From assembly GCF_900113615.1 (NCBI RefSeq), contig NZ_FOPZ01000007.1:1-64000 (forward strand): a DNA stretch of 64,000 nucleotides. The letters are read 5' to 3'. Origin of the DNA: Halorubrum aquaticum. Its GTDB lineage: Archaea > Halobacteriota > Halobacteria > Halobacteriales > Haloferacaceae. This document shows, in pieces, positions 1-64,000 of the stretch. The first letter of the stretch is position 1; every line of letters starts with the position of its first letter. The notes under the pieces are model-generated. The model was not told where the DNA came from, made no database searches, and worked only from the letters and a program-made list of their open reading frames with translations. The position numbers were made by a program, and so were the translations under genes.

Positions 1-1
1 A

Positions 2-74
2 CGCCCGGAGCGGGATTTGAACCCGCGTCACGACCGTGACAGGGTCGTATGATGGGCCACTACACCATCCGGGC
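2..74 (-). tRNA. tRNA-Asp (GTC)
   Basis: Read on the minus strand, a 73-base cloverleaf is complete: a seven-pair acceptor stem (GCCCGGA with TCCGGGC), discriminator G, an anticodon loop CTGTCAC carrying GTC, and a T-arm with GGTTCAAATCC. The anticodon reads GAC/GAU codons. CCA is not encoded, as is usual in haloarchaea. The gene points away from the RNA polymerase operon that starts at 306. Confidence 0.95.
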
Positions 75-305
75 GCGTCGCAATCTGTCGTACCCGTGTC
101 TGGCAAATAAGGCTTGTCATCGGCGGCGGCGGTGGTGGACTCTCACAGGGCGGGCGGTACGTTTTTGTGTGTCACTCCCGAGCGTGAGAACGAGGAACGC
201 CCCGTCGCGGAGAGCCGTGCGCGGCGGAGTTGACAAACCTTATGCGGCTGGAGTCGGTAACGCACTGTAGTATCTCGTGATAGCTTTTCCCCACCACCAC
301 CACCC

Positions 306-536
306 ATGGTAGACGTAAGCCAACACGAACTCGTCCCGGACCACGTCCTGATCGACGATCCCGAGGAGATCGAGGAGGTCCTGGCCGAGTACGACGTGAA
401 GAAGACGAACCTACCGAAGATCAAACGCACCGACCCCGCGACCCCTGACGACGCCGAAGTCGGGGACGTGGTGAAGATCGTCCGTGATTCACGCACGACG
501 GACCAAGCGGTCGTGTTCCGACTGGTCGTCTCATGA
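306..536 (+). CDS. rpoH: DNA-directed RNA polymerase subunit H (Rpo5)
   Basis: This 76-residue protein is the archaeal counterpart of the C-terminal assembly domain of eukaryotic RPB5 and sits in the lower jaw of RNA polymerase. The family hallmark is visible: an N-terminal HELVPDH segment and the later [10 protein letters not shown] segment that docks on subunit A'. It is the first gene of the polymerase operon, and its stop overlaps the start of rpoB2 by four bases (ATGA), which suggests translational coupling. A TATA-like AACCTTATGC at 236-245 implies a short leader of a few tens of bases. Confidence 0.96.
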
Positions 537-2098
537 ACAGGCAAGACCGACGCGTGGTGTCACGCGAGTACTTCTCCGACGAACGACTCGCCGAACACCA
601 CTTCCGATCCTTCAACAACTTCCTGGGCCGCGGGATGCAGGAAGTGGTCGACGAAAAGGAAACGATCGAGACCGACATCGGCGACAAGGAGGGCCAAGAG
701 CCCGTCTACGTCGAACTCGGCGACGTGCGGATGGTCACGCCCCGAGTCCGCGAGGCCGACGGTTCCGAGGAACTCCTCTACCCCCAGGAGGCCCGTCTGC
801 GGAACATCACCTACTCCGCGCCGGTGTTCATGGAGATGTCCATCGTGCGCGGCGGCGAGGAGGAACCCGAGACCGTCGTCGACAGCACGGAGACGAAGGT
901 CGGCCGGATGCCGATCATGGTCGGCTCCGATAAGTGTAACATGGCCGACTTCACCGACGACGAACTGATCGACATCGGCGAGGACCCGGTCGACCCCGGT
1001 GGCTACTTCATCGTCAACGGCTCCGAGCGCGTGCTGATGACCTCGGAGGACCTCGCACCGAACAAGATCCTCGCGGAGTACGACTCGAAGTACGGCGACG
1101 AGATCCAGGTCGCCAAGACGTTCTCCCAACGGCGCGGCTACCGCGCGCTCGTGCTCTGTGAGCGCAACCGCGAGGGGCTGCTCGAGGTCTCGTTCCCGTC
1201 CGTGTCGGGTTCGATCGACTTCGTGACCCTCGTCCGCGCGCTCGGCCTCGAGTCCGACGAGGAGATCGTCCACCGCGTCTCGGACGACCCCGAGATCGTG
1301 AAGTTCATGCTGGAGAACTTGGAGGAGGCCTCGGTCCAGACCACCGAGGAGGCCATCGAGACGCTCGGCGAGCGCGTCGCGAGCGGCCAGGGGAAGAACT
1401 ACCAGCTCAAGCGGGCGAACTACGTCATCGACCGCTACCTCCTGCCGCACCTCCACGAGGAGGGCGTCGACGAGGAGGACGTGCGGATCAACAAGGCGTA
1501 CTACCTCTGCCGGATGGCCGAGGCGTGTTTCGAGCTCGCCTTAGACCGCCGGGAGGCCGACGACAAGGACCACTACGCGAACAAGCGGCTGAAGGTCTCC
1601 GGCGACCTGATGCGGGACCTGTTCCGGACCGCCTTGAACAAGCTGGCACGCGACGTGAAGTACCAGCTCGAGCGCGCGAACATGCGGAACCGCCAGCTCA
1701 CCGTGAACACGGTGGTCCGCTCGGACGTGTTGACCGAACGGCTCGAACACCCGATCGCGACGGGGAACTGGGTGGGCGGTCGCTCCGGCGTCTCCCAGCT
1801 CGTCGACCGGACCGACTACATGGGCGTGCTCTCGCACCTGCGCCGGCTGCGCTCGCCGCTTTCCCGCTCGCAGCCGCACTTCGAGGCGCGGGACCTCCAC
1901 GCGACCCAGTGGGGTCGCATCTGTCCCTCCGAGACGCCGGAGGGACCGAACTGCGGGCTCGTGAAGAACTTCGCGCAGGCGATGGAGCTGTCACAGACCG
2001 TCGAGGACGAACAGGGGCTGAAACGAGAACTGGCGTCGATGGGTGTCGAGGGGATCCCCGGCATCGAGGGCGTCGAACGACAGACGGCGGACGACTAA
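533..2098 (+). CDS. rpoB2: DNA-directed RNA polymerase subunit B'' (Rpo2N)
   Basis: This is the N-terminal half of the split second-largest RNA polymerase subunit (521 residues), covering the protrusion, lobe and fork regions. The start at 533 gives [17 protein letters not shown], the usual haloarchaeal N-terminus. Near the C-terminus, at about residue 455, is the fork signature [20 protein letters not shown], which in bacterial beta lies by the rifampicin region. It overlaps rpoH by four bases and is followed one base later by rpoB1. The B''/B' split is typical of Halobacteria and many Euryarchaeota. Assignment is secure. Confidence 0.97.
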
Positions 2099-2099
2099 C

Positions 2100-3929
2100 A
2101 TGGCACAAGCAGAACGCGAAGCGAAGGTGTACGTCAACGGGAGCCTCGTCGGGACCCACCCGGACCCGCACGAACTCGCCGACCAGATCCGCGAAGCTCG
2201 CCGACGCGGCGACGTGAGCGAGATGGTGAACGTCTCGGTGAAGGAACGAACGCGGGAGGTGATCGTCAACGCGGACGCGGGGCGTGCCCGCCGGCCGCTG
2301 ATCGTCGTCGAGAACGGCGAGCCGCTCTTGGGCGACGAGGAGATATCCTCGCTCGAGCGCGGCGACGTCGAGTTCGAGGACCTCGTCGACCGCGGCTACA
2401 TCGAGTTCATCGACGCCGAGGAGGAGGAGGACATCCTCGTCGCGGTCGACGAGGAGGACGTGACCGACAAGCACACGCACCTCGAGATCGACCCGCAGCT
2501 CGTGTTCGGCATCGGTGCGGGGATGATCCCGTACCCCGAGCACAACGCGAGCCCCCGGATCACGATGGGCGCGGGGATGATGAAACAGTCGCTCGGGCTC
2601 CCCTCGGCCAACTACCGGATCCGGCCGGACACCCGCCAGCACCTGCTACACTATCCGCAGCTGGCGATGGTGAAGACCCAGACGTCCGACCAGATCAGCT
2701 TCGACGAGCGGCCGGCCGCCCAGAACTTCGTGGTCGCCGTGATGAGCTACGAGGGGTTCAACATCGAGGACGCGCTGGTGATGAACCAGGGCTCCGTCGA
2801 CCGCGCGCTCACGCGTTCGCACTTCTTCCGGACCTACGAGGGCGAGGAGCGCCGGTACCCCGGCGGCCAAGAGGACCGCTTCGAGATCCCCGATCAGGAC
2901 GTTCGCGGAGCACGCGGCGAGGACGCGTACACGCACCTGGACGAGGACGGCCTCGTCAACCCCGAGACCCGGGTCGACGAGTCCTCGGTGCTTTTGGGCA
3001 AGACGAGCCCGCCGCGCTTCCTGGAGGAGCCGGACGACATGGGCGGACTCTCCCCGCAGAAGCGCCGTGAGACGTCGGTGACGATGCGCTCGGGCGAGTC
3101 CGGCGTCGTCGACACCGTGACGCTGATGGAGGGCGAGGACGGCTCGAAGCTCTCGAAGGTGAAGGTTCGCGACCAGCGGGTGCCCGAACTGGGCGACAAG
3201 TTCGCGTCCCGGCACGGCCAGAAGGGCGTCGTGGGCCACCTCGCGCCCCAGGAGGACATGCCCTTCACCGAGGAGGGGGTCGTCCCCGACCTCGTGATGA
3301 ACCCGCACGCGCTGCCGTCGCGGATGACGGTGGGCCACGTACTGGAGATGCTCGGCGGCAAGGTCGGCTCGCTGCGCGGTTCGCGCGTCGACGGCACGCC
3401 GTTCCAGGGCGAGGACGAGGAGGAGCTCCGGAGCGGGCTGGAGGAGCACGGCTTCAAGTCCTCCGGCAAGGAGGTCATGTACTCCGGCGTCACCGGCGAG
3501 AAGATCGACGCGGAGATCTTCGTCGGGACGATCTTCTACCACAAGCTGTACCACATGGTGTCGAACAAGCTCCACGCCCGCTCGCGCGGGCCGGTCCAGG
3601 TGCTCACGCGCCAGCCGACCGAGGGGCGTGCCCGCGAGGGAGGCCTTCGGGTGGGGGAGATGGAGCGCGACACGATCATCGGCCACGGCGCGTCGATGGT
3701 GCTCAACGAGCGACTGCTCGAGTCCTCGGACGCCGAGCAGGTGTACGTCTCCGCTGAGACGGGCCTGGTCGCCGTCGAGGACAGAGAACAGCGCCGGGTG
3801 TACGACCCGGTCACGGGCGACGAGGACGACATCCACGAGCTCGAGGTCAGCTACGCGTTCAAGCTGCTGCTCGACGAGATGATCGCTCTCGGCATCCGAC
3901 CGAAACTCGAACTGGAGGACGCGATTTAA
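2100..3929 (+). CDS. rpoB1: DNA-directed RNA polymerase subunit B' (Rpo2C)
   Basis: C-terminal half of the second-largest RNA polymerase subunit, 609 residues. The ATG at 2100, one base after the rpoB2 stop, gives [14 protein letters not shown]. An in-frame ATG at 2043 lies inside rpoB2 and was rejected. Conserved catalytic-subunit motifs include [14 protein letters not shown] (about residue 216) and [12 protein letters not shown] (about 364), the hybrid-binding region. Oddity: the C-terminal zinc ribbon (CxxC...CxxC in most archaea and in Rpb2) has no cysteines here. The aligned stretch reads [11 protein letters not shown] and VYDPVTGDE. The gene is directly followed by rpoA1. Confidence 0.97.
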
Positions 3930-6863
3930 ATGTCAATGCAAACACCGAAGGTGCTCGGCGGGATCGACTTCGGCCTGATGGACCCGGAGACGTACCGGGA
4001 CATGTCGGCCACGAAGGTCATCACCGCGGACACGTACGACGACGACGGTTATCCGATCGACATGGGGCTCATGGACCCGCGACTCGGGGTCATCGACCCC
4101 GGCCTGGAGTGTCGGACCTGCGGGTCCCACTCCGGGTCGTGTAACGGCCACTTCGGGCACATCGAACTGGCCGCCCCCGTCATCCACGTGGGCTTCACGA
4201 AGCTCATCCGCCGACTGCTTCGGTCGACGTGTCGCGAGTGTGGGAAGCTGGCGCTCACCGAGGCGGAACGCGAGGAGTTCGGGGACCGGCTGGAACGCGC
4301 CGAGGAGCTCGGCGAGGACCCCCACGACGTGTTGAAGGCGGCCGTCCGGCAGGCCCGGAAGGCGTCGACGTGTCCGTACTGCGGCGAGCCGCAGGCGGAC
4401 ATCAAACACGAGAAGCCGACGACCTACTACGAGGTCCAGGACGTGCTCTCGGGCGACTACTCCGAGCACATCGCGGCCGCGATGCAGCCCGACGAGGAGG
4501 AGGACGACCCCGGCACCTCCCCGCAGGAGCTGGCCGATAAGACGGACATCTCCCTCGAGCGGGTCAACGAGATCATGGCGGGCGAGTTCCGCCCGCGCAA
4601 GGAGGACCGCCGCGCCATCGAGAAGGCGCTCGACATCGACCTCACCGAGGAGGACATGAACAAGCTGATGCCCTCGGACGTCCGCGACTGGTTCGAGGAC
4701 ATCCCCGACGAGGACCTGGAGGTGCTCGGCATCGACGCCGAACACTCCCGGCCCGAGTGGATGATCCTGACGGTGCTTCCGGTCCCGCCGGTCACCACGC
4801 GGCCCTCCATCACGCTCGACAACGGTCAGCGCTCCGAGGACGACCTCACGCACAAGCTGGTCGACATCATCCGCATCAACCAGCGGTTCATGGAGAACCG
4901 CGAGGCGGGCGCGCCCCAGCTCATCATCGAGGACCTCTGGGAGCTGTTACAGTACCACGTCACGACGTTCGTCGACAACGAGATCAGCGGGACGCCGCCG
5001 GCCCGGCACCGCTCCGGGCGACCCCTCAAGACCCTCAGCCAGCGGCTGAAGGGCAAGGAGGGTCGCTTCCGCGGCTCGCTCTCGGGGAAACGCGTCAACT
5101 TCTCGGCGCGGACCGTCATCTCGCCGGACCCCACGCTCTCGCTGAACGAGGTCGGGGTCCCCGACCGCGTGGCCAAGGAGATGACCCAGACGCTCAACGT
5201 CACCGAGCGCAACGTCGAGGACGCGCGCCAGTACGTCCGGAACGGCCCCGAGGCGCACCCCGGCGCGAACTACGTGCGCCGGCCCGACGGTCGCCGCCTG
5301 AAGGTGACCGAGAAGAACTGCGAGGAACTCGCCGAGAAGGTCGAGGCGGGCTGGGAGGTGAACCGCCACCTCGTCGACGGCGACATCGTGATCTTCAACC
5401 GGCAGCCGTCGCTACACCGGATGTCGATCATGGCCCACGAGGTGGTCGTGATGCCGTACAAGACGTTCCGGCTCAACACCGTCGTCTGTCCGCCGTACAA
5501 CGCCGACTTCGACGGCGACGAGATGAACATGCACGCGCTCCAGAACGAGGAGGCCCGCGCGGAGGCGCGCGTGCTCATGCGCGTCCAGGAGCAGATCCTC
5601 TCGCCGCGGTTCGGCGGGAACATCATCGGCGCGATCCAAGACCACATCTCCGGGACGTACCTGCTCACCCACGCCAACCCCGAGTTCACCGAGACGCAGG
5701 CGCTCGACCTGCTCCGGGCGACTCGGGTGGACGAACTGCCCGAGGCCGACGGCGTCGACGACGACGGCCGCGAGTTCTGGACCGGGCGGACGCTGTTCTC
5801 GGAACTGCTGCCCGACGACCTCAACCTCGAGTTCACCTCCTCGACCGGCGACGCCGTCGTCATCGAGAACGGCCAGCTGATCGAGGGAACGATAGACGAG
5901 GACGCGGTCGGCGCGTTCGGCGGCGAGGTCGTCGACACGCTCACCAAGGCGTACGGCGAGACGCGCGCTCGCGTCTTCATCAACGAGATCGCGTCGCTCG
6001 CGATGCGGGCGATCATGCACTTCGGCTTCTCGATCGGGATCGACGACGAGTCGATCCCGCCGGAGGCCGAAGATCAGGTCGACGAGGCGATCGGCAGCGC
6101 CTACGACCGCGTCAACGAGCTGATCGAGACGTACCGCGCGGGCGAGCTGGAGTCGCTGCCCGGCCGGAGCGTCGACGAGACGCTGGAGATGAAGATCATG
6201 CAGACGCTCGGGAAGGCCCGCGACTCCGCCGGCGAGATCGCCGACCAGCACTTCGGCGACGACAACCCGGCGGTCGTGATGGCCCGCTCGGGCGCGCGTG
6301 GGTCGATGCTCAACCTCACGCAGATGGCCGGCTCCGTCGGCCAGCAGGCGGTTCGCGGCGAGCGGATCAACCGCGGCTACGAGGACCGCACGCTCGCCCA
6401 CTACGAGGCCGACGACCTCTCGGCGGAGGCGCACGGCTTCGTGGAGAACTCCTACCGCGGCGGGCTCACGCCCGAGGAGTTCTTCTTCCACGCGATGGGC
6501 GGCCGAGAGGGGCTCGTCGACACGGCGGTCCGGACCTCCAAGTCCGGCTACCTCCAGCGGCGGCTCATCAACGCGCTCTCCGAGCTGGAGGCGCAGTACG
6601 ACGGTACCGTCCGGGACACCTCCGGACGGATCGTCCAGTTCGAGTTCGGTGAGGACGGCACCTCGCCGATCAAGGTCTCCTCCGGCGAGGGCGACGGCAT
6701 CGACGTCGACGGCATCGCCGACCGCGTCCTCGAGTCGGAGTTCGCCTCCGACGACGAGAAGGAGCGGTTCCTCGGCGAGCGCGCGCCGCCGACGAACCTC
6801 TCGGAGCATGCGGGTCCGGGCCTGAACAAGGCGGACGAGCTGGGGGTGGAATCCGATGACTGA
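3930..6863 (+). CDS. rpoA1: DNA-directed RNA polymerase subunit A' (Rpo1N)
   Basis: N-terminal part of the largest RNA polymerase subunit, 977 residues. It contains the clamp zinc site (CRTCG...CNGHFGH, residues about 61-77), a second cysteine set (CRECG near 102 and CPYCG near 148), and the active-site loop [12 protein letters not shown] near residue 523, whose aspartates hold the catalytic magnesium. Between residues about 180 and 244 there is an extra acidic segment followed by a sequence resembling a Cro/C1-type helix-turn-helix ([20 protein letters not shown]). The gene starts directly after the rpoB1 stop and its end overlaps rpoA2 by eight bases. Confidence 0.97.
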
Positions 6864-8070
6864 GTACGAACACGTCACCGACGACATGGAGGCCGTCGTG
6901 GAGGCGACGGAGCTCCCGAAGCGGCTGAAGACCGAGGTGTACGAGACGCTGGAGACGAAGGCGGACGAGCACGGCGGGGTCACGATCGAGCAGGCGACCG
7001 ACATCGTGACGGGCGTCGAGAACCGCTACATCGAGACGCGCGTCGACCCGCTGGAGCCCGTCGGGACCGTCTCGGCGCAGTCGATCGGGGAGCCCGGAAC
7101 GCAGATGACGATGAACACCTTCCACTACGCCGGCGTCGCGGAGATCGACGTCACGCAGGGGCTCCCCCGGCTCATCGAGCTGGTGGACGCCCGGAAGACG
7201 CCGGACACGCCGATGATGACGGTCCACCTCGAGGGCGAGTACGCGACCGACCGCGAGCGCGCCCACGAGGTCGTCTGGTCGATCGAGTCGACGCGGATCT
7301 TAGCGCTCGGGGACGTCTCCACCAACGTGGCGGACATGCTGGTGCGGATCGACCTCAACGACGACACCCTCCTGGAGCGGTGGCCGACCCACTCGGACCC
7401 CACGGAGGTCGCCGGGATCATCGCAGAGACGATCGAGGACTCGCTGGGCGTCGACGCCCGACAGGCGGGCACCGTGATCGAGTTCGGCCCCAACGAGCCG
7501 AGCTACCGCGAGCTGTTGCAGCTCGTCGAGCGGCTGCGCGAGATCGTCTTCAAGGGGATTGAGGAGGTCGAACGCGTCGTGATCCGCAAAGAGCAGCTCG
7601 AGGACGGCGAGGAGTTCGTCCTCTACACCGAGGGGTCCGCCTTCGGCGACGTCCTCGAGATCGAGGGCGTGGACGCCTCGCGGACGACGTGTAACAACAT
7701 CCACGAGATCTATCGGAACCTCGGCGTCGAGGCGGCCCGCGAGACGATCATCGACGAGACGAAGAACACGCTCGAAGAGCAGGGGCTCGACGACGTGAAC
7801 GTCCGGCACCTGATGCTCGTCGCCGACATCATGACGAACAACGGCGAGATCGAGTCGATCGGTCGACACGGGATCTCGGGATCCAAGGACTCCGTGCTCG
7901 CGCGGGCCGCCTTCGAGGTGACGGTCAACCACCTCCTCGACGCGGCGGTCCACGGCGAGTACGACGAGCTCGACGGCGTCATCGAGAACGTCATCGCCGG
8001 CAAGCCGATCTCGATCGGGACCGGCGACGTCGACCTCCGGATGGGGTCGCGCGTCGTGGGCGACGACTGA
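6856..8070 (+). CDS. rpoA2: DNA-directed RNA polymerase subunit A'' (Rpo1C)
   Basis: C-terminal part of the split largest RNA polymerase subunit, 404 residues. It carries the trigger-loop region ([19 protein letters not shown]) followed by [18 protein letters not shown], and the jaw and cleft-forming segments. It overlaps the end of rpoA1 by eight bases and the start of nusA by one base (TGATG), so the subunits are probably translated as a coupled set. No intein is seen, unlike in some haloarchaeal polymerase genes. Confidence 0.97.
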
Positions 8071-8489
8071 TGCGCGTCGAGCTCTCCGACGAGGCGCGGC
8101 GCTACATCGGTCGGTTCGACGAGCTGACCGGCGTGGCGCCGAAGGACTGCCTCGTGGAGGGCGACCGGCTCGTGTTCCTGCTGCCGGCGGGCGAGATGGC
8201 GGCGGCGATCGGCCAGGCGGGAGAGACCGTCGAGGCGGCCGAGCGGGACCTCGGCAAGTCGATCGACCTCGTCGAGGACGCGGACACGCCGGAGGCGTTC
8301 GTCGCGAGCGCGCTCGCGCCGGCGGCGGTCAACGCGGTGACCGTCTCCGAGCAGAACGACCGGGTCGCGTACGTGGAGGTCGCCGAGCCGGACCGGGGCG
8401 TCGCGATCGGCGCCGACGGCCGGAACATCGAGACCGCGCGGACGCTGGCGAAACGTCATCACGACATCGACGACGTCCAACTGACCTGA
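8070..8489 (+). CDS. nusA: NusA-like transcription termination/antitermination KH protein
   Basis: This 139-residue archaeal NusA has only the two KH RNA-binding domains and lacks the bacterial N-terminal and S1 parts. KH-type glycine motifs are visible as AAIGQAGETVEAAERDLGK and IGADGRNIETARTLAKRH. It is coupled to rpoA2 by a one-base start/stop overlap, the position normal for archaeal nusA in the rpo-rps operon. It probably associates with RNA polymerase or nascent RNA; its archaeal role is poorly defined. A terminator-like hairpin follows at 8506. Confidence 0.93.
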   Translation: MRVELSDEARRYIGRFDELTGVAPKDCLVEGDRLVFLLPAGEMAAAIGQAGETVEAAERDLGKSIDLVEDADTPEAFVASALAPAAVNAVTVSEQNDRVAYVEVAEPDRGVAIGADGRNIETARTLAKRHHDIDDVQLT

Positions 8490-8505
8490 CCGCGGTCGAC
8501 GCTCG

Positions 8506-8547
8506 GCCCGCCGATTGCGAGCGGCCGTCGCCTCCGGCGGGCTTTTT
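8506..8547 (+). terminator. Hairpin plus T-tract after nusA
   Basis: GCCCGCCG at 8506-8513 pairs with CGGCGGGC at 8535-8542, immediately followed by TTTTT at 8543-8547. This has the form of an intrinsic terminator for the rpo-nusA operon. The T-tract lies about 27 bases before the ATG at 8571, so it could also act as the TATA element of the next gene. Which role holds cannot be decided from sequence. Confidence 0.5.
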
Positions 8548-8570
8548 CGCGTGCGTCACCACGAGCCGGT

Positions 8571-9398
8571 ATGAACGGACGATGCGTGAACAGACGGCGG
8601 CTTCTCACGGCGATCGGCACGGCCGCCGGAGTCGGTCTCGCGGGGTGTCTCGGCGGGAGCGTCGACGGTCCCTTCCCGGACGCCGACTGGCGTGAGGGCG
8701 ACGGGCTCGACGTCGAGACGCTCGCTACGAGCCACGTCGAGTCGGCGGTCGAGGCGGGCGGGGCGACGCTCTTCTCGACGGCGGAGACGACCTACGACGG
8801 CGAGGGAGACCCGAGTCCGTGGCTCCCGTCACAGGAGTACGAGTCGAGTTACGACCTCGAGAACGGCCGGTCGTATCTCAGACAGGAACTGACCGGGTCC
8901 GGGGAGCCGGACGTCATCGAGCGGTACGTCGTGGACGGCGAGGCGCTGGTCCGGGAACGGACGGGAGGAGAGGTGCGATACGGCCGACAGGCGGTCGAGC
9001 GAACGACGGGCGACTTCGAGGAGGCGCTCCGGTCGGAGGCGCTCGTGGGGATCCGGGTGCCGCAGGGAGACGACGACTCGGGGGAGACGACGTACGCGGG
9101 ACTCGGGAACTGGGACCCGAACGCCGACGGGGAAGGCGAGATCGACGGACGGCCGACCGCCCGGTTCGTCTCCGAGTCGTTCGACGGCGATCGGGACGTT
9201 CCGGAGGCCGTCGAGACCGCGAGCGCGACCGTCCACGTGTTCGAGTCGGGGTTCGTCCCGCGGATCGAGCAGTCCTGGGAGGGACCACACGACGACGGGA
9301 CCGCGACCGTCGCGGTCGACGTCGAGTACCGCGACCGGGGAGCGACCGTCGCGGAACCCGAGTGGGCCGAGGAGGCCCGCGTCGAGACGGAGGGATGA
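8571..9398 (+). CDS. Haloarchaeal lipoprotein of unknown function
   Basis: A 275-residue secreted protein that I do not recognise beyond its class. The N-terminus has a triple-arginine stretch (NRRRLLTAIG), a short hydrophobic region and the lipobox LAGC with Cys26. A Tat-exported, lipid-anchored surface protein is therefore likely. The mature part is acidic, lacks further cysteines and looks beta-rich, with a GRPTARFVSESFD segment. A GTG at 8586 is an alternative start. It sits between nusA and rpsL, genes that are usually closer together, but has its own putative promoter, so it may be an insertion into the ancestral operon. Function unknown. Confidence 0.75.
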   Translation: MNGRCVNRRRLLTAIGTAAGVGLAGCLGGSVDGPFPDADWREGDGLDVETLATSHVESAVEAGGATLFSTAETTYDGEGDPSPWLPSQEYESSYDLENGRSYLRQELTGSGEPDVIERYVVDGEALVRERTGGEVRYGRQAVERTTGDFEEALRSEALVGIRVPQGDDDSGETTYAGLGNWDPNADGEGEIDGRPTARFVSESFDGDRDVPEAVETASATVHVFESGFVPRIEQSWEGPHDDGTATVAVDVEYRDRGATVAEPEWAEEARVETEG

Positions 9399-9599
9399 GA
9401 ACGGGTCATCGACGGGACGTTCTCCGGCCAACGACGGTCTCTCCGGGGGGCTTATCGGTTCAACGGTCACGAGCACCCGTCGTTATCGATCGGAGAAACG
9501 CACGCAGATCCGACGAGAGGTACCGCTCGAGCGATCTCCGCACGTTTCTCCGAGCGGAAAGACGACGCTTAAGTAGCTCCGTTGGGAAGGAGACGTACG

Positions 9600-10028
9600 A
9601 TGGCGAACGGCAAATATGCCGCCCGTAAGCTCAAACAGGACCGGCAGAAGCGCCGCTGGTCCGACTCCGAGTACGCTCGGCGAGAGCGCGGGCTCAAGAA
9701 GAAGTCCGACCCCCTCGAGGGTGCCCCGCAGGCTCGCGGGATCGTCCTCGAGAAGGTCGGGATCGAGGCGAAGCAACCGAACTCGGCAATTCGGAAGTGC
9801 GTCCGGGTTCAACTCATCAAGAACGGGAAGCAGGTCACGGCCTTCTGTCCCGGCGACGGCGCGATCTCCTTCATCGACGAGCACGACGAGGTCACGATCG
9901 CGGGGATCGGCGGCGCGAAGGGTCGCGCGATGGGCGACCTCTCCGGCGTCAACTACAAGGTCGAGAAGGTCAACGGCGTCTCGATGATCGAACTGGTTCG
10001 CGGAAACGCGGAGAAACCGGTCCGATGA
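9600..10028 (+). CDS. rpsL: Small ribosomal subunit protein uS12
   Basis: A 142-residue archaeal S12 of the decoding centre. The conserved blocks [14 protein letters not shown] and [17 protein letters not shown] are present. The ATG at 9600 gives [12 protein letters not shown] and is preferred over the ATG at 9582. A TATA-like CGCTTAAG around 9566-9573 lies about 30 bases upstream, and a GGAAGGAG purine run lies just before the start, so either leaderless or Shine-Dalgarno initiation is possible. It overlaps rpsG by four bases (ATGA). Confidence 0.96.
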
Positions 10029-10678
10029 GCGGGGAGGAAGTCGAGGCGGAGTCCGACGCGGACGTCGCCGCGGACGAGCCGGACCCGGACGCGCCCGCCG
10101 CCAGCGAGGCCGCGAACGAGAACGCCGAGCTGTTCGGCGTCTGGGACGTCACCGAGATCGCCTACGAGGACCCCTCGACGAAGCGATACATGACGGTGAC
10201 GCCGATCGCCCACACGATGGGGCGACACGCGTCCAAACAGTTCCAGAAGAGCGAGATCTCGCTCGTCGAGCGGCTGATCAACCGGCTGATGCAGACCGAC
10301 GAGAACACGGGCAAGAAACAGCAGGCCACCCGGATCGTCCGTGACGCGTTCGACGTGATCCACGATCGAACCGAGGAGAACCCGGTCCAGATCCTCGTGC
10401 GCGCCGTCGAGAACGCGGCGCCGCGCGAGGAGACCGTCCGCCTGAAGTACGGCGGGATCTCCGTCCCGAAGGCCGTCGACGTCGCGCCCCAGCGCCGCGT
10501 CGACCAGGCGCTGTTGTTCATCTCCGACGGCGTCGCGAACGCGACGTACAAGTCCACCACCTCGGCCGCCGAGGCGCTCGCGAACGAGCTGATCGCGGCC
10601 GCCGACTACGACGCCAACGCCTCCTACTCCATCTCACAGAAGGAGGAGCGCGAGCGCGTCGCCGCCGCGGCCCGCTGA
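10025..10678 (+). CDS. rpsG: Small ribosomal subunit protein uS7
   Basis: A 217-residue archaeal S7 that binds the 3' major domain of 16S rRNA. The ATG at 10025 overlaps the rpsL stop. A longer in-frame extension back to 9797 lies inside rpsL and was discarded. The first 40 or so residues form an acidic, alanine-rich tail ([17 protein letters not shown]), a common halophilic extension. The core includes [20 protein letters not shown] and [19 protein letters not shown]. The translation elongation factor genes that often follow rpsG in archaea are absent; the next gene is convergent aconitase. Confidence 0.96.
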
Positions 10679-10843
10679 CGCGGGAGATCGAGCGACGGGC
10701 GGTTTTCCGTTTCTCGAGGACCTCGACGCGTGAGCGGCAGCGCCGTGGGGACGCGCTCTCACGGACGGTCGCGGGGAGCGGTCGCTCGGGGAACGGACGA
10801 AAGAGAGAAAGGGAGAACCGGAGACCGGGGCGTGGGTCCGTCC

Positions 10844-12826
10844 TCAGTCGTCGGCGGGCGCGGCGTCGGAGCCGCCCTCGTGCTGCTTTTTGACCCACGA
10901 GAGCTTGCCGCCGGACGCGAGGATCTCGCGTTCGCGCTCGGAGGCGTCGAGTTCGGCGGTGAACTCCCAATCGTCGTTCACGCGCGCCGTGAACTCGGTC
11001 TGACCGGAGTTGACGCCCGCGGGCACGTCGTCGACGATCTCGATGTCGTCGCCCTGGTCGATCTTCTCGTACGTCTCCGCGTCGATCGCGAGCGGGACGA
11101 TCCCGAAGTTGAACAGGTTCGCCTTGTGGATGCGTGCGAAGCTCTGTGCGAAAACCGCCTCGATGCCGAGGTACATCGGACAGAGCGCGGCGTGTTCACG
11201 CGAGGAGCCCTGACCGTAGTTCTCGCCGGCGACGAGGACGCCGCCGTCGGCGTCGAGCGCGCGCTGTGCGAACGTGTCGTCGACGCGCGAGAGGGTGAAC
11301 TCCGAGAGCTTCTCGATGTTCGAGCGGAACTTCAGGATGTCCGCGGTCGCCGGGATGATGTGGTCGGTGGTGATGTTGTCCTCCATCTTGAGGAGGGCCT
11401 CGCCGCCGTCCACGTCGATCCCGTCCTTGAGGGGCACGTCGCCGATGTTCGGCCCCTTCACGAGACCGTCGTCGATGGCCTCGTCGGGCGAGATGATGTC
11501 GGAGTCGTCCTTCCCCATGCCGGGGCCGTACTTCGTCCCCATCTCGAGGCCGGGCGCCTCGAGGTCGCCGAGATCGTCGGCGAGGTCACGCGGGTCGACG
11601 ATCTCGCCGGTGATGGCCGCCGCGGTGGCGACCTCCGGCGAGCAGAGGAAGACGGAGTCGTCCTCGATGCCGGATCGACCCTCGAAGTTGCGGTTGAAGG
11701 TGCGCAGCGAGACGGAGTCGGAGGCGGGCACGTGGCCGATGCCGATACAGGCCCCGCACGTCGCCTCGGAGAAGTTGACGCCGGCCGCCATCATCTCCGC
11801 GGTCCAGCCCTCGCGGGCCAGCATCTCGGAGGCCTGCTTGGAGCCGGGCGCGACGATCATCTCGGTCCCCTTGTTGACCTCGCGGCCCTCCAGCATCTTC
11901 GCGCTGGGGAGGATGTCCTCGTAGGCGCCGTTCGTACAGGAGCCGACGATGACCTGCTCGACGTCCGTACCCTCGTACTCGCTGACGGGAGCGACGTTGT
12001 CGGGCATGGACGGCGCGGCGACGAGCGGCTCGAGGTCGTTCAGGTCGACCTCGATCGTCTCCGCGTACTCCGCGTCCTCGTCGGGCTCGAGCTCGACGAA
12101 CTCCTCCTCGCGGTCCTGGCGCGCGAGCCAGTCCTTCGTCTTCTCGTCGGTGCCGAAGATCGAGGAGGTCGCGCCGAGTTCGGTGCCGAGGTTCGTGATC
12201 GTCGTCCGCTCGGGGATGGTGAGGTTCTCGGCGCCGGGGCCGGTGTACTCGAAGATCTTGCCGACGCCGCCCTTGACGGTCAGCTCGCCGAGGAGGTGGA
12301 GCGCGACGTCCTTCGCGGTCGCCCACTCGGGCAGTTCGCCCTCGAGGTGGACGTTGACGACCTCGGGCATCTCGACGTAGTAGGGGCCGCCGCCCATCGC
12401 GACGGCGATGTCGAGCCCGCCCGCGCCGATCGCGAGCTGGCCGAGCCCGCCGGGCGTCGGGGTGTGCGAGTCCGAGCCGAGAAGCGTCTTGCCGGGCGCG
12501 GCGAAGTTCTCCTTGTGGACCTGGTGGCAGATGCCGTTGCCGGGCCGGGAGAAGTACGCGCCGTAGGTGCCTGCCGCGGAGCGGAGGAAGCGGTGGTCGT
12601 CGGTGTTCTTGAAGTCGAACTGGTACGTCTGGTGGTCACAGTACTGCGCGGCGAGTTCGGTCTGGACCTCGTCGAGGTCGAGCGCCTCGAACTGGAGCCA
12701 GACCATCGTCCCTGTGGTGTCCTGTGTGAGGACCTGGTCGATCTCGATGCCGATCTCCTCTCCGGGAGTCAGCTCGCCCTCGACGAGATGGTCGCCGAGG
12801 ATCTTCTCCGTAATCGTCTTTCCCAT
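10844..12826 (-). CDS. acn: Aconitate hydratase
   Basis: A 660-residue aconitase of the TCA cycle interconverting citrate and isocitrate with a [4Fe-4S] cluster. Motifs include LLGSDSHTPTPGG (about residue 115), GSCTNG (about 297, first cluster cysteine), TCGACIGIG (about 353, the other two cysteines) and GENYGQGSSREHAA in the swivelling domain (about 531). The ATG at 12826 gives MGKTITEKIL. A TATA box on the minus strand (12852-12860) is about 30 bases upstream, so the in-frame extension to 13219 is not real. The gene converges on rpsG. Its length and domain order resemble the mitochondrial/AcnA-like type. Confidence 0.95.
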   Translation of the reverse strand: MGKTITEKILGDHLVEGELTPGEEIGIEIDQVLTQDTTGTMVWLQFEALDLDEVQTELAAQYCDHQTYQFDFKNTDDHRFLRSAAGTYGAYFSRPGNGICHQVHKENFAAPGKTLLGSDSHTPTPGGLGQLAIGAGGLDIAVAMGGGPYYVEMPEVVNVHLEGELPEWATAKDVALHLLGELTVKGGVGKIFEYTGPGAENLTIPERTTITNLGTELGATSSIFGTDEKTKDWLARQDREEEFVELEPDEDAEYAETIEVDLNDLEPLVAAPSMPDNVAPVSEYEGTDVEQVIVGSCTNGAYEDILPSAKMLEGREVNKGTEMIVAPGSKQASEMLAREGWTAEMMAAGVNFSEATCGACIGIGHVPASDSVSLRTFNRNFEGRSGIEDDSVFLCSPEVATAAAITGEIVDPRDLADDLGDLEAPGLEMGTKYGPGMGKDDSDIISPDEAIDDGLVKGPNIGDVPLKDGIDVDGGEALLKMEDNITTDHIIPATADILKFRSNIEKLSEFTLSRVDDTFAQRALDADGGVLVAGENYGQGSSREHAALCPMYLGIEAVFAQSFARIHKANLFNFGIVPLAIDAETYEKIDQGDDIEIVDDVPAGVNSGQTEFTARVNDDWEFTAELDASEREREILASGGKLSWVKKQHEGGSDAAPADD

Positions 12827-12851
12827 ATCGGTCGAAGATGGCCGTCCCGTG

Positions 12852-12860
12852 AATATAAAA
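12852..12860 (-). promoter_or_regulatory. TATA box of aconitase
   Basis: On the minus strand TTTTATATT lies about 30 bases upstream of the ATG at 12826. The spacing fits a leaderless or nearly leaderless mRNA and decides the start codon. Confidence 0.7.
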
Positions 12861-13028
12861 CCCGCGAGTGTTCCGCCGGATCGACCGTGTGGGACCGGCG
12901 GATCCAGCAAGTATTGGGCGAACCAGCCCGTGATGACACGTCCCGATCGGGGCGGATTCGACCGGGGATCCCGGCGTTCGTGGCGCGCGGACGACACGGT
13001 TTTGCCCGCGCCGCGGCTCGGGGACGAC

Positions 13029-13502
13029 ATGTTCGAGTCGGGTGAGTCGGTGGCGGCCGCACTGGAGGCGGCGGGCGCGACGCTCGAGGCGGAACAGCGA
13101 CAGCCGAACGGGGTCGATCTCACGGCGGGGGCCGTCCTCCGGCAGACGGGGCCCGGCCGGATCGGTCGCGACGGGAAACGCGTCGGCGACCGATCCGAGG
13201 TCGAGACCGACGACGGCACGTATCGGCTCGACGCGGGGACGTACGTCGTCCGGTACGGCGAGCCGGTCCGGATCCCCGAGGGACACGTCGGGTTCGTCCT
13301 CCCGCGGTCGACCCTACTGCGGAACTCGTGTACGCTCGATACGGCCGTCTGGGACGCCGGCTACGAGGGCGTCGGCGAGGGTCGGCTCGACGTCGGCCAC
13401 CGTATCGAGATCGAACCCGGCGCGCGGATCGCCCAGCTGGTGCTCGCACGCGCGGATCACGAGGGGACGTACGACGGCGACTACCAGTCCGAGGGGATCT
13501 GA
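13029..13502 (+). CDS. dUTPase / dCTP deaminase family protein
   Basis: A 157-residue protein of the trimeric dUTPase/Dcd fold. Seen motifs are NGVDLTAG near the N-terminus, the RSTLLRNSC segment near residue 92 followed by LDTAVWDAGYEG, and ARIAQLVLARAD near the C-terminus. These match the archaeal Dcd/Dut group that removes dUTP or deaminates dCTP to supply dUMP. Which activity it has cannot be told with certainty; the haloarchaeal short form is usually called dUTP nucleotidohydrolase. It is divergent from aconitase, with about 200 bases between the starts, and ends just before a double hairpin. Confidence 0.85.
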   Translation: MFESGESVAAALEAAGATLEAEQRQPNGVDLTAGAVLRQTGPGRIGRDGKRVGDRSEVETDDGTYRLDAGTYVVRYGEPVRIPEGHVGFVLPRSTLLRNSCTLDTAVWDAGYEGVGEGRLDVGHRIEIEPGARIAQLVLARADHEGTYDGDYQSEGI

Positions 13503-13541
13503 ATCGGCAAGAACGCGGTCGCTCGAACGTTCAAAGGAACG

Positions 13542-13628
13542 AACGACCCCGCGTGCCGACAAAAGGTGGCACGCCGGGGTCGTTCAGTAGGTCCCCGCTG
13601 ACGCTTCGGCCCTCCAAGCGAAGCGTCA
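13542..13628. repeat. Two tandem stem-loops between convergent genes
   Basis: The arms at 13542-13557 and 13568-13584 form a stem of about 16 pairs with one bulged base and a 10-base loop. The arms at 13599-13608 and 13619-13628 form a perfect 10-pair stem with a 10-base loop. They lie between the dUTPase-like gene (plus) and the LLM monooxygenase (minus). On the minus strand a TATA-like sequence (13697-13711) lies about 27 bases before a possible RNA start near 13672. Possible explanations are a bidirectional terminator, a small RNA, or a remnant of a palindromic transposable element. I see no protein gene in 13503-13779. Confidence 0.6.
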
Positions 13629-13696
13629 CCTGACACCAGACGCGTGATCCACTTAACGGTGCCGGGGGCGGCAGATACGACGTGTTAACGATAGCC

Positions 13697-13711
13697 GTTT
13701 ACTTAATAAAC
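13697..13711. promoter_or_regulatory. AT-rich near-palindrome, possible promoter
   Basis: GTTTACTTAATAAAC reads almost the same on both strands and contains TATA-like elements in both directions. It stands out from the surrounding GC-rich DNA. Read on the minus strand it is suitably placed to start an RNA covering the two hairpins at 13542-13628. No convincing gene starts on the plus strand. Confidence 0.4.
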
Positions 13712-13779
13712 ATGGACGACTCCGCGAGGGCCTGGACCGTCTCCCGCCGGGAACGAGCACGTAGACCGACGAGATCCGC

Positions 13780-15150
13780 TCAGTCGGACGGGCGCGCGGG
13801 ATGGTCCTCCCGGAGTCGAGGGCCCGGCGTTCCGTGGAGTCGCTCGCGGAGGGTGTCACCCGGCGGGTCGGCGTCGGCGGGGTCGACCAGCCCGCGCTCG
13901 CGGAGTTCGGGGACGACGAGGTCGACGAAGTCGACCAGCGAGTCGGGCCGGACCACCTCCTTCACGTTGAAACCGTCGACGCCGACCTCCTCGTGCCAGT
14001 ACTCGAGTTCGTCTGCCACGTCCTCGGCGGTGCCGACGATCGTCGGCGACGTGGTCCCGAGCCCGCAGAACTCGGCGACCTCCCGGACCGTCCACTCGCG
14101 GTCGGGCTGTGAACGGGTGAACGCGTTCATCGTCCCCTGGATCGCGTCGGTCTCGATGTGTTCGACCCGCTGGTCGGGGTCGAGCTCGGAGAGGTCCATG
14201 TCGAGGAAGCCCGAGAGGAGCGCGAGCGTCGCCTCGACGTCGACGTGACGGGTGTACTCCTCGCGTTTCGCCTCCGCGAGCGCCCGCGTCTCGCCGACGA
14301 TCGGGACGACGCCGATGAAGAACTGGAGGCTCTCGGGGTCGCGGCCGTACTCGGCGGCCCGGCCCTTCACGTCCTCCATGTACTCGCGGACGCCCTCCTC
14401 GGTCGGCTGGCTCGCGAACACCGCCTCCGCGTTGGCGGCCGCGAACTCCCGGCCGCGGTCCGACGAGCCCGCCTGGTAGACGACCGGCGTGCGCTGCGGG
14501 GACGGCTCACAGCCGTGGGGGCCGGGCACCGAGAAGTGCTCGCCCTCGTGGTCGATCGTCGAGACCTTCGCGGGGTCGGCGTAGCGCCCGGCCTCGCGGT
14601 CGCGCTCGACGGCGTCGTCGGCCCACGACTCCTCCCACAGCGCGTAACAGACGTCGAGGAACTCGTCGGCGCGGTCGTACCGCTCGCCCTTCTCCATCCG
14701 CCCGTCGAGCCCGAGGTTCTCGGCGGCCGACTCCAGGTAGGAGGTGACGACGTTGATCGCGATCCGGCCGTCGGTGAGGTGGTCGAGCGTCGAGAACTCG
14801 CGGGCGAGCTGGTAGGGGTGGGTGTAGGTCGTCGAGCGCGTCACGGCGAACCCGAGTTCGTCGGTGACGGCGGCCATCGCGGGAACGACGAGCTGCGGGT
14901 CGTTCGCGGGCGTCTGGACCGCGCGCTCGACGGCGGTCTCCCGGTCGTCGCCGTACACGTCGTAGATCCCGCGAACGTCGGCGAAGAACACCGCGTCGAA
15001 GCCGCCGCGCTCGGCCGTGCGGGCGATCTCCGTCCAGTACTCGACGTCGGTGTACTCGGGCGATCGGTCGCCCGGGTACGTCCACGAGCCCGGCGAGACG
15101 TGCTCGACGGACGACATCGTGAAGAGGTTGAGGCGTAGGCGGTCGGTCAC
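13780..15150 (-). CDS. LLM-class flavin-dependent monooxygenase (NtaA/SnaA/DszA family)
   Basis: A 456-residue bacterial-luciferase-like TIM-barrel oxygenase that uses reduced FMN supplied by a reductase. The GTG at 15150 gives (M)TDRLRLNLFTMSS, the family's typical N-terminus. Inside are WTEIARTAERGGFDAVFFAD, the GRIAINVVTSYL segment and VVYQAGSSDRGREFAA (flavin phosphate site). Relatives oxidise nitrilotriacetate, EDTA, sulfones or cyclic compounds; the substrate here is unknown. A TATA-like GGTATTAC lies about 27 bases upstream on the minus strand. A 22-base tandem repeat sits just beyond the promoter. Confidence 0.88.
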   Translation of the reverse strand: MTDRLRLNLFTMSSVEHVSPGSWTYPGDRSPEYTDVEYWTEIARTAERGGFDAVFFADVRGIYDVYGDDRETAVERAVQTPANDPQLVVPAMAAVTDELGFAVTRSTTYTHPYQLAREFSTLDHLTDGRIAINVVTSYLESAAENLGLDGRMEKGERYDRADEFLDVCYALWEESWADDAVERDREAGRYADPAKVSTIDHEGEHFSVPGPHGCEPSPQRTPVVYQAGSSDRGREFAAANAEAVFASQPTEEGVREYMEDVKGRAAEYGRDPESLQFFIGVVPIVGETRALAEAKREEYTRHVDVEATLALLSGFLDMDLSELDPDQRVEHIETDAIQGTMNAFTRSQPDREWTVREVAEFCGLGTTSPTIVGTAEDVADELEYWHEEVGVDGFNVKEVVRPDSLVDFVDLVVPELRERGLVDPADADPPGDTLRERLHGTPGPRLREDHPARPSD

Positions 15151-15268
15151 GGGTCCCGTTCGGCCGCCCGCCGTAATACCCCCGAGGAAGGGGTGGATCT
15201 TGACGACATCTCGGACGCGATGCGGATCGAAGAACTGGCGAACGGAACCGTGGTGAACGGGTCGAGGG

Positions 15269-15344
15269 GAACCGGTCGAACGGACGAAGCGAACCGGTCG
15301 AACGGACGAAGCGAACCGGTCGAACGGACGAAGCGAACCGGTCG
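15269..15344. repeat. 22-bp tandem repeat, 3.5 copies
   Basis: The unit GAACCGGTCGAACGGACGAAGC is repeated without spacers at 15269-15290, 15291-15312 and 15313-15334, with a partial copy to 15344. The copies are identical, pointing to recent expansion by slippage or unequal exchange. It occupies the gap between the LLM monooxygenase promoter and the end of the CBS gene. Each unit contains ACCGGT, a self-complementary hexamer. Confidence 0.9.
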
Positions 15345-15359
15345 TCTCCGACGGTACGC

Positions 15360-15767
15360 CTACGGCGTCAGCGGCTCGCTCCCGGAGACGTACGCCGCGA
15401 AGTCGGAGGTGGTGATGATCCCGATCGGCGTCCCCTCGTCGTCGACGACCGGAACGTGGTGGAACCCGTGGTCGATCATGGTGGCGGCGACTTCCGAGAC
15501 GACGTCCTGTGCGCCCGCCGTGATCGGGTCCGGCGTCATGTAGCGCTCGACCGTGGTCTCGGCTTTGGGCTGGCTCTTCGCGACGATCTCGACGAAGTCG
15601 GTGGTGGTGAGGATCCCGACCAGCCGGCCGTCCTCGACGACGAGCGCGGAGCTTATGTCGTTGTCGAGCAGGACGGCCGCGGCGTCCTCGACGAGCGTGT
15701 CCGGGGTCACGGTGTGGAGGTCGGTCGTCATCAGTCGGGCGACGAAGACGTCCTCGATCTCGTTCAT
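15360..15767 (-). CDS. Tandem CBS-domain protein
   Basis: A 135-residue protein made of two CBS domains (residues about 1-62 and 70-130) that together form one Bateman module, the usual sensor of adenosine nucleotides or similar ligands. Typical pieces are MTTDLHTVTPDTLVEDAA, LVGILTTTDFVEIV and HHVPVVDDEGTPIGIITTSD. There is no attached enzyme or channel domain. The ATG at 15767 is favoured by a minus-strand TATA (CGCTTATA, 15791-15798) about 27 bases upstream. Ligand and partner are unknown. Confidence 0.88.
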   Translation of the reverse strand: MNEIEDVFVARLMTTDLHTVTPDTLVEDAAAVLLDNDISSALVVEDGRLVGILTTTDFVEIVAKSQPKAETTVERYMTPDPITAGAQDVVSEVAATMIDHGFHHVPVVDDEGTPIGIITTSDFAAYVSGSEPLTP

Positions 15768-15953
15768 ACATGAGAATCCCGCCGTTGCCGTATAAGCGTT
15801 CTCACGACGGGACACGGTGGATCGGGAGGGTTTCGGCCTCACCGTCTCCGTTGAAACGCTCTCTTTCAGATGCGTTTCAGTCCGAAACGGTTGGTCGATG
15901 AAAGGTACTCGTTGATCGCCGTTTTGAGTGGAATCGAGTTGTTCGGTGTGGAG

Positions 15954-16258
15954 TCGTTGCTGGCGCGGCGAGCACCGCCAAAGCCCCAGCCGCGGGGACG
16001 GCACACGCTCGTTGCGCTCCTCGGTCAGTCGTTTCCCTCCTTCCCTGCGGTGCTTACGTTGCCTGTGCCGTCCCTGCGGCAGCGAGGCGCTCCGCGCCTC
16101 TGGCAGCCGGCGGCGGAGCCGCCGGCGACTGCCCCTTTGAGTCCCACCCGAATCGCACAGCACCGCACCTCACGCCTCCCCAGCCTCGTCGCTCACTTCG
16201 TTCGCGACGTCCCTCGCGGGCTCCTCGCGCCCCTCTGGGACGCTCGGAGGCGCGCCGC
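15954..16258 (+). repeat. Dispersed intergenic repeat, copy 1
   Basis: This copy lies in a gene-free stretch of more than 500 bases. Block A (15954-15994) begins TCGTTGCTGGCGCGG and contains CACCGCCAAAGCCCC. Block B (16078-16129) is a double hairpin: GAGGCGC/GCGCCTC with a 3-base loop, then GCCGGCGGC/GCCGCCGGC with a 3-base loop. Block C (16128-16258) has CCCCTTTGAG, then ACCGCACCTCACGCCTCCCC, then a hairpin GTCGC/GCGAC at 16188-16208, then CCTCGCGGG. The same blocks occur at 35770-36110, and part of block C at 18498-18620. No coding sequence is supported here. Confidence 0.85.
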
Positions 16259-16325
16259 CGCAATCGCTCGTTCTCTCATCCGTATTGACCGTTCTCGGGT
16301 CAGAGCGTCTCGCTTACTGGGAACT

Positions 16326-17282
16326 TCACCGGAACCGCGAGAGTCCCGACTGCCTCCGCGGGCCGTCGCCGTCGGGCTCCGCGACCCACGCCGTCCGGTC
16401 GTCGCGGAGGCGGTCGCGGTCGAGCGCCGGCGCGTCGGCGGGCTCGTGTTCGGGACAGCCGTGGCCGCACTCGCGACCCGGGTCGACGACCCGGTCGAAG
16501 CGGTTACAGCGGGGTCGGCCGTCGTCGGTGGTCGTTGCGTGTGCGCACGCCGGCGGTTCCGGCCGCCACCCCTTGCCGTAGGTGCGCTCGGCGATCCGGC
16601 GTCGCTTCCGCGCCTTCGCCTCGGGGGAGACGAGCGCGACGTCCGTCCGGAGCGACCGCTCTTCGCGGATCTCGACGCCCGGCGCGCCCGGATCGAGGGG
16701 GGTCGGCTCCCGGACCACCTCTCGCTCGCCGGTCTCCGGATCGAACCGCCAGACGCCGACCGGGTCGGGGATCCGGTTGAGGTGCGCACGGGTGACGTAG
16801 GAGGCGGTCGCGAGCACGACCCTCTCGAAGAGGCCGAGCGCGGCGTCGTACCGGAGTTGGGCCGCCAGGTCGCCCGGAGTACCGAGGTCGGGCTTGTTCT
16901 CGATCGCGGTCAGCGACCCGACCCAGTCGTCGGGGTAGCGGTCGGTCGCGCGCACCACCGGCCGCCCGTCGCGGCGCTCGCGCTCGAGGTAGCCGGCCTC
17001 GACGGCGGCGTCGGCGACCGCGCTCGCGCGCTCCGGCGGGAGGTCGAACGCGTCGGCGACGGGGACGGCCTCGCCGGGGCCGACGCGGGCCTCGATCGCC
17101 GCCGGCGGGATCCCCTCGGGCGTCAGGGCGGCCCGCGCGTCGAATCCGGATCCCGGCCTCAAGACGCAGACGTCGACGATCCGCGCGCCCGGCCGGGTCA
17201 CCCCCGCGCCGAGCTGCCGCGCGATCACGCGGTCGGGCGACTCGAGGGCCGAACACAGGGCCAGCTCGAACCGGAACTCCAT
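16326..17282 (-). CDS. Haloarchaeal conserved protein, possible PD-(D/E)XK-like fold with cysteine-rich tail
   Basis: A 318-residue protein resembling the DUF5787 family of haloarchaea. No function is established. I see a possible nuclease-like core: RIVDVCVL with Asp37, TAIENKPD with Glu128-x-Lys130, and a following helix with Gln142 in QLRYDAALGLF, then a hydrophobic strand RVVLATASYV. The order D...ExK...Q matches the PD-(D/E)XK layout, but this is inference. The C-terminus is rich in Cys/His (ACAHA, RCNRF, ECGHGCPEH), perhaps a zinc site. The ATG at 17282 gives MEFRFELALCSALE; the in-frame extension to 17324 was rejected. Confidence 0.75.
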   Translation of the reverse strand: MEFRFELALCSALESPDRVIARQLGAGVTRPGARIVDVCVLRPGSGFDARAALTPEGIPPAAIEARVGPGEAVPVADAFDLPPERASAVADAAVEAGYLERERRDGRPVVRATDRYPDDWVGSLTAIENKPDLGTPGDLAAQLRYDAALGLFERVVLATASYVTRAHLNRIPDPVGVWRFDPETGEREVVREPTPLDPGAPGVEIREERSLRTDVALVSPEAKARKRRRIAERTYGKGWRPEPPACAHATTTDDGRPRCNRFDRVVDPGRECGHGCPEHEPADAPALDRDRLRDDRTAWVAEPDGDGPRRQSGLSRFR

Positions 17283-17389
17283 GGAGGGGGGGAGGGTCGC
17301 CGAGGGGTAAAACGCGTCGGCCACCGGCGGGTTCGGCCGGCCCGGTTCGCGGCCGAAACCCGTATTCGACGCCGCCCCGTATCCCGGGT

Positions 17390-17779
17390 ATGCGCCCGGT
17401 CACGCGGAACCTCCTCGTCGCCATCGCGGTGATCGCGCTCGCGCTGCTGGCGTTGGGGGCGCTGCCGAGTTACCTCGGGAGCGGCGATCCCTACTACCTC
17501 ACCGCCGAGCCCATCGAGACCGACGAGCCGACCGCGAACGCCACCGGCCTCTCCGAGCGTCGCTACCCGTACCTGACTGGCGCGATCGAGAGCGACGGGG
17601 GCCGCTCGGAGCCGTACCTGACGGGCCCCTACGGGCTGAAGGAGTGGTTCACGCACACGCCGTTCGACGAGGTCGACGCGCTCACCCGGCGCGCGCCGGC
17701 GGCGGGCACCGACGACGGGGTTCGGGTCGAGCGCGACGGCGAAACGTATTACGTCGAGGTCACACAGTCTCCGACATGA
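17390..17779 (+). CDS. Small membrane-anchored protein of unknown function
   Basis: A 129-residue protein with one N-terminal transmembrane segment (residues about 7-27, LLVAIAVIALALLALGAL) and an acidic exterior domain. A short motif YPYLTG / PYLTGPYG occurs twice in the middle (residues about 63 and 81). I do not recognise the family. Its stop overlaps the NUDIX gene start by four bases (ATGA), so the two are very likely co-transcribed. It is divergent from the DUF5787-like gene with about 107 bases between starts. Confidence 0.75.
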   Translation: MRPVTRNLLVAIAVIALALLALGALPSYLGSGDPYYLTAEPIETDEPTANATGLSERRYPYLTGAIESDGGRSEPYLTGPYGLKEWFTHTPFDEVDALTRRAPAAGTDDGVRVERDGETYYVEVTQSPT

Positions 17780-18429
17780 GCGACGGACCCGCGGAGGACC
17801 CGCCGGAGACGGACGCGCCCGCGAACGACGACCGCGCCGCGAGCGACCTGCGCGACCTGCCGGCCTTCTCGGACGGACGGCTCCACTCGCTGCCGGGCGA
17901 GCCGGAGTGGCCGGTTCGGGAGGTCGCCGTCGAGTACGACCCCGGCTGGTTCGTCGGCGGGTACGACCGGGTCGAACAGCCCGACGGGACGGAGAAGAAC
18001 TACTACTGGGCGGAACTGCCGCCCGCGACGGTCGTGGTCGCGGTCGCCGACGACCTCGTCCTGTTCGTCGAGCAGTACCGCCCCACGGTGCGGAACACCC
18101 AACTGGAGTTGCCCGCCGGGATCGTCGAGCCCGGCGAGTCCTACACCGCCGCGGGAGCCCGCGAACTCGCCGAGGAGACCGGGTTTTCCCCGTCGTCGAC
18201 GACGCTGCTCCAGGAGGTGTGGTGCTCGACGGGCGTGTTGCGACACAAGCGAGGATACGTGTTCGCCGAGGGCTTGGAGCCGGTCGACGTCGACGCCGAC
18301 AGCAACGAGTTCCTCGTCCCGCGGACCGTGCCGATAGACGAGGCGCTGGCGCTCGCACGCGAGACGCCGACGAACGACGCGACGCTGGAGGGGTTGCTGT
18401 TGGCCGAACGCGACGGCGTGTTGGAGTAG
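17776..18429 (+). CDS. NUDIX hydrolase (ADP-ribose pyrophosphatase type)
   Basis: A 217-residue hydrolase that probably cleaves ADP-ribose or another nucleoside diphosphate derivative. A full Nudix box is present near residue 115: G-x5-E-x7-REL-AEETGF, inside LPAGIVEPGESYTAAGAREL. The N-terminal 35 residues are an acidic, proline- and alanine-rich halophilic extension. The ATG at 17776 overlaps the upstream membrane protein gene. The LELPAG start to the Nudix box resembles ADP-ribose pyrophosphatases, but the substrate is inferred. Confidence 0.88.
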   Translation: MSDGPAEDPPETDAPANDDRAASDLRDLPAFSDGRLHSLPGEPEWPVREVAVEYDPGWFVGGYDRVEQPDGTEKNYYWAELPPATVVVAVADDLVLFVEQYRPTVRNTQLELPAGIVEPGESYTAAGARELAEETGFSPSSTTLLQEVWCSTGVLRHKRGYVFAEGLEPVDVDADSNEFLVPRTVPIDEALALARETPTNDATLEGLLLAERDGVLE

Positions 18430-18497
18430 CGCGCGTCGTCGCCGGGGCGGTGACGACCGCCGAGGATCTCCCCTCTCCCTCGCCCCGCCGGCGACCG

Positions 18498-18620
18498 CAC
18501 CGCACCTCGCGCCTCCCCAGCCTCGGTCTCGACGACCCGCCGGAACCGCCGGCGGGTCCTCTCGACCTCCCTCGCGCGGACTCCTCGTGCCCTGTCGGGC
18601 GCTCGGAGGCGCGCGCCGAC
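18498..18620 (+). repeat. Dispersed intergenic repeat, partial copy 3 (block C only)
   Basis: CACCGCACCTCGCGCCTCCC at 18498-18517 continues to CAGCCTCG at 18525. A perfect 10-pair hairpin follows (18534-18543 with 18549-18558), then CTCCCTCGCGCGGACTCCTC and GCGCTCGGAGGCGCGC. This matches block C of the copies at 15.95 and 35.77 kb, but the hairpin arms have a different sequence. Blocks A and B are absent. The stretch 18430-18748 otherwise holds only the promoter of nadE (GCTATTAGTC around 18717-18726). Confidence 0.8.
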
Positions 18621-18748
18621 CGCGAGACGATCGGCTCGTCCGTCCGTCCGTGTGGGAGTTCCTCGCTGTCATCGGCTGAAACCCGACGAACGTCCAGTTC
18701 GACTCCGGGACGGGGAGCTATTAGTCGGCGCGGCCCCATCCTCGTTCC

Positions 18749-19582
18749 ATGAGCCAGACGCCGGAGCAGTCTGTGTTGCTGTCGGAGGACCCCCCGATCG
18801 ACCTGCGGCTCTCGGAGGCGGAACTGGAGGAGACGCGCGAGCGGATCGTCTCGTTCATCGCCGACCTCGCCGACGACGCGGGCGCTGAGGGGGCCGTCCT
18901 CGGTCTTTCAGGCGGGATCGACTCGACGCTCACGGCCCACCTCGCGGTCGAGGCGCTCGGCGAGGACGGGCTCCACGGGATCACGATGCCCTCGGAGGTG
19001 AACGACCCGGACGTGATGAGCGACGCCGAGCGGGTCGCTCACGACCTCGGGATCGAGTACGACGTGGTGGAGATCCAGCCGATCGCGGAGTCCTTCTTCG
19101 CGGCGTTCCCGGAGGCCGAAGAGGACCGGACGGCGGCGGGGAACGTCTACGTCCGGACCCGTGCGGTCCTGAACTACTTCGTCGCCAACGCGGAGAACCG
19201 GGTGGTGCTCGGGACGGGCAACCGCGCGGAGGCGATGACGGGCTACTTCACGAAGTACGGCGACCAGGCCGTCGACTGTAACCCGATCGGCAACCTCTAC
19301 AAACAGCAGGTGCGCCAGTTGGCCGCCCACGTCGGCGTCCCTCGCGACCTCGTGATGCAGGAGCCGACCGCCGGGATGTGGGAGGGACAGACCGATGCCG
19401 CGGAGATGGGCCTCGATTACGACACGGTCGACGCGATCCTCGCGGTCCACGTCGACGGCGGGCTCTCGCGGGCGGCGACGGTCAGGGAACTGGACGTCCC
19501 CGGAGAGGCCGTCGACCGTGTCGTCGAACTGTACGAGCGGAGCGCGCACAAACGGTCGATGCCGCCCGCACCGAAGCGGTAG
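18749..19582 (+). CDS. nadE: NH3-dependent NAD+ synthetase
   Basis: A 277-residue enzyme that amidates nicotinate adenine dinucleotide to NAD+, the last step of NAD synthesis. The ATP-pyrophosphatase loop LGLSGGIDSTLTA lies near residue 50. Further signatures are RTRAVLNYFVANAENRVVLG, GTGNRAEAMTGYFTKYGD and CNPIGNLYKQQVR. There is no glutaminase domain, so ammonia is the expected nitrogen donor. ATG at 18749 follows a TATA-like TATTAG about 27 bases upstream. Confidence 0.95.
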   Translation: MSQTPEQSVLLSEDPPIDLRLSEAELEETRERIVSFIADLADDAGAEGAVLGLSGGIDSTLTAHLAVEALGEDGLHGITMPSEVNDPDVMSDAERVAHDLGIEYDVVEIQPIAESFFAAFPEAEEDRTAAGNVYVRTRAVLNYFVANAENRVVLGTGNRAEAMTGYFTKYGDQAVDCNPIGNLYKQQVRQLAAHVGVPRDLVMQEPTAGMWEGQTDAAEMGLDYDTVDAILAVHVDGGLSRAATVRELDVPGEAVDRVVELYERSAHKRSMPPAPKR

Positions 19583-19627
19583 GTTGGTCGATCGCGGGCC
19601 ACCGCAGGCCACGGCCTCGTCTCGGTG

Positions 19628-19777
19628 TCAGGCGTCGTGTGCCCGTTCCTTCGCGACCTCCGCGATCCCGGCGTTCGCCGAGCAGTTCGGACACGCGTGT
19701 ATCCGGCCGCGAGCGTCCGCGAACACCCGGACGAACCGTTCGGAGACGTGCGCCTGACAGTGCTCACACGTCGGCAT
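19628..19777 (-). CDS. 49-residue zinc-ribbon protein
   Basis: A tiny protein starting MPTCEHCQAHVSERF, with a second cysteine pair in IHACPNCSANAG. The two CxxC pairs (Cys4/Cys7 and Cys29/Cys32) should bind one zinc. It is clearly homologous to the 52-residue protein at 40335 (same MPTCxxC start, VRVF segment and second CPxC), a family widespread in haloarchaea (DUF7563-like). It lies between nadE and the TrpD-like gene. Function unknown; small zinc proteins of haloarchaea are often regulatory or adaptor-like. Confidence 0.8.
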   Translation of the reverse strand: MPTCEHCQAHVSERFVRVFADARGRIHACPNCSANAGIAEVAKERAHDA

Positions 19778-19927
19778 GGTGTAGGGGGGTATCGTGGGTC
19801 ATGTTCGGTACGCGTTCACTTGGTACCGTAGACCCAAGACGGCTTTCCGAATTCCGTCCAAAATTCGACCCGGATCGGCGGATCCGGTCGCGTGAGCGGG
19901 ACCGAAAGCGTGCTCGAACCCGTGCGG

Positions 19928-21016
19928 TTAGAAGTCGCGAAGGGCCTCGAGGACCTCGTAGGCGGAACCGTCATCGATGACCGCACGGGCCGTCTCGAGT
20001 CCCTCCTCGATGGAGTCGGCGTCCTCGCGGGCGTAGATCCGCAGCGCCGCGTTGACCGCGACCGCGTCGGCGAACGCGCCGTCGCGCTCGCCCGCCAGGA
20101 CTTCCTCGGTGATGGCGGCCGACTCGGCGGCGACGTCGTCGACGGCGAGGTCCGCCTCCTCGAGGTCCATTCCGTACTCGGCGGTCTCGATCTCGAAGTC
20201 GTCGAAGGACGCGCCCTCGGACCCCGCGTCATCTCCCTCCGCGTCCCACTCGGCGACCTTGGTGTAGCCGGGGCGCACGTCGTCGTACCCCTCCATTCCC
20301 TGGAACATCAGGACGCGGTCGAGGTCGTGGAACTCGCTCTCGACGAACGTGTCGACCACCTTCTTCGCGAACGCGAGGTGATAGAAGGAGCCGAGGTGGA
20401 CCGACGCGCCGGCGGGGTTCGCCAGCGTCTCGATCGTGTTGACGAACGTGCGGACGCCCATCACGTCGCGGCGCTCGAACAGGTCGTCGATCGCGGGGTT
20501 GAACGCGGGCTGGTAGTAGAAGCCGAAGCCGGTCTCGTCGACCATGTCGGCCGAATCCGAGGGCGTCAACTCGGTGTGGACGCCCATCTCGTCGAGCACG
20601 TGTTTGTACGCGTCCTGCTTCTGCGTCGGGACGCGGTCGCCCGAGTGGACGACGACGGGAGTGCCGGCGGCGGCCGCGACCGCGCCCGCCGCGACGCCGA
20701 GGACCGCGGAGCGTCCCTTGCCGTCGTAGTTCGCGCCGCAGTCGACGGGGTCGGCGTCGGGCTCCGCGTACTCGACGCGCTCGCACATGACGTCGACGTA
20801 CGCGCCGAGTTCCTCGGGCGTGTTCCGCTTCCAGCGGTTCGCGAGCCAGAACGCCCCGAGCGTCGTCGGGTCCGGCTCGTCCGCGAGGATCCGCTCGAAC
20901 GCCTCGGTCGCCTGCGCGCGCGTCAGGTCGTCGGCCGACTTGTGGCCGGAGCCGCAGACCTCGGTCATCAGCCGCTTGAGGGGCCACTCGCCGAACTCCT
21001 GGGTCGCCTGAGCCAT
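19928..21016 (-). CDS. TrpD-like glycosyltransferase family 3 phosphoribosyltransferase
   Basis: A 362-residue homologue of anthranilate phosphoribosyltransferase. The N-terminal helical domain (WPLKRLMTEVCGSGHKSADDLTRAQA) and the phosphate-binding loop region GANYDGKGRSAVLGVAAG are recognisable. However, the canonical GTGGD and KHGNR motifs are changed to GANYDGK and HSGDR. No other trp gene is nearby. It may be a paralogue with another substrate rather than the tryptophan enzyme. The ATG at 21016 gives MAQATQEFGEWPLK; the extension to 21064 was rejected because a TATA-like GGCTTTTCG (minus) sits between. Confidence 0.8.
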   Translation of the reverse strand: MAQATQEFGEWPLKRLMTEVCGSGHKSADDLTRAQATEAFERILADEPDPTTLGAFWLANRWKRNTPEELGAYVDVMCERVEYAEPDADPVDCGANYDGKGRSAVLGVAAGAVAAAAGTPVVVHSGDRVPTQKQDAYKHVLDEMGVHTELTPSDSADMVDETGFGFYYQPAFNPAIDDLFERRDVMGVRTFVNTIETLANPAGASVHLGSFYHLAFAKKVVDTFVESEFHDLDRVLMFQGMEGYDDVRPGYTKVAEWDAEGDDAGSEGASFDDFEIETAEYGMDLEEADLAVDDVAAESAAITEEVLAGERDGAFADAVAVNAALRIYAREDADSIEEGLETARAVIDDGSAYEVLEALRDF

Positions 21017-21211
21017 ACGCGCCGTTCGGGTTCTCGAACGAAAAGCCTCCCGCTCGACTCCCACGCGACGGGAACGACGGGACCGGGAGTCGGGCTCGAC
21101 GCGGAGCCGACGATGCGGAGCCGGCTACACCGCGAGACGTCGACCGCGCGCGAACGGAGAGGTCGGAATCCGGTGCGTGTCACGGCCGATCCGTGCGACT
21201 CGTTCCCAAAC

Positions 21212-21316
21212 AATGTCTGGACAAACGGACATCCATACCGAGATATTATCCAAATATGGAAATTATAGTTCCATCAACTCGGTATCACGAGGTGTGAAAA
21301 GAGTTAGAACTATATG
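21212..21316 (+). promoter_or_regulatory. AT-rich control region with inverted repeats
   Basis: A sharply AT-rich island in GC-rich surroundings, upstream of the small gene at 21346. It contains ATGTC...GACAT (outer arms about 21214-21232), ATGGAA (21256-21261) facing TTCCAT (21269-21274), and a TATA-like CTATATG at 21310-21316, roughly 30 bases before the ATG. The repeats could be operator sites. The stretch 21017-21345 holds no gene. Confidence 0.45.
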
Positions 21317-21345
21317 TTCGTCCATCAAATAGACGATCGTTCCCG

Positions 21346-21504
21346 ATGACGTCCAAATCCGTGGCGACCGCACTCACGCTGTATCGCTCCCGTACGCTGA
21401 CGCTCGAACAGGCCGCGACCGCCGGCGGCTGCTCCGCGGCACAGCTCGAGGAGAGCGCCCGGGCGTTCGCCCCGGCCTCGGCCGAGTCCCCCGCCGACGA
21501 CTGA
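21346..21504 (+). CDS. 52-residue HTH-like small protein
   Basis: A short protein, MTSKSVATALTLYRSRTLTL followed by EQAATAGGCSAAQLEESARA. The second half reads like a helix-turn-helix (LTLEQAATAGGCSAAQLEE), similar to small haloarchaeal proteins annotated as DUF7317. It ends about 80 bases before the fused siroheme decarboxylase gene. The elaborate AT-rich upstream region suggests tight control. Possibly a small DNA-binding regulator; that is inference. Confidence 0.7.
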   Translation: MTSKSVATALTLYRSRTLTLEQAATAGGCSAAQLEESARAFAPASAESPADD

Positions 21505-21581
21505 CGCCCTCCGAGCCTCCACGGCCGAAGCGACCGTCGCGCTCCGAAACCCGTACGTACGCGGGCCCCCTTATCCGAACA

Positions 21582-22700
21582 ATGAGTCTCGACGCCGACT
21601 GGCGGGCCGACGTCGACGCGGTCGACGCGGCCCTCATCGACGAGTACCAGAGCGGCTTTCCGGTCGAATCGCGCCCGTTCGAGCGGGTCGCCGGGGAGAT
21701 CGCGGTCGAGACGGGCGTCGACGTCGACGCCGCCGAGGTCCTCGACCGCGTTCGCGACCTCCGGGAACGGGGCGTGTTCCGGCGGTTCGGGGCGGTGCTC
21801 AACCCGCCCGTGATCGGCTCCTCGACGCTGGCGGCCGTGCGCGCGCCGGAGGAGCGGTTCGACGAGATCGCCGAGGTCATCAACGGCTACCGGCAGGTGA
21901 ACCACAACTACCGCCGGGACCACGAGTGGAACCAGTGGTTCGTCGTCACCGCGGGCTCCCGCGAGAAGCGCGACGCGATCCTCGCGGAGATCGAGGAGCG
22001 AACCGGCTGCGAGGTACTGAACCTCCCGATGCTCACGGACTACTACATCGACCTCGAGTTCCCCGTGGTGAACGGCGACCGGTTCGCCCGAGAATCGGGC
22101 GAGGCACGAAGCGCCTCGAACTCCGCGAGCGGGGAGCAGAGCGACCCGCGAGCGTCCGGGACGGACGTGTCGGCGACCCGCATCTCCGAGGACGCCCGTG
22201 GCGACCTCACGGCGCTGGAGGCCGACCTCCTCGTGGCGATCCAGGACGGCTTCCCGCTCTCTTCGACCCCCTACGCCGACGTGGCGAGCGAGATCGACGC
22301 CCCGATCGAGGACGTGCTCGCGGCGGTCGAGCGCCTGCTCGCCGACGGCTGTATCAAGCGGATCGGCTGCGTCGTCAACCACGTCGTCACCGGGTTCACG
22401 AACAACTGTATGGTCGTCTGGGACGTTCCCGACGACGAACTCGACGCGCGCGGCGAGGCGGTCGGGAGTCTCCCGTACGTCACGCTGTGTTACCACCGGC
22501 CGCGTCGACCCGAGCAGGGCTGGGAGTACGACCTGTTCACGATGATCCACGGACGGGAGGCGGAGGCCGTCGACGCGAAGATAGACGAGCTCGCCGCGGA
22601 GTACCTCCCGTTCGACCACGAGCGGCTCTACTCGACGGAGACGCTGAAACAGACCGGCGCGCGGTACGAGGAACTCGTCGCGGACGAGAGCGGGAACTGA
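21582..22700 (+). CDS. ahbAB: Siroheme decarboxylase, fused AhbB-AhbA-like subunits
   Basis: A 372-residue Lrp/AsnC-like protein made of two homologous halves. It decarboxylates siroheme to didecarboxysiroheme in the alternative (siroheme-dependent) haem pathway of archaea. The first half (about 1-165) has a winged helix and the RQVNHNYRRDHEWNQWFVV motif typical of one subunit. The second half (about 205-365) has VTLCYHRPRRPEQGWEYDLF and MIHG of the partner. Between them lies a Ser/Ala/Gly-rich linker (about residues 168-200) with repeat-like DNA. Because both subunits normally form a heterodimer, the fusion gives an internal pair. Confidence 0.85.
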   Translation: MSLDADWRADVDAVDAALIDEYQSGFPVESRPFERVAGEIAVETGVDVDAAEVLDRVRDLRERGVFRRFGAVLNPPVIGSSTLAAVRAPEERFDEIAEVINGYRQVNHNYRRDHEWNQWFVVTAGSREKRDAILAEIEERTGCEVLNLPMLTDYYIDLEFPVVNGDRFARESGEARSASNSASGEQSDPRASGTDVSATRISEDARGDLTALEADLLVAIQDGFPLSSTPYADVASEIDAPIEDVLAAVERLLADGCIKRIGCVVNHVVTGFTNNCMVVWDVPDDELDARGEAVGSLPYVTLCYHRPRRPEQGWEYDLFTMIHGREAEAVDAKIDELAAEYLPFDHERLYSTETLKQTGARYEELVADESGN

Positions 22701-22852
22701 GGACCGACCCGACTCGCCGCGGTCGATCTCTACGATCCGTGAGTATATATCCGAAGCCGCGGCCATCCGCCCCGTGACCTGACCGAGGCCCCGGAACGGG
22801 GGACGGGTGTGCGGCGGTCGTTCCGGGACGGAGACGCGTCGCCTGCTCGCCA

Positions 22853-24673
22853 CTACAACCGATCGCGGAGCCGTCGGGCCGTCGTGTCGCCGATCCCGTC
22901 GACGTCGACGAGGTCCTCGAAGGAGGCGTCACGGACGTTCTCGACCGATCCGAAGCGCCGGAGCAGCCGCTTTCGCGTCTCGGGGCCGACCCCGGACACG
23001 TCGTCGAGCACCGTCTTCACCTCGTCACGGACGGTCTGGTGGTACTGGACGGCGAAGCGGTGTGCCTCGTCGCGGACGCGCTGGAGCAGGTGGAGCTCCG
23101 GCGCGTCGTCGGGCCACCGCAACGGCCCGTCCGGCGTCACCACTATCTCCTCGGCCTTCGCGAGCGCGATCACCGGCACCCGCCAGCCGGCCTCGGCGAG
23201 CGCGTCGCGAGCCGCGCCGAGCTGTCCCTCGCCGCCGTCGATCAACAACAGGTCCGGGTCCGGACGGTCGTCCCGGTCCTCGACCGCTCGGGCCGCACGC
23301 CAGCGGACCAGCTCCCGCATGTTGGCGTAGTCGTCGTTGCGGTCGGTGAGCTTCTTCCGGCGGTACTCGCTCGTCCGTGCGCTTCCGTCGACGAAACGGA
23401 CGTTCGAGCCGACGACGGCGGTTCCGGACGCGTGGCTCACGTCGAACCCCTCGATCCGCGTCGGGCGGTCGATCCCGAGCCGGTCGGCGAGCGCGCCGAC
23501 GGGATCGTCGCGGCCGCCGCGTTTTCGGGCGTTCTTCAGCGCGAGCTCGACGAGCTTCGCCTCCCGGCCGGCACCCGGAACGCGGACCGCGACGCCCTCG
23601 CCTTCGAGCCATTCGATCACGTCGAGATCGGTCGGACGCTCTGCCAGGAGGACCGCGTCGGGGAACTCGCGTTCGGCGTAGTACTGGGCGAGGAACGCCG
23701 ACAGTACCGCCGCCGGCGTGTAAGCGCCGTTGGCGACGGCGTCGTCGCCATCACGGTCCACGTCGCCGTCGTTGCCGACGTTGCCGCCCTCCGCGTCGCC
23801 GACTGCTGCCTCCACCGTCGGCGTGTCGAGCCGGTGACGGCTCCGGTCGACGAGTTGACCGCGCTCGCTGTGAAGCCGCGCGACCCGGGCGGTCTCGCCC
23901 TCGACGACGGCGGCGAGCACGTCCACGGTGCGGTCGTCGGAGCGGTCGCTCACCGCCTCGCCGCCCTCGCCGTGGAACGCCTCGACCGCTTCGAGGCGGT
24001 CGCGGAGGTTCGCCGCGCGCTCGAACTCGGCGTTCTCGGCGGCCGTCTCCATTCGGCGGCGGAGCGGCTCCGCGAGCACGCCGGTCTCCCCCTCGAAGAA
24101 CCGACGTGCGGCGGCGACGTCCTCGGCGTAGGCCGCCGGGCCGATCTCGCCGGTACAGGGTGCGGAGCAGATCCCCATCTCGTAGTCGAGACAGGGCCGG
24201 TCGCGGTTCGTGTACTTGTGGTCCGAACAGCCGCGGAGCCGGTACTCGTCGCGGATCGCCTTCACGACCGTCTCGACGCGGCCCTTGTCCGTGAACGGCC
24301 CGTACGCGACCGCCCCCTCGTCGGGATCGCGCGTCACCTCGATCCGCGGGACCTCGTGGTCGGAGAACGCGACCAGCGGATAGGACTTGTCGTCCTTCAG
24401 CCGGACGTTGTACCGCGGCCGAAGCCGCTTTATCAGGTTCGCCTCGAGGAGCAACGCCTGCGTCTCGGTGTCCGTAACGGCGAACTCGATCCGGTCCGCC
24501 CGTCCGACCATGCCGCGGATCCGCCCCGAGCGCGGGTCGGCGTACGACCGGACCCGATCCCGGAGGTCGACCGCTTTGCCGACGTATAACGTGGTTTCAC
24601 CCGATCGGAACTGGTACACGCCGGGTTCCGTCGGGAGATCGGCCGCGCGGGCTCTCACGGCGTCGGCGTCCAT
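22853..24673 (-). CDS. uvrC: UvrABC excinuclease subunit C
   Basis: A 606-residue bacterial-type nucleotide-excision repair nuclease that makes both incisions next to a UvrB-marked lesion. Domains in order: GIY-YIG ([20 protein letters not shown], residues about 18-40), a UVR/UvrB-binding helix pair ([19 protein letters not shown]), the RNase H-like C-terminal nuclease ([20 protein letters not shown], with [13 protein letters not shown]), and a terminal helix-hairpin-helix ([18 protein letters not shown]). The start at 24673 gives [14 protein letters not shown]. uvrA and uvrB are not in the window. It is divergent from the transducer gene. Confidence 0.95.
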
Positions 24674-24764
24674 CGATGAGACGTAACCGACGGACGCGCT
24701 TGAACGCTGCGGGCGGGATCCCTCGTCGGACGGAACTATCAGATCTGATTTTTCGAGAGTGATT

Positions 24765-24772
24765 ATTTTATA
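24765..24772 (+). promoter_or_regulatory. TATA box of the transducer gene
   Basis: ATTTTATA lies about 25 bases before the ATG at 24793, so the mRNA is probably leaderless. The element is inside an unusually AT-rich patch. Confidence 0.65.
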
Positions 24773-24792
24773 GGGCGTTCGGCGAGGTTCGG

Positions 24793-26424
24793 ATGAACAT
24801 GACGGGATTTCGAGGGCTCCTCCGCCGCGTGCTCGGACGGGACCGAGGAACACGATCGGTCCCGGACGGCGGGGTCGTCGTCGACGGGGCGTCCGGCGAG
24901 GACTTCCCGGAGGCGGACGCGGGGACCGGGACGGACGAACGCACGAACGAGCGCCATACGGTCAGTGACGAGGACGGAGTCAATCGTGCGGAGACGCTCG
25001 CGGACGCGGGATTCGAACAGGTGTTCGACGCGACGAGCGTCCCGACGTTCGTTCTCGACTGTGAGGGCAACGTCGCCGAGTGGAACGAGGCGATCACCAC
25101 GCTCACCGGCGTGGACCGCGAGGACGCGATCGGTCACGGACACGTCTCCGAGCTGTTCTATCCGGACGGTCGTCGGGCCGACACGCTCGCGGACAAGGTG
25201 CTCGACGCGCCGGAGAACGCGGACGAGGCGTATGACGTCGAGCGCCGCGATTCCGTCCGGAACCGCTACCGCGACTCCAGCACGATGGTCGATCGACACG
25301 GCGACGAGCGACACATCGAGTTCACCGCGACCCCGCTGTACGACGACGACGACGGCGTAATCGGCGTGACCGAGGTCGTCATCGACCGAACGGAGAACGT
25401 CGAGGGACGAAAGGCGACCGCGGCGCTGGTCTCCGAGATCAGGGGGACCGCCGAGGCGATCGGCGAGGGCGACCTGGAGGCTCGCATCACTCGCGAGGAC
25501 TCCTTCGAACGGCTCGACGACGAACTGCTCCGGGTCGTGGGCGCGGTCAACGGGATGGCAGCGAACCTCGAGGAGCTCTCCGAGAGCGTCCACGAACAGG
25601 CCCGCGAGATCGACGACACCGTCGAGGAGGCGAGCGCGGCGGCCGGCGAGATCGCGACGAACGTCGACGAACAGAACGAGCTGTTGGCGGAGGGCGTCGC
25701 GGAGATGCAGTCCTTCTCGGCAGGCATGGAGGAGGTCGCCGCGACCGCCGACCAGGTCGACGCGGCGGCCTCGAACGCCAGAGAGGCCGCAGAGGAGGGG
25801 CTCGACGCCAGCAGCGACGCCCGCGAGGCGACGGAGGACGTGGTCGAGATCGGCGACGAGCTGGTCGACAGCGTCGGCGCGCTCTCGGACCGCATGGACG
25901 ACATCGAGGAGGTGATCGAGGTGATCTCCGACGTCGCGGAACAGACCAACCTGCTGGCTCTGAACGCCAACATCGAGGCCGCCCGCGCGGGCGAGGACGG
26001 CAACGGTTTCGCGGTGGTCGCGGAGGAGGTGAAGAAGCTGGCCGACGAGACCCGCGGGCACACCGAGGCGATCACCGACAGCCTCGCCGAGCTTCAGGCG
26101 CAGTCGGACGAGACGTCGGCGGCGGTCGAGCGCTCACACGAGCGGATCGAGGACGCGGGCGACGAGATCGAGACCGTCCTCGACTCGCTCACGGAGATCG
26201 CCGACGCGGTCGACGAGGCGGCGGACGGCGTCGCCGAGGTGGCGCGAACCACCGACGACCAGGCGGCGACCGTCGAGGAGCTCACCGCGACCCTCGAGAG
26301 CGTTCGCGACCGTTCGGACCGGACGGAATCGGCGACCGGGCGGATCGTCGAGGCGACCGACGACCAGGAGGCCGCCGTCGCGGAGCTGATCGACCGCGTC
26401 GAGCGTCTCGACGCTGCCCAGTAG
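24793..26424 (+). CDS. Soluble PAS-domain methyl-accepting chemotaxis transducer
   Basis: A 543-residue haloarchaeal transducer that relays a signal to CheA/CheW. Order: acidic N-terminal stretch, a PAS domain (residues about 75-200; [40 protein letters not shown]), a HAMP-like linker ([13 protein letters not shown]) and a long coiled-coil signalling domain. The highly conserved hairpin tip is [20 protein letters not shown] near residue 380, followed by [16 protein letters not shown]. No transmembrane segment is seen, so it senses inside the cell, perhaps redox or oxygen through PAS. No che genes are nearby. Confidence 0.92.
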
Positions 26425-26483
26425 TCCGGAGAGGAGGGATACGCCCCGGGGAACTCGACTCGCGTGGATCGTCGCCGCCGAAC

Positions 26484-26490
26484 GTTTAAC
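26484..26490 (+). promoter_or_regulatory. TATA box of the P450 gene
   Basis: GTTTAAC lies about 27 bases before the ATG at 26514, consistent with a leaderless transcript. Confidence 0.6.
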
Positions 26491-26513
26491 CTCGCTCAGT
26501 CCCCAGAAATCGT

Positions 26514-27908
26514 ATGTCCGTCACGCCGCCCGGACCCATCGGGGACCCCCTCTTCGGCAACGGTCGACAATTCGCCGACGACCCCTTCTCGTTCATGCGT
26601 GCCTGCGCCGACAGCTACGGCGACGTCGTGCGGTTCGACCTCGGTCCGCGCGAGACGTACCTGCTCACGAACCCCGACGACATCGAGCGGGTGCTCGTCG
26701 CGGAGGCGGAGCGGTACCGCAAGCCGAACTTCGGCGACGACGCGATGGGGACGCTGCTCGGGGAGGGGCTGTTGTTGAGCGAGGGGGAGACGTGGCGACG
26801 CCAGCGGCGGCTCGCGAACCCCTCCTTTCACAGCCGTCGGATCGGCGCGCTCGCGGGGACGATGGTCGAACACACCGAGTCACAGATCGCGGAGTGGGAG
26901 GACGGCGAGATCGTCGACGTCCAACTCGAGGTCGCGCGGCTCACCGTTCGGATCATCGTCTCGGCGATGTTCGGCGCGGACGTCACCGACGAAGAGGTCC
27001 GGACCGTCCAGGAGAGCCTGGAACCGCTCGGCGCTCGGTTCGAGCCGGACCCGCGCCGCTTCCTGATCCCGAACTGGGTGCCGACGCGCGAGAACCGCGA
27101 GTTCGCCGCCGCCGTCGACACTCTCGAGTCGGTGATCGACGGCATCCTCGACCGGCGACGGGGAACCGAGCGGGACCCGGGGGTCGACCCGGCCGGCCCC
27201 GAGGGTGTCGCCGTGAGCGGTCCGCCGGGCGACCCCGACGGCGACGTGCCGATGGACCTGCTGTCCGTCCTGCTCCGGGCGCGCGAGCGTGGCGAGCAGA
27301 CCGACGAGAACCTGCGCGACGAGCTGGTGACGATGTTGCTGGCGGGTCACGACACGACCGCGCTCGCGTTGACGTACACGTTCTACCTCCTCTCGAAACA
27401 CCCGACGGCCCGAGAGCGCGTGGGGCGGGAGGCGGCGGCCGCGACCGCGGACGGCCCGCCGGACGCCGCGGCCGCCCGGGAGATGACGTACACGGACCGG
27501 GTCCTCTCGGAGTCGATGCGGCTGTACCCGCCCGTCTACACGCTGTTTCGCGAGCCCAAACTCGACGTGAAGATCGACGGGTACCGGATCCCGGAGGGTT
27601 CCGCGCTGATGTGCTCACAGTGGGTCGTCCACCGCTCGCCGCGGTGGTACGACGACCCGGATTCCTTCGATCCGGACCGGTGGACGCCCGACCGACGGAG
27701 CGAGCGGCCGCGGTTCGCGTACTTCCCGTTCGGCGGCGGGCCGCGCCACTGTATCGGGAAGGCGTTCTCGCTTCTGGAGGCGAAGATCATCCTCGCCTGC
27801 GTCCGTTCGCGCTACGAACTCGAGTACGAGGGGCCCGACCTCTCGCTGCGTGGGTCGCTGACGATGCACCCCGATCACCCGGTGCCGATGCGGATCCGCG
27901 AGCAGTGA
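26514..27908 (+). CDS. Cytochrome P450
   Basis: A 464-residue haem-thiolate monooxygenase. All diagnostic motifs are present: I-helix oxygen-activation AGHDTTA near residue 276, K-helix ESMR near 331, a PERF-like stretch (FDPDRW), and the haem-binding loop FPFGGGPRHCIG near 403 whose cysteine ligates iron. The architecture resembles the CYP102/CYP4-like soluble group rather than CAM-type P450s. No reductase or ferredoxin is adjacent. An acidic, proline-rich insertion at about residues 220-240 is a halophilic addition. Substrate unknown. It converges with kynureninase, 15 bases apart. Confidence 0.95.
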   Translation: MSVTPPGPIGDPLFGNGRQFADDPFSFMRACADSYGDVVRFDLGPRETYLLTNPDDIERVLVAEAERYRKPNFGDDAMGTLLGEGLLLSEGETWRRQRRLANPSFHSRRIGALAGTMVEHTESQIAEWEDGEIVDVQLEVARLTVRIIVSAMFGADVTDEEVRTVQESLEPLGARFEPDPRRFLIPNWVPTRENREFAAAVDTLESVIDGILDRRRGTERDPGVDPAGPEGVAVSGPPGDPDGDVPMDLLSVLLRARERGEQTDENLRDELVTMLLAGHDTTALALTYTFYLLSKHPTARERVGREAAAATADGPPDAAAAREMTYTDRVLSESMRLYPPVYTLFREPKLDVKIDGYRIPEGSALMCSQWVVHRSPRWYDDPDSFDPDRWTPDRRSERPRFAYFPFGGGPRHCIGKAFSLLEAKIILACVRSRYELEYEGPDLSLRGSLTMHPDHPVPMRIREQ

Positions 27909-27923
27909 CGCGAGCCGGCGTCG

Positions 27924-29360
27924 CTACGTCACCCCGCCCTCGCTCGTCGCGTACTCCTCGTGCGCCCCGGCCTCGAGGATCGTCTCGATCCGGTCGACGA
28001 CCTCGAGGACGTCAGCGAAGGCGGTGTACGGCGCGGCCGGACACACCCGCACGACGTTCGGCGGGCGGAAGTCGACGACCACGCCGCGGTCCGTCAGCGC
28101 CTGGCTCAACCGCTCGGCGTCGGGGTGTTCCAGGGCGACGTGGCCGCCGCGGGCGTCGCGGTCGCGGGGCGTCCCGATCGAGACGTCGGGGAGACGCTCG
28201 TCGACCGAGGCGATCAGGAAGTCGGTGAGCGCGAGCGACTTCGCGCGGATCCGCTCGATTCCCGCCTCTCGGAGGAGTTCGACGGAACCCTCCAGGGGCG
28301 CCGCCGCGAGCAGCGGCGGGGTGCCGATCTGCCACGCGCCCGCGGAGTCCGCGGGAGTGTACGTCAGGTTCATCTCGAACTGCGTCGCCTTCTCGTGGCC
28401 CCACCAGCCGGCGAGCGCGGGCGTGAGCCCGTGGTGGCGCTCGGCGACGAACAGCGCGCCGATCGACCCGGGGCCGGCGTTGAGGTACTTGTAGGTGCAC
28501 CAGACCGCGAAGTCGACGCCGGCGTCGTCGAACGCGTGCGGCACCGCCCCGACCGAGTGGGCGGCGTCGAACCCCGCGTACGCGCCGGCGTCGTGTGCGG
28601 CCCGCGTGATCCGCTCGACGTCGAACAGCTGGCCCGACCGATAGAGCGCGGTCGGCATGAAGACGATCCCCACGTCGTCGTGTTCGTCGAGCGCCGCCTC
28701 GACGTCGGCGGGGCGGATCGTTCGGCCGTCGCGGCTCTCGACGATCCGGAGCTTCTCGTCGGGGTCGATCCCTCGCGAGCGGAGCTGTGCGCGGATCGCG
28801 TAGTGGTCCGAGGGGAAGTCCAGGTCGTTGACCAGCACCGCGGGGTCGACGTCGGGATCCCCGCCCGGAGCCCACGTCCCGTCGGCGGCCGCGTGCCCCG
28901 CCCGATCCGGGCCGTTTCCGGCGAGCAACTCGTCGAGGAACGTTCCGACGAGCGTGTGGACGTTCACCGTGATCGAGTTGCCGACGACGACCTCCTCGGG
29001 TTTCGCTCCGACCAGCGGCGCGAGCGCCGCGCCGATCCGCTCGCCGACCTCGAACCACGGCGGGTCCGCGTCGGTCCACCCCCCGATCAGCAGCTCGCGC
29101 CACTCGTCGACGACGCGGTCGAGGCTCGCAAGCGCGGCGTCGCTTGCCGGTCCGAGCGAGTTGCCGTCCATGTAGAGCCCGTCGTCGGGAACCGAGAACC
29201 GGTCCGCGAAGCCCGAGAGCGGGTCGTCCGCGTCGAGGCGGGCGGCGGTCTCCACCGGGTCCGATTCGAACCCGCCGCGATCGAGCGCCGCGTTCGCGGG
29301 GGCGTACGGGTCGTCTCCGTCCGTCGGGGAGGACGCCTCTCCTCCGGATTCGCCGTCCAT
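27924..29360 (-). CDS. kynU: Kynureninase
   Basis: A 478-residue PLP enzyme that cleaves kynurenine (or 3-hydroxykynurenine) to anthranilate (or 3-hydroxyanthranilate) and alanine. Family signatures are LYMDGNSLGPASDAALASL at the N-terminus, NSITVNVHTLVGTF, and the PLP lysine in WCTYKYLNAGPGS near residue 289, followed by GWWGHEKATQFEM. The N-terminal 30 residues are acidic and variable. Other kynurenine-pathway genes are not in the window. A TATA-like GGGCTTAGTC lies about 27 bases upstream on the minus strand. It converges with the P450. Confidence 0.93.
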   Translation of the reverse strand: MDGESGGEASSPTDGDDPYAPANAALDRGGFESDPVETAARLDADDPLSGFADRFSVPDDGLYMDGNSLGPASDAALASLDRVVDEWRELLIGGWTDADPPWFEVGERIGAALAPLVGAKPEEVVVGNSITVNVHTLVGTFLDELLAGNGPDRAGHAAADGTWAPGGDPDVDPAVLVNDLDFPSDHYAIRAQLRSRGIDPDEKLRIVESRDGRTIRPADVEAALDEHDDVGIVFMPTALYRSGQLFDVERITRAAHDAGAYAGFDAAHSVGAVPHAFDDAGVDFAVWCTYKYLNAGPGSIGALFVAERHHGLTPALAGWWGHEKATQFEMNLTYTPADSAGAWQIGTPPLLAAAPLEGSVELLREAGIERIRAKSLALTDFLIASVDERLPDVSIGTPRDRDARGGHVALEHPDAERLSQALTDRGVVVDFRPPNVVRVCPAAPYTAFADVLEVVDRIETILEAGAHEEYATSEGGVT

Positions 29361-29424
29361 ACGAGGAGGGACGCCGCCGGCGACTAAGCCCTTCCGGGGG
29401 GCGGTTCACCCGTCCCGCGACGGC

Positions 29425-30726
29425 TCACTCCCGCGACTCGCCGAACCGGTGGACCGAACCCGATGCGAGCGCGCCGCAGACGGCGATCCCCGCGAGCACG
29501 AAGAACAGCTCCCGGGTGCCGGCGACCGTGAGAACGAACCCGGCGAGGCCGGCCCCGAGCGATCCGACGCCGAAGATCCCGAGGTAGGTGTACCCGAACG
29601 AGAGCCCCCGCGTTCCCGGCGGCGAGTAGGCGGCGACGGTCGCCTGCGAGAGCGGCTGGACCGTGAACAGCGCGACGCCGAGCAGCCCGGAGACGAGCAG
29701 GAACGACCAGACCTGCCCGGTGGCGGGCACGAACGCCAGCGCGAGCGCGGCGAGGATCGACATGAGGTACACGAGCCCCCGCTCGGGCGGGATCCGGTCG
29801 GCGATCCGGCCGCCGAGGTACTGGCCCGGGACGCCGACCATCAGGATCGCGACGTAGAGGTATCGCGCGGGGTCGAACTCCTCGGCGTAGGGCCCCTCGG
29901 GATCGACCAGCTGGAGGTCGGCGAACCCGCCGAGCGCGTCGCCGAGCAGGTCCGGGAGGAACGTGAGGAACGTCCGGTAGTAGAGCCCGCTGAACGTGAC
30001 GAACACCAACACGAGCGCGAACCCGAGCGTCAGGAGCGCTCGCGTGTCGCCGACGAACCCGGCGAGCGAGCTTCCGGGAGTCGCGTCCGCGTCGGCATCG
30101 GGACCGAGGTCGCCGTCGGCGTCGTCGTCGGCCGCGACTTCGCCGGCCTCGTCGCCCTCGCCGGCGGCCGCGAGCGCGGCGTCGACGTCGACGGTGAGCC
30201 CGTAGCCGGCGACGAGGAACGCCGGGACCGTGAGCAGCGCGGCGACGACGCGCCAGTCGAAGGCGACGAGCAGCAGGACCGCGGCGAGCGGGCCGAGCGC
30301 GATCCCGAGGTTGCCGCCGATGCCGTGGTAGCCGAGCGCGGTCCCGCGGCGCTCGACCGCCTTCGAGAGCAGCGTGAGCCCGGCCGGATGGTAGACGCTG
30401 GCGGTGACGCCCCACACCGCGAGCGCGAGCGCGAGCACCGGGAGGCTCGGGGCGGCCCCCACCAGCAGGAACGAGCCGCCCATCCCGAGCAGGCACGCGA
30501 GGATGACCGGCTTCGATCCGAAGCGGTCGACGACCACGCCGCCGGGGAGCGCGCCGACGCCGAAGAGCCCGTAGCCGACCGTGACGAGGGCTCCGAGGGT
30601 CGCGGCCGTGGTCGAGAACTCCGCGATCCACACCGTGAGCAGGATCGGGATGGAAAGCTCGTAGGTGTGGACGAGCCCGTGGGAGCTCGCCGTGAAGGCG
30701 ACGATGCGTCGCTCGTTCGCGTCCAT
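29425..30726 (-). CDS. Major facilitator superfamily transporter
   Basis: A 433-residue permease with about twelve hydrophobic segments. The ATG at 30726 gives MDANERRIVAFTASSHGLVH; the extension to 30846 was rejected. MFS-type features include GGVVVDRFGSKPVILACLLG between helices 2 and 3 and a second copy GQYLGGRIADRIPPERGLVY. The cytoplasmic loop between the halves is a long strongly acidic insert (roughly residues 178-215, many Asp/Glu/Ala). It is similar to fosmidomycin-resistance-like and sugar efflux families, but the substrate is unknown. Confidence 0.88.
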   Translation of the reverse strand: MDANERRIVAFTASSHGLVHTYELSIPILLTVWIAEFSTTAATLGALVTVGYGLFGVGALPGGVVVDRFGSKPVILACLLGMGGSFLLVGAAPSLPVLALALAVWGVTASVYHPAGLTLLSKAVERRGTALGYHGIGGNLGIALGPLAAVLLLVAFDWRVVAALLTVPAFLVAGYGLTVDVDAALAAAGEGDEAGEVAADDDADGDLGPDADADATPGSSLAGFVGDTRALLTLGFALVLVFVTFSGLYYRTFLTFLPDLLGDALGGFADLQLVDPEGPYAEEFDPARYLYVAILMVGVPGQYLGGRIADRIPPERGLVYLMSILAALALAFVPATGQVWSFLLVSGLLGVALFTVQPLSQATVAAYSPPGTRGLSFGYTYLGIFGVGSLGAGLAGFVLTVAGTRELFFVLAGIAVCGALASGSVHRFGESRE

Positions 30727-30855
30727 GTGAACCCGACGTTTACCGGGGGCGGGCATAATCCCGAGGGTACATGACGGAGTTGCCGGGACGGCGGCGTCGT
30801 GCGGCTCGCGTATCCCAACCGTTTTCGTAGCGTGCGAGGAATTCAAGGTTCAGGC

Positions 30856-32565
30856 ATGGATCCGGTCCTGCTCAGCCACGTGGCGGTCTTCGCCGTCTCC
30901 GCGCTCGCCTGCGTGGCGAGCCTCCCGCGCGTGCGGAGCATCCGGCACGCCGATACCCGCCGCGGGCTGGCGGCGCTCCTCCTCTCGGTCGCCGTCTGGT
31001 CGGTCGGCTACGTCGGGTACCTGCTCGCTCCGACGGCCGCGGGCAAGATCGCGTGGTACACGGTCGGATTCGTGTTCGCGTTCGCCGCCGTCGGCGCGTG
31101 GCTGTACTTCTGTGCCGCCTACACCGGCCGCCCCCCGCGACAGGCCCCGTATCGGAACGCCGCGATCGCGGCGTTCGTGGTCCTCACCGCGCTCAAACTC
31201 ACGAACGCGTATCACGAGCTCTACTTCACGACCGCGTGGACGACCGAGCCGTTCCCTCACCTCGCGATCCGCCATCAGGTGCTCTACTGGCTCGTCCTCG
31301 GGCTGTCGTACGTCGTGATCGCCGTCGGCTTCTTCATGCTGCTCGAGCGGTTCCACTACACGGGCGCCGACAGCCGCCCGCTCGCGGTCCTCGTGAGCGT
31401 GACGGCGATCCCCGTCGCCGCGACGCTCTTCGGCGACCGGGTGGAGTGGCTGCTTCCGCTGATGTACGAGCCGCCGGGGGTCGCGCTGTTCGCGGTCGGG
31501 ACGCTGTTCGTCTACAGCAACCGCCTCGAGACGATCCGACTCACCGGGGCGTCGGACAAGCCGGCCATCTACCTCGACGGCGACGGCCGCGTTCGGGACT
31601 ACAACACCTCGGCACGGGAGATCCTTCCGTCGCTCGCGGACTCGCTTGGAGACCCGATCGAGTCGGTGAACCCCGTCGTCGCCGAACGACTGGAGACGGA
31701 CGGCGTGTGTGCGATCGACCGGGACGGCGAGTCGCGGTCCTACGAGGTCGTGAGCACGCCCTTCACCGTCGGGGACGTTCCGACCGGACGGCTCGTGACG
31801 CTCACGGACGTGACCGACCGGGAGGCGTATCGTCGACGACTCGAGGTGAAAACGGAGCAGCTCGAGGCGTTGAACCGCGTCGTCAGACACGACATCCGGA
31901 ACGACATGGCCGTGATCCTCGGCTGGATGGAGACGTTCGAGGGACGCGTCGACGACGACCTCGAGGTGGTCCTCGACCGCGTCCTGCGGAAGGCGACGCA
32001 CGTCGTCGAGCTCACCGAGACCGCCCGCGAGTTCGTCGAGTCGCTCTCGGAGGGGGAGACGGCGAACCTCCGGCCGGTCGACGTACGGGAGACGATCGAC
32101 GCGGAGCTCGCGGCCGTCCGCGAGTCGTTCCCGGACGCGACGTTCCGCGTCGACGGCGAGGTCCCCGACGTGCGGGTTCGAGGCAACCAGATGCTCTCCT
32201 CGGTCCTCCGGAACCTCCTCGAGAACGCGGTCCGGCACAACGACGAGCCGACTCCCGAGGTCGCGGTCGGCGTCGAGACGACGGGCGAGACCGTCAGGAT
32301 CTCGGTGCGGGATAACGGACCGGGGATTCCCGACGACCGGAAACGGGAGGTCTTCGGCAAGGGCGAGAAGGGACTGGACAGCCCCGGAACCGGCATCGGA
32401 CTGTACCTCGTTCACGTGTTGACGAGCCAGTTCGGCGGCGAGGTGTGGGTGGAGGACGGCGACCCCAAGGGGTCGGTGTTCGTCGTCGAACTCGTGAACG
32501 CGGACCGGGTCGAGAGCGACCGGGACGACGCGGACGGCTCGGGCGGCGGAAACCCGAACCTATAG
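30856..32565 (+). CDS. Sensor histidine kinase with 7TM N-terminus and PAS domain
   Basis: A 569-residue membrane kinase. The first 220 residues hold about seven transmembrane helices of the haloarchaeal histidine-kinase 7TM type. A PAS domain follows (about 230-330), then the phospho-acceptor H-box VVRHDIRNDMAVILGW near residue 343. The HATPase domain has an N-box LLENAVRHN, G1 DNGPGIP and G2 GTGIGLYLV. The tail is acidic and glycine-rich. The ATG at 30856 is 57 bases inside the longest frame and places the first helix right after the start. No response regulator is adjacent; its partner is unknown. Confidence 0.9.
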   Translation: MDPVLLSHVAVFAVSALACVASLPRVRSIRHADTRRGLAALLLSVAVWSVGYVGYLLAPTAAGKIAWYTVGFVFAFAAVGAWLYFCAAYTGRPPRQAPYRNAAIAAFVVLTALKLTNAYHELYFTTAWTTEPFPHLAIRHQVLYWLVLGLSYVVIAVGFFMLLERFHYTGADSRPLAVLVSVTAIPVAATLFGDRVEWLLPLMYEPPGVALFAVGTLFVYSNRLETIRLTGASDKPAIYLDGDGRVRDYNTSAREILPSLADSLGDPIESVNPVVAERLETDGVCAIDRDGESRSYEVVSTPFTVGDVPTGRLVTLTDVTDREAYRRRLEVKTEQLEALNRVVRHDIRNDMAVILGWMETFEGRVDDDLEVVLDRVLRKATHVVELTETAREFVESLSEGETANLRPVDVRETIDAELAAVRESFPDATFRVDGEVPDVRVRGNQMLSSVLRNLLENAVRHNDEPTPEVAVGVETTGETVRISVRDNGPGIPDDRKREVFGKGEKGLDSPGTGIGLYLVHVLTSQFGGEVWVEDGDPKGSVFVVELVNADRVESDRDDADGSGGGNPNL

Positions 32566-32592
32566 CGCGGCCGGGTGGGAAGTCGGATCCGA

Positions 32593-32916
32593 ATGTCGTG
32601 GTACCTCCTGCTGCTCGCCGGACTGTTCGAGATCGCGTGGGCGATCGGACTCGAGTACTCGGAGGGCTTCTCGAAGCCGCTCCCCACGCTCGGGACCGGC
32701 GTCGCGATCGTGATCAGCATGGTGCTTCTGGCGCGGGCCGTCGAGGACCTCCCCGTGGGCACGGCCTACGCGGTGTGGACCGGCATCGGGGCCGTCGGCA
32801 CCGCGTCGCTCGGTGTCGTCCTCTTCGACGAGCCGGCCACGCTCGTCCGGGCCGGGTGTATCGGTCTGATCGTCGTCGGCATCGTCGGGCTCCACCTCGC
32901 GTCCGGCGGGCACTGA
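32593..32916 (+). CDS. SMR-family exporter, guanidinium exporter (Gdx/SugE) type
   Basis: A 107-residue four-helix small multidrug resistance protein. MSWYLLLLAGLFEIAWAIG carries the essential Glu13, and ARAVEDLPVGTAYAVWTGIG is the conserved helix-3 block. The AGLFEIAWAIGLEYSEGFSK stretch is closer to Gdx/SugE guanidinium exporters than to EmrE. It works as a dual-topology dimer exchanging protons for substrate, and a single gene fits this. The start at 32593 is preferred over 32575. It lies in the same direction as the kinase upstream. Confidence 0.9.
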   Translation: MSWYLLLLAGLFEIAWAIGLEYSEGFSKPLPTLGTGVAIVISMVLLARAVEDLPVGTAYAVWTGIGAVGTASLGVVLFDEPATLVRAGCIGLIVVGIVGLHLASGGH

Positions 32917-32927
32917 CGCGCCGGCGA

Positions 32928-33494
32928 TCACTCCACCGCGCCCAGATCGTAGGCGTCCGGGTGGTCGGGCTCCTTCCAGCCCTCCTTACCGCTCCAGGAG
33001 TCCACGTCGAGGCGGTAGACAGCCGTCCGGTCGATGGACTCGTCGGCCATCTCCTCGTAGTCCTCGCCGGGCGTCAACTGGGGGGCGAACTTCGCCATGA
33101 ACCGTTCGAGGACGCGGCGTTTCTCCGCCCGCTCCGTGAGGAAGTCGACGGTCCCGTAGGCGACGACGCTCGAGTACTCGACGGTGAAGTTCACCGGCTC
33201 GTCGGCCGGCACGTACCGCCCCTTCTCGCTCGTCGTGAAGGTCGCGTTCGGCCGGTCGCCGTCCTCGACGAGGTCGTGTGCCCGCCCGCCCTGCGCGCCG
33301 TGGAGGTAGATCGCGCCCGCCTCGGGGTCGTAGACGAACAGTTGCGTCACGAGGTGCGGCGTGTCGTCGTCGACGAGTCCGAGCACGCCCGTCTCCTGCT
33401 CGGCGAGGAACTCCGGGATCCATTCGAGATCGTCGATCGCCTTTCCCTGATAGCGGATGGAGTCGGAGACGTCGGCGGGCGTGTGCTCGGTCAT
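32928..33494 (-). CDS. Pyridoxamine 5'-phosphate oxidase-fold flavin/haem-binding protein
   Basis: A 188-residue protein of the split-barrel (PNPOx-like) fold. The recognisable pattern is FLAEQETGVLGLVDDDTPHL, then AIYLHGAQGGRAHDLVEDGD and YSSVVAYGTVDFLT, as in nitroimidazole-resistance-like and general stress proteins that bind FMN or F420. The ATG at 33494 gives MTEHTPADVSDSIRYQ; a TATA-like GACTTTACAG lies upstream on the minus strand. The exact cofactor and substrate are unknown. Confidence 0.82.
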   Translation of the reverse strand: MTEHTPADVSDSIRYQGKAIDDLEWIPEFLAEQETGVLGLVDDDTPHLVTQLFVYDPEAGAIYLHGAQGGRAHDLVEDGDRPNATFTTSEKGRYVPADEPVNFTVEYSSVVAYGTVDFLTERAEKRRVLERFMAKFAPQLTPGEDYEEMADESIDRTAVYRLDVDSWSGKEGWKEPDHPDAYDLGAVE

Positions 33495-33900
33495 GCGGAC
33501 CGATCGCGACGGTGTCTGTAAAGTCTTGTCGTGACTCACGAACGGCGTCGACGGGATCGCGGCCGCTTCTCCTGTGTGATCTCGACACCCAACCGAGACG
33601 GCGTTTTGCCTCCGCCGTTCGATATCTCCACTACCGGAGCGTCCGGCGTACTCCGTCAGAGGCACACGCTCGCGCTCGGTTATTTTCGCTCCGGCCGATC
33701 ACTCGTTGCGGGCAAGCGCTTCGATAGTCGAAACCATACCACAGCTCGCCTGCGACCCCGTTACCGAATCAAATGTAGGCGGCAATCCCGTCCGTAAGGC
33801 GGATTCAAATCTCCTTGTCGGGTAGTGCCTGAATACGAATATTGATGTAGTGAGTCTTCTAAAGGCAGAATACAGTCACTCGGCGGCTTCCAAAAGTGAA
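33495..33900. other. Gene-free stretch beside tRNA-Ala, lower GC
   Basis: About 400 bases without a supportable gene. The last 130 bases before the tRNA 3' end are noticeably AT-richer than the neighbours, with GAATACGAATATTGATG near 33830-33847. GGATTCAAATCTCC near 33800-33815 recalls a tRNA T-arm but does not fold well. The side downstream of a tRNA 3' end is a common landing site for integrases, so this may be an old integration scar. I see no integrase remnant or clear direct repeat of the tRNA end. Confidence 0.4.
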
Positions 33901-33972
33901 TGGACTCGCGGGGATTTGAACCCCGGGCCTCTTCCTTGCGAAGGAAGCGATCTGCCGCTGATCTACGAGCCC
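33901..33972 (-). tRNA. tRNA-Ala (CGC)
   Basis: A complete 72-base cloverleaf on the minus strand: acceptor GGGCTCG/CGAGTCC with one G-U pair, discriminator A, anticodon stem CTTCC/GGAAG, loop TTCGCAA with anticodon CGC, and T-arm CGGGG-TTCAAAT-CCCCG. It reads the alanine codon GCG, which is very frequent in this GC-rich genome. The acceptor stem has the G3-U70 identity pair of alanine tRNA. Confidence 0.95.
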
Positions 33973-34136
33973 GCACCCGAAACGAGTCCCCGTTCGTACT
34001 TGTACCTTACTTTTCGTGGATCCCCGAGCGAAGGGTTCACACCCGCGAGCCGGCGCGTCGTACCGGTCGGGATCCACGCCACCGCCGCGACCGACGCCCT
34101 TAGGTGGCCGCCGGACCGAGTTCGAGTTGAAACGGA

Positions 34137-34197
34137 GGGATCGCGTCGTGCGATCCCGAACTTCGTAACGATTTTGGGATACATCGCACATTCGTTA
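34137..34197 (+). promoter_or_regulatory. Palindromes upstream of rbkR-ribB
   Basis: GGGATCGC (34137-34144) faces GCGATCCC (34150-34157) in a perfect 8-pair palindrome. Further down, TAACGA (34166-34171) faces TCGTTA (34192-34197), which overlaps the likely promoter TTATCCTTTT. RbkR proteins of other archaea are known to repress their own riboflavin genes through palindromic operators. One of these could be that operator; this is inference. Confidence 0.4.
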
Positions 34198-34229
34198 TCC
34201 TTTTGCGTGCGGGCCTCCTCGATCGGGGT

Positions 34230-34988
34230 ATGTCAGAAGCGACGGCGGCGGCCGCCGACCCGGCGGCGATGGCGGCGTTGAAACACGTCGCGCTCGCGGG
34301 CGGGCTGACGGAGACGAAGGTGTCGTGTGCGGCGCTCGGCGACCGCCTCGACGCCTCGACCCAGACGGCCTCCAGACGCCTCCAGGCGCTCGAGTCCGCG
34401 GGGCTGCTCGAACGCGACGTGGTCGGCGACGGCCAGTGGGTCCGGGTGACTGACGCGGGCGAGGCCGCACTGCGCGGCGAGTACGCCGACTACCGCCGGC
34501 TCTTCGAGAGCGACGTCGAGCTCGTGCTTCGAGGGGAGGTCACCGGCGGGATGGGCGAGGGCCGCCACTACATCACCCTGCCGGGGTACGCGGAGCAGTT
34601 CGCCGCCCGGCTGGGCTACGAGCCGTTCCCCGGCACGCTCAACCTCGAACTCGACGAGGAGAGCGTCCGCCGGCGCGGTGAGATCGCGGGCGTCGACGCC
34701 GTCCCGATCGACGCGTGGGAGGACGAGGACCGCACGTACGGCGCGGCCGCGTGCTACGCCGTCACGCTCGTCGCCGACGGCGGCCGCTACGAGGACGCCC
34801 ACGCGATCGTCCCCGACCGAACCCACCACGACGACGACAAGCTCGAGGTGATCGCCCCTGACGAGCTCCGGACGAAGCTCGACCTCGCCGATGGCGACGC
34901 GATCGAAGTGCGCGTCGAGGCGACCTCGCGGGCGGACAAGCCGGAAGAGGCCGACGAACCCGACGAGCCGATCGGGGAGGTGGCCTGA
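34230..34988 (+). CDS. rbkR: CTP-dependent riboflavin kinase with HTH regulator domain (RbkR)
   Basis: A 252-residue bifunctional protein. The N-terminal winged helix (residues about 10-85; [20 protein letters not shown]) is a DNA-binding domain. The C-terminal DUF120 domain phosphorylates riboflavin to FMN using CTP; seen signatures are [16 protein letters not shown] near 110 and [12 protein letters not shown] near 137. The ATG at 34230 gives [11 protein letters not shown]. It overlaps ribB by one base (TGATG), so regulator, kinase and the first riboflavin-branch enzyme are co-expressed. Riboflavin synthase lies apart at 56076. Confidence 0.93.
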
Positions 34989-35746
34989 TGCGCGCCGACG
35001 CCGAGGGTCCCGAGACGGAGCCCGACCCGGCCGACGCGCCGGTGGGGGCTGCCGACGCGGACGCGACCGCCGACACGGAGGCCGCCGCGGCGGTCGACCG
35101 TGCCCTGGCGGCGTTCCGCGCCGGCGACCCGGTCTGTATCCACGACTTCGCGGACCGCGAGGGCGAGACGGACATCGTCTACCCCGCGGGCGCGGTCGAC
35201 CCGGCGGCCGTGGCACACATGCGCAACGACGCCGGCGGGCTGATCTGCGTCGCGGTCGACGACGCGGTCGCGGACGCGTTCGGGCTCCCGTTCCTCGCGG
35301 ACGCGCTCGACCACCCCGCGGTGGACGACGACCCCGCCTACGACGACCGCTCCTCCTTCTCGCTGCCGGTCAACCACCGCGAGACGTTCACGGGGATCAC
35401 GGACGCCGACCGCGCGCTGACGATCACGGAGGTGGCGAACGCGGCCGCCGCCGTCGCCGCCGACCCCGCTGGCTACACCCCCGAGGACTTCGCGGCGTCC
35501 TTCCGGGCACCCGGACACGTCCACGTCCTGCGCGGTGCGGTCGAGGGGATCGACGACCGCGTCGGTCACACCGAACTCGGGCTGGCGCTCGCCGAGGCCG
35601 TCGACGCCCCGCCCGCCGCCGTGGTGTGTGAGATGCTCGACGACGAGACGGGCGAGGCGCTCACGCCGGAGGACGCCGCCGCCTACGCGGAGCGACGCGG
35701 GATCCCCTACGTCGAGGGTGCCGCGCTCGTCGAGTCGCTTCGGTAA
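34988..35746 (+). CDS. ribB: 3,4-dihydroxy-2-butanone-4-phosphate synthase
   Basis: A 252-residue enzyme that converts ribulose 5-phosphate to the four-carbon precursor of riboflavin. Core motifs are FADREGETDIVYPAG (acidic metal-binding loop; the usual DDEDREnEgD is partly altered to DREGETD), HMRNDAGGLICVAV, and the C-terminal HTELGLALAEAVDAPPAAVV and EMLDDETGEALT. An acidic N-terminal tail of about 30 residues precedes the domain. Translationally coupled to rbkR. Followed by a copy of the dispersed repeat. Confidence 0.92.
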   Translation: MRADAEGPETEPDPADAPVGAADADATADTEAAAAVDRALAAFRAGDPVCIHDFADREGETDIVYPAGAVDPAAVAHMRNDAGGLICVAVDDAVADAFGLPFLADALDHPAVDDDPAYDDRSSFSLPVNHRETFTGITDADRALTITEVANAAAAVAADPAGYTPEDFAASFRAPGHVHVLRGAVEGIDDRVGHTELGLALAEAVDAPPAAVVCEMLDDETGEALTPEDAAAYAERRGIPYVEGAALVESLR

Positions 35747-35769
35747 TCGGACGACGCAACTCTGCTGTC

Positions 35770-36110
35770 GGCGCGCCCGGGAGCGGGCCAAAGGCCCGCG
35801 ACCGGCCCGCGAGGGAGTCGGTCGCCGGAGGCGACCGACGAGGCTGGGGAGGCGTGAGGTGCGGCTGCGGTGCTGTGTAGGGTGGGGCTCAAAGGGGCAG
35901 CCGCGAGTCGTACGAGGGCGACCGGAGAGAGCCCTCGACTGGCGAACGGCAGCGAGGCGCTCCGCGCCTCTGGCAGCCGGCGGCGGAGCCGCCGGCGACG
36001 AAGCCGTGAGCCCTCGCGGCTGGGGCTTTGGCGGTGTTCACTGCGACAGCAACGACGTAGATCCGAGCGACTGGGGTTTCGGAAGTGCTCACCGCGCCAG
36101 CAACGATCTC
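35770..36110 (-). repeat. Dispersed intergenic repeat, copy 2 (flanks inverted)
   Basis: Read on the minus strand this holds two imperfect A blocks (each with TCGTTGCTG and RCCCCAG) and block C with CCCCTTTGAG and CACCTCACGCCTCCCCAGCC. Its hairpin is a perfect 10-pair stem (35817-35826 with 35830-35839). An extra hairpin GCGGGCC/GGCCCGC lies at 35783-35799. Block B (35948-35999) is identical over 52 bases to 16078-16129 and lies in the SAME plus orientation, although A and C are reversed. No gene is supported between ribB and ilvE. Confidence 0.85.
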
Positions 36111-36203
36111 ACATCGAACGCCCGGGGCAGTGATACCGTCCTCCGTGACGTTCTTCCTATTCGAGAAGAGTAGATCCGGCGGAGCGGGACGGGTATCTCA
36201 TAA

Positions 36204-36210
36204 TTTTAAG
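36204..36210 (+). promoter_or_regulatory. TATA box of ilvE
   Basis: TTTTAAG lies about 28 bases before the ATG at 36235, indicating a leaderless mRNA and fixing that start against the longer frame from 36085. Confidence 0.65.
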
Positions 36211-36234
36211 CCCGGACGCCGCGAGTCCGGTAGT

Positions 36235-37164
36235 ATGGGATTCGACGAGATGGACGTCGACACGATCTGGAAGAACGGGGAGTTCCTCGACTGGGAGGAC
36301 GCGACCACCCACGTTCTCACGCACGCGCTCCACTACGGCAGCGGGGTGTTCGAGGGGCTCCGGTGCTATGAGACCGAGCAGGGTCCCGCGATCTTCCGGC
36401 TCGAGGAGCACCTCGACCGTCTCTTCGACTCCGCGAAGATGTACGACATGGAGATCGAGCACTCCCGCGAGGAGATCACGGAGGCGACCCTCGAACTCCT
36501 CGACCGCCAGGACCTGACCTCCTGTTACATCCGGCCGATCGCCTACTACGGCTACGATTCGCTCGGCGTCTCGCCGGGCGACTGCCCGACCGACCTCGTG
36601 CTCGCCGCCTGGCCGTGGGGGACCTACCTCGGCGAGGAGGCCTTAGAGGAGGGCGTCGACGTGATGGTCTCCTCCTGGCGGAAACACGCCTCCTCGCAGG
36701 TTCCCACGAACGTGAAGACCACCGGCCTCTACGTCAACTCCATGCTCGCGGGCGAGGAGGCCCGCCGGAACGGCTACGTCGAGGCGATCGTCTTGAACAA
36801 GGAGGGGAACGTCGCGGAGGGTCCCGGCGAGAACGTCTTCATGGTCAACGACGGCGAGGTCTACACCACCGGACAGGCCCAGTCGATCCTCGAGGGCATC
36901 ACCCGCGACACGGTGATCACGCTCGCCGAGGAGCGCGGCTACGAGGTCCACGACGAGGCCGTCATCTCGCGCGGCCAGCTGTACACCGCCGACGAACTGT
37001 TCTTCACCGGCTCCGCCGCCGAGGTGACGCCGATCCGCTCGGTCGACGACACGGAGATCGGAAGCGGCACGCGGGGGCCCGTGACCGAGGAGCTTCAGGA
37101 GGCCTTCTTCGAGGTCATCGAACGCCGGACCGACGACCACGACGAGTGGTTCACGTACCTCTAG
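36235..37164 (+). CDS. ilvE: Branched-chain amino acid aminotransferase
   Basis: A 309-residue fold-type IV PLP enzyme for the last step of leucine, isoleucine and valine synthesis (and first step of their breakdown). Signatures: HALHYGSGVFEGLRCY near the N-terminus, the PLP lysine in NVKTTGLYVNSMLAGEEA near residue 161, EAIVLNKEGNVAEGPGENVF, and LFFTGSAAEVTPI near the end. It is slightly longer at the N-terminus than the D-amino-acid aminotransferase relatives, as for IlvE. No other ilv genes are adjacent. Confidence 0.94.
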   Translation: MGFDEMDVDTIWKNGEFLDWEDATTHVLTHALHYGSGVFEGLRCYETEQGPAIFRLEEHLDRLFDSAKMYDMEIEHSREEITEATLELLDRQDLTSCYIRPIAYYGYDSLGVSPGDCPTDLVLAAWPWGTYLGEEALEEGVDVMVSSWRKHASSQVPTNVKTTGLYVNSMLAGEEARRNGYVEAIVLNKEGNVAEGPGENVFMVNDGEVYTTGQAQSILEGITRDTVITLAEERGYEVHDEAVISRGQLYTADELFFTGSAAEVTPIRSVDDTEIGSGTRGPVTEELQEAFFEVIERRTDDHDEWFTYL

Positions 37165-37192
37165 GTCGGTTCACGTCCCGGTAGCCCGTTCG

Positions 37193-37930
37193 TCACGAAC
37201 CGGGCGTCCCGGTCGAGTCGTCCACGCCGCCGCTCGGGGACCCCTCCTCGCCCTCCGGCCGATCCCCCGCGGCCTTCCCCGGATGTCCGACGCCGGGCCG
37301 GTGGTCCTCGGGACGGTCGTCGGCGGGCGGCCGCTCCTCCTCGACGGGGATCTGGTGGGCGGACTCGCCGAAGCCGGCCGAGAGGATACGGGTCATCCCT
37401 TCCTCGACGCTCTCGCCGGTGTCCTCGACACGCTCGGGCTCGACCTCGATGACGAAGCCGGTGGTGATGTTCGGGGCGGTCGGCATGAAGAGGACGATCT
37501 TCCCGTCGCGGGTCTTCTTGCCCGTCCGGAACGCGGTCATCCGGATGCCGGGCCACGTCTCGAGGTAGACGGGGTTCTGAAGCTCGTCGGTGCCGGAGAT
37601 GGCAGTCTCGGCCGCCAGCTTCGAGGCGTTGTACACCACGCGCAACGCGGGGATCCGGTTTATCGCGTCGTCGACCTTCGCCTCCGCGAGCCGGCCGAGC
37701 GTCGTTCGCATGAAGTAGCCGACCGCGAGCACGAGCGTCGACAACACCGCGATGGCGATGACGACCCGCGAGACCGGCTCCAGCGGAGCGGGGATCCAGT
37801 TCGGCTGGAGTGCGTCGATGAGCGGGATCGACGCGATGTGGTGGTAGATCCACCGGATGACGAGGAGCAGAACGAGGAGCGGGGCCAACACGATGAGCCC
37901 GCTGGCGAAGTCGCGTTTCCACGTGGACAT
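37193..37930 (-). CDS. DUF502-family membrane protein
   Basis: A 245-residue protein with two N-terminal transmembrane helices (residues about 8-27 and 55-75) and a soluble domain of the DUF502 family. Marker stretches are RIPALRVVYNASKLAAETA, MTAFRTGKKTRDGKIVLFMP and PTAPNITTGFVIEV. The C-terminal 50 residues are an acidic, proline-rich halophilic tail. Relatives are widespread in bacteria and haloarchaea; the function is not established. A TATA-like CTCTTAAGCG lies about 28 bases upstream on the minus strand. Confidence 0.88.
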   Translation of the reverse strand: MSTWKRDFASGLIVLAPLLVLLLVIRWIYHHIASIPLIDALQPNWIPAPLEPVSRVVIAIAVLSTLVLAVGYFMRTTLGRLAEAKVDDAINRIPALRVVYNASKLAAETAISGTDELQNPVYLETWPGIRMTAFRTGKKTRDGKIVLFMPTAPNITTGFVIEVEPERVEDTGESVEEGMTRILSAGFGESAHQIPVEEERPPADDRPEDHRPGVGHPGKAAGDRPEGEEGSPSGGVDDSTGTPGS

Positions 37931-38030
37931 CTATCGTCTCGCTATGCGACGGGGACGCTTAAGAGGGCTTCTCATGTCGGGCGAGCGAGCGGTCGCGTCG
38001 AACGAGTTCGACGGCCCCGATCCGACCGGC

Positions 38031-38870
38031 TCACCCCCCGGCGATCGCCCGCACGGCGAACGTCAGGTTCTCCTTGCGCTCGCGCACGCGACGGTAGAAG
38101 TACGAGAGCCACTTGTCCCCGTAGGGCGCGTACTGTTTCACGTCGACGCCCTGTCTCGCGAGGTCGCGCTGGGCGTCCTCGCGGACGCCCATCAGCATCT
38201 GGACCTCGTAGTCGGTGCCGTGTTCGGTCGCGAGACGGTTGGCGAGCGAGACCATCTCGGGGTCGTGGCTGCCGACGGCGACCCCCCGGTCGCGGCGCTC
38301 GAAGAGGAACTCGATGTCGCCGCGGTACGCCTCGTCGACGTCGGCCTTGTCGGTGTAGGCGACCGACTCGGGCTCGTCGTACGCGCCCTTCACGAGCCGG
38401 ACGACGCCGGGAACGTCGACGAGGCGTTCGAGGTCCTCGCGGGTCCGCTTGAGGTTCGACTGGACGCACTGGCCGACGCTCCAGGGGTAGTCGGCCGCGA
38501 TCGACTCGAAGGCATCGAGGGTGGCGTCGGTGGTGTCGGCGTCCTCCATGTCACACCAGACGAACGCGTCGCGCTCGTGGGCGTGTGCGACCAGGTCGCG
38601 GTACTGCTCCTCGAAGAGGTCGGCGGAGACGTCGAGTCCGATCTGCGAGGGCTTCACGGAGATACACGCGTCGAGGTCCGTGCTCGCCAGATCGTCGAGG
38701 AGTCGACGGTACGCGTCCGCGTCCGCGCGGGCGTCGGCGGGGTCGTCGTAGTGCTCCCCGAGCAGGTTCAAGATGACGGCGATTCCCTCCTCGTTTCTGG
38801 CCCGTGCGTGCTCGAGCGCCTCGGGGACGCTCTCGCCGGCGACGAACCGGCGCGCGATCGGGGGGATCAT
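38031..38870 (-). CDS. Proline dehydrogenase
   Basis: A 279-residue stand-alone FAD enzyme oxidising proline to 1-pyrroline-5-carboxylate. The barrel motifs are ISVKPSQIGLDVS, FVWCDMEDADTTDATLDAF, VVRLVKGAYDEPESVAYTDK (substrate and flavin contacts) and VAVGSHDPEM. The C-terminal YGDKWLSYFYRRVRERKENL contains the paired arginines that bind the proline carboxylate. It is the short PutA/PRODH form seen in Gram-positive bacteria and haloarchaea. The partner P5C dehydrogenase is not in the window. Confidence 0.92.
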   Translation of the reverse strand: MIPPIARRFVAGESVPEALEHARARNEEGIAVILNLLGEHYDDPADARADADAYRRLLDDLASTDLDACISVKPSQIGLDVSADLFEEQYRDLVAHAHERDAFVWCDMEDADTTDATLDAFESIAADYPWSVGQCVQSNLKRTREDLERLVDVPGVVRLVKGAYDEPESVAYTDKADVDEAYRGDIEFLFERRDRGVAVGSHDPEMVSLANRLATEHGTDYEVQMLMGVREDAQRDLARQGVDVKQYAPYGDKWLSYFYRRVRERKENLTFAVRAIAGG

Positions 38871-38966
38871 ATCGGGAGGAGGGTGCCGCCCGACTTGAGC
38901 GTTGTCACCGGTCGATCCGCGGACGGGACGGGGACTCGGCCTCCGGTCCGCGCGTCGGATCCGCGG

Positions 38967-38973
38967 TTTATAT
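38967..38973 (+). promoter_or_regulatory. TATA box of carS
   Basis: TTTATAT lies about 28 bases before the ATG at 38998. This supports a leaderless mRNA and the short start. Confidence 0.7.
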
Positions 38974-38997
38974 CACCCGGACGGGCGTGGTGCCGGC

Positions 38998-39540
38998 ATG
39001 GTCGGCTCGCTCGTCGCGACCGCGTTCTGGGCGATGGTGCCAGCGTACGTGCCGAACAACGCCGCGGTGCTCGCCGGCGGCGGCCGCCCCATCGACGGCG
39101 GCCGCGAGTGGCGGGGCGCCCGCCTGCTCGGCGACGGGAAGACCTGGCGGGGCACCGCCGTCGGGACGGCCGTCGGCGTGCTCGTGGCGCTCGGGCTCAA
39201 CGCCGTCGTCGACCCCGCGAGCGCCGCCGTCGGCGTGGACTTCCCGACGTTCAAGCTTCCCGCGGCGGTCGCGCTCGCGTTCGGCGCGATGGCGGGCGAC
39301 ATCGGCGCGTCCTTCCTGAAGCGGCGCTCCGGCCGCGAGCGCGGGGCGTCGTTCCCCGGGCTGGACCAGCTCGACTTCGTCGTCGGCGCGCTCTTGGCCG
39401 TCTTCCTCGTCGCGCCCGGCTGGGCGACCGCCGTCTTCACGCTCCCGGTTCTCGCCGTCGTGGCCGTGATGACGCCCGTCCTCCACGTGGTGACGAACGT
39501 CGCCGCCTACGCGCTCGGGCTGAAGAACGAGCCCTGGTGA
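38998..39540 (+). CDS. carS: CDP-archaeol synthase
   Basis: A 180-residue integral membrane enzyme that activates unsaturated archaetidic acid with CTP, giving the precursor of all archaeal phospholipids. It has about five transmembrane segments. The conserved CarS/CdsA pieces are [20 protein letters not shown], the [12 protein letters not shown] loop, [20 protein letters not shown] and [15 protein letters not shown]. Length matches the family. Together with GGGP synthase (56736) it is one of two core ether-lipid genes here, although they are 18 kb apart. Confidence 0.94.
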
Positions 39541-39588
39541 GCGGCTCCGAGCGGCGACGGGGATCCGGCGGAAAAGCCGCGCTCCTCG

Positions 39589-39909
39589 CTACCGGTTCCG
39601 GCCCGTCGACAGGTCGACGATCACCTGATCGCCGACCGCGGTGAGGGCGTCGCCGGGGATCCGGATCGTCTCGTCGTCGCCGTCGGCGACGTCGCGGTCG
39701 CGGTCGACATCGTGGTCGACGTCGCGATCACGTTCGATCGATTCGATCGCGTCGCCGCGTCCGGGCGCGTCCGGGCCGGGATCGACGAGGAGCGTCTCGA
39801 AGTCGCCGGACTTCGGGTCGATGGTGAGGTCGTGGACGGTACCGAGCTTTCTGCCGTCTGCGCTGAGCACCGGCTTCTCGGGGAGGGCGCTCGCGAGGAC
39901 CGTGGACAT
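39589..39909 (-). CDS. PRC-barrel domain protein
   Basis: A 106-residue protein with one PRC-barrel: LPEKPVLSADGRKLGTVHDL at the N-terminus and IRIPGDALTAVGDQVIVDLS at the C-terminus. Small haloarchaeal PRC-barrel proteins have been linked to cell division; the link is not shown for this gene. Between the two barrel halves lies a low-complexity insert of alternating Asp, Arg, Val and His (residues about 60-80), clearly built from short repeats of GTCGCG/GTCGAC-type DNA. A TATA-like TACTTTTTTTATC lies about 27 bases upstream on the minus strand. Confidence 0.85.
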   Translation of the reverse strand: MSTVLASALPEKPVLSADGRKLGTVHDLTIDPKSGDFETLLVDPGPDAPGRGDAIESIERDRDVDHDVDRDRDVADGDDETIRIPGDALTAVGDQVIVDLSTGRNR

Positions 39910-40065
39910 GCCATCTGGAGATGAGCGGGAACGCGATAAAAAAAGTACGGGATCGTCGGTCCGAAGGCGGCGTCCGTGACCGATCGGTCGGATCCGATCG
40001 GATGGGCGACCGGATCCGAAACCACGGAAAGATACTTATGGGTGTGTGGCATACGTTCTCACGCA

Positions 40066-40245
40066 ATGTCTAGCGCACCCAGCACGAACGACGACGTGTT
40101 CGACGAGTTCCTGTCCGACCGGGGCCACGAGACGGAGATCGTACGCTGGGAGCGATCGTATAACAAGCTTCAGTGCCCCGAGTGTGGTGCGCTCCATCCG
40201 GAGGGGACCGCCAGCTGTTCCGTCTGCGACTGGCGGCCGACCTGA
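40066..40245 (+). CDS. 59-residue zinc-ribbon protein (HVO_0416-like)
   Basis: A small acidic protein ending in a zinc ribbon: LQCPECGALHPEGTASCSVC followed by DWRPT. The N-terminal half carries VFDEFLSDRGHETEIVRWER. It matches the pattern of the small haloarchaeal zinc-finger family named after HVO_0416. The ATG at 40066 follows a TATA-like GATACTTATG by about 28 bases; the longer frame from 39976 is unlikely. Function unknown. Confidence 0.82.
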   Translation: MSSAPSTNDDVFDEFLSDRGHETEIVRWERSYNKLQCPECGALHPEGTASCSVCDWRPT

Positions 40246-40334
40246 CGCCGACGGCACCGATCGACCGGTTAGCGGTTTTCTTTCCGTCCGATCCGGGCGG
40301 CAGTATTATGTATAACGATTAGCTAGTGGGGCGT

Positions 40335-40493
40335 ATGCCGACCTGCCAGAACTGCGGTTCGTTCGTCACGACCGACTACGTCCGGGTGTTCACGCCCAAC
40401 GACGTGGACCGGCCCCGCGTCTGTCCGGGCTGTGAGGACCTCGTCCGTGACGGTGCCGACGTGCGAGAAGCGCGCGCGACCAGAAGCAACTGA
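40335..40493 (+). CDS. 52-residue zinc-ribbon protein (DUF7563-like)
   Basis: MPTCQNCGSFVTTDYVRVFT begins the protein, and RPRVCPGCEDLVRDGADVRE follows. Two CxxC pairs (Cys4/Cys7, Cys30/Cys33) should bind one zinc. It is a paralogue of the gene at 19628 (minus). A TATA-like TATTATG lies about 28 bases before the ATG. Two unrelated mini zinc proteins side by side (40066 and 40335) are notable. Function unknown. Confidence 0.82.
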   Translation: MPTCQNCGSFVTTDYVRVFTPNDVDRPRVCPGCEDLVRDGADVREARATRSN

Positions 40494-40599
40494 TCCTCGA
40501 GCGACCGGCCCTCCACCGGATCGACTCCAGTCTTCGTCCCCACGTTCGTTCTCGAGGTGCCCGTAGGCGGCCCGAACACCCCGTCATCGAGCCACGGCG

Positions 40600-40605
40600 T
40601 TTAAG
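40600..40605 (+). promoter_or_regulatory. TATA box of the helicase-M24 pair
   Basis: TTTAAG lies about 27 bases before the ATG at 40630, suggesting a leaderless bicistronic mRNA. Confidence 0.6.
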
Positions 40606-40629
40606 GAGAGCCGCGATCAGTAGTCGGTA

Positions 40630-42474
40630 ATGAACGACCCCACCGTAACGCGACTGTTCGGCGGCCCCGGGAGCGGGAAGACGACGGCCCTCCTCGACCG
40701 CGTCGAGGGGATCCTCGAGGACGACGAAGCGGACGTCCGCGACGTGCTCGTCGTCTCCTACACCCGCGCGGCCGCCGCGGAGATCCGCGAGCGACTCGCC
40801 GAGCGCCTCGACGTCTCCCCTCGAAGCCTCCAGGGGAACGTCTGTACGATGCACGCGAAGGCCTACGAGCTGCTCGACCTCTCGCGGGGGGACGTCGTCG
40901 GCGAGAGCGACAAGGAGGAGTTCTGTGGGGAGTACGGCATCGAGTTCGAGGACCAACACGGCGGGGCCGGCCGCCGGACCGCGCGGTCGACGACCATCGG
41001 CAACAAGATCATCGCCACCTCCCAGTGGCTCCAGCGCACCGAGCGCGACGTGGCCGACTGGTACGACGTGCCCTTCCAGTGGAACGTCGAGGAGGTCAGG
41101 CTCCCGCCCGAGGAGGACCCCAACGCCCAGCAGGGCAACAAGTACACGCCGACGTGGCCCTCCGACGACGACCGGATCGACATCCCCGAAGCGATCCGTG
41201 CGTGGCGAGCCTACAAGGGCGAACACGGGCTCGTCGGGTTCGCGGACATGCTCGAACGCGTGGCCCAGCGCTCGCTCGTCCCGAACGTCGAGTACCTGAT
41301 CATCGACGAGTTCCAGGACATCACGACACTCCAGTACGGCGTCTTCGAGGAGTGGAAACCCCACATGGAGAAGGTCCTCATCGCCGGCGACGACGACCAG
41401 GTCGTCTACGCCTGGCAGGGCGCTGACCCCGACCTCCTCCTCGAGACTGACGTCGACGAGGACGTGATCCTCCCGAACTCCTACCGGCTCCCCTCGGAGA
41501 TCCTCAACGTCGTCAACGCGGAGATCCGCCACATCGACAAGCGCCAGGAGAAGGACCTCCACCCGCGAAAGGAGGGCGGCAGCGTCGAGGCGATCGAGTC
41601 GCCGTCGATGCTCGAACTCGTCCGGAACGTCCGGTACACCGTCGAGGACGACGAGGGCAGCGTGATGTGTCTGTTCCGCGCGCGCTACCAGATGTTCGAC
41701 TTCATCGACGAGTTCATCGACCACGGGATCCCCTTCACGATGTTGACCGACGGGCGGATGTGGACCGACCGGGTACAGGACTACGTCTCCGCGATCGAGA
41801 AGCTCGACGACGACGAGCCGATCACGCTGCTCGAGGCTCGTCGGCTGGCGGACATGCTCCAGGAGTCGGCGTTCGGAACCCACGACCGCGAGGAGTTCTA
41901 CGACTTCATCGACGACCGCGAGGAGGCCGCCGACGCCGAGGACATCTCGCTCATCGAGGTGGCGACCGACGAGGTCCGCGACCGCATCCCGTTCATGCCC
42001 GACGCGGCGAGCGCCGACGACATGGTCCGGAAGGTGACGAGCTTCCAGCGGAAGTCGATGGGCGCGTACTTCGAGGGCGACTACGAGGGGATGGACCCGA
42101 CCCGCGTTCGGGTGGGAACCATCCACTCCGCGAAGGGTCGCGAGGCGGACCACGTGTTCGTCGCGACGGACCTCACGGAGAAGGTCGTCGAGCAGATGGC
42201 CGCCTCCATCGACGACCCGACCGACGTCGACGGCGTCGACGAGTTCACGAAGACGACGAGCCCCGTTCCGGTGCTCACGGACAACGAGCGCCGGGTGTTC
42301 TACGTCGGGATGTCCCGCGCCCGCGAGCGCCTCGTGATCATGGAGAGCCTCATCGGCGGCGCGCCGACGCTCCCGATCAGCGTCCTGCTGTTCAACGAGC
42401 TCCGCGACGAGCCGCCACAGGAACTCATCGAGGAGGTCCAAGACGAGGTGGCGGTCCCCGAACCCGAGCCGTGA
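40630..42474 (+). CDS. UvrD/Rep-family superfamily 1A DNA helicase
   Basis: A 614-residue ATP-dependent helicase. Motif I GGPGSGKTTALLDRV starts at residue 11, motif Ia is VVSYTRAAAAEIRERL, motif II is LIIDEFQDITTLQY near 227, motif III is GDDDQVVYAWQGADP, motif IV is SYRLPSEILN, motif V is VGTIHSAKGREADHVFVA, and motif VI is VFYVGMSRARERLVIM. It is somewhat shorter than bacterial UvrD, with reduced 1B and 2B parts. Likely roles are repair or replication-fork maintenance. Its stop overlaps the GTG start of the M24-like gene (GTGA). Confidence 0.94.
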   Translation: MNDPTVTRLFGGPGSGKTTALLDRVEGILEDDEADVRDVLVVSYTRAAAAEIRERLAERLDVSPRSLQGNVCTMHAKAYELLDLSRGDVVGESDKEEFCGEYGIEFEDQHGGAGRRTARSTTIGNKIIATSQWLQRTERDVADWYDVPFQWNVEEVRLPPEEDPNAQQGNKYTPTWPSDDDRIDIPEAIRAWRAYKGEHGLVGFADMLERVAQRSLVPNVEYLIIDEFQDITTLQYGVFEEWKPHMEKVLIAGDDDQVVYAWQGADPDLLLETDVDEDVILPNSYRLPSEILNVVNAEIRHIDKRQEKDLHPRKEGGSVEAIESPSMLELVRNVRYTVEDDEGSVMCLFRARYQMFDFIDEFIDHGIPFTMLTDGRMWTDRVQDYVSAIEKLDDDEPITLLEARRLADMLQESAFGTHDREEFYDFIDDREEAADAEDISLIEVATDEVRDRIPFMPDAASADDMVRKVTSFQRKSMGAYFEGDYEGMDPTRVRVGTIHSAKGREADHVFVATDLTEKVVEQMAASIDDPTDVDGVDEFTKTTSPVPVLTDNERRVFYVGMSRARERLVIMESLIGGAPTLPISVLLFNELRDEPPQELIEEVQDEVAVPEPEP

Positions 42475-43871
42475 GCGGCGAGCGCTCGGAACCTCGCCCG
42501 CTCCGGACCGACCTCTCCCCCGTCGCCGAGGCGGTCGCGGAGGCGGACGCCGCCGGGTTCGTCGCGGTCGGCGACCGCCTCGACGACGACCTCCGGTACC
42601 TGACGCGCGTTTCCGGGCCGGACCGGACGTACGGAGTCGTCGTGACTCCCGAGTCCGCGTCGTCGCCCCCGCGGGCGGTCCTCCTCGCGACCCCTTCCGT
42701 CGTCGGATCGGCCGAGCGACGATTCGTCGACGCCGCCCGGATCGACGCGGCTCGGGACGGATCCGCTCGGAGCGACCCCGCCGCCTTCCACGACGGGGTC
42801 GTCCGCGCGGTTCGGACCGGGCGCGCCGGCGACCCGATCGGCGTCCGCGCCGCCGCGGTCCTCGACGAACGCGGGAGCGCCCCCGATGACGACGTCGGTC
42901 GCGACGACGGTCTCGCCCGCGACGACGCCCGTCGCGTCCTCGTTCCCCGCACCGTTCCCCACGACGCCGCCGTCTACCTCGAGCGGGCGGGTTACGACCC
43001 CACGTCGACGCCCGTCGTGACCGACTCGCGGGCGGTCAAGACCCCGGCGGAGGTGGACCGGATCCGGCGGATACAGCGCGTCGCCGCGGCCGGAATGGCG
43101 CGCGCGGAGGCAATACTCGCGCGGAGCGGGCCCGTCGATCCCTCCGGTGTCGACGGGGACGAACGACCCGTCCTCCGCTGGGAGGGCGATCCGCTCACGA
43201 CCGAGCGGCTCCGGCGCGCGGTGAACGCGACGGTCGCCGAACTGGGAGCCGGTGACGCCGGACACACCGTCGTCGCCGCGGGGCGGACCGCCGCGGATCG
43301 CGACGGCGATGGCGGTTCCGTCCGCGCTCCCGTCACCCTCGGCGTCGACCGAGCCGCTCCGATCCGGTCGGGCGAGACGGTCGTGGTCGAACTCGCCCCG
43401 CGCGGGCCGGACGGCTACCACGGCGCGCTCACGCGGACGTTCGTCGTCGACGGCGACGGCGGTTGGGCGCGTCGGGCGTACGTCGCGGTCGAGTCGGCCC
43501 GCGAGGCCGCGCTCGCGGAGGTAGAGTCGGGAGCCCCGACGGCGACCGTCCACGGGGAGGCGGCCGCCGAACTGGCCGCCTACGGCTTCGATCCGAACGC
43601 GTCGCCGGGCGAGCCGGGATACACCCACGACACCGGTCACGGGGTCGGCCTGTCTCGACGAGAGCCGCCGGCGCTGCCGGGGGGAACCGACCTCCGTCCC
43701 GGGCACGTCCTCGCCGTCGAACCCGGCGTGTACGACCCCGAGATCGGCGGCGTTCGGCTGGGTGACCTCGTCGTCGTGCGCGAGAACGGTCACGAGGTCC
43801 TCGTCGAATACCCGTTCGGGACGAGTCCCACCGATCGAGGGGAGTTCGACGGTCTCCGGCACGATCGGTAG
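42471..43871 (+). CDS. M24-fold (Xaa-Pro peptidase-like) protein with lost metal ligands
   Basis: A 466-residue protein with an N-terminal creatinase-like domain and a C-terminal pita-bread M24 domain. The GTG at 42471 overlaps the helicase stop by four bases. M24 enzymes use five metal ligands (D, D, H, E, E). Here the first aligned position is Glu307 (VVELAPRG), the second is Ala319 (GALTRT instead of DxTRT) and the last is Gly431 (VRLGDL instead of VRxED), while His390 (GHGVGL) and Glu417 (VEPGVY) remain. It is thus probably not a normal metallopeptidase and may be a binding protein. Coupling to a helicase is unexplained. Confidence 0.8.
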   Translation: MSGERSEPRPLRTDLSPVAEAVAEADAAGFVAVGDRLDDDLRYLTRVSGPDRTYGVVVTPESASSPPRAVLLATPSVVGSAERRFVDAARIDAARDGSARSDPAAFHDGVVRAVRTGRAGDPIGVRAAAVLDERGSAPDDDVGRDDGLARDDARRVLVPRTVPHDAAVYLERAGYDPTSTPVVTDSRAVKTPAEVDRIRRIQRVAAAGMARAEAILARSGPVDPSGVDGDERPVLRWEGDPLTTERLRRAVNATVAELGAGDAGHTVVAAGRTAADRDGDGGSVRAPVTLGVDRAAPIRSGETVVVELAPRGPDGYHGALTRTFVVDGDGGWARRAYVAVESAREAALAEVESGAPTATVHGEAAAELAAYGFDPNASPGEPGYTHDTGHGVGLSRREPPALPGGTDLRPGHVLAVEPGVYDPEIGGVRLGDLVVVRENGHEVLVEYPFGTSPTDRGEFDGLRHDR

Positions 43872-43952
43872 CCACGGTGGGCCGTCGATAGCTACGATGG
43901 TCGTTTGAGTCATCAGCGGTCCTATGTCCTCCCCCTCCGATCGTCGGAACAC

Positions 43953-45023
43953 ATGCCGACGCAGCCCTCCACGGCCGACGAGGCCGAATCGAGCGGACGC
44001 ATCGTGCGAAAACTGCTCCCGGCCGCGGCCACGGTCCTCGTGGCCGCGCTCGCGGTGGTCGGGGTCGCGCTCGTCGGGAGCGCGTTCGCGGGGACCGCCG
44101 CCGCGGACGGCACCGCCAGCCTCGACGCGTCGATCGTCTCCGTGAGCGAGGACGGCACCGCCGCCATCGGCGTCGAGACCGACGGCGTCGACGAGTTCTC
44201 GATCGCGATCGGCGACGAGTCCGACACCGGATACGCGCTCCACGCGACGGTGACTCCGGACGACGACGGCACCACGTCGCTCGTTCTCGATCACGCCGAG
44301 ACGGGTGGAGGCGGGACGCCCCTGACCGCCGAGGGCGACGCCTCGGTCTCGATCGACGACGAGACCGGCCTCGAGGAACCCATCGCGCCCGGGTCCTACG
44401 ACGTGGAAGTGTCCACCGACGGCGACGAACCGGACGACGTCGGGACGCTGATGGTCGAACCCGCATCGACGGGAGACGGGTCCGGTGACGGCGACGAAGG
44501 CGAGTCGGCGGACGACGATTCGACGGACGGATCGAGCGATCCGGCCGTCGTCACCGAGTCTGACGTCGAGGCGGCCGACGTGGTCGTCGAGCCGGCCGAG
44601 ACGGACGTAAGCGTTCCCGTCGACCTCGCGGACGGGGAGACCGTGACCCTCCGGATCCGGTCGACCGGGGACGCGACTCCCGCGTACATCAAGACCGCGG
44701 AGCCGACGGTCGAGGACGGCGAGGCGACCGCGACGTTCGACCTGAGCCGGGCGAGCCACGGCGACCGCGCGACGCTGACGGTCCGCGGGAACGACGGGCT
44801 CGACGGTGAGAACGAGCACGAGGTCCTGATCGTCGACGAGTCGATCGGCGTCGAGGAGAGCGGTGAGGACGGCGGGAACGGCGGAACCGGCAGCGCCGAC
44901 GACGGCTCCGGTGACGGCGGCTCCGACGACGGAACCGACACCAGCGTCCCCGGCTTCGGCGTCGTCGTCGCCGTGCTCGCGCTGTGTGCGACCGCGCTCG
45001 TCGCGAACCGGCGGCGCGCGTAG
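43953..45023 (+). CDS. PGF-CTERM surface glycoprotein-like protein
   Basis: A 356-residue secreted protein. It has a hydrophobic signal segment (about residues 20-50, ATVLVAALAVVGVALVGSAF), acidic Thr/Ser/Asp-rich spacers, two beta-sandwich-like regions (the second with VSVPVDLADGETVTLRIRST, reminiscent of BGTF surface-protein domains), and a C-terminal sorting signal: SVPGFGVVVAVLALCATALV followed by basic residues. The PGF motif is the archaeosortase A signal, so the protein should be cleaved and lipid-attached to the surface. An ATG at 43905 is an alternative start. Function unknown. Confidence 0.85.
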   Translation: MPTQPSTADEAESSGRIVRKLLPAAATVLVAALAVVGVALVGSAFAGTAAADGTASLDASIVSVSEDGTAAIGVETDGVDEFSIAIGDESDTGYALHATVTPDDDGTTSLVLDHAETGGGGTPLTAEGDASVSIDDETGLEEPIAPGSYDVEVSTDGDEPDDVGTLMVEPASTGDGSGDGDEGESADDDSTDGSSDPAVVTESDVEAADVVVEPAETDVSVPVDLADGETVTLRIRSTGDATPAYIKTAEPTVEDGEATATFDLSRASHGDRATLTVRGNDGLDGENEHEVLIVDESIGVEESGEDGGNGGTGSADDGSGDGGSDDGTDTSVPGFGVVVAVLALCATALVANRRRA

Positions 45024-45058
45024 GTCGGTCGCCCGCGGGTTTTCGGATCCCCGTTGAA

Positions 45059-45328
45059 CTACTTCTCGACGGGGTCGCCGTCGGACCCCGACTCCGCGTC
45101 GTCGTCGCGGAGCTGCCGCGGGAGGAGCCCGCGGACGAGTCCACGAAAGATCCGACCGGGGTCGAGGAAGTACTGCGGCAACACGACCATCGCGACGGCG
45201 ACGACGAGCAGCCCGCCGCCGAGGGCGACCTCGCCCGCGAGGAGCCGGACGATCGCGTAGTTCGCGAGCGGCAGCGCGAACACCAGCGACGCCGCCAGCC
45301 CGATCATGTCGAACAGCCCGAGACTCAT
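45059..45328 (-). CDS. Small two-helix membrane protein
   Basis: An 89-residue protein with two hydrophobic segments (about residues 7-30 and 33-53) and a charged C-terminal tail, ending DDDAESGSDGDPVEK. It resembles small haloarchaeal membrane proteins of the DUF7533 type. A TATA-like CCGTTTATCC lies about 27 bases upstream on the minus strand. Function unknown. It converges with the PGF-CTERM gene. Confidence 0.75.
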   Translation of the reverse strand: MSLGLFDMIGLAASLVFALPLANYAIVRLLAGEVALGGGLLVVAVAMVVLPQYFLDPGRIFRGLVRGLLPRQLRDDDAESGSDGDPVEK

Positions 45329-45519
45329 GTGGCTCCCCTATCCCCTCGGCCCGGATAAACGGCTCTGTTGGTGCCTTCCGTTCGGACGGGACCTCGTGTG
45401 GACGATCGTTCTTCGAGTGGATGGATCGGTTTGCGGACCTCTACCGACTCGGCCGAGGGAACGATTCATGGGGTCGGCGAACACCACCCTTCAAGTCGGT
45501 CGGACGTTTCCGGTCCGAC

Positions 45520-46698
45520 ATGTCCGACCGACCGACGACCGCCGTCGTCCTCGCCGCCGGCGCGGGGCGACGGCTGAGTCCGTTGACGAACCGGCGGCCG
45601 AAGCCGATGGTCCCGGTCGCCAACAAGCCCCTCCTCGAGTACGTGATAGAGGCCGCGAGCACGGCCGGCGTCGACGAGATAGTCCTCGTCGTGGGCTACG
45701 AGCGCGAGCGGATCCAGACTCACTTCGGCGACGGCGACGACTGGGACGTCTCGATCCGATACGTGACCCAGGAGAAGCGGCTCGGTACCGCACACGCGGT
45801 CTCGCAGGCCGAACCGCTCGTCGACGGGCCGTTCCTCGTGTTGAACGGTGACCGGATCGTGGAGCCGTCCGCGGTCGAAGACGTCCGCGAGGCGCTCGCC
45901 GACGGCGACGCCGCGGGCGCGATGGCGGTGACCCGAAGCGACCGGCCGCGGGCCTACGGGGTCGTCACCGTCCGTGACGGCCGCGTGGAGACCATAGTCG
46001 AGAAACCCCGGCAGGGCGCGGACTCCGAGGTCATCAACGCGGGCGTGTACGCGTTTACCCCCGCGGTGTTCGACGCCATCCGCGACACCCGACCGTCCGA
46101 GGAGGGCGAGTACGAGCTGCCCGACACCGTCGAGCGGCTCATCGACGACGGCGGCGTCCGTGCCGTCAGGTACGACGGCGGCTGGCACGACGTCTCGTAC
46201 CTCTGGGACCTGCTCGCGGTCACCGACGACGTGCTCGACCGCGACGGCGGGGCCGTCGAGGGGACGCTCGCGCCCGGCGCGGGCGTCGACGACCGCTGCG
46301 TCGTCGCCTCGACCGCGTCCGTCGGCCGCGGCGCGGTCGTCGGCGCGGGGACGACGGTCGGCGAGAACGCCCGGATCGAATCCAACGCGACCGTCGAGCG
46401 TTCCGTGGTCTTCCCGGACGCGACCGTCGAGGCCGGCGCGGTGGTCCGCGACTGTATCGTCGGCGCGGGTGCCGACGTCGGCGCGAACGCCACGGTCCGG
46501 GGCGGGACCGCGACCGTCGCCGTCGCGGGCGAGCTGTACGAGGGCGTGCGCCTCGGCGCGGTCGTCGGCGACGACGCGACCGTCGGCGGCGCGGCGGCGC
46601 TCTCGCCGGGGACCGTCCTCGGCAACGACGCCGTCGTCGGCGACGGCGCGTCGGTGAGCGGGCGGATCGAGGACGGCGTGACGGTACGGAGGGGGTAA
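45520..46698 (+). CDS. Sugar-1-phosphate nucleotidylyltransferase with left-handed beta-helix (GlmU-like)
   Basis: A 392-residue enzyme. The N-terminal nucleotidyltransferase domain starts VVLAAGAGRRLSPLTNRRPK with the GxGxR and PKP signature. VINAGVYAFTPAVFDAI and the GGWHDVSYLWDLL block follow. The C-terminal half is a hexapeptide beta-helix (repeated GAVVGAGTTVGENARIESNA-like steps). Such archaeal proteins make UDP-GlcNAc or another NDP-sugar, often with an acetyltransferase activity in the helix. The ATG at 45520 gives MSDRPTTAVV. One base separates it from glmS, so both belong to one amino-sugar operon. Confidence 0.9.
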   Translation: MSDRPTTAVVLAAGAGRRLSPLTNRRPKPMVPVANKPLLEYVIEAASTAGVDEIVLVVGYERERIQTHFGDGDDWDVSIRYVTQEKRLGTAHAVSQAEPLVDGPFLVLNGDRIVEPSAVEDVREALADGDAAGAMAVTRSDRPRAYGVVTVRDGRVETIVEKPRQGADSEVINAGVYAFTPAVFDAIRDTRPSEEGEYELPDTVERLIDDGGVRAVRYDGGWHDVSYLWDLLAVTDDVLDRDGGAVEGTLAPGAGVDDRCVVASTASVGRGAVVGAGTTVGENARIESNATVERSVVFPDATVEAGAVVRDCIVGAGADVGANATVRGGTATVAVAGELYEGVRLGAVVGDDATVGGAAALSPGTVLGNDAVVGDGASVSGRIEDGVTVRRG

Positions 46699-46699
46699 C

Positions 46700-48523
46700 A
46701 TGTGTGGGATCATCGGCTACGTCGGCGACCGCCCCGCCCTCCCGATCCTCTCTTCGGGCCTCTCGAACCTGGAGTACCGCGGGTACGACTCCGCGGGCGT
46801 CGCGCTCACCGACGACGCGCTCTCGGTGTACAAGAAGTCCGGAGAGGTGAGCGAGCTCCAGGGAATCCTCCCCGAGTCGACCGACCACACGCGGGGGATC
46901 GGCCACACCCGGTGGTCGACGCACGGCCCGCCGACCGACGAGAACGCGCACCCGCACACGGACTGTACCGGCCGGGTCGCGGTCGTCCACAACGGGATCA
47001 TCGAGAACTACGAGGCGTTGCGCGAGGAGCTCTCGGACCACGAGTTCACGAGCGACACCGACACGGAGGTCGTCCCGCACCTGATCGAGGCGGAGCTCGA
47101 CGCGGGCGCGGAGCCGCGGGCGGCGGTCGAGGCCGCCGTCGACCGGCTGGAGGGGACCTACGCGGTGGTCGTGACGATCGCCGGCGTCGACGAGGTGTAC
47201 GCGACCCGCCGCGACAGCCCGCTCGTCGTCGGCCACGCCGAGGACGGGACGTTCCTCGCCAGCGACGTGACCGCCTTCCTCGAGCACACCCGCGAGGTGA
47301 CCTACATCGAGGACGGCGACTTCGCCGTGGTCGGCGACGACGGGCTCTCGCTGTTCCGCGACGGCGAGGCGGTCGACCCGGCGATCGAGCAGCTCGAGTA
47401 CGAGGCCGACGCCGCCGAGAAGAGCGGCTACGACCACTACATGCTCAAGGAGATCCACGAGCAGCCGCGGGCGCTCAGACAGACGATCTCCGGGCGGATC
47501 GACGCCGACGCCGGGACCGTCGACATCGAGGTCGACCTCCCCGCCGAGTACATCGACTCCATCGAGGAGATCCAGATCGTCGCCTGCGGCACCTCCAACT
47601 ACGCGGGGCGGTACGCGGCGGAGCTCCTCGAGTCGGTCGTGGACGTCCGAACGACCGTGGAGGTCGCGAGCGAGTACGAGTTCGACGGCGGCCGCGACCC
47701 CTGGCGGACGCTCGTGGTCGCGGTGACCCAGAGCGGCGAGACGGCCGACACGCTCTCGGCCATCCGGCGGGCGAAACGCGCCGGCGCGCGGACGCTCGCC
47801 GTCACCAACACGCTCGGGAGCACGATCGTCCGCGAGACCGACGACAGCGTGTTCATCCGGGCGGGCCCGGAGATCGGCGTGGCCGCGACGAAGACGTTCG
47901 CCTCCCAGGTGGCGACGCTCACGCTGCTCGCGGTCCACGTCGGCCGCGCCCGCGGGTCGCTGTCGTACGGGTGGGCGCGCGAACTGCTCGAGTCGGTCCG
48001 GAAGCTCCCGAACGCGGTCCAGGGCGTCCTCGACCGCGAGGACCGGGTCCGGGAGGTCGCCCGCGAGTACGCCGACAGCGACGCGTTCTTCTTCGTCGGC
48101 CGGAAGCTCGGACACCCGGTGGCGCTCGAGGGCGCGTTGAAGCTCAAGGAGATCTCCTACGACCACGCCGAGGGGTTCGCCGCCGGCGAGTTGAAACACG
48201 GGCCGCTCGCGCTCGTCACCGAGGACACCCCCGTGTTGGCGCTGCTGACCGACGGCTCCCGACCGACCGAGACGCTGAACAACGTCAAGGAGGTCCAGGC
48301 GCGCGGCGCGCCGGTGATCGGCGCGGCGACCGCCGACGGCGACGGCGAGGCGGCGGCCGACTCGACGTACCTCGACGTCGAGTTGCCCGTTCCCGTCACC
48401 GGCGCGCTGGAGCCGCTCGTCGCCAACGTCTACTGGCAGCTGTTCGCCTACCACGTCGCCGACGAGAAGGGGCGGCCGATCGACCGGCCGCGCAACCTCG
48501 CGAAGAGCGTCACCGTGGAGTGA
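46700..48523 (+). CDS. glmS: Glutamine-fructose-6-phosphate aminotransferase (isomerizing)
   Basis: A 607-residue glucosamine-6-phosphate synthase. After the initiator Met, Cys2 of MCGIIGYVGDRPALPILSSG is the glutaminase nucleophile. Further glutaminase signatures are HTRWSTHGPPTDENAHPH and HNGIIENYEALREEL. Two SIS sugar-isomerase domains follow (IVACGTSNYAGRYAAELL, VVAVTQSGETADTLSAIRRA, and KLGHPVALEGALKLKEISYD). The tail ends PRNLAKSVTVE, the typical C-loop. It is coupled to the nucleotidyltransferase, providing precursors for amino-sugar polymers or glycans such as those made by the adjacent GT2 locus. Confidence 0.97.
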   Translation: MCGIIGYVGDRPALPILSSGLSNLEYRGYDSAGVALTDDALSVYKKSGEVSELQGILPESTDHTRGIGHTRWSTHGPPTDENAHPHTDCTGRVAVVHNGIIENYEALREELSDHEFTSDTDTEVVPHLIEAELDAGAEPRAAVEAAVDRLEGTYAVVVTIAGVDEVYATRRDSPLVVGHAEDGTFLASDVTAFLEHTREVTYIEDGDFAVVGDDGLSLFRDGEAVDPAIEQLEYEADAAEKSGYDHYMLKEIHEQPRALRQTISGRIDADAGTVDIEVDLPAEYIDSIEEIQIVACGTSNYAGRYAAELLESVVDVRTTVEVASEYEFDGGRDPWRTLVVAVTQSGETADTLSAIRRAKRAGARTLAVTNTLGSTIVRETDDSVFIRAGPEIGVAATKTFASQVATLTLLAVHVGRARGSLSYGWARELLESVRKLPNAVQGVLDREDRVREVAREYADSDAFFFVGRKLGHPVALEGALKLKEISYDHAEGFAAGELKHGPLALVTEDTPVLALLTDGSRPTETLNNVKEVQARGAPVIGAATADGDGEAAADSTYLDVELPVPVTGALEPLVANVYWQLFAYHVADEKGRPIDRPRNLAKSVTVE

Positions 48524-48556
48524 GCCGTCGCGGGAGTCGTCGCGTCACTTCCCGGG

Positions 48557-50935
48557 TCATTCGTCGGGCGCCGACGCCTCCCGGCCGAAGACCTCCCGAA
48601 GGCGGTCGGCGGACTCCTTGAGCCGCTCGTCGTACGCCGGTTCGTCCCAGGTCGGCGGGACGTACCCGACCGCGTCGAGTCGGTCGCCCTCGATCCCGGG
48701 AACCGCGTGCGCGAGGTTCGTCGGCGTCGAGTCGATCGGCGCGGCGGATCCGGGTGCTTCGGCGTCGTCCTCGCCACCCGCCGGCACGTAGGAGGCGGCG
48801 GCGACGTCGATCGCCTCGAACGGCTCGTACGCGTCGACCCCGTCGGCCCAGAGGTCGCCGAGTCGCCGCCGGCGGCTCGGGTCCGCGACGTTGAGGAGCA
48901 GCCACGGGAGCCGGACCTCGACCGCGTCGGTCGCCGGCGAGACGTGGACGTCCGCGAGCGAGTCGTACTCGGGGGAGTCGGGGTTGCCGTTCCCGTAGCG
49001 GAGCGCGCCCGTCTCGACCGACTGGAACGGAACCCGCTCGCCGGTCGGCGGGACCGTGTACCCGCGGTTGATCGTCATTCGAACGGGCGCGAACGCGCCG
49101 GGTTCGGGGTCGCGATACCGCGAGAGGTCCAGTCCCGCCTCCGCGCCGTACAGGTACGCGAACGCGTCGTATCGGGGGTGGACCGTCACGCGCGAGTCGT
49201 CGGGACCGCCGAGCCGGACGACGAAGTCGGTCGACGCCGAGGTCGCGTCGACGCCGTAGGGGAGTTCGACTCCGTCGCGACCGGTCAGGCCGAGCGTGAC
49301 GAGGTAGTTGGTCCGGTCCCAGTCGACGCCGCCGTCGGCGCTCTCTCCGGCCGTGCCGCCGAGGTCCGCGAACTCGAGTCGGATCGAGAGGTACGCGGCG
49401 TCGCTCGTGACCCGGAGCGCGGTTAGCTCGCGGTCGCCGGCGGCGGCATCGTTCCCGGCGTCGTCGCCGTCGCCGATCGGGGCGGGCGAGCCGGCCGGCG
49501 TCGCCGAAGTCGCGTCGGTCCACGCGCCTCCGGAGCCGTCGAGGGGGACCGCGTTCGCCGGATCGAACGCGAGCAGGCCGAACCGCTGTTCGGGCGTCTG
49601 GACGTTCGACCACTCCGGCCGGCGGTTCGGGTCCGAGAGGTCGGCGAGGTTCCACGTCCGCTTGAACCACTCGTCGTGCCAGCTGAAGACGAGCCCCCCG
49701 GCCGCGCCGACCTCGCGGAGGTCCTCGTACATCGCCGCGACGATCTCGCCCTGCTCCTCTTCGGTGTGGCGGCCCTGGTCGCGTCCGTGGACGTGTCGCT
49801 GGGCGATCCCGCGTGACGAGGGGACCCCGAACTCGGCGACCACGAGCGGGTGGCCGGTGGCACCGACGAGGTCGTTCAGGTAGCCGGCGTAGGCGTTCGC
49901 CTCGCCGCGATGGTCGACGTAGTTCGCGTACTCGGGCGTCTCGTTGAGAAGCGGCGGGTAGTACGGGTAGACGTGGTAGGCCGCGAACGTGCCCGCGTCG
50001 TTGGCGTCGGTCGCGACGACGGCGTCGGGGTCGACGGTGACCGCGTCCTCCGTCTCGAACGGCTCGTAGGGGTGTGAGAGCGGGTCGGTCGTCACCCAGT
50101 TCGTGAACGCGGCGGGCCGCCCGACCCCGTACGCCTCGACCTCGTGGGCCACCGCCCGGTCGAGCCGCCCGGCGAGCCAGCGCTCGAAGGGACGGTCGAC
50201 GGTCGAGGAGAGGTACTCGCCGTCGTACGCGCCGGGCTCGTTCGACCGGTTCGTCTCCCGCACCACGGTCGGCGGCCACTCGATCCCGGCGACGTAGCCG
50301 AGGACGGAGTCGCTCACGTCGGCGTCGTACGTCCCGCTCGCGTGGCCGGGTTCGGGGTCGATCGTCGTCGCGCCGTGGACGACGTCGACGGCCCGACGGA
50401 GCGACCGGTCGAACTCCTCGGCGAGCACGAACGCGTCGCCGGCGGAGATCAGGTGTTCCTCGCCGATCCAGTTGCCCTGGAGGAGGTAGATCGGGTCCGG
50501 ATTCTCCCGGTTGTGGGCGGCGAGCGCGCGGTAGAACGCCGGCGGGTGGACCGTGTACACCCGGACGACGTTCACGTTCAACTCCCCCATCGCGGCGAGC
50601 CAGCGGTCGTACTCCGCGCGGGTGATCGCCGCCTCGCCCGGGAAGCGTCCGGGTTTGGCCATCCCGAGGTTCACCCCGCGGGGGACGAACTCGGCGAACG
50701 GCCCGCCGTCGACGGAGACCTCGAAGCCGTCGTCGCCGACGCGGAAGCGCCGGTCGGGGCCGTCCGGTCGGGCGTCGTCTCCGGACTCGTCGTCGCCGTT
50801 CCCGCTACCGGCTCCGTCCGCACTCCCCTCGTCGGTTCCGCCCCCGTCGCCGTCCGTCCCGGCGCGGAACCCGCATCCGGCGGTCCCGACCGCGCCGGCC
50901 GCCCCCACCGTTCCGAGGAACGCGCGTCTGTGCAC
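48557..50935 (-). CDS. Tat-exported lipoprotein with glycoside-hydrolase-like TIM barrel
   Basis: A 792-residue secreted protein. MHRRAFLGTVGAAGAVGTAG ends in a lipobox Cys21 after a twin-arginine motif. An acidic Gly/Asp-rich linker follows (about 22-60). The barrel-like part (about 80-440) has FVPRGVNLGMAKPGRF, LNVNVVRVYTVHP, and HPLVVAEFGVPSSRG near residue 368, whose Glu is a candidate catalytic residue. SWHDEWFKRTWN lies just after. The C-terminal 300 residues look beta-rich. It fits clan GH-A glycosidases acting on polysaccharide at the cell surface. Family not identified. Position beside a polysaccharide synthase supports a trimming or modifying role. Confidence 0.75.
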   Translation of the reverse strand: MHRRAFLGTVGAAGAVGTAGCGFRAGTDGDGGGTDEGSADGAGSGNGDDESGDDARPDGPDRRFRVGDDGFEVSVDGGPFAEFVPRGVNLGMAKPGRFPGEAAITRAEYDRWLAAMGELNVNVVRVYTVHPPAFYRALAAHNRENPDPIYLLQGNWIGEEHLISAGDAFVLAEEFDRSLRRAVDVVHGATTIDPEPGHASGTYDADVSDSVLGYVAGIEWPPTVVRETNRSNEPGAYDGEYLSSTVDRPFERWLAGRLDRAVAHEVEAYGVGRPAAFTNWVTTDPLSHPYEPFETEDAVTVDPDAVVATDANDAGTFAAYHVYPYYPPLLNETPEYANYVDHRGEANAYAGYLNDLVGATGHPLVVAEFGVPSSRGIAQRHVHGRDQGRHTEEEQGEIVAAMYEDLREVGAAGGLVFSWHDEWFKRTWNLADLSDPNRRPEWSNVQTPEQRFGLLAFDPANAVPLDGSGGAWTDATSATPAGSPAPIGDGDDAGNDAAAGDRELTALRVTSDAAYLSIRLEFADLGGTAGESADGGVDWDRTNYLVTLGLTGRDGVELPYGVDATSASTDFVVRLGGPDDSRVTVHPRYDAFAYLYGAEAGLDLSRYRDPEPGAFAPVRMTINRGYTVPPTGERVPFQSVETGALRYGNGNPDSPEYDSLADVHVSPATDAVEVRLPWLLLNVADPSRRRRLGDLWADGVDAYEPFEAIDVAAASYVPAGGEDDAEAPGSAAPIDSTPTNLAHAVPGIEGDRLDAVGYVPPTWDEPAYDERLKESADRLREVFGREASAPDE

Positions 50936-51050
50936 GGGGATCCCACTCGCTTGGACGATAAAACCCTGATCCCGGGACGAGGCGTCGGGGAACGCCTCGT
51001 TTTTTCAGCCGTCGTCGACAAGTCGGCGGCGACGGTCCGCCCGTCCGACC

Positions 51051-52235
51051 ATGAACACCGATCCCGACCACGACGATCACGACGACTCCGATCGAATCCA
51101 CCCGTTCGAGAGCCTCCTCCGGCTGGCAGACGCCGACTACACGACCGAAGAACGGATCGGCCGCGCGATCGACGTCGGCCGCGAGTACCTCGGCGTCGAC
51201 AACGGCGTCCTCTCGTACACCGGCGAGGGCCGTTACGAGGTGGTCAACACGAACATCGAGTCCGGGCCGTACGCCGAGGGGGGCGTCGTCGACCTGTCGG
51301 AGACGTGGTGTCGCCACGTCGTCGGGACGGGCGAGCCGATCGGGTTCGCCGACGCCGCCGAGAGCCCCTACCGCGACGATCGGGCACGCGAGACGACCGG
51401 ACTGAGCTGTTACGTCGGCGCAGCCGTCGAGATCGACGGGGAGACGTACGGGACGCTGTGTTTCTCCGACGAGGAGCCCCGATCGGAGTCCATCGCCGAC
51501 GAGGAGCGCGACTTCGTCTCGGTGCTCGCGGACTGGGTCGGCCACGAGCTCGAACGCGAGAAACACTACGCCGAGTTGCGCGAACAGAACGACCGGCTCG
51601 ACGAGTTCGCCGGGATAATCGCACACGACCTCCGGAACCCGCTCGCGGGCGCGATCGGGTTCACGGAGCTCGCACGGGAGGAGGCGACCGGCGAGACCGC
51701 GGCGTTCCTCTCGCGGGTCCGGAGCTCGCTCGGCCGCATGGAGACCATGATCGCCGAGTGTCTGATACTGGCGAAGGAGGGGGCCGACGTGGGCGAGCGC
51801 GCGAGCGTCGACCTCGAGGAGATCGTCCGCGACGCCTGGGAGACGGTCCGGACCCGGAACGCGGCGCTGTCGGTCGAAATCGAGCCAGGAACGACCGTCC
51901 TCGCCGACGCGGAGCGGCTCCAGCGGCTCCTCGAGAACCTGTTCCGCAACGCGGTCGAACACGGCGGTCCGGACGTCTCGGTGACCGTCTCGGGCGACGA
52001 CCACGAGTTCGTCGTCGCGGACGACGGCCCCGGACTGCCGCCGGCGGTCGAGGCCGCGCTCGCCGACGCCGACGCCGAGAACGTCAAGTCCTTCGGGCTC
52101 GGGCTGTTGGTCCTCCTCCGGGTCGTCTCCGGGCACGGGTGGGACCTGACGGTCGACAGCTCGGCCGAGGGGACCGCCTTCCGCGTGAGCGACCTCAACG
52201 CCGCGGAGCCGGTCCACGAGGAACTGGACGACTAG
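51051..52235 (+). CDS. GAF-domain sensor histidine kinase
   Basis: A 394-residue soluble kinase. An N-terminal GAF domain (about 20-170; LGVDNGVLSYTGEGRYEVVN, CYVGAAVEIDGETYGTLCFS) is followed by the H-box FAGIIAHDLRNPLAGAIGFT near residue 190. The ATPase domain has LLENLFRNAVEHGG, VADDGPGLP and a reduced G2 FGLGLLVLLRVV. No membrane segment is seen. It lies on the plus strand between two minus-strand polysaccharide genes, and its stop codon overlaps that of the GT2 gene in the palindrome CTAG. It may act with the response regulator at 55598, but this pairing is inference. Confidence 0.9.
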   Translation: MNTDPDHDDHDDSDRIHPFESLLRLADADYTTEERIGRAIDVGREYLGVDNGVLSYTGEGRYEVVNTNIESGPYAEGGVVDLSETWCRHVVGTGEPIGFADAAESPYRDDRARETTGLSCYVGAAVEIDGETYGTLCFSDEEPRSESIADEERDFVSVLADWVGHELEREKHYAELREQNDRLDEFAGIIAHDLRNPLAGAIGFTELAREEATGETAAFLSRVRSSLGRMETMIAECLILAKEGADVGERASVDLEEIVRDAWETVRTRNAALSVEIEPGTTVLADAERLQRLLENLFRNAVEHGGPDVSVTVSGDDHEFVVADDGPGLPPAVEAALADADAENVKSFGLGLLVLLRVVSGHGWDLTVDSSAEGTAFRVSDLNAAEPVHEELDD

Positions 52236-54370
52236 TCGTCGGCGTGGTCCGGCGGATCCACTCCGCTGTCTACGGGTTCCACCCCGCCGTCCGCCGGTCC
52301 CGTCCCGTCGACCATCCAGACGTAGCCCTCCCGACCCTCTCCGTCGTCGAACTCGCGCGTCCAGACGAAGCCGCCGTCTCCCACTCCGTCGCTCGGATCC
52401 GTGGTCCAGACGAACCCGCCGTCGCCGACCCCGAGCGAGAAGTCCGTCGTCGCGACGATCCGGCCGGATGCGGGGTCGTCGTCGGCACCGAACAGCAGGA
52501 CGAAGCCGCCGTCGCCCGCGCCCTCTGAGGGGTCCGTGGTCCAGACGAACCCGCCGTTCCCGACTCCCTCGGTGAAGTCGTCGGTCCGGACGAACCCGCC
52601 GTCGTCGAGTCCCGCGCCCGGGTCCGGAGTCCGGAGGAAGCCGCCGGCGGTGGCGCCGACGATCCCCGCGGGTGACTCCGCCGCGGACGACTCCGTCTCC
52701 ACGGACGACGACACCGCCGCGGACGACTCCGTCTCCACCCCCGCGATCCGGGAGATCCAGCGGATCCCGTCGGTGCCGGGCTCCTCGACGAGTTCGTCGA
52801 TCCACGCGAACCCGGCGGCGTCGATGGGGTCGCCGTCGGGGAGGTCGTCGGCGAACCGGTCGATCCACGCGAACCCCCCGTCCGGGTCGTCCGCGCCCGC
52901 CGCCGTCGAGGCCGTCACGTCCGGCGGGTCGGCGGCCGCCGCGGGGGTGCCCGCGCCGCCGAACCCGCGCCGCTCCATCGCGCCCCACGACTTCTCGCCG
53001 CGGAGGAACTCGACGAGCCCGTGCCAGGCGACCGCCGTCTTCCACTGGCGGTAGCCGAAGTTCTCGAGGACGCCGTACCACAGCAGCCGGAGCACGTCCT
53101 TCGGGTCCTCGTAGCGGTTGAAGCTCCACACCTCGCTGAACACGCCGAACCACGAGAGGAAGACGCCGACGCCGACCGTGAGAAGCAGGAAGACGAGGAA
53201 GAACTCGACGTTCAGGATGCCGAAGTACCACGCGAGCGGGAGGAGGACGTAGCCGAACCCCTCGATGAGCGGTCCCAGCGCCTCCGCGGCGGTGAAGAAG
53301 GGCAGGATCGCGGTTCCGACGCGCCCGTACCGTCGTCTGAAGAACACCCCCCGGTTGGCGACGACCGTCTCGAGCATCCCGCGGTACCAGCGGCGCCGCT
53401 GGCGGCCGAGGGTGCGCAGGTCCGACGGCACCTCGGTCCACGCGACCGGTTCCGGGAGGAAGTCGACCGTGTACTCGACGTCCTCGTCGGAGAGGTACCG
53501 ATGGAGCCGGACGACCACGTCGAAGTCCTCGGTGACCGTGTCGTGGCGGTAGCCGCCGATCTCGCGGACGCGGTCGGTTCGGAAGACGCCGAAGGCTCCC
53601 GAGATGAGCACGAGCCCCTTGAGCCGGCTCAACCCGAGCCGACCGGAGTAGAACGCGCGGAGGTACTCCATCACCTGGATCCCCGGGAGCCCGGTCCTCG
53701 GGAGGTTGATCTCCTGGACCTCGCCGTCCTCGACGACGCAGTCGTTGGCGACCCGGATCGTTCCCCCGCTGGCGACCGCTTTCTCCGGCTCCTCGAGGAA
53801 CGGGCGGACGATCTGTAACAGGGCGTTGCGGTCGATGACCGTGTCGGAGTCGACCGCACAGAACAGCTGTTGGTCGGTGAGCCACAGTCCGGCGTTGAGC
53901 GCGTCGCTTTTCCCGCCGTTCTCCTTGTCGACGACGAACAGGTCCTCGTGTCGCGTCGAGCGGTACACCCCGCGGATCGGCTCGGCGGGCACGTCGTAAG
54001 GGAGGGCCGCGTCGATCCGCTCCAACTCGAACGCCTCGCGGAGCCGGTCCATCGTGGCGTCCGTCGAGCCGTCGTTGACCACGACCACCTCCTGGTCCGG
54101 GTAGTTCAGCGCCAGCATCGACCGGACGCTCTCCACGATGGTCGCCGCCTCGTTGTACGCGGGGACGACCATCGCGACGCCGGGGTAGAAGGGGCTGTCG
54201 AACGGCCGGAACGGCGGGTTCCACTCCGACTCGCGCACGCTGTCACGCAGTTCGAAGAGCGCGAGGACGTGGATCAGGAGGTAGCCGAGGTTGACGAGGA
54301 GGTAGTAGCCGACGATGAACGCGCCGGAGCCGACCACCAGCGCGACCGCGAGGTCCTCGAGCGTCGTCAT
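52232..54370 (-). CDS. Processive GT2 polysaccharide synthase with C-terminal GGFVWT repeats
   Basis: A 712-residue membrane glycosyltransferase of the PgaC/cellulose/hyaluronan synthase type. It has an N-terminal helix, then AMVVPAYNEAATIVESVRSM, the DxD region CAVDSDTVID, the acceptor-site TEDFDVVVRLHR, and Q-R-R-R-W in LGRQRRRWYRGML, which marks processive enzymes. Three to four transmembrane helices follow. From about residue 495 to the end is an acidic tail of about eleven short repeats, period near 15, with GGFVWTTDP or variants. The ATG at 54370 overlaps the HEAT-protein stop (TGATG). The longer frame upstream lies inside that gene. Confidence 0.9.
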   Translation of the reverse strand: MTTLEDLAVALVVGSGAFIVGYYLLVNLGYLLIHVLALFELRDSVRESEWNPPFRPFDSPFYPGVAMVVPAYNEAATIVESVRSMLALNYPDQEVVVVNDGSTDATMDRLREAFELERIDAALPYDVPAEPIRGVYRSTRHEDLFVVDKENGGKSDALNAGLWLTDQQLFCAVDSDTVIDRNALLQIVRPFLEEPEKAVASGGTIRVANDCVVEDGEVQEINLPRTGLPGIQVMEYLRAFYSGRLGLSRLKGLVLISGAFGVFRTDRVREIGGYRHDTVTEDFDVVVRLHRYLSDEDVEYTVDFLPEPVAWTEVPSDLRTLGRQRRRWYRGMLETVVANRGVFFRRRYGRVGTAILPFFTAAEALGPLIEGFGYVLLPLAWYFGILNVEFFLVFLLLTVGVGVFLSWFGVFSEVWSFNRYEDPKDVLRLLWYGVLENFGYRQWKTAVAWHGLVEFLRGEKSWGAMERRGFGGAGTPAAAADPPDVTASTAAGADDPDGGFAWIDRFADDLPDGDPIDAAGFAWIDELVEEPGTDGIRWISRIAGVETESSAAVSSSVETESSAAESPAGIVGATAGGFLRTPDPGAGLDDGGFVRTDDFTEGVGNGGFVWTTDPSEGAGDGGFVLLFGADDDPASGRIVATTDFSLGVGDGGFVWTTDPSDGVGDGGFVWTREFDDGEGREGYVWMVDGTGPADGGVEPVDSGVDPPDHADD
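52250..52890 (-). repeat. Tandem repeats encoding the GGFVWT tail of the GT2 synthase
   Basis: About eleven degenerate units of roughly 45 bases. The core GGxxVWT is encoded around sequences such as ACGAACCCGCCGTC on the plus strand. Units at about 52395-52440 and 52515-52560 are nearly the same at the DNA level, and others have drifted. One unit is interrupted by a longer segment (LLFGADDDPASGRIVATTDF). The units span residues about 495 to 700 of the synthase. Confidence 0.8.
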
Positions 54371-55596
54371 CACGGAAACCCCTCCCGACCGCGCGTGACC
54401 GTCCCCCGATCGGGGATCTCGCGCGCGAGGTCGTCGAACCGGGCGTGTTCGGCCGCCCACGCCCACGCGTCCTCGAACTCGGCGGGGTACGCACTCTCGT
54501 GGCCGTCCGGTGATTCGACCGATCGGACGCCCCCGCGGCCGCGGTGTGACAGCGCGGCCTCCGCCGCCACGACGCGGGTCCGGCCGTCGGGTTCCGCGGC
54601 CGCGAGCGTCCGGAGCGCGGACAGCGCCTCCGGGTCGCCCCACGCGCCGAGGAGCCGATAGGCGCTCGCTCGGACGATCGGAGAGGGGTCCTCGCCCACC
54701 GCGGTCGGATCGATCCCGGACCGCAACGGGGCGTTCCAGCCGTACGCGCCGAGCGCGCGCCAGGCGGCGACCCGCACCCGCTCCTCCGGGTTCGACACCG
54801 CCTCGAGGACCCACGAGAGGTCGGCGTCGCCGACGACCGTGTGGAGGTGGCCCGTCACGGACAGCACCTGCTGTTGGAGCGCCGGCTCCCAGTCGTCGAA
54901 CTCGGCCGCCGCCCGGTCGAAGAGCGGCCCGGGATCGGCCTCGCCGACCCGGTACAGCGTGTCGATCCCGAACACCGAGAACGCGGACGGGTCGTCGCCG
55001 AGGAGCAGGTCGACGCCGGTCGACGCGAGGTCCGGCGCGTCGCTCGCGTACAGGATCCGGACGGCCGCCGCCCGTTCGCGCGGCGTGTCGGTACAGTGCG
55101 TCTCGAGCAGGTCGCGAGCGGGCGGATCCCGAAGCAGGGCGAGCCAGGTCAGCGCGTGAAGCCGGTCCCAGTAGTCGCCCTCGCGTATCTCCCGGCGGGA
55201 CCGCTCCGGGAGGCCCAGCGCGTCGCCGAGCCCAGCCAACCGTTCCGCGTCGCTCCCGTCGAGCTGGCGCAGGTACACGTCGAGCAGGGACTCGAGTTCG
55301 TCGCGGCGGGCCGCCGACAGCGACGCGACCCACGGCTCCCAGTCGGGGACCTCGGAGCCGTACAGTCGGTCGAGGAGTTCGGAGCGGAGGTCCGCCCGGA
55401 TCGGCTCGCGGCGCCGCCGACGCAGCGCCGCGAGAAGCGAGTAGCCGACCGTGATGAGGGCGGCCGAGACGAGAAGCGATCCGAGGACGACGAGCCCGAA
55501 CGAGACGACGAGGGACGGGAGATCCGTCGCTTCGACGGCCGCGACCGGCGGGTTCGACAGCGAGCCGCCGAGGAGACGCGACGAGGGGACGTACAC
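54370..55596 (-). CDS. Membrane-anchored HEAT-repeat protein
   Basis: A 408-residue protein with one N-terminal transmembrane helix (about residues 22-50, LVVSFGLVVLGSLLVSAALI) and a long helical-repeat domain. HEAT-like units are seen in VRVAAWRALGAYGW, VRASAYRLLGAWGDPEAL and RTRVVAAEAALSHRG. The GTG at 55596 lies one base after the stop of the response regulator. Its own stop overlaps the synthase start. The three genes therefore form a tight operon. It probably works as a scaffold or regulator of the synthase; no function is established. Confidence 0.82.
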   Translation of the reverse strand: MYVPSSRLLGGSLSNPPVAAVEATDLPSLVVSFGLVVLGSLLVSAALITVGYSLLAALRRRRREPIRADLRSELLDRLYGSEVPDWEPWVASLSAARRDELESLLDVYLRQLDGSDAERLAGLGDALGLPERSRREIREGDYWDRLHALTWLALLRDPPARDLLETHCTDTPRERAAAVRILYASDAPDLASTGVDLLLGDDPSAFSVFGIDTLYRVGEADPGPLFDRAAAEFDDWEPALQQQVLSVTGHLHTVVGDADLSWVLEAVSNPEERVRVAAWRALGAYGWNAPLRSGIDPTAVGEDPSPIVRASAYRLLGAWGDPEALSALRTLAAAEPDGRTRVVAAEAALSHRGRGGVRSVESPDGHESAYPAEFEDAWAWAAEHARFDDLAREIPDRGTVTRGREGFP

Positions 55597-55597
55597 G

Positions 55598-55999
55598 TCA
55601 CTCCTCCAGCAGTTTCTCGATCCGTGCCAGCAGTTCGTTCGGGCTGAACGGCTTGGTGAGGTACTCGTCGGCACCGGCCTCGAGCCCGGTCAACACGTCG
55701 TCCTCGCGGCCGCGCGAGGTGAGGAGGACCACCGGGACGTCGGGGTCGACCGCGAGCTCGCCCCGGCGGATCGCACGGAGCAGGTCGATCCCCTTCAGTC
55801 GCGGCATCATCACGTCGAGAACGACGACGTCGGGGTTCACGCCGGGCGAATCGAGGGCCTCGCGCGCCTCGAGGCCGTCGTGACAGACCGTGAGGTCGAA
55901 CCCGGCCATCGACAGTTTGTACTGGAGGATCGACCGGATCGCCTCGTCGTCGTCAGCTATCACCGCCGGTCGGGACACGTCACACAGAAACACAGTCAT
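55598..55999 (-). CDS. Single-domain response regulator
   Basis: A 133-residue CheY-like receiver with no output domain. The acidic pocket (IADDDEAIRS, residues 15-24), the phospho-acceptor Asp in VVVLDVMMPRLKG (about 62), the conserved VVLLTSRGREDDV, and Lys in DEYLTKPFSPNELL are all present. The ATG at 55999 gives MTVFLCDVSRPAVI. It is the first gene of the response regulator-HEAT-synthase operon. It may act by protein contact on the HEAT protein or synthase. It is divergent from riboflavin synthase with only 76 bases between starts. Confidence 0.9.
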   Translation of the reverse strand: MTVFLCDVSRPAVIADDDEAIRSILQYKLSMAGFDLTVCHDGLEAREALDSPGVNPDVVVLDVMMPRLKGIDLLRAIRRGELAVDPDVPVVLLTSRGREDDVLTGLEAGADEYLTKPFSPNELLARIEKLLEE

Positions 56000-56075
56000 C
56001 GACTTGAGAGTATCGGGAGGCGCGCCGGCGTCCGAACCCAGAACGGCTATCCGTCGGCCGGCCCCAGTTCCGAGC

Positions 56076-56708
56076 ATGTTCACCGGCATCGTCGAGGGGA
56101 CCGGGACCGTCCGGACGCGGACCGAGACGCCCGACGGCCTCCGGCTGCGGATCGGCGTCGACGGGGTCGACGGCTTCGACGACCTCGCTCACGGCCAGTC
56201 GATAAGCGTGAGCGGGGTCTGCCTGACCGTCGAGGAACACGGAACGGGCGGGCGAAACGGCGGAGACGCCGGGACGGAGGCCTTTTTCGAGGTCTTCCTC
56301 GCGGCGGAGACGGTCGCGAAGACGTACCTCGGCGACCTCCGCGCGGGCGACGCGGTCAACCTCGAGCGCGCGATGCCCGCCGACGGGCGGTTCGACGGCC
56401 ACGTCGTACAGGGCCACGTCGACACGGTGGCGGAGGTACGGGCGATCGAACGGGTGGGCGAGGACTGGCGGTTCACCTTCTCGGTCCCGGAGGGACACGG
56501 CCGCTACCTCGTCGACAAGGGCTCCGTGACGCTCGACGGGATCTCGCTCACGATCGCCGAGAAGTGCGGAGACGAGTTCGACGTGGCGATCATCCCGACG
56601 ACGCACGAACTGACGACGCTCTCGGGGAAGTCCGCCGGCGACCCGGTCCACCTGGAGGTCGACGTGATCGCGAAGTACGTCGAGAACATGCTGGACGGGT
56701 ACGCCTAG
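56076..56708 (+). CDS. ribE: Riboflavin synthase
   Basis: A 210-residue bacterial-type riboflavin synthase built from two lumazine-binding repeats. The first starts MFTGIVEGTGTV with GQSISVSGVCLTVEE. The second has FDGHVVQGHVDTVAEV and STCV-like SVTLDGISLTIAE. It dismutates two 6,7-dimethyl-8-ribityllumazine molecules. Many archaea use an unrelated RibC-type enzyme, so this bacterial type is a haloarchaeal trait. The start at 56076 fits the family. The first riboflavin genes are at 34.2-35.7 kb. Confidence 0.94.
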   Translation: MFTGIVEGTGTVRTRTETPDGLRLRIGVDGVDGFDDLAHGQSISVSGVCLTVEEHGTGGRNGGDAGTEAFFEVFLAAETVAKTYLGDLRAGDAVNLERAMPADGRFDGHVVQGHVDTVAEVRAIERVGEDWRFTFSVPEGHGRYLVDKGSVTLDGISLTIAEKCGDEFDVAIIPTTHELTTLSGKSAGDPVHLEVDVIAKYVENMLDGYA

Positions 56709-56735
56709 GTCCGCGTCTCGGCGGTCTCGGGCGCT

Positions 56736-57461
56736 TCAGGCGTCCTTCGTGCCCTTTGCATCCTTCGCGTCCTTCGCGCCCTTCACCGTCTCGCGGACCG
56801 CGTCGACGCCCTCGTCGTGGAGGAGGTCGCCGACGACGACCACGTCGCTGTGTGCCGCCATCTCGTTCGCCGACTCGTAGTCCGAGATCCCGCCGCCGTA
56901 AAAGAGGGTGGCGTCGTCGAGCGCGTCGCCGGCGGCGGCGACCTTCTCGACGTCGCCGAAGGTGCCCGAGTACTCCAGATAGACGATCTCCTGGCCGAAC
57001 ATCCGTTCGGCGACCTTCGCGTACGCCTCCACGTCGTCGGCGTCGAGGTCGCAGTTCGCCTCCGTCAGCTCCGCGACCGAGGCGTCGGGGTTCATCACGA
57101 TGTACGCCTCGGTGTGGGTTCGGTCCCAGTCGAGGTCGTCGATGCGGACCCACTCCTTGTGCGCGCCCGTGATCCAGAAGGGACCGCCGGCGTTGAACAC
57201 CGTCGGGATCAGGTACCCGTCGAGCGCCGGCGAGTCGATGACGACGCCGGGGTTCGACGGCTCCTGGTAGAGCGGGACGTCGTACTCGGCGGTGGCGTCG
57301 ATGACCCGCGTCATCTTCTCGGCGGTGACGTCGAGAGTCCCGCCGATCTCGATCGCGTCGGTCCCGGTCCGGCACACGTCCTCGAAGGTCTCCCCGTCAC
57401 ACAGGTCCTTGTCGGGGTCGATCTTCAGCACGTGGTCCCAGTCGTCCCACGGGTTGCTCAT
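56736..57461 (-). CDS. Geranylgeranylglyceryl phosphate synthase (PcrB family)
   Basis: A 241-residue TIM-barrel prenyltransferase that joins geranylgeranyl diphosphate to sn-glycerol-1-phosphate, the first committed step of archaeal membrane lipids. Signatures: [32 protein letters not shown], the EPSNPG phosphate loop, [27 protein letters not shown] and [20 protein letters not shown]. The last 15 or so residues form a Lys/Ala/Asp tail ([15 protein letters not shown]), unusually lysine-rich for a halophile and encoded by 9- to 12-base repeats. Confidence 0.94.
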
Positions 57462-57519
57462 CGGACGACTGTCCTCCGGGGGGAACCAAAAAGGTGCGGA
57501 AGCGTCCCGACGAAGCGCG

Positions 57520-58599
57520 TTACATGAGATCGTCGAGCTCGTCGGTCCGGAACGCGGCCGCGGGGTCCGGTTTCGCCTCCGGCTCGTCGCGGACGGCCTG
57601 CCGGGCGCGCTCGAGGAACTCCTCGACCCGCTTCGAGCGCTCGACGCCCGCGAGCAACACCACGGCTGCGAGTCGGTCTGAGTCGAGCGGGAAGTCGCCG
57701 CCGCGGACCTGCATCGACCCCGTCTCCTCTTGAAGCCACTTTCGGGCCTTCTCCGCGCCCTTCCGGGAGATCCGGTTCGGGTCGCCGGCGACCGCGACGA
57801 GGCCGGCGTCGGCGTCGGTGGCGTTCGGCAGCGAGAGCCCGGTCATCACCGCGCTGCGGACCGCGCTCGTCACCGTGTTGACGTTCTCTCCCGGGTCCTC
57901 GGCCGCGGGCGAGGAGGCGTACCCGACCGCCGCCATCCCGCCGGCCCGGAGCGTGTTGATGACCTCGCTGGTGTCGACGACGGACTCGCCGACCCCCTCC
58001 GTGGCCTCGCCGGCCGCGAGCAACAGCCCGACGCGTTTCGCCATCGACTCGTTGATCGCGGCGTAGCCGCCCTCGACGCTCTCGCCCGCCGAGCGCCAGG
58101 CGTCGTTGTCGAGGAGGATCGTCGCGTCGGCCTCCCGCACGAGCGTCTTCAGCGACCGGCCGGCGTTCACCTGGTAGAGCGCGCCCTCGTCGCGTCCGGG
58201 GAGCACGCCGAGCGCGTACACCGGCACGTCGTACACCCGCGAGAGCTCGCGGACGAGCACGGGTGCGCCGCCGGAGCCGGTCCCGCCGCCGAGTCCGGCG
58301 ACGACGACGACCGCCTCGATCTCCGCGGTCATCCGCGGGGCGAGCGCGTCCAGCACCTCGATCGAGTCCTCGTCCATCAGCTCCGCGCCGAGCTCGTTGT
58401 CGCCGCCGACGCCGTGGCCGCTCACGCGGGACTGACCGATGAGCACCGTATCGAGCGGGAGCGGGTCGAGGTCGGCCGCGGCGGTGTTGACGGCGAGCGC
58501 GTCACGGACCGCACCGAACCCCATCTCCGCGTCGAACTCGGAGAGGGCGGTCGCGAGCTTCCCGCCCGCCTGTCCGACGCCGACGAGGAGGGCCTTCAT
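57520..58599 (-). CDS. CetZ-family tubulin/FtsZ-like GTPase
   Basis: A 359-residue protein of the tubulin/FtsZ superfamily. The GTP-binding start [20 protein letters not shown] and the tubulin signature loop [20 protein letters not shown] are clear. A DxxxN-type nucleotide region and [20 protein letters not shown] follow. The N-terminus and overall pattern resemble CetZ proteins, which control cell shape and motility in haloarchaea, more than FtsZ1/2. The C-terminal tail ends RTDELDDLM. An AGTATTACT element about 27 bases upstream on the minus strand suggests a leaderless mRNA. Which CetZ subgroup is not clear. Confidence 0.87.
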
Positions 58600-58621
58600 G
58601 GATTCACGATGTGGCGCTGAC

Positions 58622-58649
58622 AGTAATACTCTTTCCCCGACCGCTTAAG
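58622..58649. promoter_or_regulatory. Divergent promoters between the CetZ-like gene and the coiled-coil gene
   Basis: AGTAATACT (58622-58630), read on the minus strand, lies about 27 bases before the start at 58599. CTTAAG (58644-58649), read on the plus strand, lies about 27 bases before the start at 58674. Both genes thus look leaderless and share a very short control region. Confidence 0.65.
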
Positions 58650-58673
58650 TGTGAAACCGCGGCCAGCCGGGGC

Positions 58674-59258
58674 ATGGCAAGCGAGACGAACGCCGCCGGA
58701 TCGCCGCCCGACCGTGCCCGCCTCGAGGAGCGGCTCGACGCGGTCGAACGCGCGCTCACCGGGACAGATCGGTCCGTCGCGGGAGTCGCCGACGGCGTGA
58801 CGGCCGACGCCGAACGCGAGGCGCTCGCGGAGCGGCTCGACGCGATCGAGACCCGGATCGAGGAGCTCGAGGCGGCGACGCAGGCCGTCCGCGGGTACGC
58901 GGGCGCGATCCGCGCGGTCAACCGGGAGGTCGAGCGCCGGGCCGACCTGGCGCTCGCGAGGGCCACGGCCGCCCGGGACGGGTCCGCTTCGACCCTCGAG
59001 GCGCCGAACGACGGCGGAACTCTCGACGACGACGCTCCGGAGCCCGACGAGATCCCCGGCGACGACGCGCTCGACGCGGCGATCCCGGACGACCCGTCGA
59101 CCGACGGCCGATCGCTCGCGGCGAACGTCGGGCGGTTCGGGTCCGGATCCGAGAGCGCGACGGAGCGGCGATCGGGCGATCGCGCGACCGGAAGCGGGCC
59201 GAACGACGGATCGGAGGGAAAGGCGAGTCCGCTGGAACGGCTCCGTGAAGCGTTGTAA
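58674..59258 (+). CDS. Coiled-coil protein at head of pilus-like cluster (DUF7310-like)
   Basis: A 194-residue protein with a coiled coil in the first half (ARLEERLDAVERALTG, ERLDAIETRIEELEAAT) followed by an acidic disordered stretch and a short amphipathic C-terminus (SPLERLREAL). It matches the general layout of haloarchaeal proteins found next to type IV pilus ATPases. The ATG at 58674 is fixed by its TATA box. Function unknown; probably an accessory of the downstream secretion-type genes. Confidence 0.75.
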   Translation: MASETNAAGSPPDRARLEERLDAVERALTGTDRSVAGVADGVTADAEREALAERLDAIETRIEELEAATQAVRGYAGAIRAVNREVERRADLALARATAARDGSASTLEAPNDGGTLDDDAPEPDEIPGDDALDAAIPDDPSTDGRSLAANVGRFGSGSESATERRSGDRATGSGPNDGSEGKASPLERLREAL

Positions 59259-59312
59259 GCGGGGTCGGCGTGAAGCGAGCGACCGCACGACCGCTGCCGC
59301 GGAGGCGAACCC

Positions 59313-59804
59313 GTGATCCGCGTCGTCCTGACGGTCCTCCTCGCGGTCGCGCTCCTCGCGGTTTCGATGCCGGCGCTCGAGGACGCCAGGACGGACACGA
59401 CGGTCGAGCGGCTCGGAACGGAGACGGATCGGATCGAACGCGTCGCCGGCGCGCTGACGGCCGACTCGGTCGCCGTCGAGTTTCCGTCCCTCGCCGCGCG
59501 AACCTCCCTCGTCGTGTCCGCGCCGACCGGATTCGCCGCGGCCCCGATCGACCGCCTCGTGCTCGCGGACCCGGCGCGAACCGACGCGGTGGTCGGGGGG
59601 CGCGTCCCCGACGACTCCGTGGTGCTCCGCTATCGGCTCCGGCACGGTCCGGTTCGGTCGATCCCGATCGCGCCGCCGACGGACGCGATCGGGATCTCCC
59701 TCGACGGCGCACCGATCGAACTCGAGCCGGGCGGCGAGACCGGCCTCGAACTGCGGCTGGTCGACGACGACGGGCCGACGGTCCGGGTCGCTCGGGACGG
59801 TTGA
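59313..59804 (+). CDS. Small membrane-anchored protein of pilus-like cluster (DUF7311-like)
   Basis: A 163-residue protein beginning with a GTG at 59313 and an N-terminal hydrophobic helix (VVLTVLLAVALLAVSMPALE). The rest is a probable beta-rich domain. The layout (short basic start, one helix, extracellular domain) resembles pilin-like or minor-pilin proteins, but no prepilin peptidase motif is obvious. It sits between the coiled-coil gene and the PilB-like ATPase. Function unknown. Confidence 0.7.
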   Translation: MIRVVLTVLLAVALLAVSMPALEDARTDTTVERLGTETDRIERVAGALTADSVAVEFPSLAARTSLVVSAPTGFAAAPIDRLVLADPARTDAVVGGRVPDDSVVLRYRLRHGPVRSIPIAPPTDAIGISLDGAPIELEPGGETGLELRLVDDDGPTVRVARDG

Positions 59805-59854
59805 TCGGCCTTCGTTGACGATCGAACGCGCCGGCCGAGTCGTCGGCCGACCGC

Positions 59855-59861
59855 TTATATA
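59855..59861 (+). promoter_or_regulatory. TATA box of the PilB-like ATPase gene
   Basis: TTATATA lies about 26 bases before the ATG at 59884. This strongly favours a leaderless start there over the TTG at 59815. Confidence 0.7.
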
Positions 59862-59883
59862 CGATGTCGCGGCCACGGCCGCC

Positions 59884-61752
59884 ATGAGTCTGGATCTCCC
59901 TTCGCTCCCTCGGTTCGGGACCGACGACGGGTGCGGCTGTGACGCGTCGTTCGAGCGGCCGGTCGGGACGGGCGTCGACGATCGGGTCGTCCTCGCGGTC
60001 GACGCCAACGGCTGTCCGGGTCGCGGCGACCTCGCCGAGAGCCCGGAGTGTCTGGCTACCGTGATCGACGCGCTCGCCGACCGCGACGCCGACGTCGTCC
60101 GGACCGAGCACGCGGGCCGCGAACGAGCGTACGCCGGACGGGCGGCGGCGTGTCTGCTCGCCGCGGGACGGTTTCGCGAGCGCGTCGAGTTCCACGAGAC
60201 GCGCCTCGCGGAACGCGTGACTCGGGACCCGGTCGGAGCCGCTCGGGAGGCGACCGGACGCGCGGGATCCGTCGGCCGGATCGTCGCCGAAACGGGACTC
60301 GAGGAGGCGGTCGCCGGGATCGATCGGACGGCGGACGCGCTCCGTGCGCACGTCGGGCCGACCGTGGCGGCGACGCGGATCGCCGCGGACCCGCCGCCGG
60401 GGGCGACGCTCGTCGACCGATGGGAGCTCGAGACGGGCGCGACGGTCAGGATCTACGAGGGGACGGACGCGCTCCGGACGTACCACCTCACGCCGCCGGC
60501 GGCGGGGTTCGACGCGGCCGCATTCGAGACGCTCGACGCCGCGAAAGAGCGGCTGCTCGCGGACCCGACCGGTGGCGATCGGGCGCCCGGTCGGGCGGTC
60601 CGGGCGGTCGCGGACCCGGACGACCCGGTCGGCGCGATCACCGACACGCTCCGGCGACACACCCACGGATACGGCGCGTTCGAACACGTCTTCGCCGACG
60701 ACCGCGTCAGCGACGCGACCCTCTCGGCACCGGTCGCGGAGAACCCGCTCCGCGTCGTCCTCGACGGTGAACGCTGTCACACGAACGTCAGGCTCCCGCC
60801 GGAGGGTGCCGCGACGCTCGCGTCCCGACTCCGCCGAACGAGCGGTCGGGCGTTCTCCCGGGCGGCGCCGACGCTCGACGCGACCATCGGTACCGAGTCG
60901 GGGACGGTGCGGGTGGCGGCGACGACCGCGCCCGCGAGCGACGGGCTCTCGTTCACCTTCCGCCGCGGCGACCCGGAGGCCTGGACCCTCGCCCGCCTCG
61001 TCGACGTCGGGACGCTCTCGCCGGCGGCGGCCGGGCTCTGCTCCGTGGCCGTCGAGCGCGGCGTCACCGGACTCGTCGCCGGCGGCCGCGGGGCCGGCAA
61101 GACGACCGCGCTCGGCTCCCTGTTGTGGGAGCTTCCGCCCGACGCGCGGTCGATCCTGATCGAGGACACGCCGGAGCTCCCCGCCGACGCGCTCGCGGGC
61201 GCCGGCAGGGACGTTCAGCGGCTCCGCGTGGGCGACGGCGCGGAGCCGACGCCGACCGAGGCGGTGCGGACCGCGCTCCGGCTCGGGGGCGGGGCGCTCG
61301 TCGTCGGCGAGGTCCGCGGCGGGGAGGCGAAGGCGTTGTACGAGGCGATGCGGGTCGGAGCCGCCGGCGAGACGGTCCTCGGGACGATCCACGGCGAGGA
61401 CCCGGCGGCGGTCCGCGAACGCGTCGTCACGGACCTCGAGGTAACGCTCTCGTCGTTCGCGTCCACGGACCTCCTCGTGGTGTTGGACGACCACCGGGTG
61501 GAAACGGTCGTCGAGGTGGCGGACCACGGCGACGAGGTGAGTTTCGACGCGCTCTTCGACCGAACCGCTGACGGGCTCGCGTCGACCGGCCGGATCGACC
61601 GGGGCGAGAGCCGGCTCGTCGACGACCTCGCCGAGACCGGCGAGTCGTACGCGGATGTCCGGGAGACGATCGGCCGACGCGCCGACCGGATCCGCTCGGC
61701 GTCGACGACCGGACGAACGACCCCGGACCGCTACGCGGGGTGGGGACGGTGA
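59884..61752 (+). CDS. Type II/IV secretion system ATPase (PilB/GspE-like)
   Basis: A 622-residue hexameric ATPase powering assembly of type IV pilus-like fibres. The N-terminal part has clustered cysteines (CGCDASF, NGCPGRGD, SPECLATV), then a helical region. The ATPase core has Walker A GGRGAGKTTALG near residue 403, the Asp box ILIEDTPELP, Walker B GGGALVVGEVRGGEAKALYE, and GETVLGTIHGEDPAAVRERV (His box). The P-loop is slightly off the usual GPTGSGKT. It overlaps the PilC-like gene by four bases (GTGA). Confidence 0.9.
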   Translation: MSLDLPSLPRFGTDDGCGCDASFERPVGTGVDDRVVLAVDANGCPGRGDLAESPECLATVIDALADRDADVVRTEHAGRERAYAGRAAACLLAAGRFRERVEFHETRLAERVTRDPVGAAREATGRAGSVGRIVAETGLEEAVAGIDRTADALRAHVGPTVAATRIAADPPPGATLVDRWELETGATVRIYEGTDALRTYHLTPPAAGFDAAAFETLDAAKERLLADPTGGDRAPGRAVRAVADPDDPVGAITDTLRRHTHGYGAFEHVFADDRVSDATLSAPVAENPLRVVLDGERCHTNVRLPPEGAATLASRLRRTSGRAFSRAAPTLDATIGTESGTVRVAATTAPASDGLSFTFRRGDPEAWTLARLVDVGTLSPAAAGLCSVAVERGVTGLVAGGRGAGKTTALGSLLWELPPDARSILIEDTPELPADALAGAGRDVQRLRVGDGAEPTPTEAVRTALRLGGGALVVGEVRGGEAKALYEAMRVGAAGETVLGTIHGEDPAAVRERVVTDLEVTLSSFASTDLLVVLDDHRVETVVEVADHGDEVSFDALFDRTADGLASTGRIDRGESRLVDDLAETGESYADVRETIGRRADRIRSASTTGRTTPDRYAGWGR

Positions 61753-63677
61753 CTGAACCCCGCTCGAGCGGACGCCTCGAGGACGTCGTGTCGGAGGGAG
61801 GGAACGAACCGGGACGTCCGGAAGACCCGTTCGATACGGCGGACGAGCACACGAACGACGAGCGATCGCCGGTCGGAACCGCGCTGGCGACGATCGCCGG
61901 GATCGCGGGCGGCGACGACGGCGGCGTCGGGTCGACCGAAACGGGATCGGACGAGCTCGGACGGGCGATCGCGTTCCTCGAGTGGGAGTCGACGGCCGAG
62001 CGGGTGATCGAGACGGGATATCGCGCGGGACTCGTGGCGGGACTCTGTTTCGCCGTCGCCGGCGTGGTCCTCGCCGGCGTCGGCTCCGGTCTGCTCGCGG
62101 GGCTCTCCGGCGGGCTCGCAGCGACCCACGCGGTACATCGAGGGCCCGTCTGGCTCGCGGCGCTACGGCGAACCCGTGCGCTCGGGGCGACTCCCGGACT
62201 CGTCGGGCGACTCGTCCTGCGGATGCGTCTCGATCCGTCGACGGAGCGCGCGGTGCGGTTCGCCGCCCGGACCGGCCGCGGACCGCTCGCGGAGAACCTG
62301 CTTCGACACGAGCGACGGTGCGTCAACGGCCCGACCAGCGGGCTCCGTGGGTTCGCCCGCGAGTGGGGTCCGTGGTTCCCGGCGATCGAACGGGCGTCGA
62401 CGCTCGTCCGAACCGCGGCGGCCGCGCCGGCGGAGCGCCGCGGTCGGTGCCTCGACCGGGCGCTCGAGACGACGCTCTCGGGAACGACGGAACGACTGGC
62501 CGAGTTCGTCGGGGACGTCCAGGGGCCGGTCTCGGCGCTGTACGCCTTCGGCGTGCTCCTGCCCCTGGCGCTCGTGGCCTTGCTCCCGGCGGCCGCCGCC
62601 TCGGGGGTACCGATCCCGCCGTCGGTCGTTGCCGGGATCTATCTGGTGGCGCTTCCCGCCGGCCTCCTCGCCGCCGCCGCGTGGCTCCTCTCGAAGCGTC
62701 CGGTCGCGTTCCCGCCGCCGACGATCGGGAGCGACCACCCGGACGTCCCGGACAGACGCATCCACGCCGTCGCCGTCGGAGTGGGATCCGGCGTCGTCGC
62801 CGGGATCGCGTCGGGATCGCTGGTCGCGTCGTGGGCGGCCCCGATCGGGGCGATCGGCGTCGGGACCGGAGCGGCGCTGGTCGTCGTCGTTCGACCGCGA
62901 CGAGCGGTGCTCTCGCGGGTCACGGCGATCGAGAGCGGGCTCCCGGACGCGATGACGATCGTCGGGGGCGACGTCGCCGAGGGCGTCTCGGTCGAGCGTG
63001 CGGTCGCCAACGCCGGCGACAAGCTTGACGGCGCCACCGGAGACGTCTTCGAACTCGCCGCACGCCGCAGTGACACCCTCCGTGTCGACGTTCGAGAGGC
63101 GTTTCTGGGCGATGGCGGGCCGGCGGCGACGGTCCCCTCTCCGCGGGTCCAGGGAACCGTCGCCCTGTTGGCGGTCGCCGCGCGGGAGGGCCGGCCGGCA
63201 GGGGACGTGCTGTTGGAGCTCGCGGACCAACTCGAACGGCTTCGCGAGCTGGAACGCGACGCACGGAGACAGCTCGCGACGGTGACGGGGACGCTGTCGA
63301 ACACGGCGGCGGTGTTCGCCCCGCTGGTCGGCGGCGCGACGGTCGCGCTCGCGACCGGCGTCGAGACGATCGGGACCGGCGGGCTCGAGACGACCGCCGC
63401 GATGGCGAGCGATCCCCTCGCGGTCGACGGTGCCGCCGGGTCGGTCCCGTCGGCGGGAGCGGCGAGCGGGGACGCCGCGACCGCGCTGTCGGTGCCGGTT
63501 CTCGGCCGGATCGTCGGCGTCTACGTGGTCCTCCTCGCCGGGATCCTCACCGCGCTGGGGACGGGTCTCGAACGAGGCTTCGACGGGACGCTCGTCGCGT
63601 ACCGGATCGGGATCGCGCTGCCGACGGCGACGACCACGTACCTCCTCGCCTTCGCCGCGGCGGGAATGCTGTTGTAG
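61749..63677 (+). CDS. Type II secretion F-domain membrane protein (PilC/TadC-like)
   Basis: A 642-residue polytopic membrane protein that anchors the ATPase in pilus assembly. An acidic N-terminal tail of about 70 residues is followed by two T2SF-type halves. Hydrophobic clusters lie at about 90-130, 265-315, 335-385 and 535-640. GLPDAMTIVGGDVAEGVSVE and TVALLAVAAREGRPAGDVLL fit the F-domain pattern. The GTG at 61749 overlaps the ATPase stop; a GTG at 61740 is an alternative. It is the expected partner of the upstream ATPase. Confidence 0.85.
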   Translation: MTEPRSSGRLEDVVSEGGNEPGRPEDPFDTADEHTNDERSPVGTALATIAGIAGGDDGGVGSTETGSDELGRAIAFLEWESTAERVIETGYRAGLVAGLCFAVAGVVLAGVGSGLLAGLSGGLAATHAVHRGPVWLAALRRTRALGATPGLVGRLVLRMRLDPSTERAVRFAARTGRGPLAENLLRHERRCVNGPTSGLRGFAREWGPWFPAIERASTLVRTAAAAPAERRGRCLDRALETTLSGTTERLAEFVGDVQGPVSALYAFGVLLPLALVALLPAAAASGVPIPPSVVAGIYLVALPAGLLAAAAWLLSKRPVAFPPPTIGSDHPDVPDRRIHAVAVGVGSGVVAGIASGSLVASWAAPIGAIGVGTGAALVVVVRPRRAVLSRVTAIESGLPDAMTIVGGDVAEGVSVERAVANAGDKLDGATGDVFELAARRSDTLRVDVREAFLGDGGPAATVPSPRVQGTVALLAVAAREGRPAGDVLLELADQLERLRELERDARRQLATVTGTLSNTAAVFAPLVGGATVALATGVETIGTGGLETTAAMASDPLAVDGAAGSVPSAGAASGDAATALSVPVLGRIVGVYVVLLAGILTALGTGLERGFDGTLVAYRIGIALPTATTTYLLAFAAAGMLL

Positions 63678-63712
63678 CCGTTCGAGACGTCGAGCGACAC
63701 CGCGGGCGACGG

Positions 63713-63720
63713 TTTATATA
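63713..63720 (+). promoter_or_regulatory. TATA box of the last partial gene
   Basis: TTTATATA lies about 27 bases before the ATG at 63743. The following gene therefore has its own leaderless promoter. Confidence 0.7.
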
Positions 63721-63742
63721 CCAAACCGGAACCATCCGTCTC

Positions 63743-64000
63743 ATGTTCGAGACTCACCTCGATGCCACCTACGCGTGGTTCGGCCTCGCGCTGGTGAGCG
63801 TCGCGGCCGTCGGCGTGGTCGTCGCGCTCCCGACGGCCCCGCCGCCGGACGCGGACGGCGTCGCACACACGATCGGGTCGGTGGCGGACGGCGAGTACGT
63901 CGCGACCGCCGAACACGGGTTGGCCGCCGATCGGATGCGGCTCACGCCGCGAACGATCGAACTCTCGACCGCCGGCGGCTCCGTCCGTTCGACCGTTCGA
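63743..64000 (+). CDS. Pilin-like membrane protein, partial (runs off the end)
   Basis: The first 86 codons of a gene cut by the window end. MFETHLDATYAWFGLALVSV starts the protein and one transmembrane helix follows (about residues 11-30). The exterior part begins PTAPPPDADGVAHTIGSVAD. The pattern is like haloarchaeal proteins (DUF7283-like) found after pilB-pilC genes. Function and full length cannot be seen. Confidence 0.7.
   Translation, partial: MFETHLDATYAWFGLALVSVAAVGVVVALPTAPPPDADGVAHTIGSVADGEYVATAEHGLAADRMRLTPRTIELSTAGGSVRSTVR

Follow-up and report, generated by a model that had tools for sequence, protein, structure and literature searches.

The synthase locus

Within the window, the whole 64,000-nucleotide stretch of DNA that was analysed, the gene of a putative GT2 polysaccharide synthase lies in the following context:

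51051..52235, plus strand: GAF histidine kinase, convergent with GT2 (Pfam GAF, HisKA, HATPase_c); conserved neighbour
52232..54370, minus strand: GT2 synthase, 712 aa (Pfam Glyco_tranf_2_3, E=6.9e-19)
54370..55596, minus strand: membrane-anchored HEAT-repeat protein, directly upstream of GT2 and overlapping it (Pfam HEAT_2, E=9e-14)
55598..56089, minus strand: response regulator, receiver domain only (Pfam Response_reg, E=2.8e-26); conserved neighbour

The GT2 frame runs uninterrupted on the minus strand from an ATG at 54370 to a stop codon at 52232-52234, with zero frameshifts. Its start codon overlaps the HEAT stop codon (TGATG), and its stop codon overlaps that of the convergent kinase within a CTAG palindrome, the four bases of which (52232-52235) provide both stop codons; the flanking sequence, GACGACTAGTCGTC, is palindromic. 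The response regulator, HEAT and GT2 genes show operon-like packing and overlap, and their order is kept with or without the C-terminal tail of GT2 described below; the HEAT gene adjoins GT2 in both tailed and tail-less haloarchaea. The response regulator, the HEAT protein, GT2 and the GAF histidine kinase constitute a conserved haloarchaeal module. In the literature on haloarchaeal exopolysaccharide and PgaC, and on modules of HEAT proteins with synthases, we found no description of the module or of the tail, nor experimental data on the locus.

In Halorubrum, glmS is found close to the module, which is compatible with an amino-sugar polymer as the product; the searches made named none of PgaA, PgaB or PgaD. 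In the window's own clade the glmS gene (46700-48523, plus strand) flanks the module on one side; other Halorubrum species (loci L040-L046) carry a copy of about 65% identity on the opposite side. We also noted a large putative lipoprotein of 792 aa at 48557-50935 (minus strand), whose gene is conserved close to this module in many haloarchaea and also adjoins an actinobacterial homologue (L061). Its glycoside hydrolase matches were all sub-threshold (GH113, E=0.17; PDB GH2, E=0.87), and it possibly represents an undescribed hydrolase family. Elsewhere in the window, positions 15269-15344 hold a perfect 22-bp tandem repeat of 3.5 copies, GAACCGGTCGAACGGACGAAGC.

Identification of the enzyme

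A preliminary description of this DNA had taken GT2 for a processive polysaccharide synthase, and its Pfam assignment, invariant motifs and Foldseek matches all agree. D174/D176 (DxD), T280-E281-D282 (TED) and Q324-R327-W328 (QxxRW) are invariant across 25 orthologues, and the top Foldseek matches of the GT2 model are the hyaluronan synthases (HAS) 8smm, 7sp7 and 7sp8, followed by BcsA (prob 1.00, with E values between about 1e-13 and 1e-11). The TM-scores, at 0.35-0.57, are modest, partly owing to the unstructured tail. By these matches the fold resembles that of the solved synthases, with a channel of membrane helices around a GT-A domain. GT2 is predicted on these grounds to be a membrane-embedded processive polysaccharide synthase of the hyaluronan/PNAG/cellulose-synthase kind. 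The best NCBIfam model is PgaC_IcaA (TIGR03937), whose 422.3-bit cut-off is not reached (128.4 bits); the CelA model gives 53 of 699 bits, and the Pfam scan found no PilZ domain in GT2.

The conserved enzyme core finishes at residue 470 with SWGAMERRGF, in which W462, G463, R467 and F470 are invariant across 25 orthologues. This W-G-x3-R motif comes after the last interface helix predicted by AlphaFold (residues 423-457). In XlHAS1 the gating loop, which lies after the third interface helix and before a membrane helix, bears WGTSGR, and replacement of the Trp of this motif by Ala abolished synthesis in a 60-minute reaction (PMC11750622); in solved hyaluronan synthases the motif sits at the catalytic pocket (PMC11750622). 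The W-G-x3-R spacing is equal in GT2 and XlHAS1 (PMC11750622), and we infer that W-G-x-M-x-R-x-G-F of GT2 corresponds to the hyaluronan-synthase gating-loop motif.

Architecture and topology of the tail

GT2 continues past this motif as a Gly/Asp-rich tail of 242 residues with a net charge of -43. The motif and the parts of the tail are as follows:

52961..52990, minus strand: SWGAMERRGF, end of the conserved core and putative gating-loop motif (W-G-x3-R), from residue invariance
52235-52960, minus strand: whole tail, residues 471-712
52883..52960, minus strand: linker 1, Ala/Asp/Gly-rich, variable, residues 471-496; dN/dS about 0.3-1.1, many interspecies indels
52742..52882, minus strand: conserved F-x-W segment (GGFAWID, AGFAWID, DGIRWISRIA), residues 497-543
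52646..52741, minus strand: linker 2, Ser/Glu/Ala-rich, variable, residues 544-575; dN/dS up to 1.45
52286..52645, minus strand: array u1-u8, eight units of exactly 15 residues, from unit coordinates, register and dN/dS (0.16-0.46)
52235..52285, minus strand: C-terminal end, acidic, variable; dN/dS about 0.3-0.8 in the window's own clade

The tail reported in the preliminary description is real. It lies in one open frame, and the self-match of the repeat block is 0.37 at lag 15 and 0.36 at both lag 30 and lag 45, where shuffled sequences, taken across all lags, have a 99.9th percentile of 0.245; G[FYIVL]xW occurs 7 times in the tail, compared with a mean of 0.26 and a maximum of 3 after shuffling. 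The interval first assigned to it, 52250-52890, was nearly right. The initial count of about eleven repeats holds for the motifs in all, but the regular 15-residue array comprises eight units, and the three further F/I-x-W motifs upstream of it (52742-52882) are irregularly spaced. The cores of u1 to u8 read GGFLRT, GGFVRT, GGFVWT, GGFVLL, GRIVAT, GGFVWT, GGFVWT and EGYVWM, Trp being missing from u1, u2, u4 and u5 in the window species. In the conserved F-x-W segment, F, W, D and DG-RW are invariant over 14 tails, and linker 2 is long solely in the window's own clade. The GT2 of H. sodomense (locus L042) has a second tandem repeat, of DPTDAA, at its C-terminal end (before 8016), past the GGFVW array.

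Hydropathy analysis gave three hydrophobic segments in GT2 and no predicted membrane segment beyond the core. Since the last 50 core residues are non-hydrophobic and include 9 K/R, the tail is placed on the cytoplasmic side, a prediction based on hydropathy, charge and homology. The HEAT protein begins with a hydrophobic segment followed by RRRRR, by which its HEAT part is also placed in the cytoplasm. These predictions bear on the earlier suggestion that Trp residues of the tail bind polymer or sugar in the style of a carbohydrate-binding module. Although the repeats are aromatic-rich and the enzyme is a polysaccharide synthase, the tail follows a putatively cytoplasmic motif with no later membrane segment predicted, the polymer would leave through the enzyme's own membrane channel, and carbohydrate-binding families gave zero matches. 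Neither these nor beta-propeller families (NHL, BNR/Asp-box) matched the tail convincingly, the NHL match (E=0.019) being confined to 2 of 14 tails; DGGFVW resembles the Asp-box D-x-G-x-x-W, yet the Asp-box family profile gave no match. We consider sugar binding by the tail very improbable.

Distribution of the synthase and its tail

GT2 was present in 18 of the 52 Halorubrum genomes searched. The full-type tail, its array always in the same register, is found in 14 of the 18; H. lipolyticum has lost the tail altogether, LUM.57 has two SRFEW motifs and two others are without a tail; in G024 the array is shorter by three whole units. The tail is thus present, with intact frames, in Halorubrum orthologues. 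The tailed enzymes, with that of H. lipolyticum nested among them, form one clade, with support of 100/98 in the GT2 tree and likewise 100/98 in the HEAT tree.

At the order level, a profile of the repeat matched a single protein, the GT2 of Halorubrum, in 12 of 392 genomes; Halorubrum was the only one of 95 genera with a match. At the family level, a longer tail profile matched 17 of 170, one of them a chance-like secreted protein (L036). We did not detect any convincing match to the repeat elsewhere in its own genome (L002, E=3.96, was taken as chance), in plasmids, phages and viral contigs, or in Pfam, PHROGs and PDB (the best PHROG hit, E=0.0015, was to a family of no assigned function). 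The tail repeat matches no described domain and is restricted to this Halorubrum clade; the preliminary remark that PgaC and cellulose synthases have no such tail was correct, as it is absent from both models.

Across the class, GT2 orthologues were found in 24 of the 86 genera sampled. Among those outside Halorubrum with readable ends, nearly all end 1-30 residues past W-G-x-M-x-R-x-G-F (for a handful, no end was found by motif search). The exception is G159, from another genus of the family, whose GT2 is 65% identical and has a 208-residue tail with units DGFLWG, DGFRWG and DGFEWG spaced about 10 residues apart; F-x-W occurs 9 times in it where 0.57 are expected. Tail-less lineages keep G159 and Halorubrum apart in both the GT2 and the HEAT tree, and direct comparison of the G159 and window tails gave only E=6e-4, in low-complexity sequence. 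Given this weak match and the tail-less lineages between, independent origin is the simplest reading: the G159 tail probably arose separately, and a deep common origin, although conceivable, is not the simplest account. What recurs is the F-x-W core and not the period, in line with the behaviour of short binding motifs. The short tail of LUM.57, a genome placed near Halorubrum by the HEAT tree, may be related to the Halorubrum tail. When related genomes were searched for DGFxWG outside GT2, three matches came up in G001; of the two that were readable, one is an M20-like peptidase and the other a secreted protein of unrelated type, and they were taken as chance.

Age of the array and selection upon it

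The tails of 14 Halorubrum orthologues align in a single register. Units at the same position in different species have a DNA identity of 0.795 (0.844 for u2, u3, u6 and u7), compared with 0.637 (0.770 for the same four) between different positions within one gene, and units cluster by position, not by species. Because same-position units are more alike across species than units are within a gene, the array predates the clade and is neither expanding nor being homogenised. It is old and fixed, and had a single origin in the ancestor of a Halorubrum clade. The earlier view of a tail in expansion, built on partly near-identical DNA units, found no support on either count, since units keep their positional identity across species and differ within the gene (identities 40-80%, no near-identical pair). 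Ongoing homogenisation of the units was rejected on the same clustering.

In pairs with usable counts, dN/dS is 0.07-0.26 for the core, 0.16-0.46 for the array and about 0.3-1.5 for the linkers, and the dS of the array is similar to that of the core. The array is under purifying selection and the linkers are near-neutral. As first proposed, aromatic residues form the conserved core of the tail: in the five Trp units F, V and W are nearly invariant over 13 species. Units u1, u4 and u5 are without F-V-W in most species, always at these same positions, and the otherwise conserved Trp of u2 is lost in the window species.

These patterns can be set against the view that slippage of repeats in GC-rich DNA gave rise to the tail as a tolerated by-product with little function, freed by inversion of the downstream kinase gene. 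The tail occurs in few lineages, with one loss, one shortening and the u2 Trp gone in the window species. Beside the tailed Halorubrum synthases, and in G142, the kinase runs convergent with GT2, and in most tail-less haloarchaea it directly follows GT2 in the same direction (loci compared: L079 and L038-L047 against L048-L058); inversion of the kinase gene may have released the 3' end of the GT2 gene. G142 nonetheless combines a convergent kinase with a tail-less synthase, so orientation alone is insufficient. The low dN/dS of the array with its core-like dS, the position-specific unit identity held since the clade ancestor, and the similar F-x-W tail in another genus all speak against a by-product, and we regard this explanation as quite unlikely.

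Structure prediction

Two single-chain AlphaFold predictions were made, both from shallow alignments. Prediction of the tail alone, as suggested at the outset, could be carried out but with low confidence (mean pLDDT 41.6); within the full protein the block means are 24-48, and no confident fold was obtained either alone or in context. Strands were predicted at residues 523-529 and 537-543 with low confidence, and there is about one strand per 15-residue unit, a hairpin of u4-u5 being moderately confident (block means up to 76). As the alignment is shallow, low confidence is compatible with a fold.

The main rival to the reading that we favour below would have the array fold as a small beta-repeat domain, with one GFVWT strand per unit and Gly/Asp turns, serving as a single binding site or regulating the gating loop. 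The retained 15-residue register in tailed species, the position-specific and conserved degeneracy of u1, u4 and u5, and the predicted strands with the u4-u5 hairpin are what such a domain would give. Against it stand the low pLDDT values from the shallow alignment, the 10-residue period that accompanies the same aromatic core in G159, and the absence of three whole units from G024. A folded domain seems possible but doubtful.

Proposed function of the tail

We put at a little under even the chance that the tail is a flexibly tethered cytoplasmic element for multivalent docking or clustering. Its predicted cytoplasmic side, flexible linker, aromatic cores and acidic spacers, and a tail in another genus that shares F-x-W only, argue for docking or clustering over sugar binding. 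In the proposed sequence of events, the synthase of the Halorubrum clade ancestor would have gained a C-terminal cytoplasmic extension straight after the putative gating-loop motif, consisting in order of a flexible linker, the conserved F-x-W segment and the acidic array of eight 15-residue units built around G-G-F-V-W cores. The F-x-W cores would act as hydrophobic contact points, with acidic Gly/Asp loops between them that would be soluble in high salt. The tail might then cluster the synthase, or recruit a regulator of the module (the HEAT protein, the response regulator or the kinase) to the enzyme, and either could control polymer output. Its action would resemble that of FG-type repeats, or of a regulatory appendage at the position of PilZ in cellulose synthase, although it belongs to neither group. 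Besides the HEAT results given in the next paragraph, two observations run counter to docking: the u4-u5 hairpin and the fixed degenerate units u1, u4 and u5 suggest a folded element and not equivalent motifs, and the tail has proved dispensable for a lineage (lost in H. lipolyticum, with three units gone in G024).

In a special case of docking, the neighbouring HEAT protein would have the tail as its dedicated ligand. The two genes are adjacent and overlapping, the HEAT domain and the tail are both predicted to be cytoplasmic, and there is a precedent in the HEAT-repeat karyopherins, which bind Phe-repeat nucleoporins (PMC7764567). The HEAT protein, first proposed as a partner in the preliminary description, keeps that candidacy, but it also accompanies tail-less synthases, no acceleration of its evolution was seen after tail loss in H. 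lipolyticum, and the parts of the alignment that were read show no tail-specific insertion. We judge a dedicated ligand unlikely. A wider generalisation, that F-x-W tails on the gating loop of hyaluronan-synthase-like synthases evolved repeatedly in haloarchaea and tie polymer output to kinase/response-regulator/HEAT signalling by docking or clustering, also strikes us as rather unlikely, though slightly less so.

The control of synthase-dependent exopolysaccharides in archaea is poorly known, and a module and an undescribed, conserved, regulatory-looking tail are now defined. Natural controls exist in the tail-less orthologues of other genera, the loss of the tail within the genus, and the different, probably separate tail of another genus. 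If the generalisation were true, F-x-W tails linking synthase to signalling module would be an archaeal means of controlling exopolysaccharide synthesis.

Comparison with known systems

The secreted haloarchaeal repeat protein L036, which we take to be DUF7282-like, has the string GGFVTVHDSSL in common with the tail and a weak HMM match (E=5.8e-5). In contrast to the tail, its units are about 100 aa long, and it has an N-terminal signal-like segment and a C-terminal hydrophobic anchor. The repeat-only model gave no match of this type in the order-level sample, and L036 was rejected as a relative, the GGFVTVHD string being chance-like and the protein secreted.

The Gly/Phe-rich aromatic repeats of the tail, with a HEAT protein in the same operon, recall the FG-repeat nucleoporins and HEAT karyopherins. 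There is no homology, however: the GT2 unit is 15 aa long, F-V-W-containing, acidic and strictly periodic, and docking here is putative.

Among synthases, PgaC/IcaA, the PNAG synthase (TIGR03937), is the best NCBIfam model for GT2 and glmS is near the Halorubrum module, but GT2 scores 128 bits, far under the 422-bit cut-off. We know of no PgaC with such a repeat tail. The cellulose synthase BcsA is likewise a processive synthase with a cytoplasmic part C-terminal of the gating loop, where its regulatory PilZ domain lies. GT2, unlike BcsA, has no PilZ by Pfam, and its tail is a repeat and not a c-di-GMP-binding barrel; to our knowledge, haloarchaea are largely without PilZ-type c-di-GMP control of such synthases. 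The hyaluronan synthases CvHAS and XlHAS1 are the closest solved folds (E about 1e-13), and share the DxD, TED and QxxRW motifs; their gating-loop motif after the last interface helix is the putative counterpart of W-G-x3-R in GT2. They differ in having more membrane helices after the gating loop, whereas the GT2 core stops at the motif and the repeat tail comes next.
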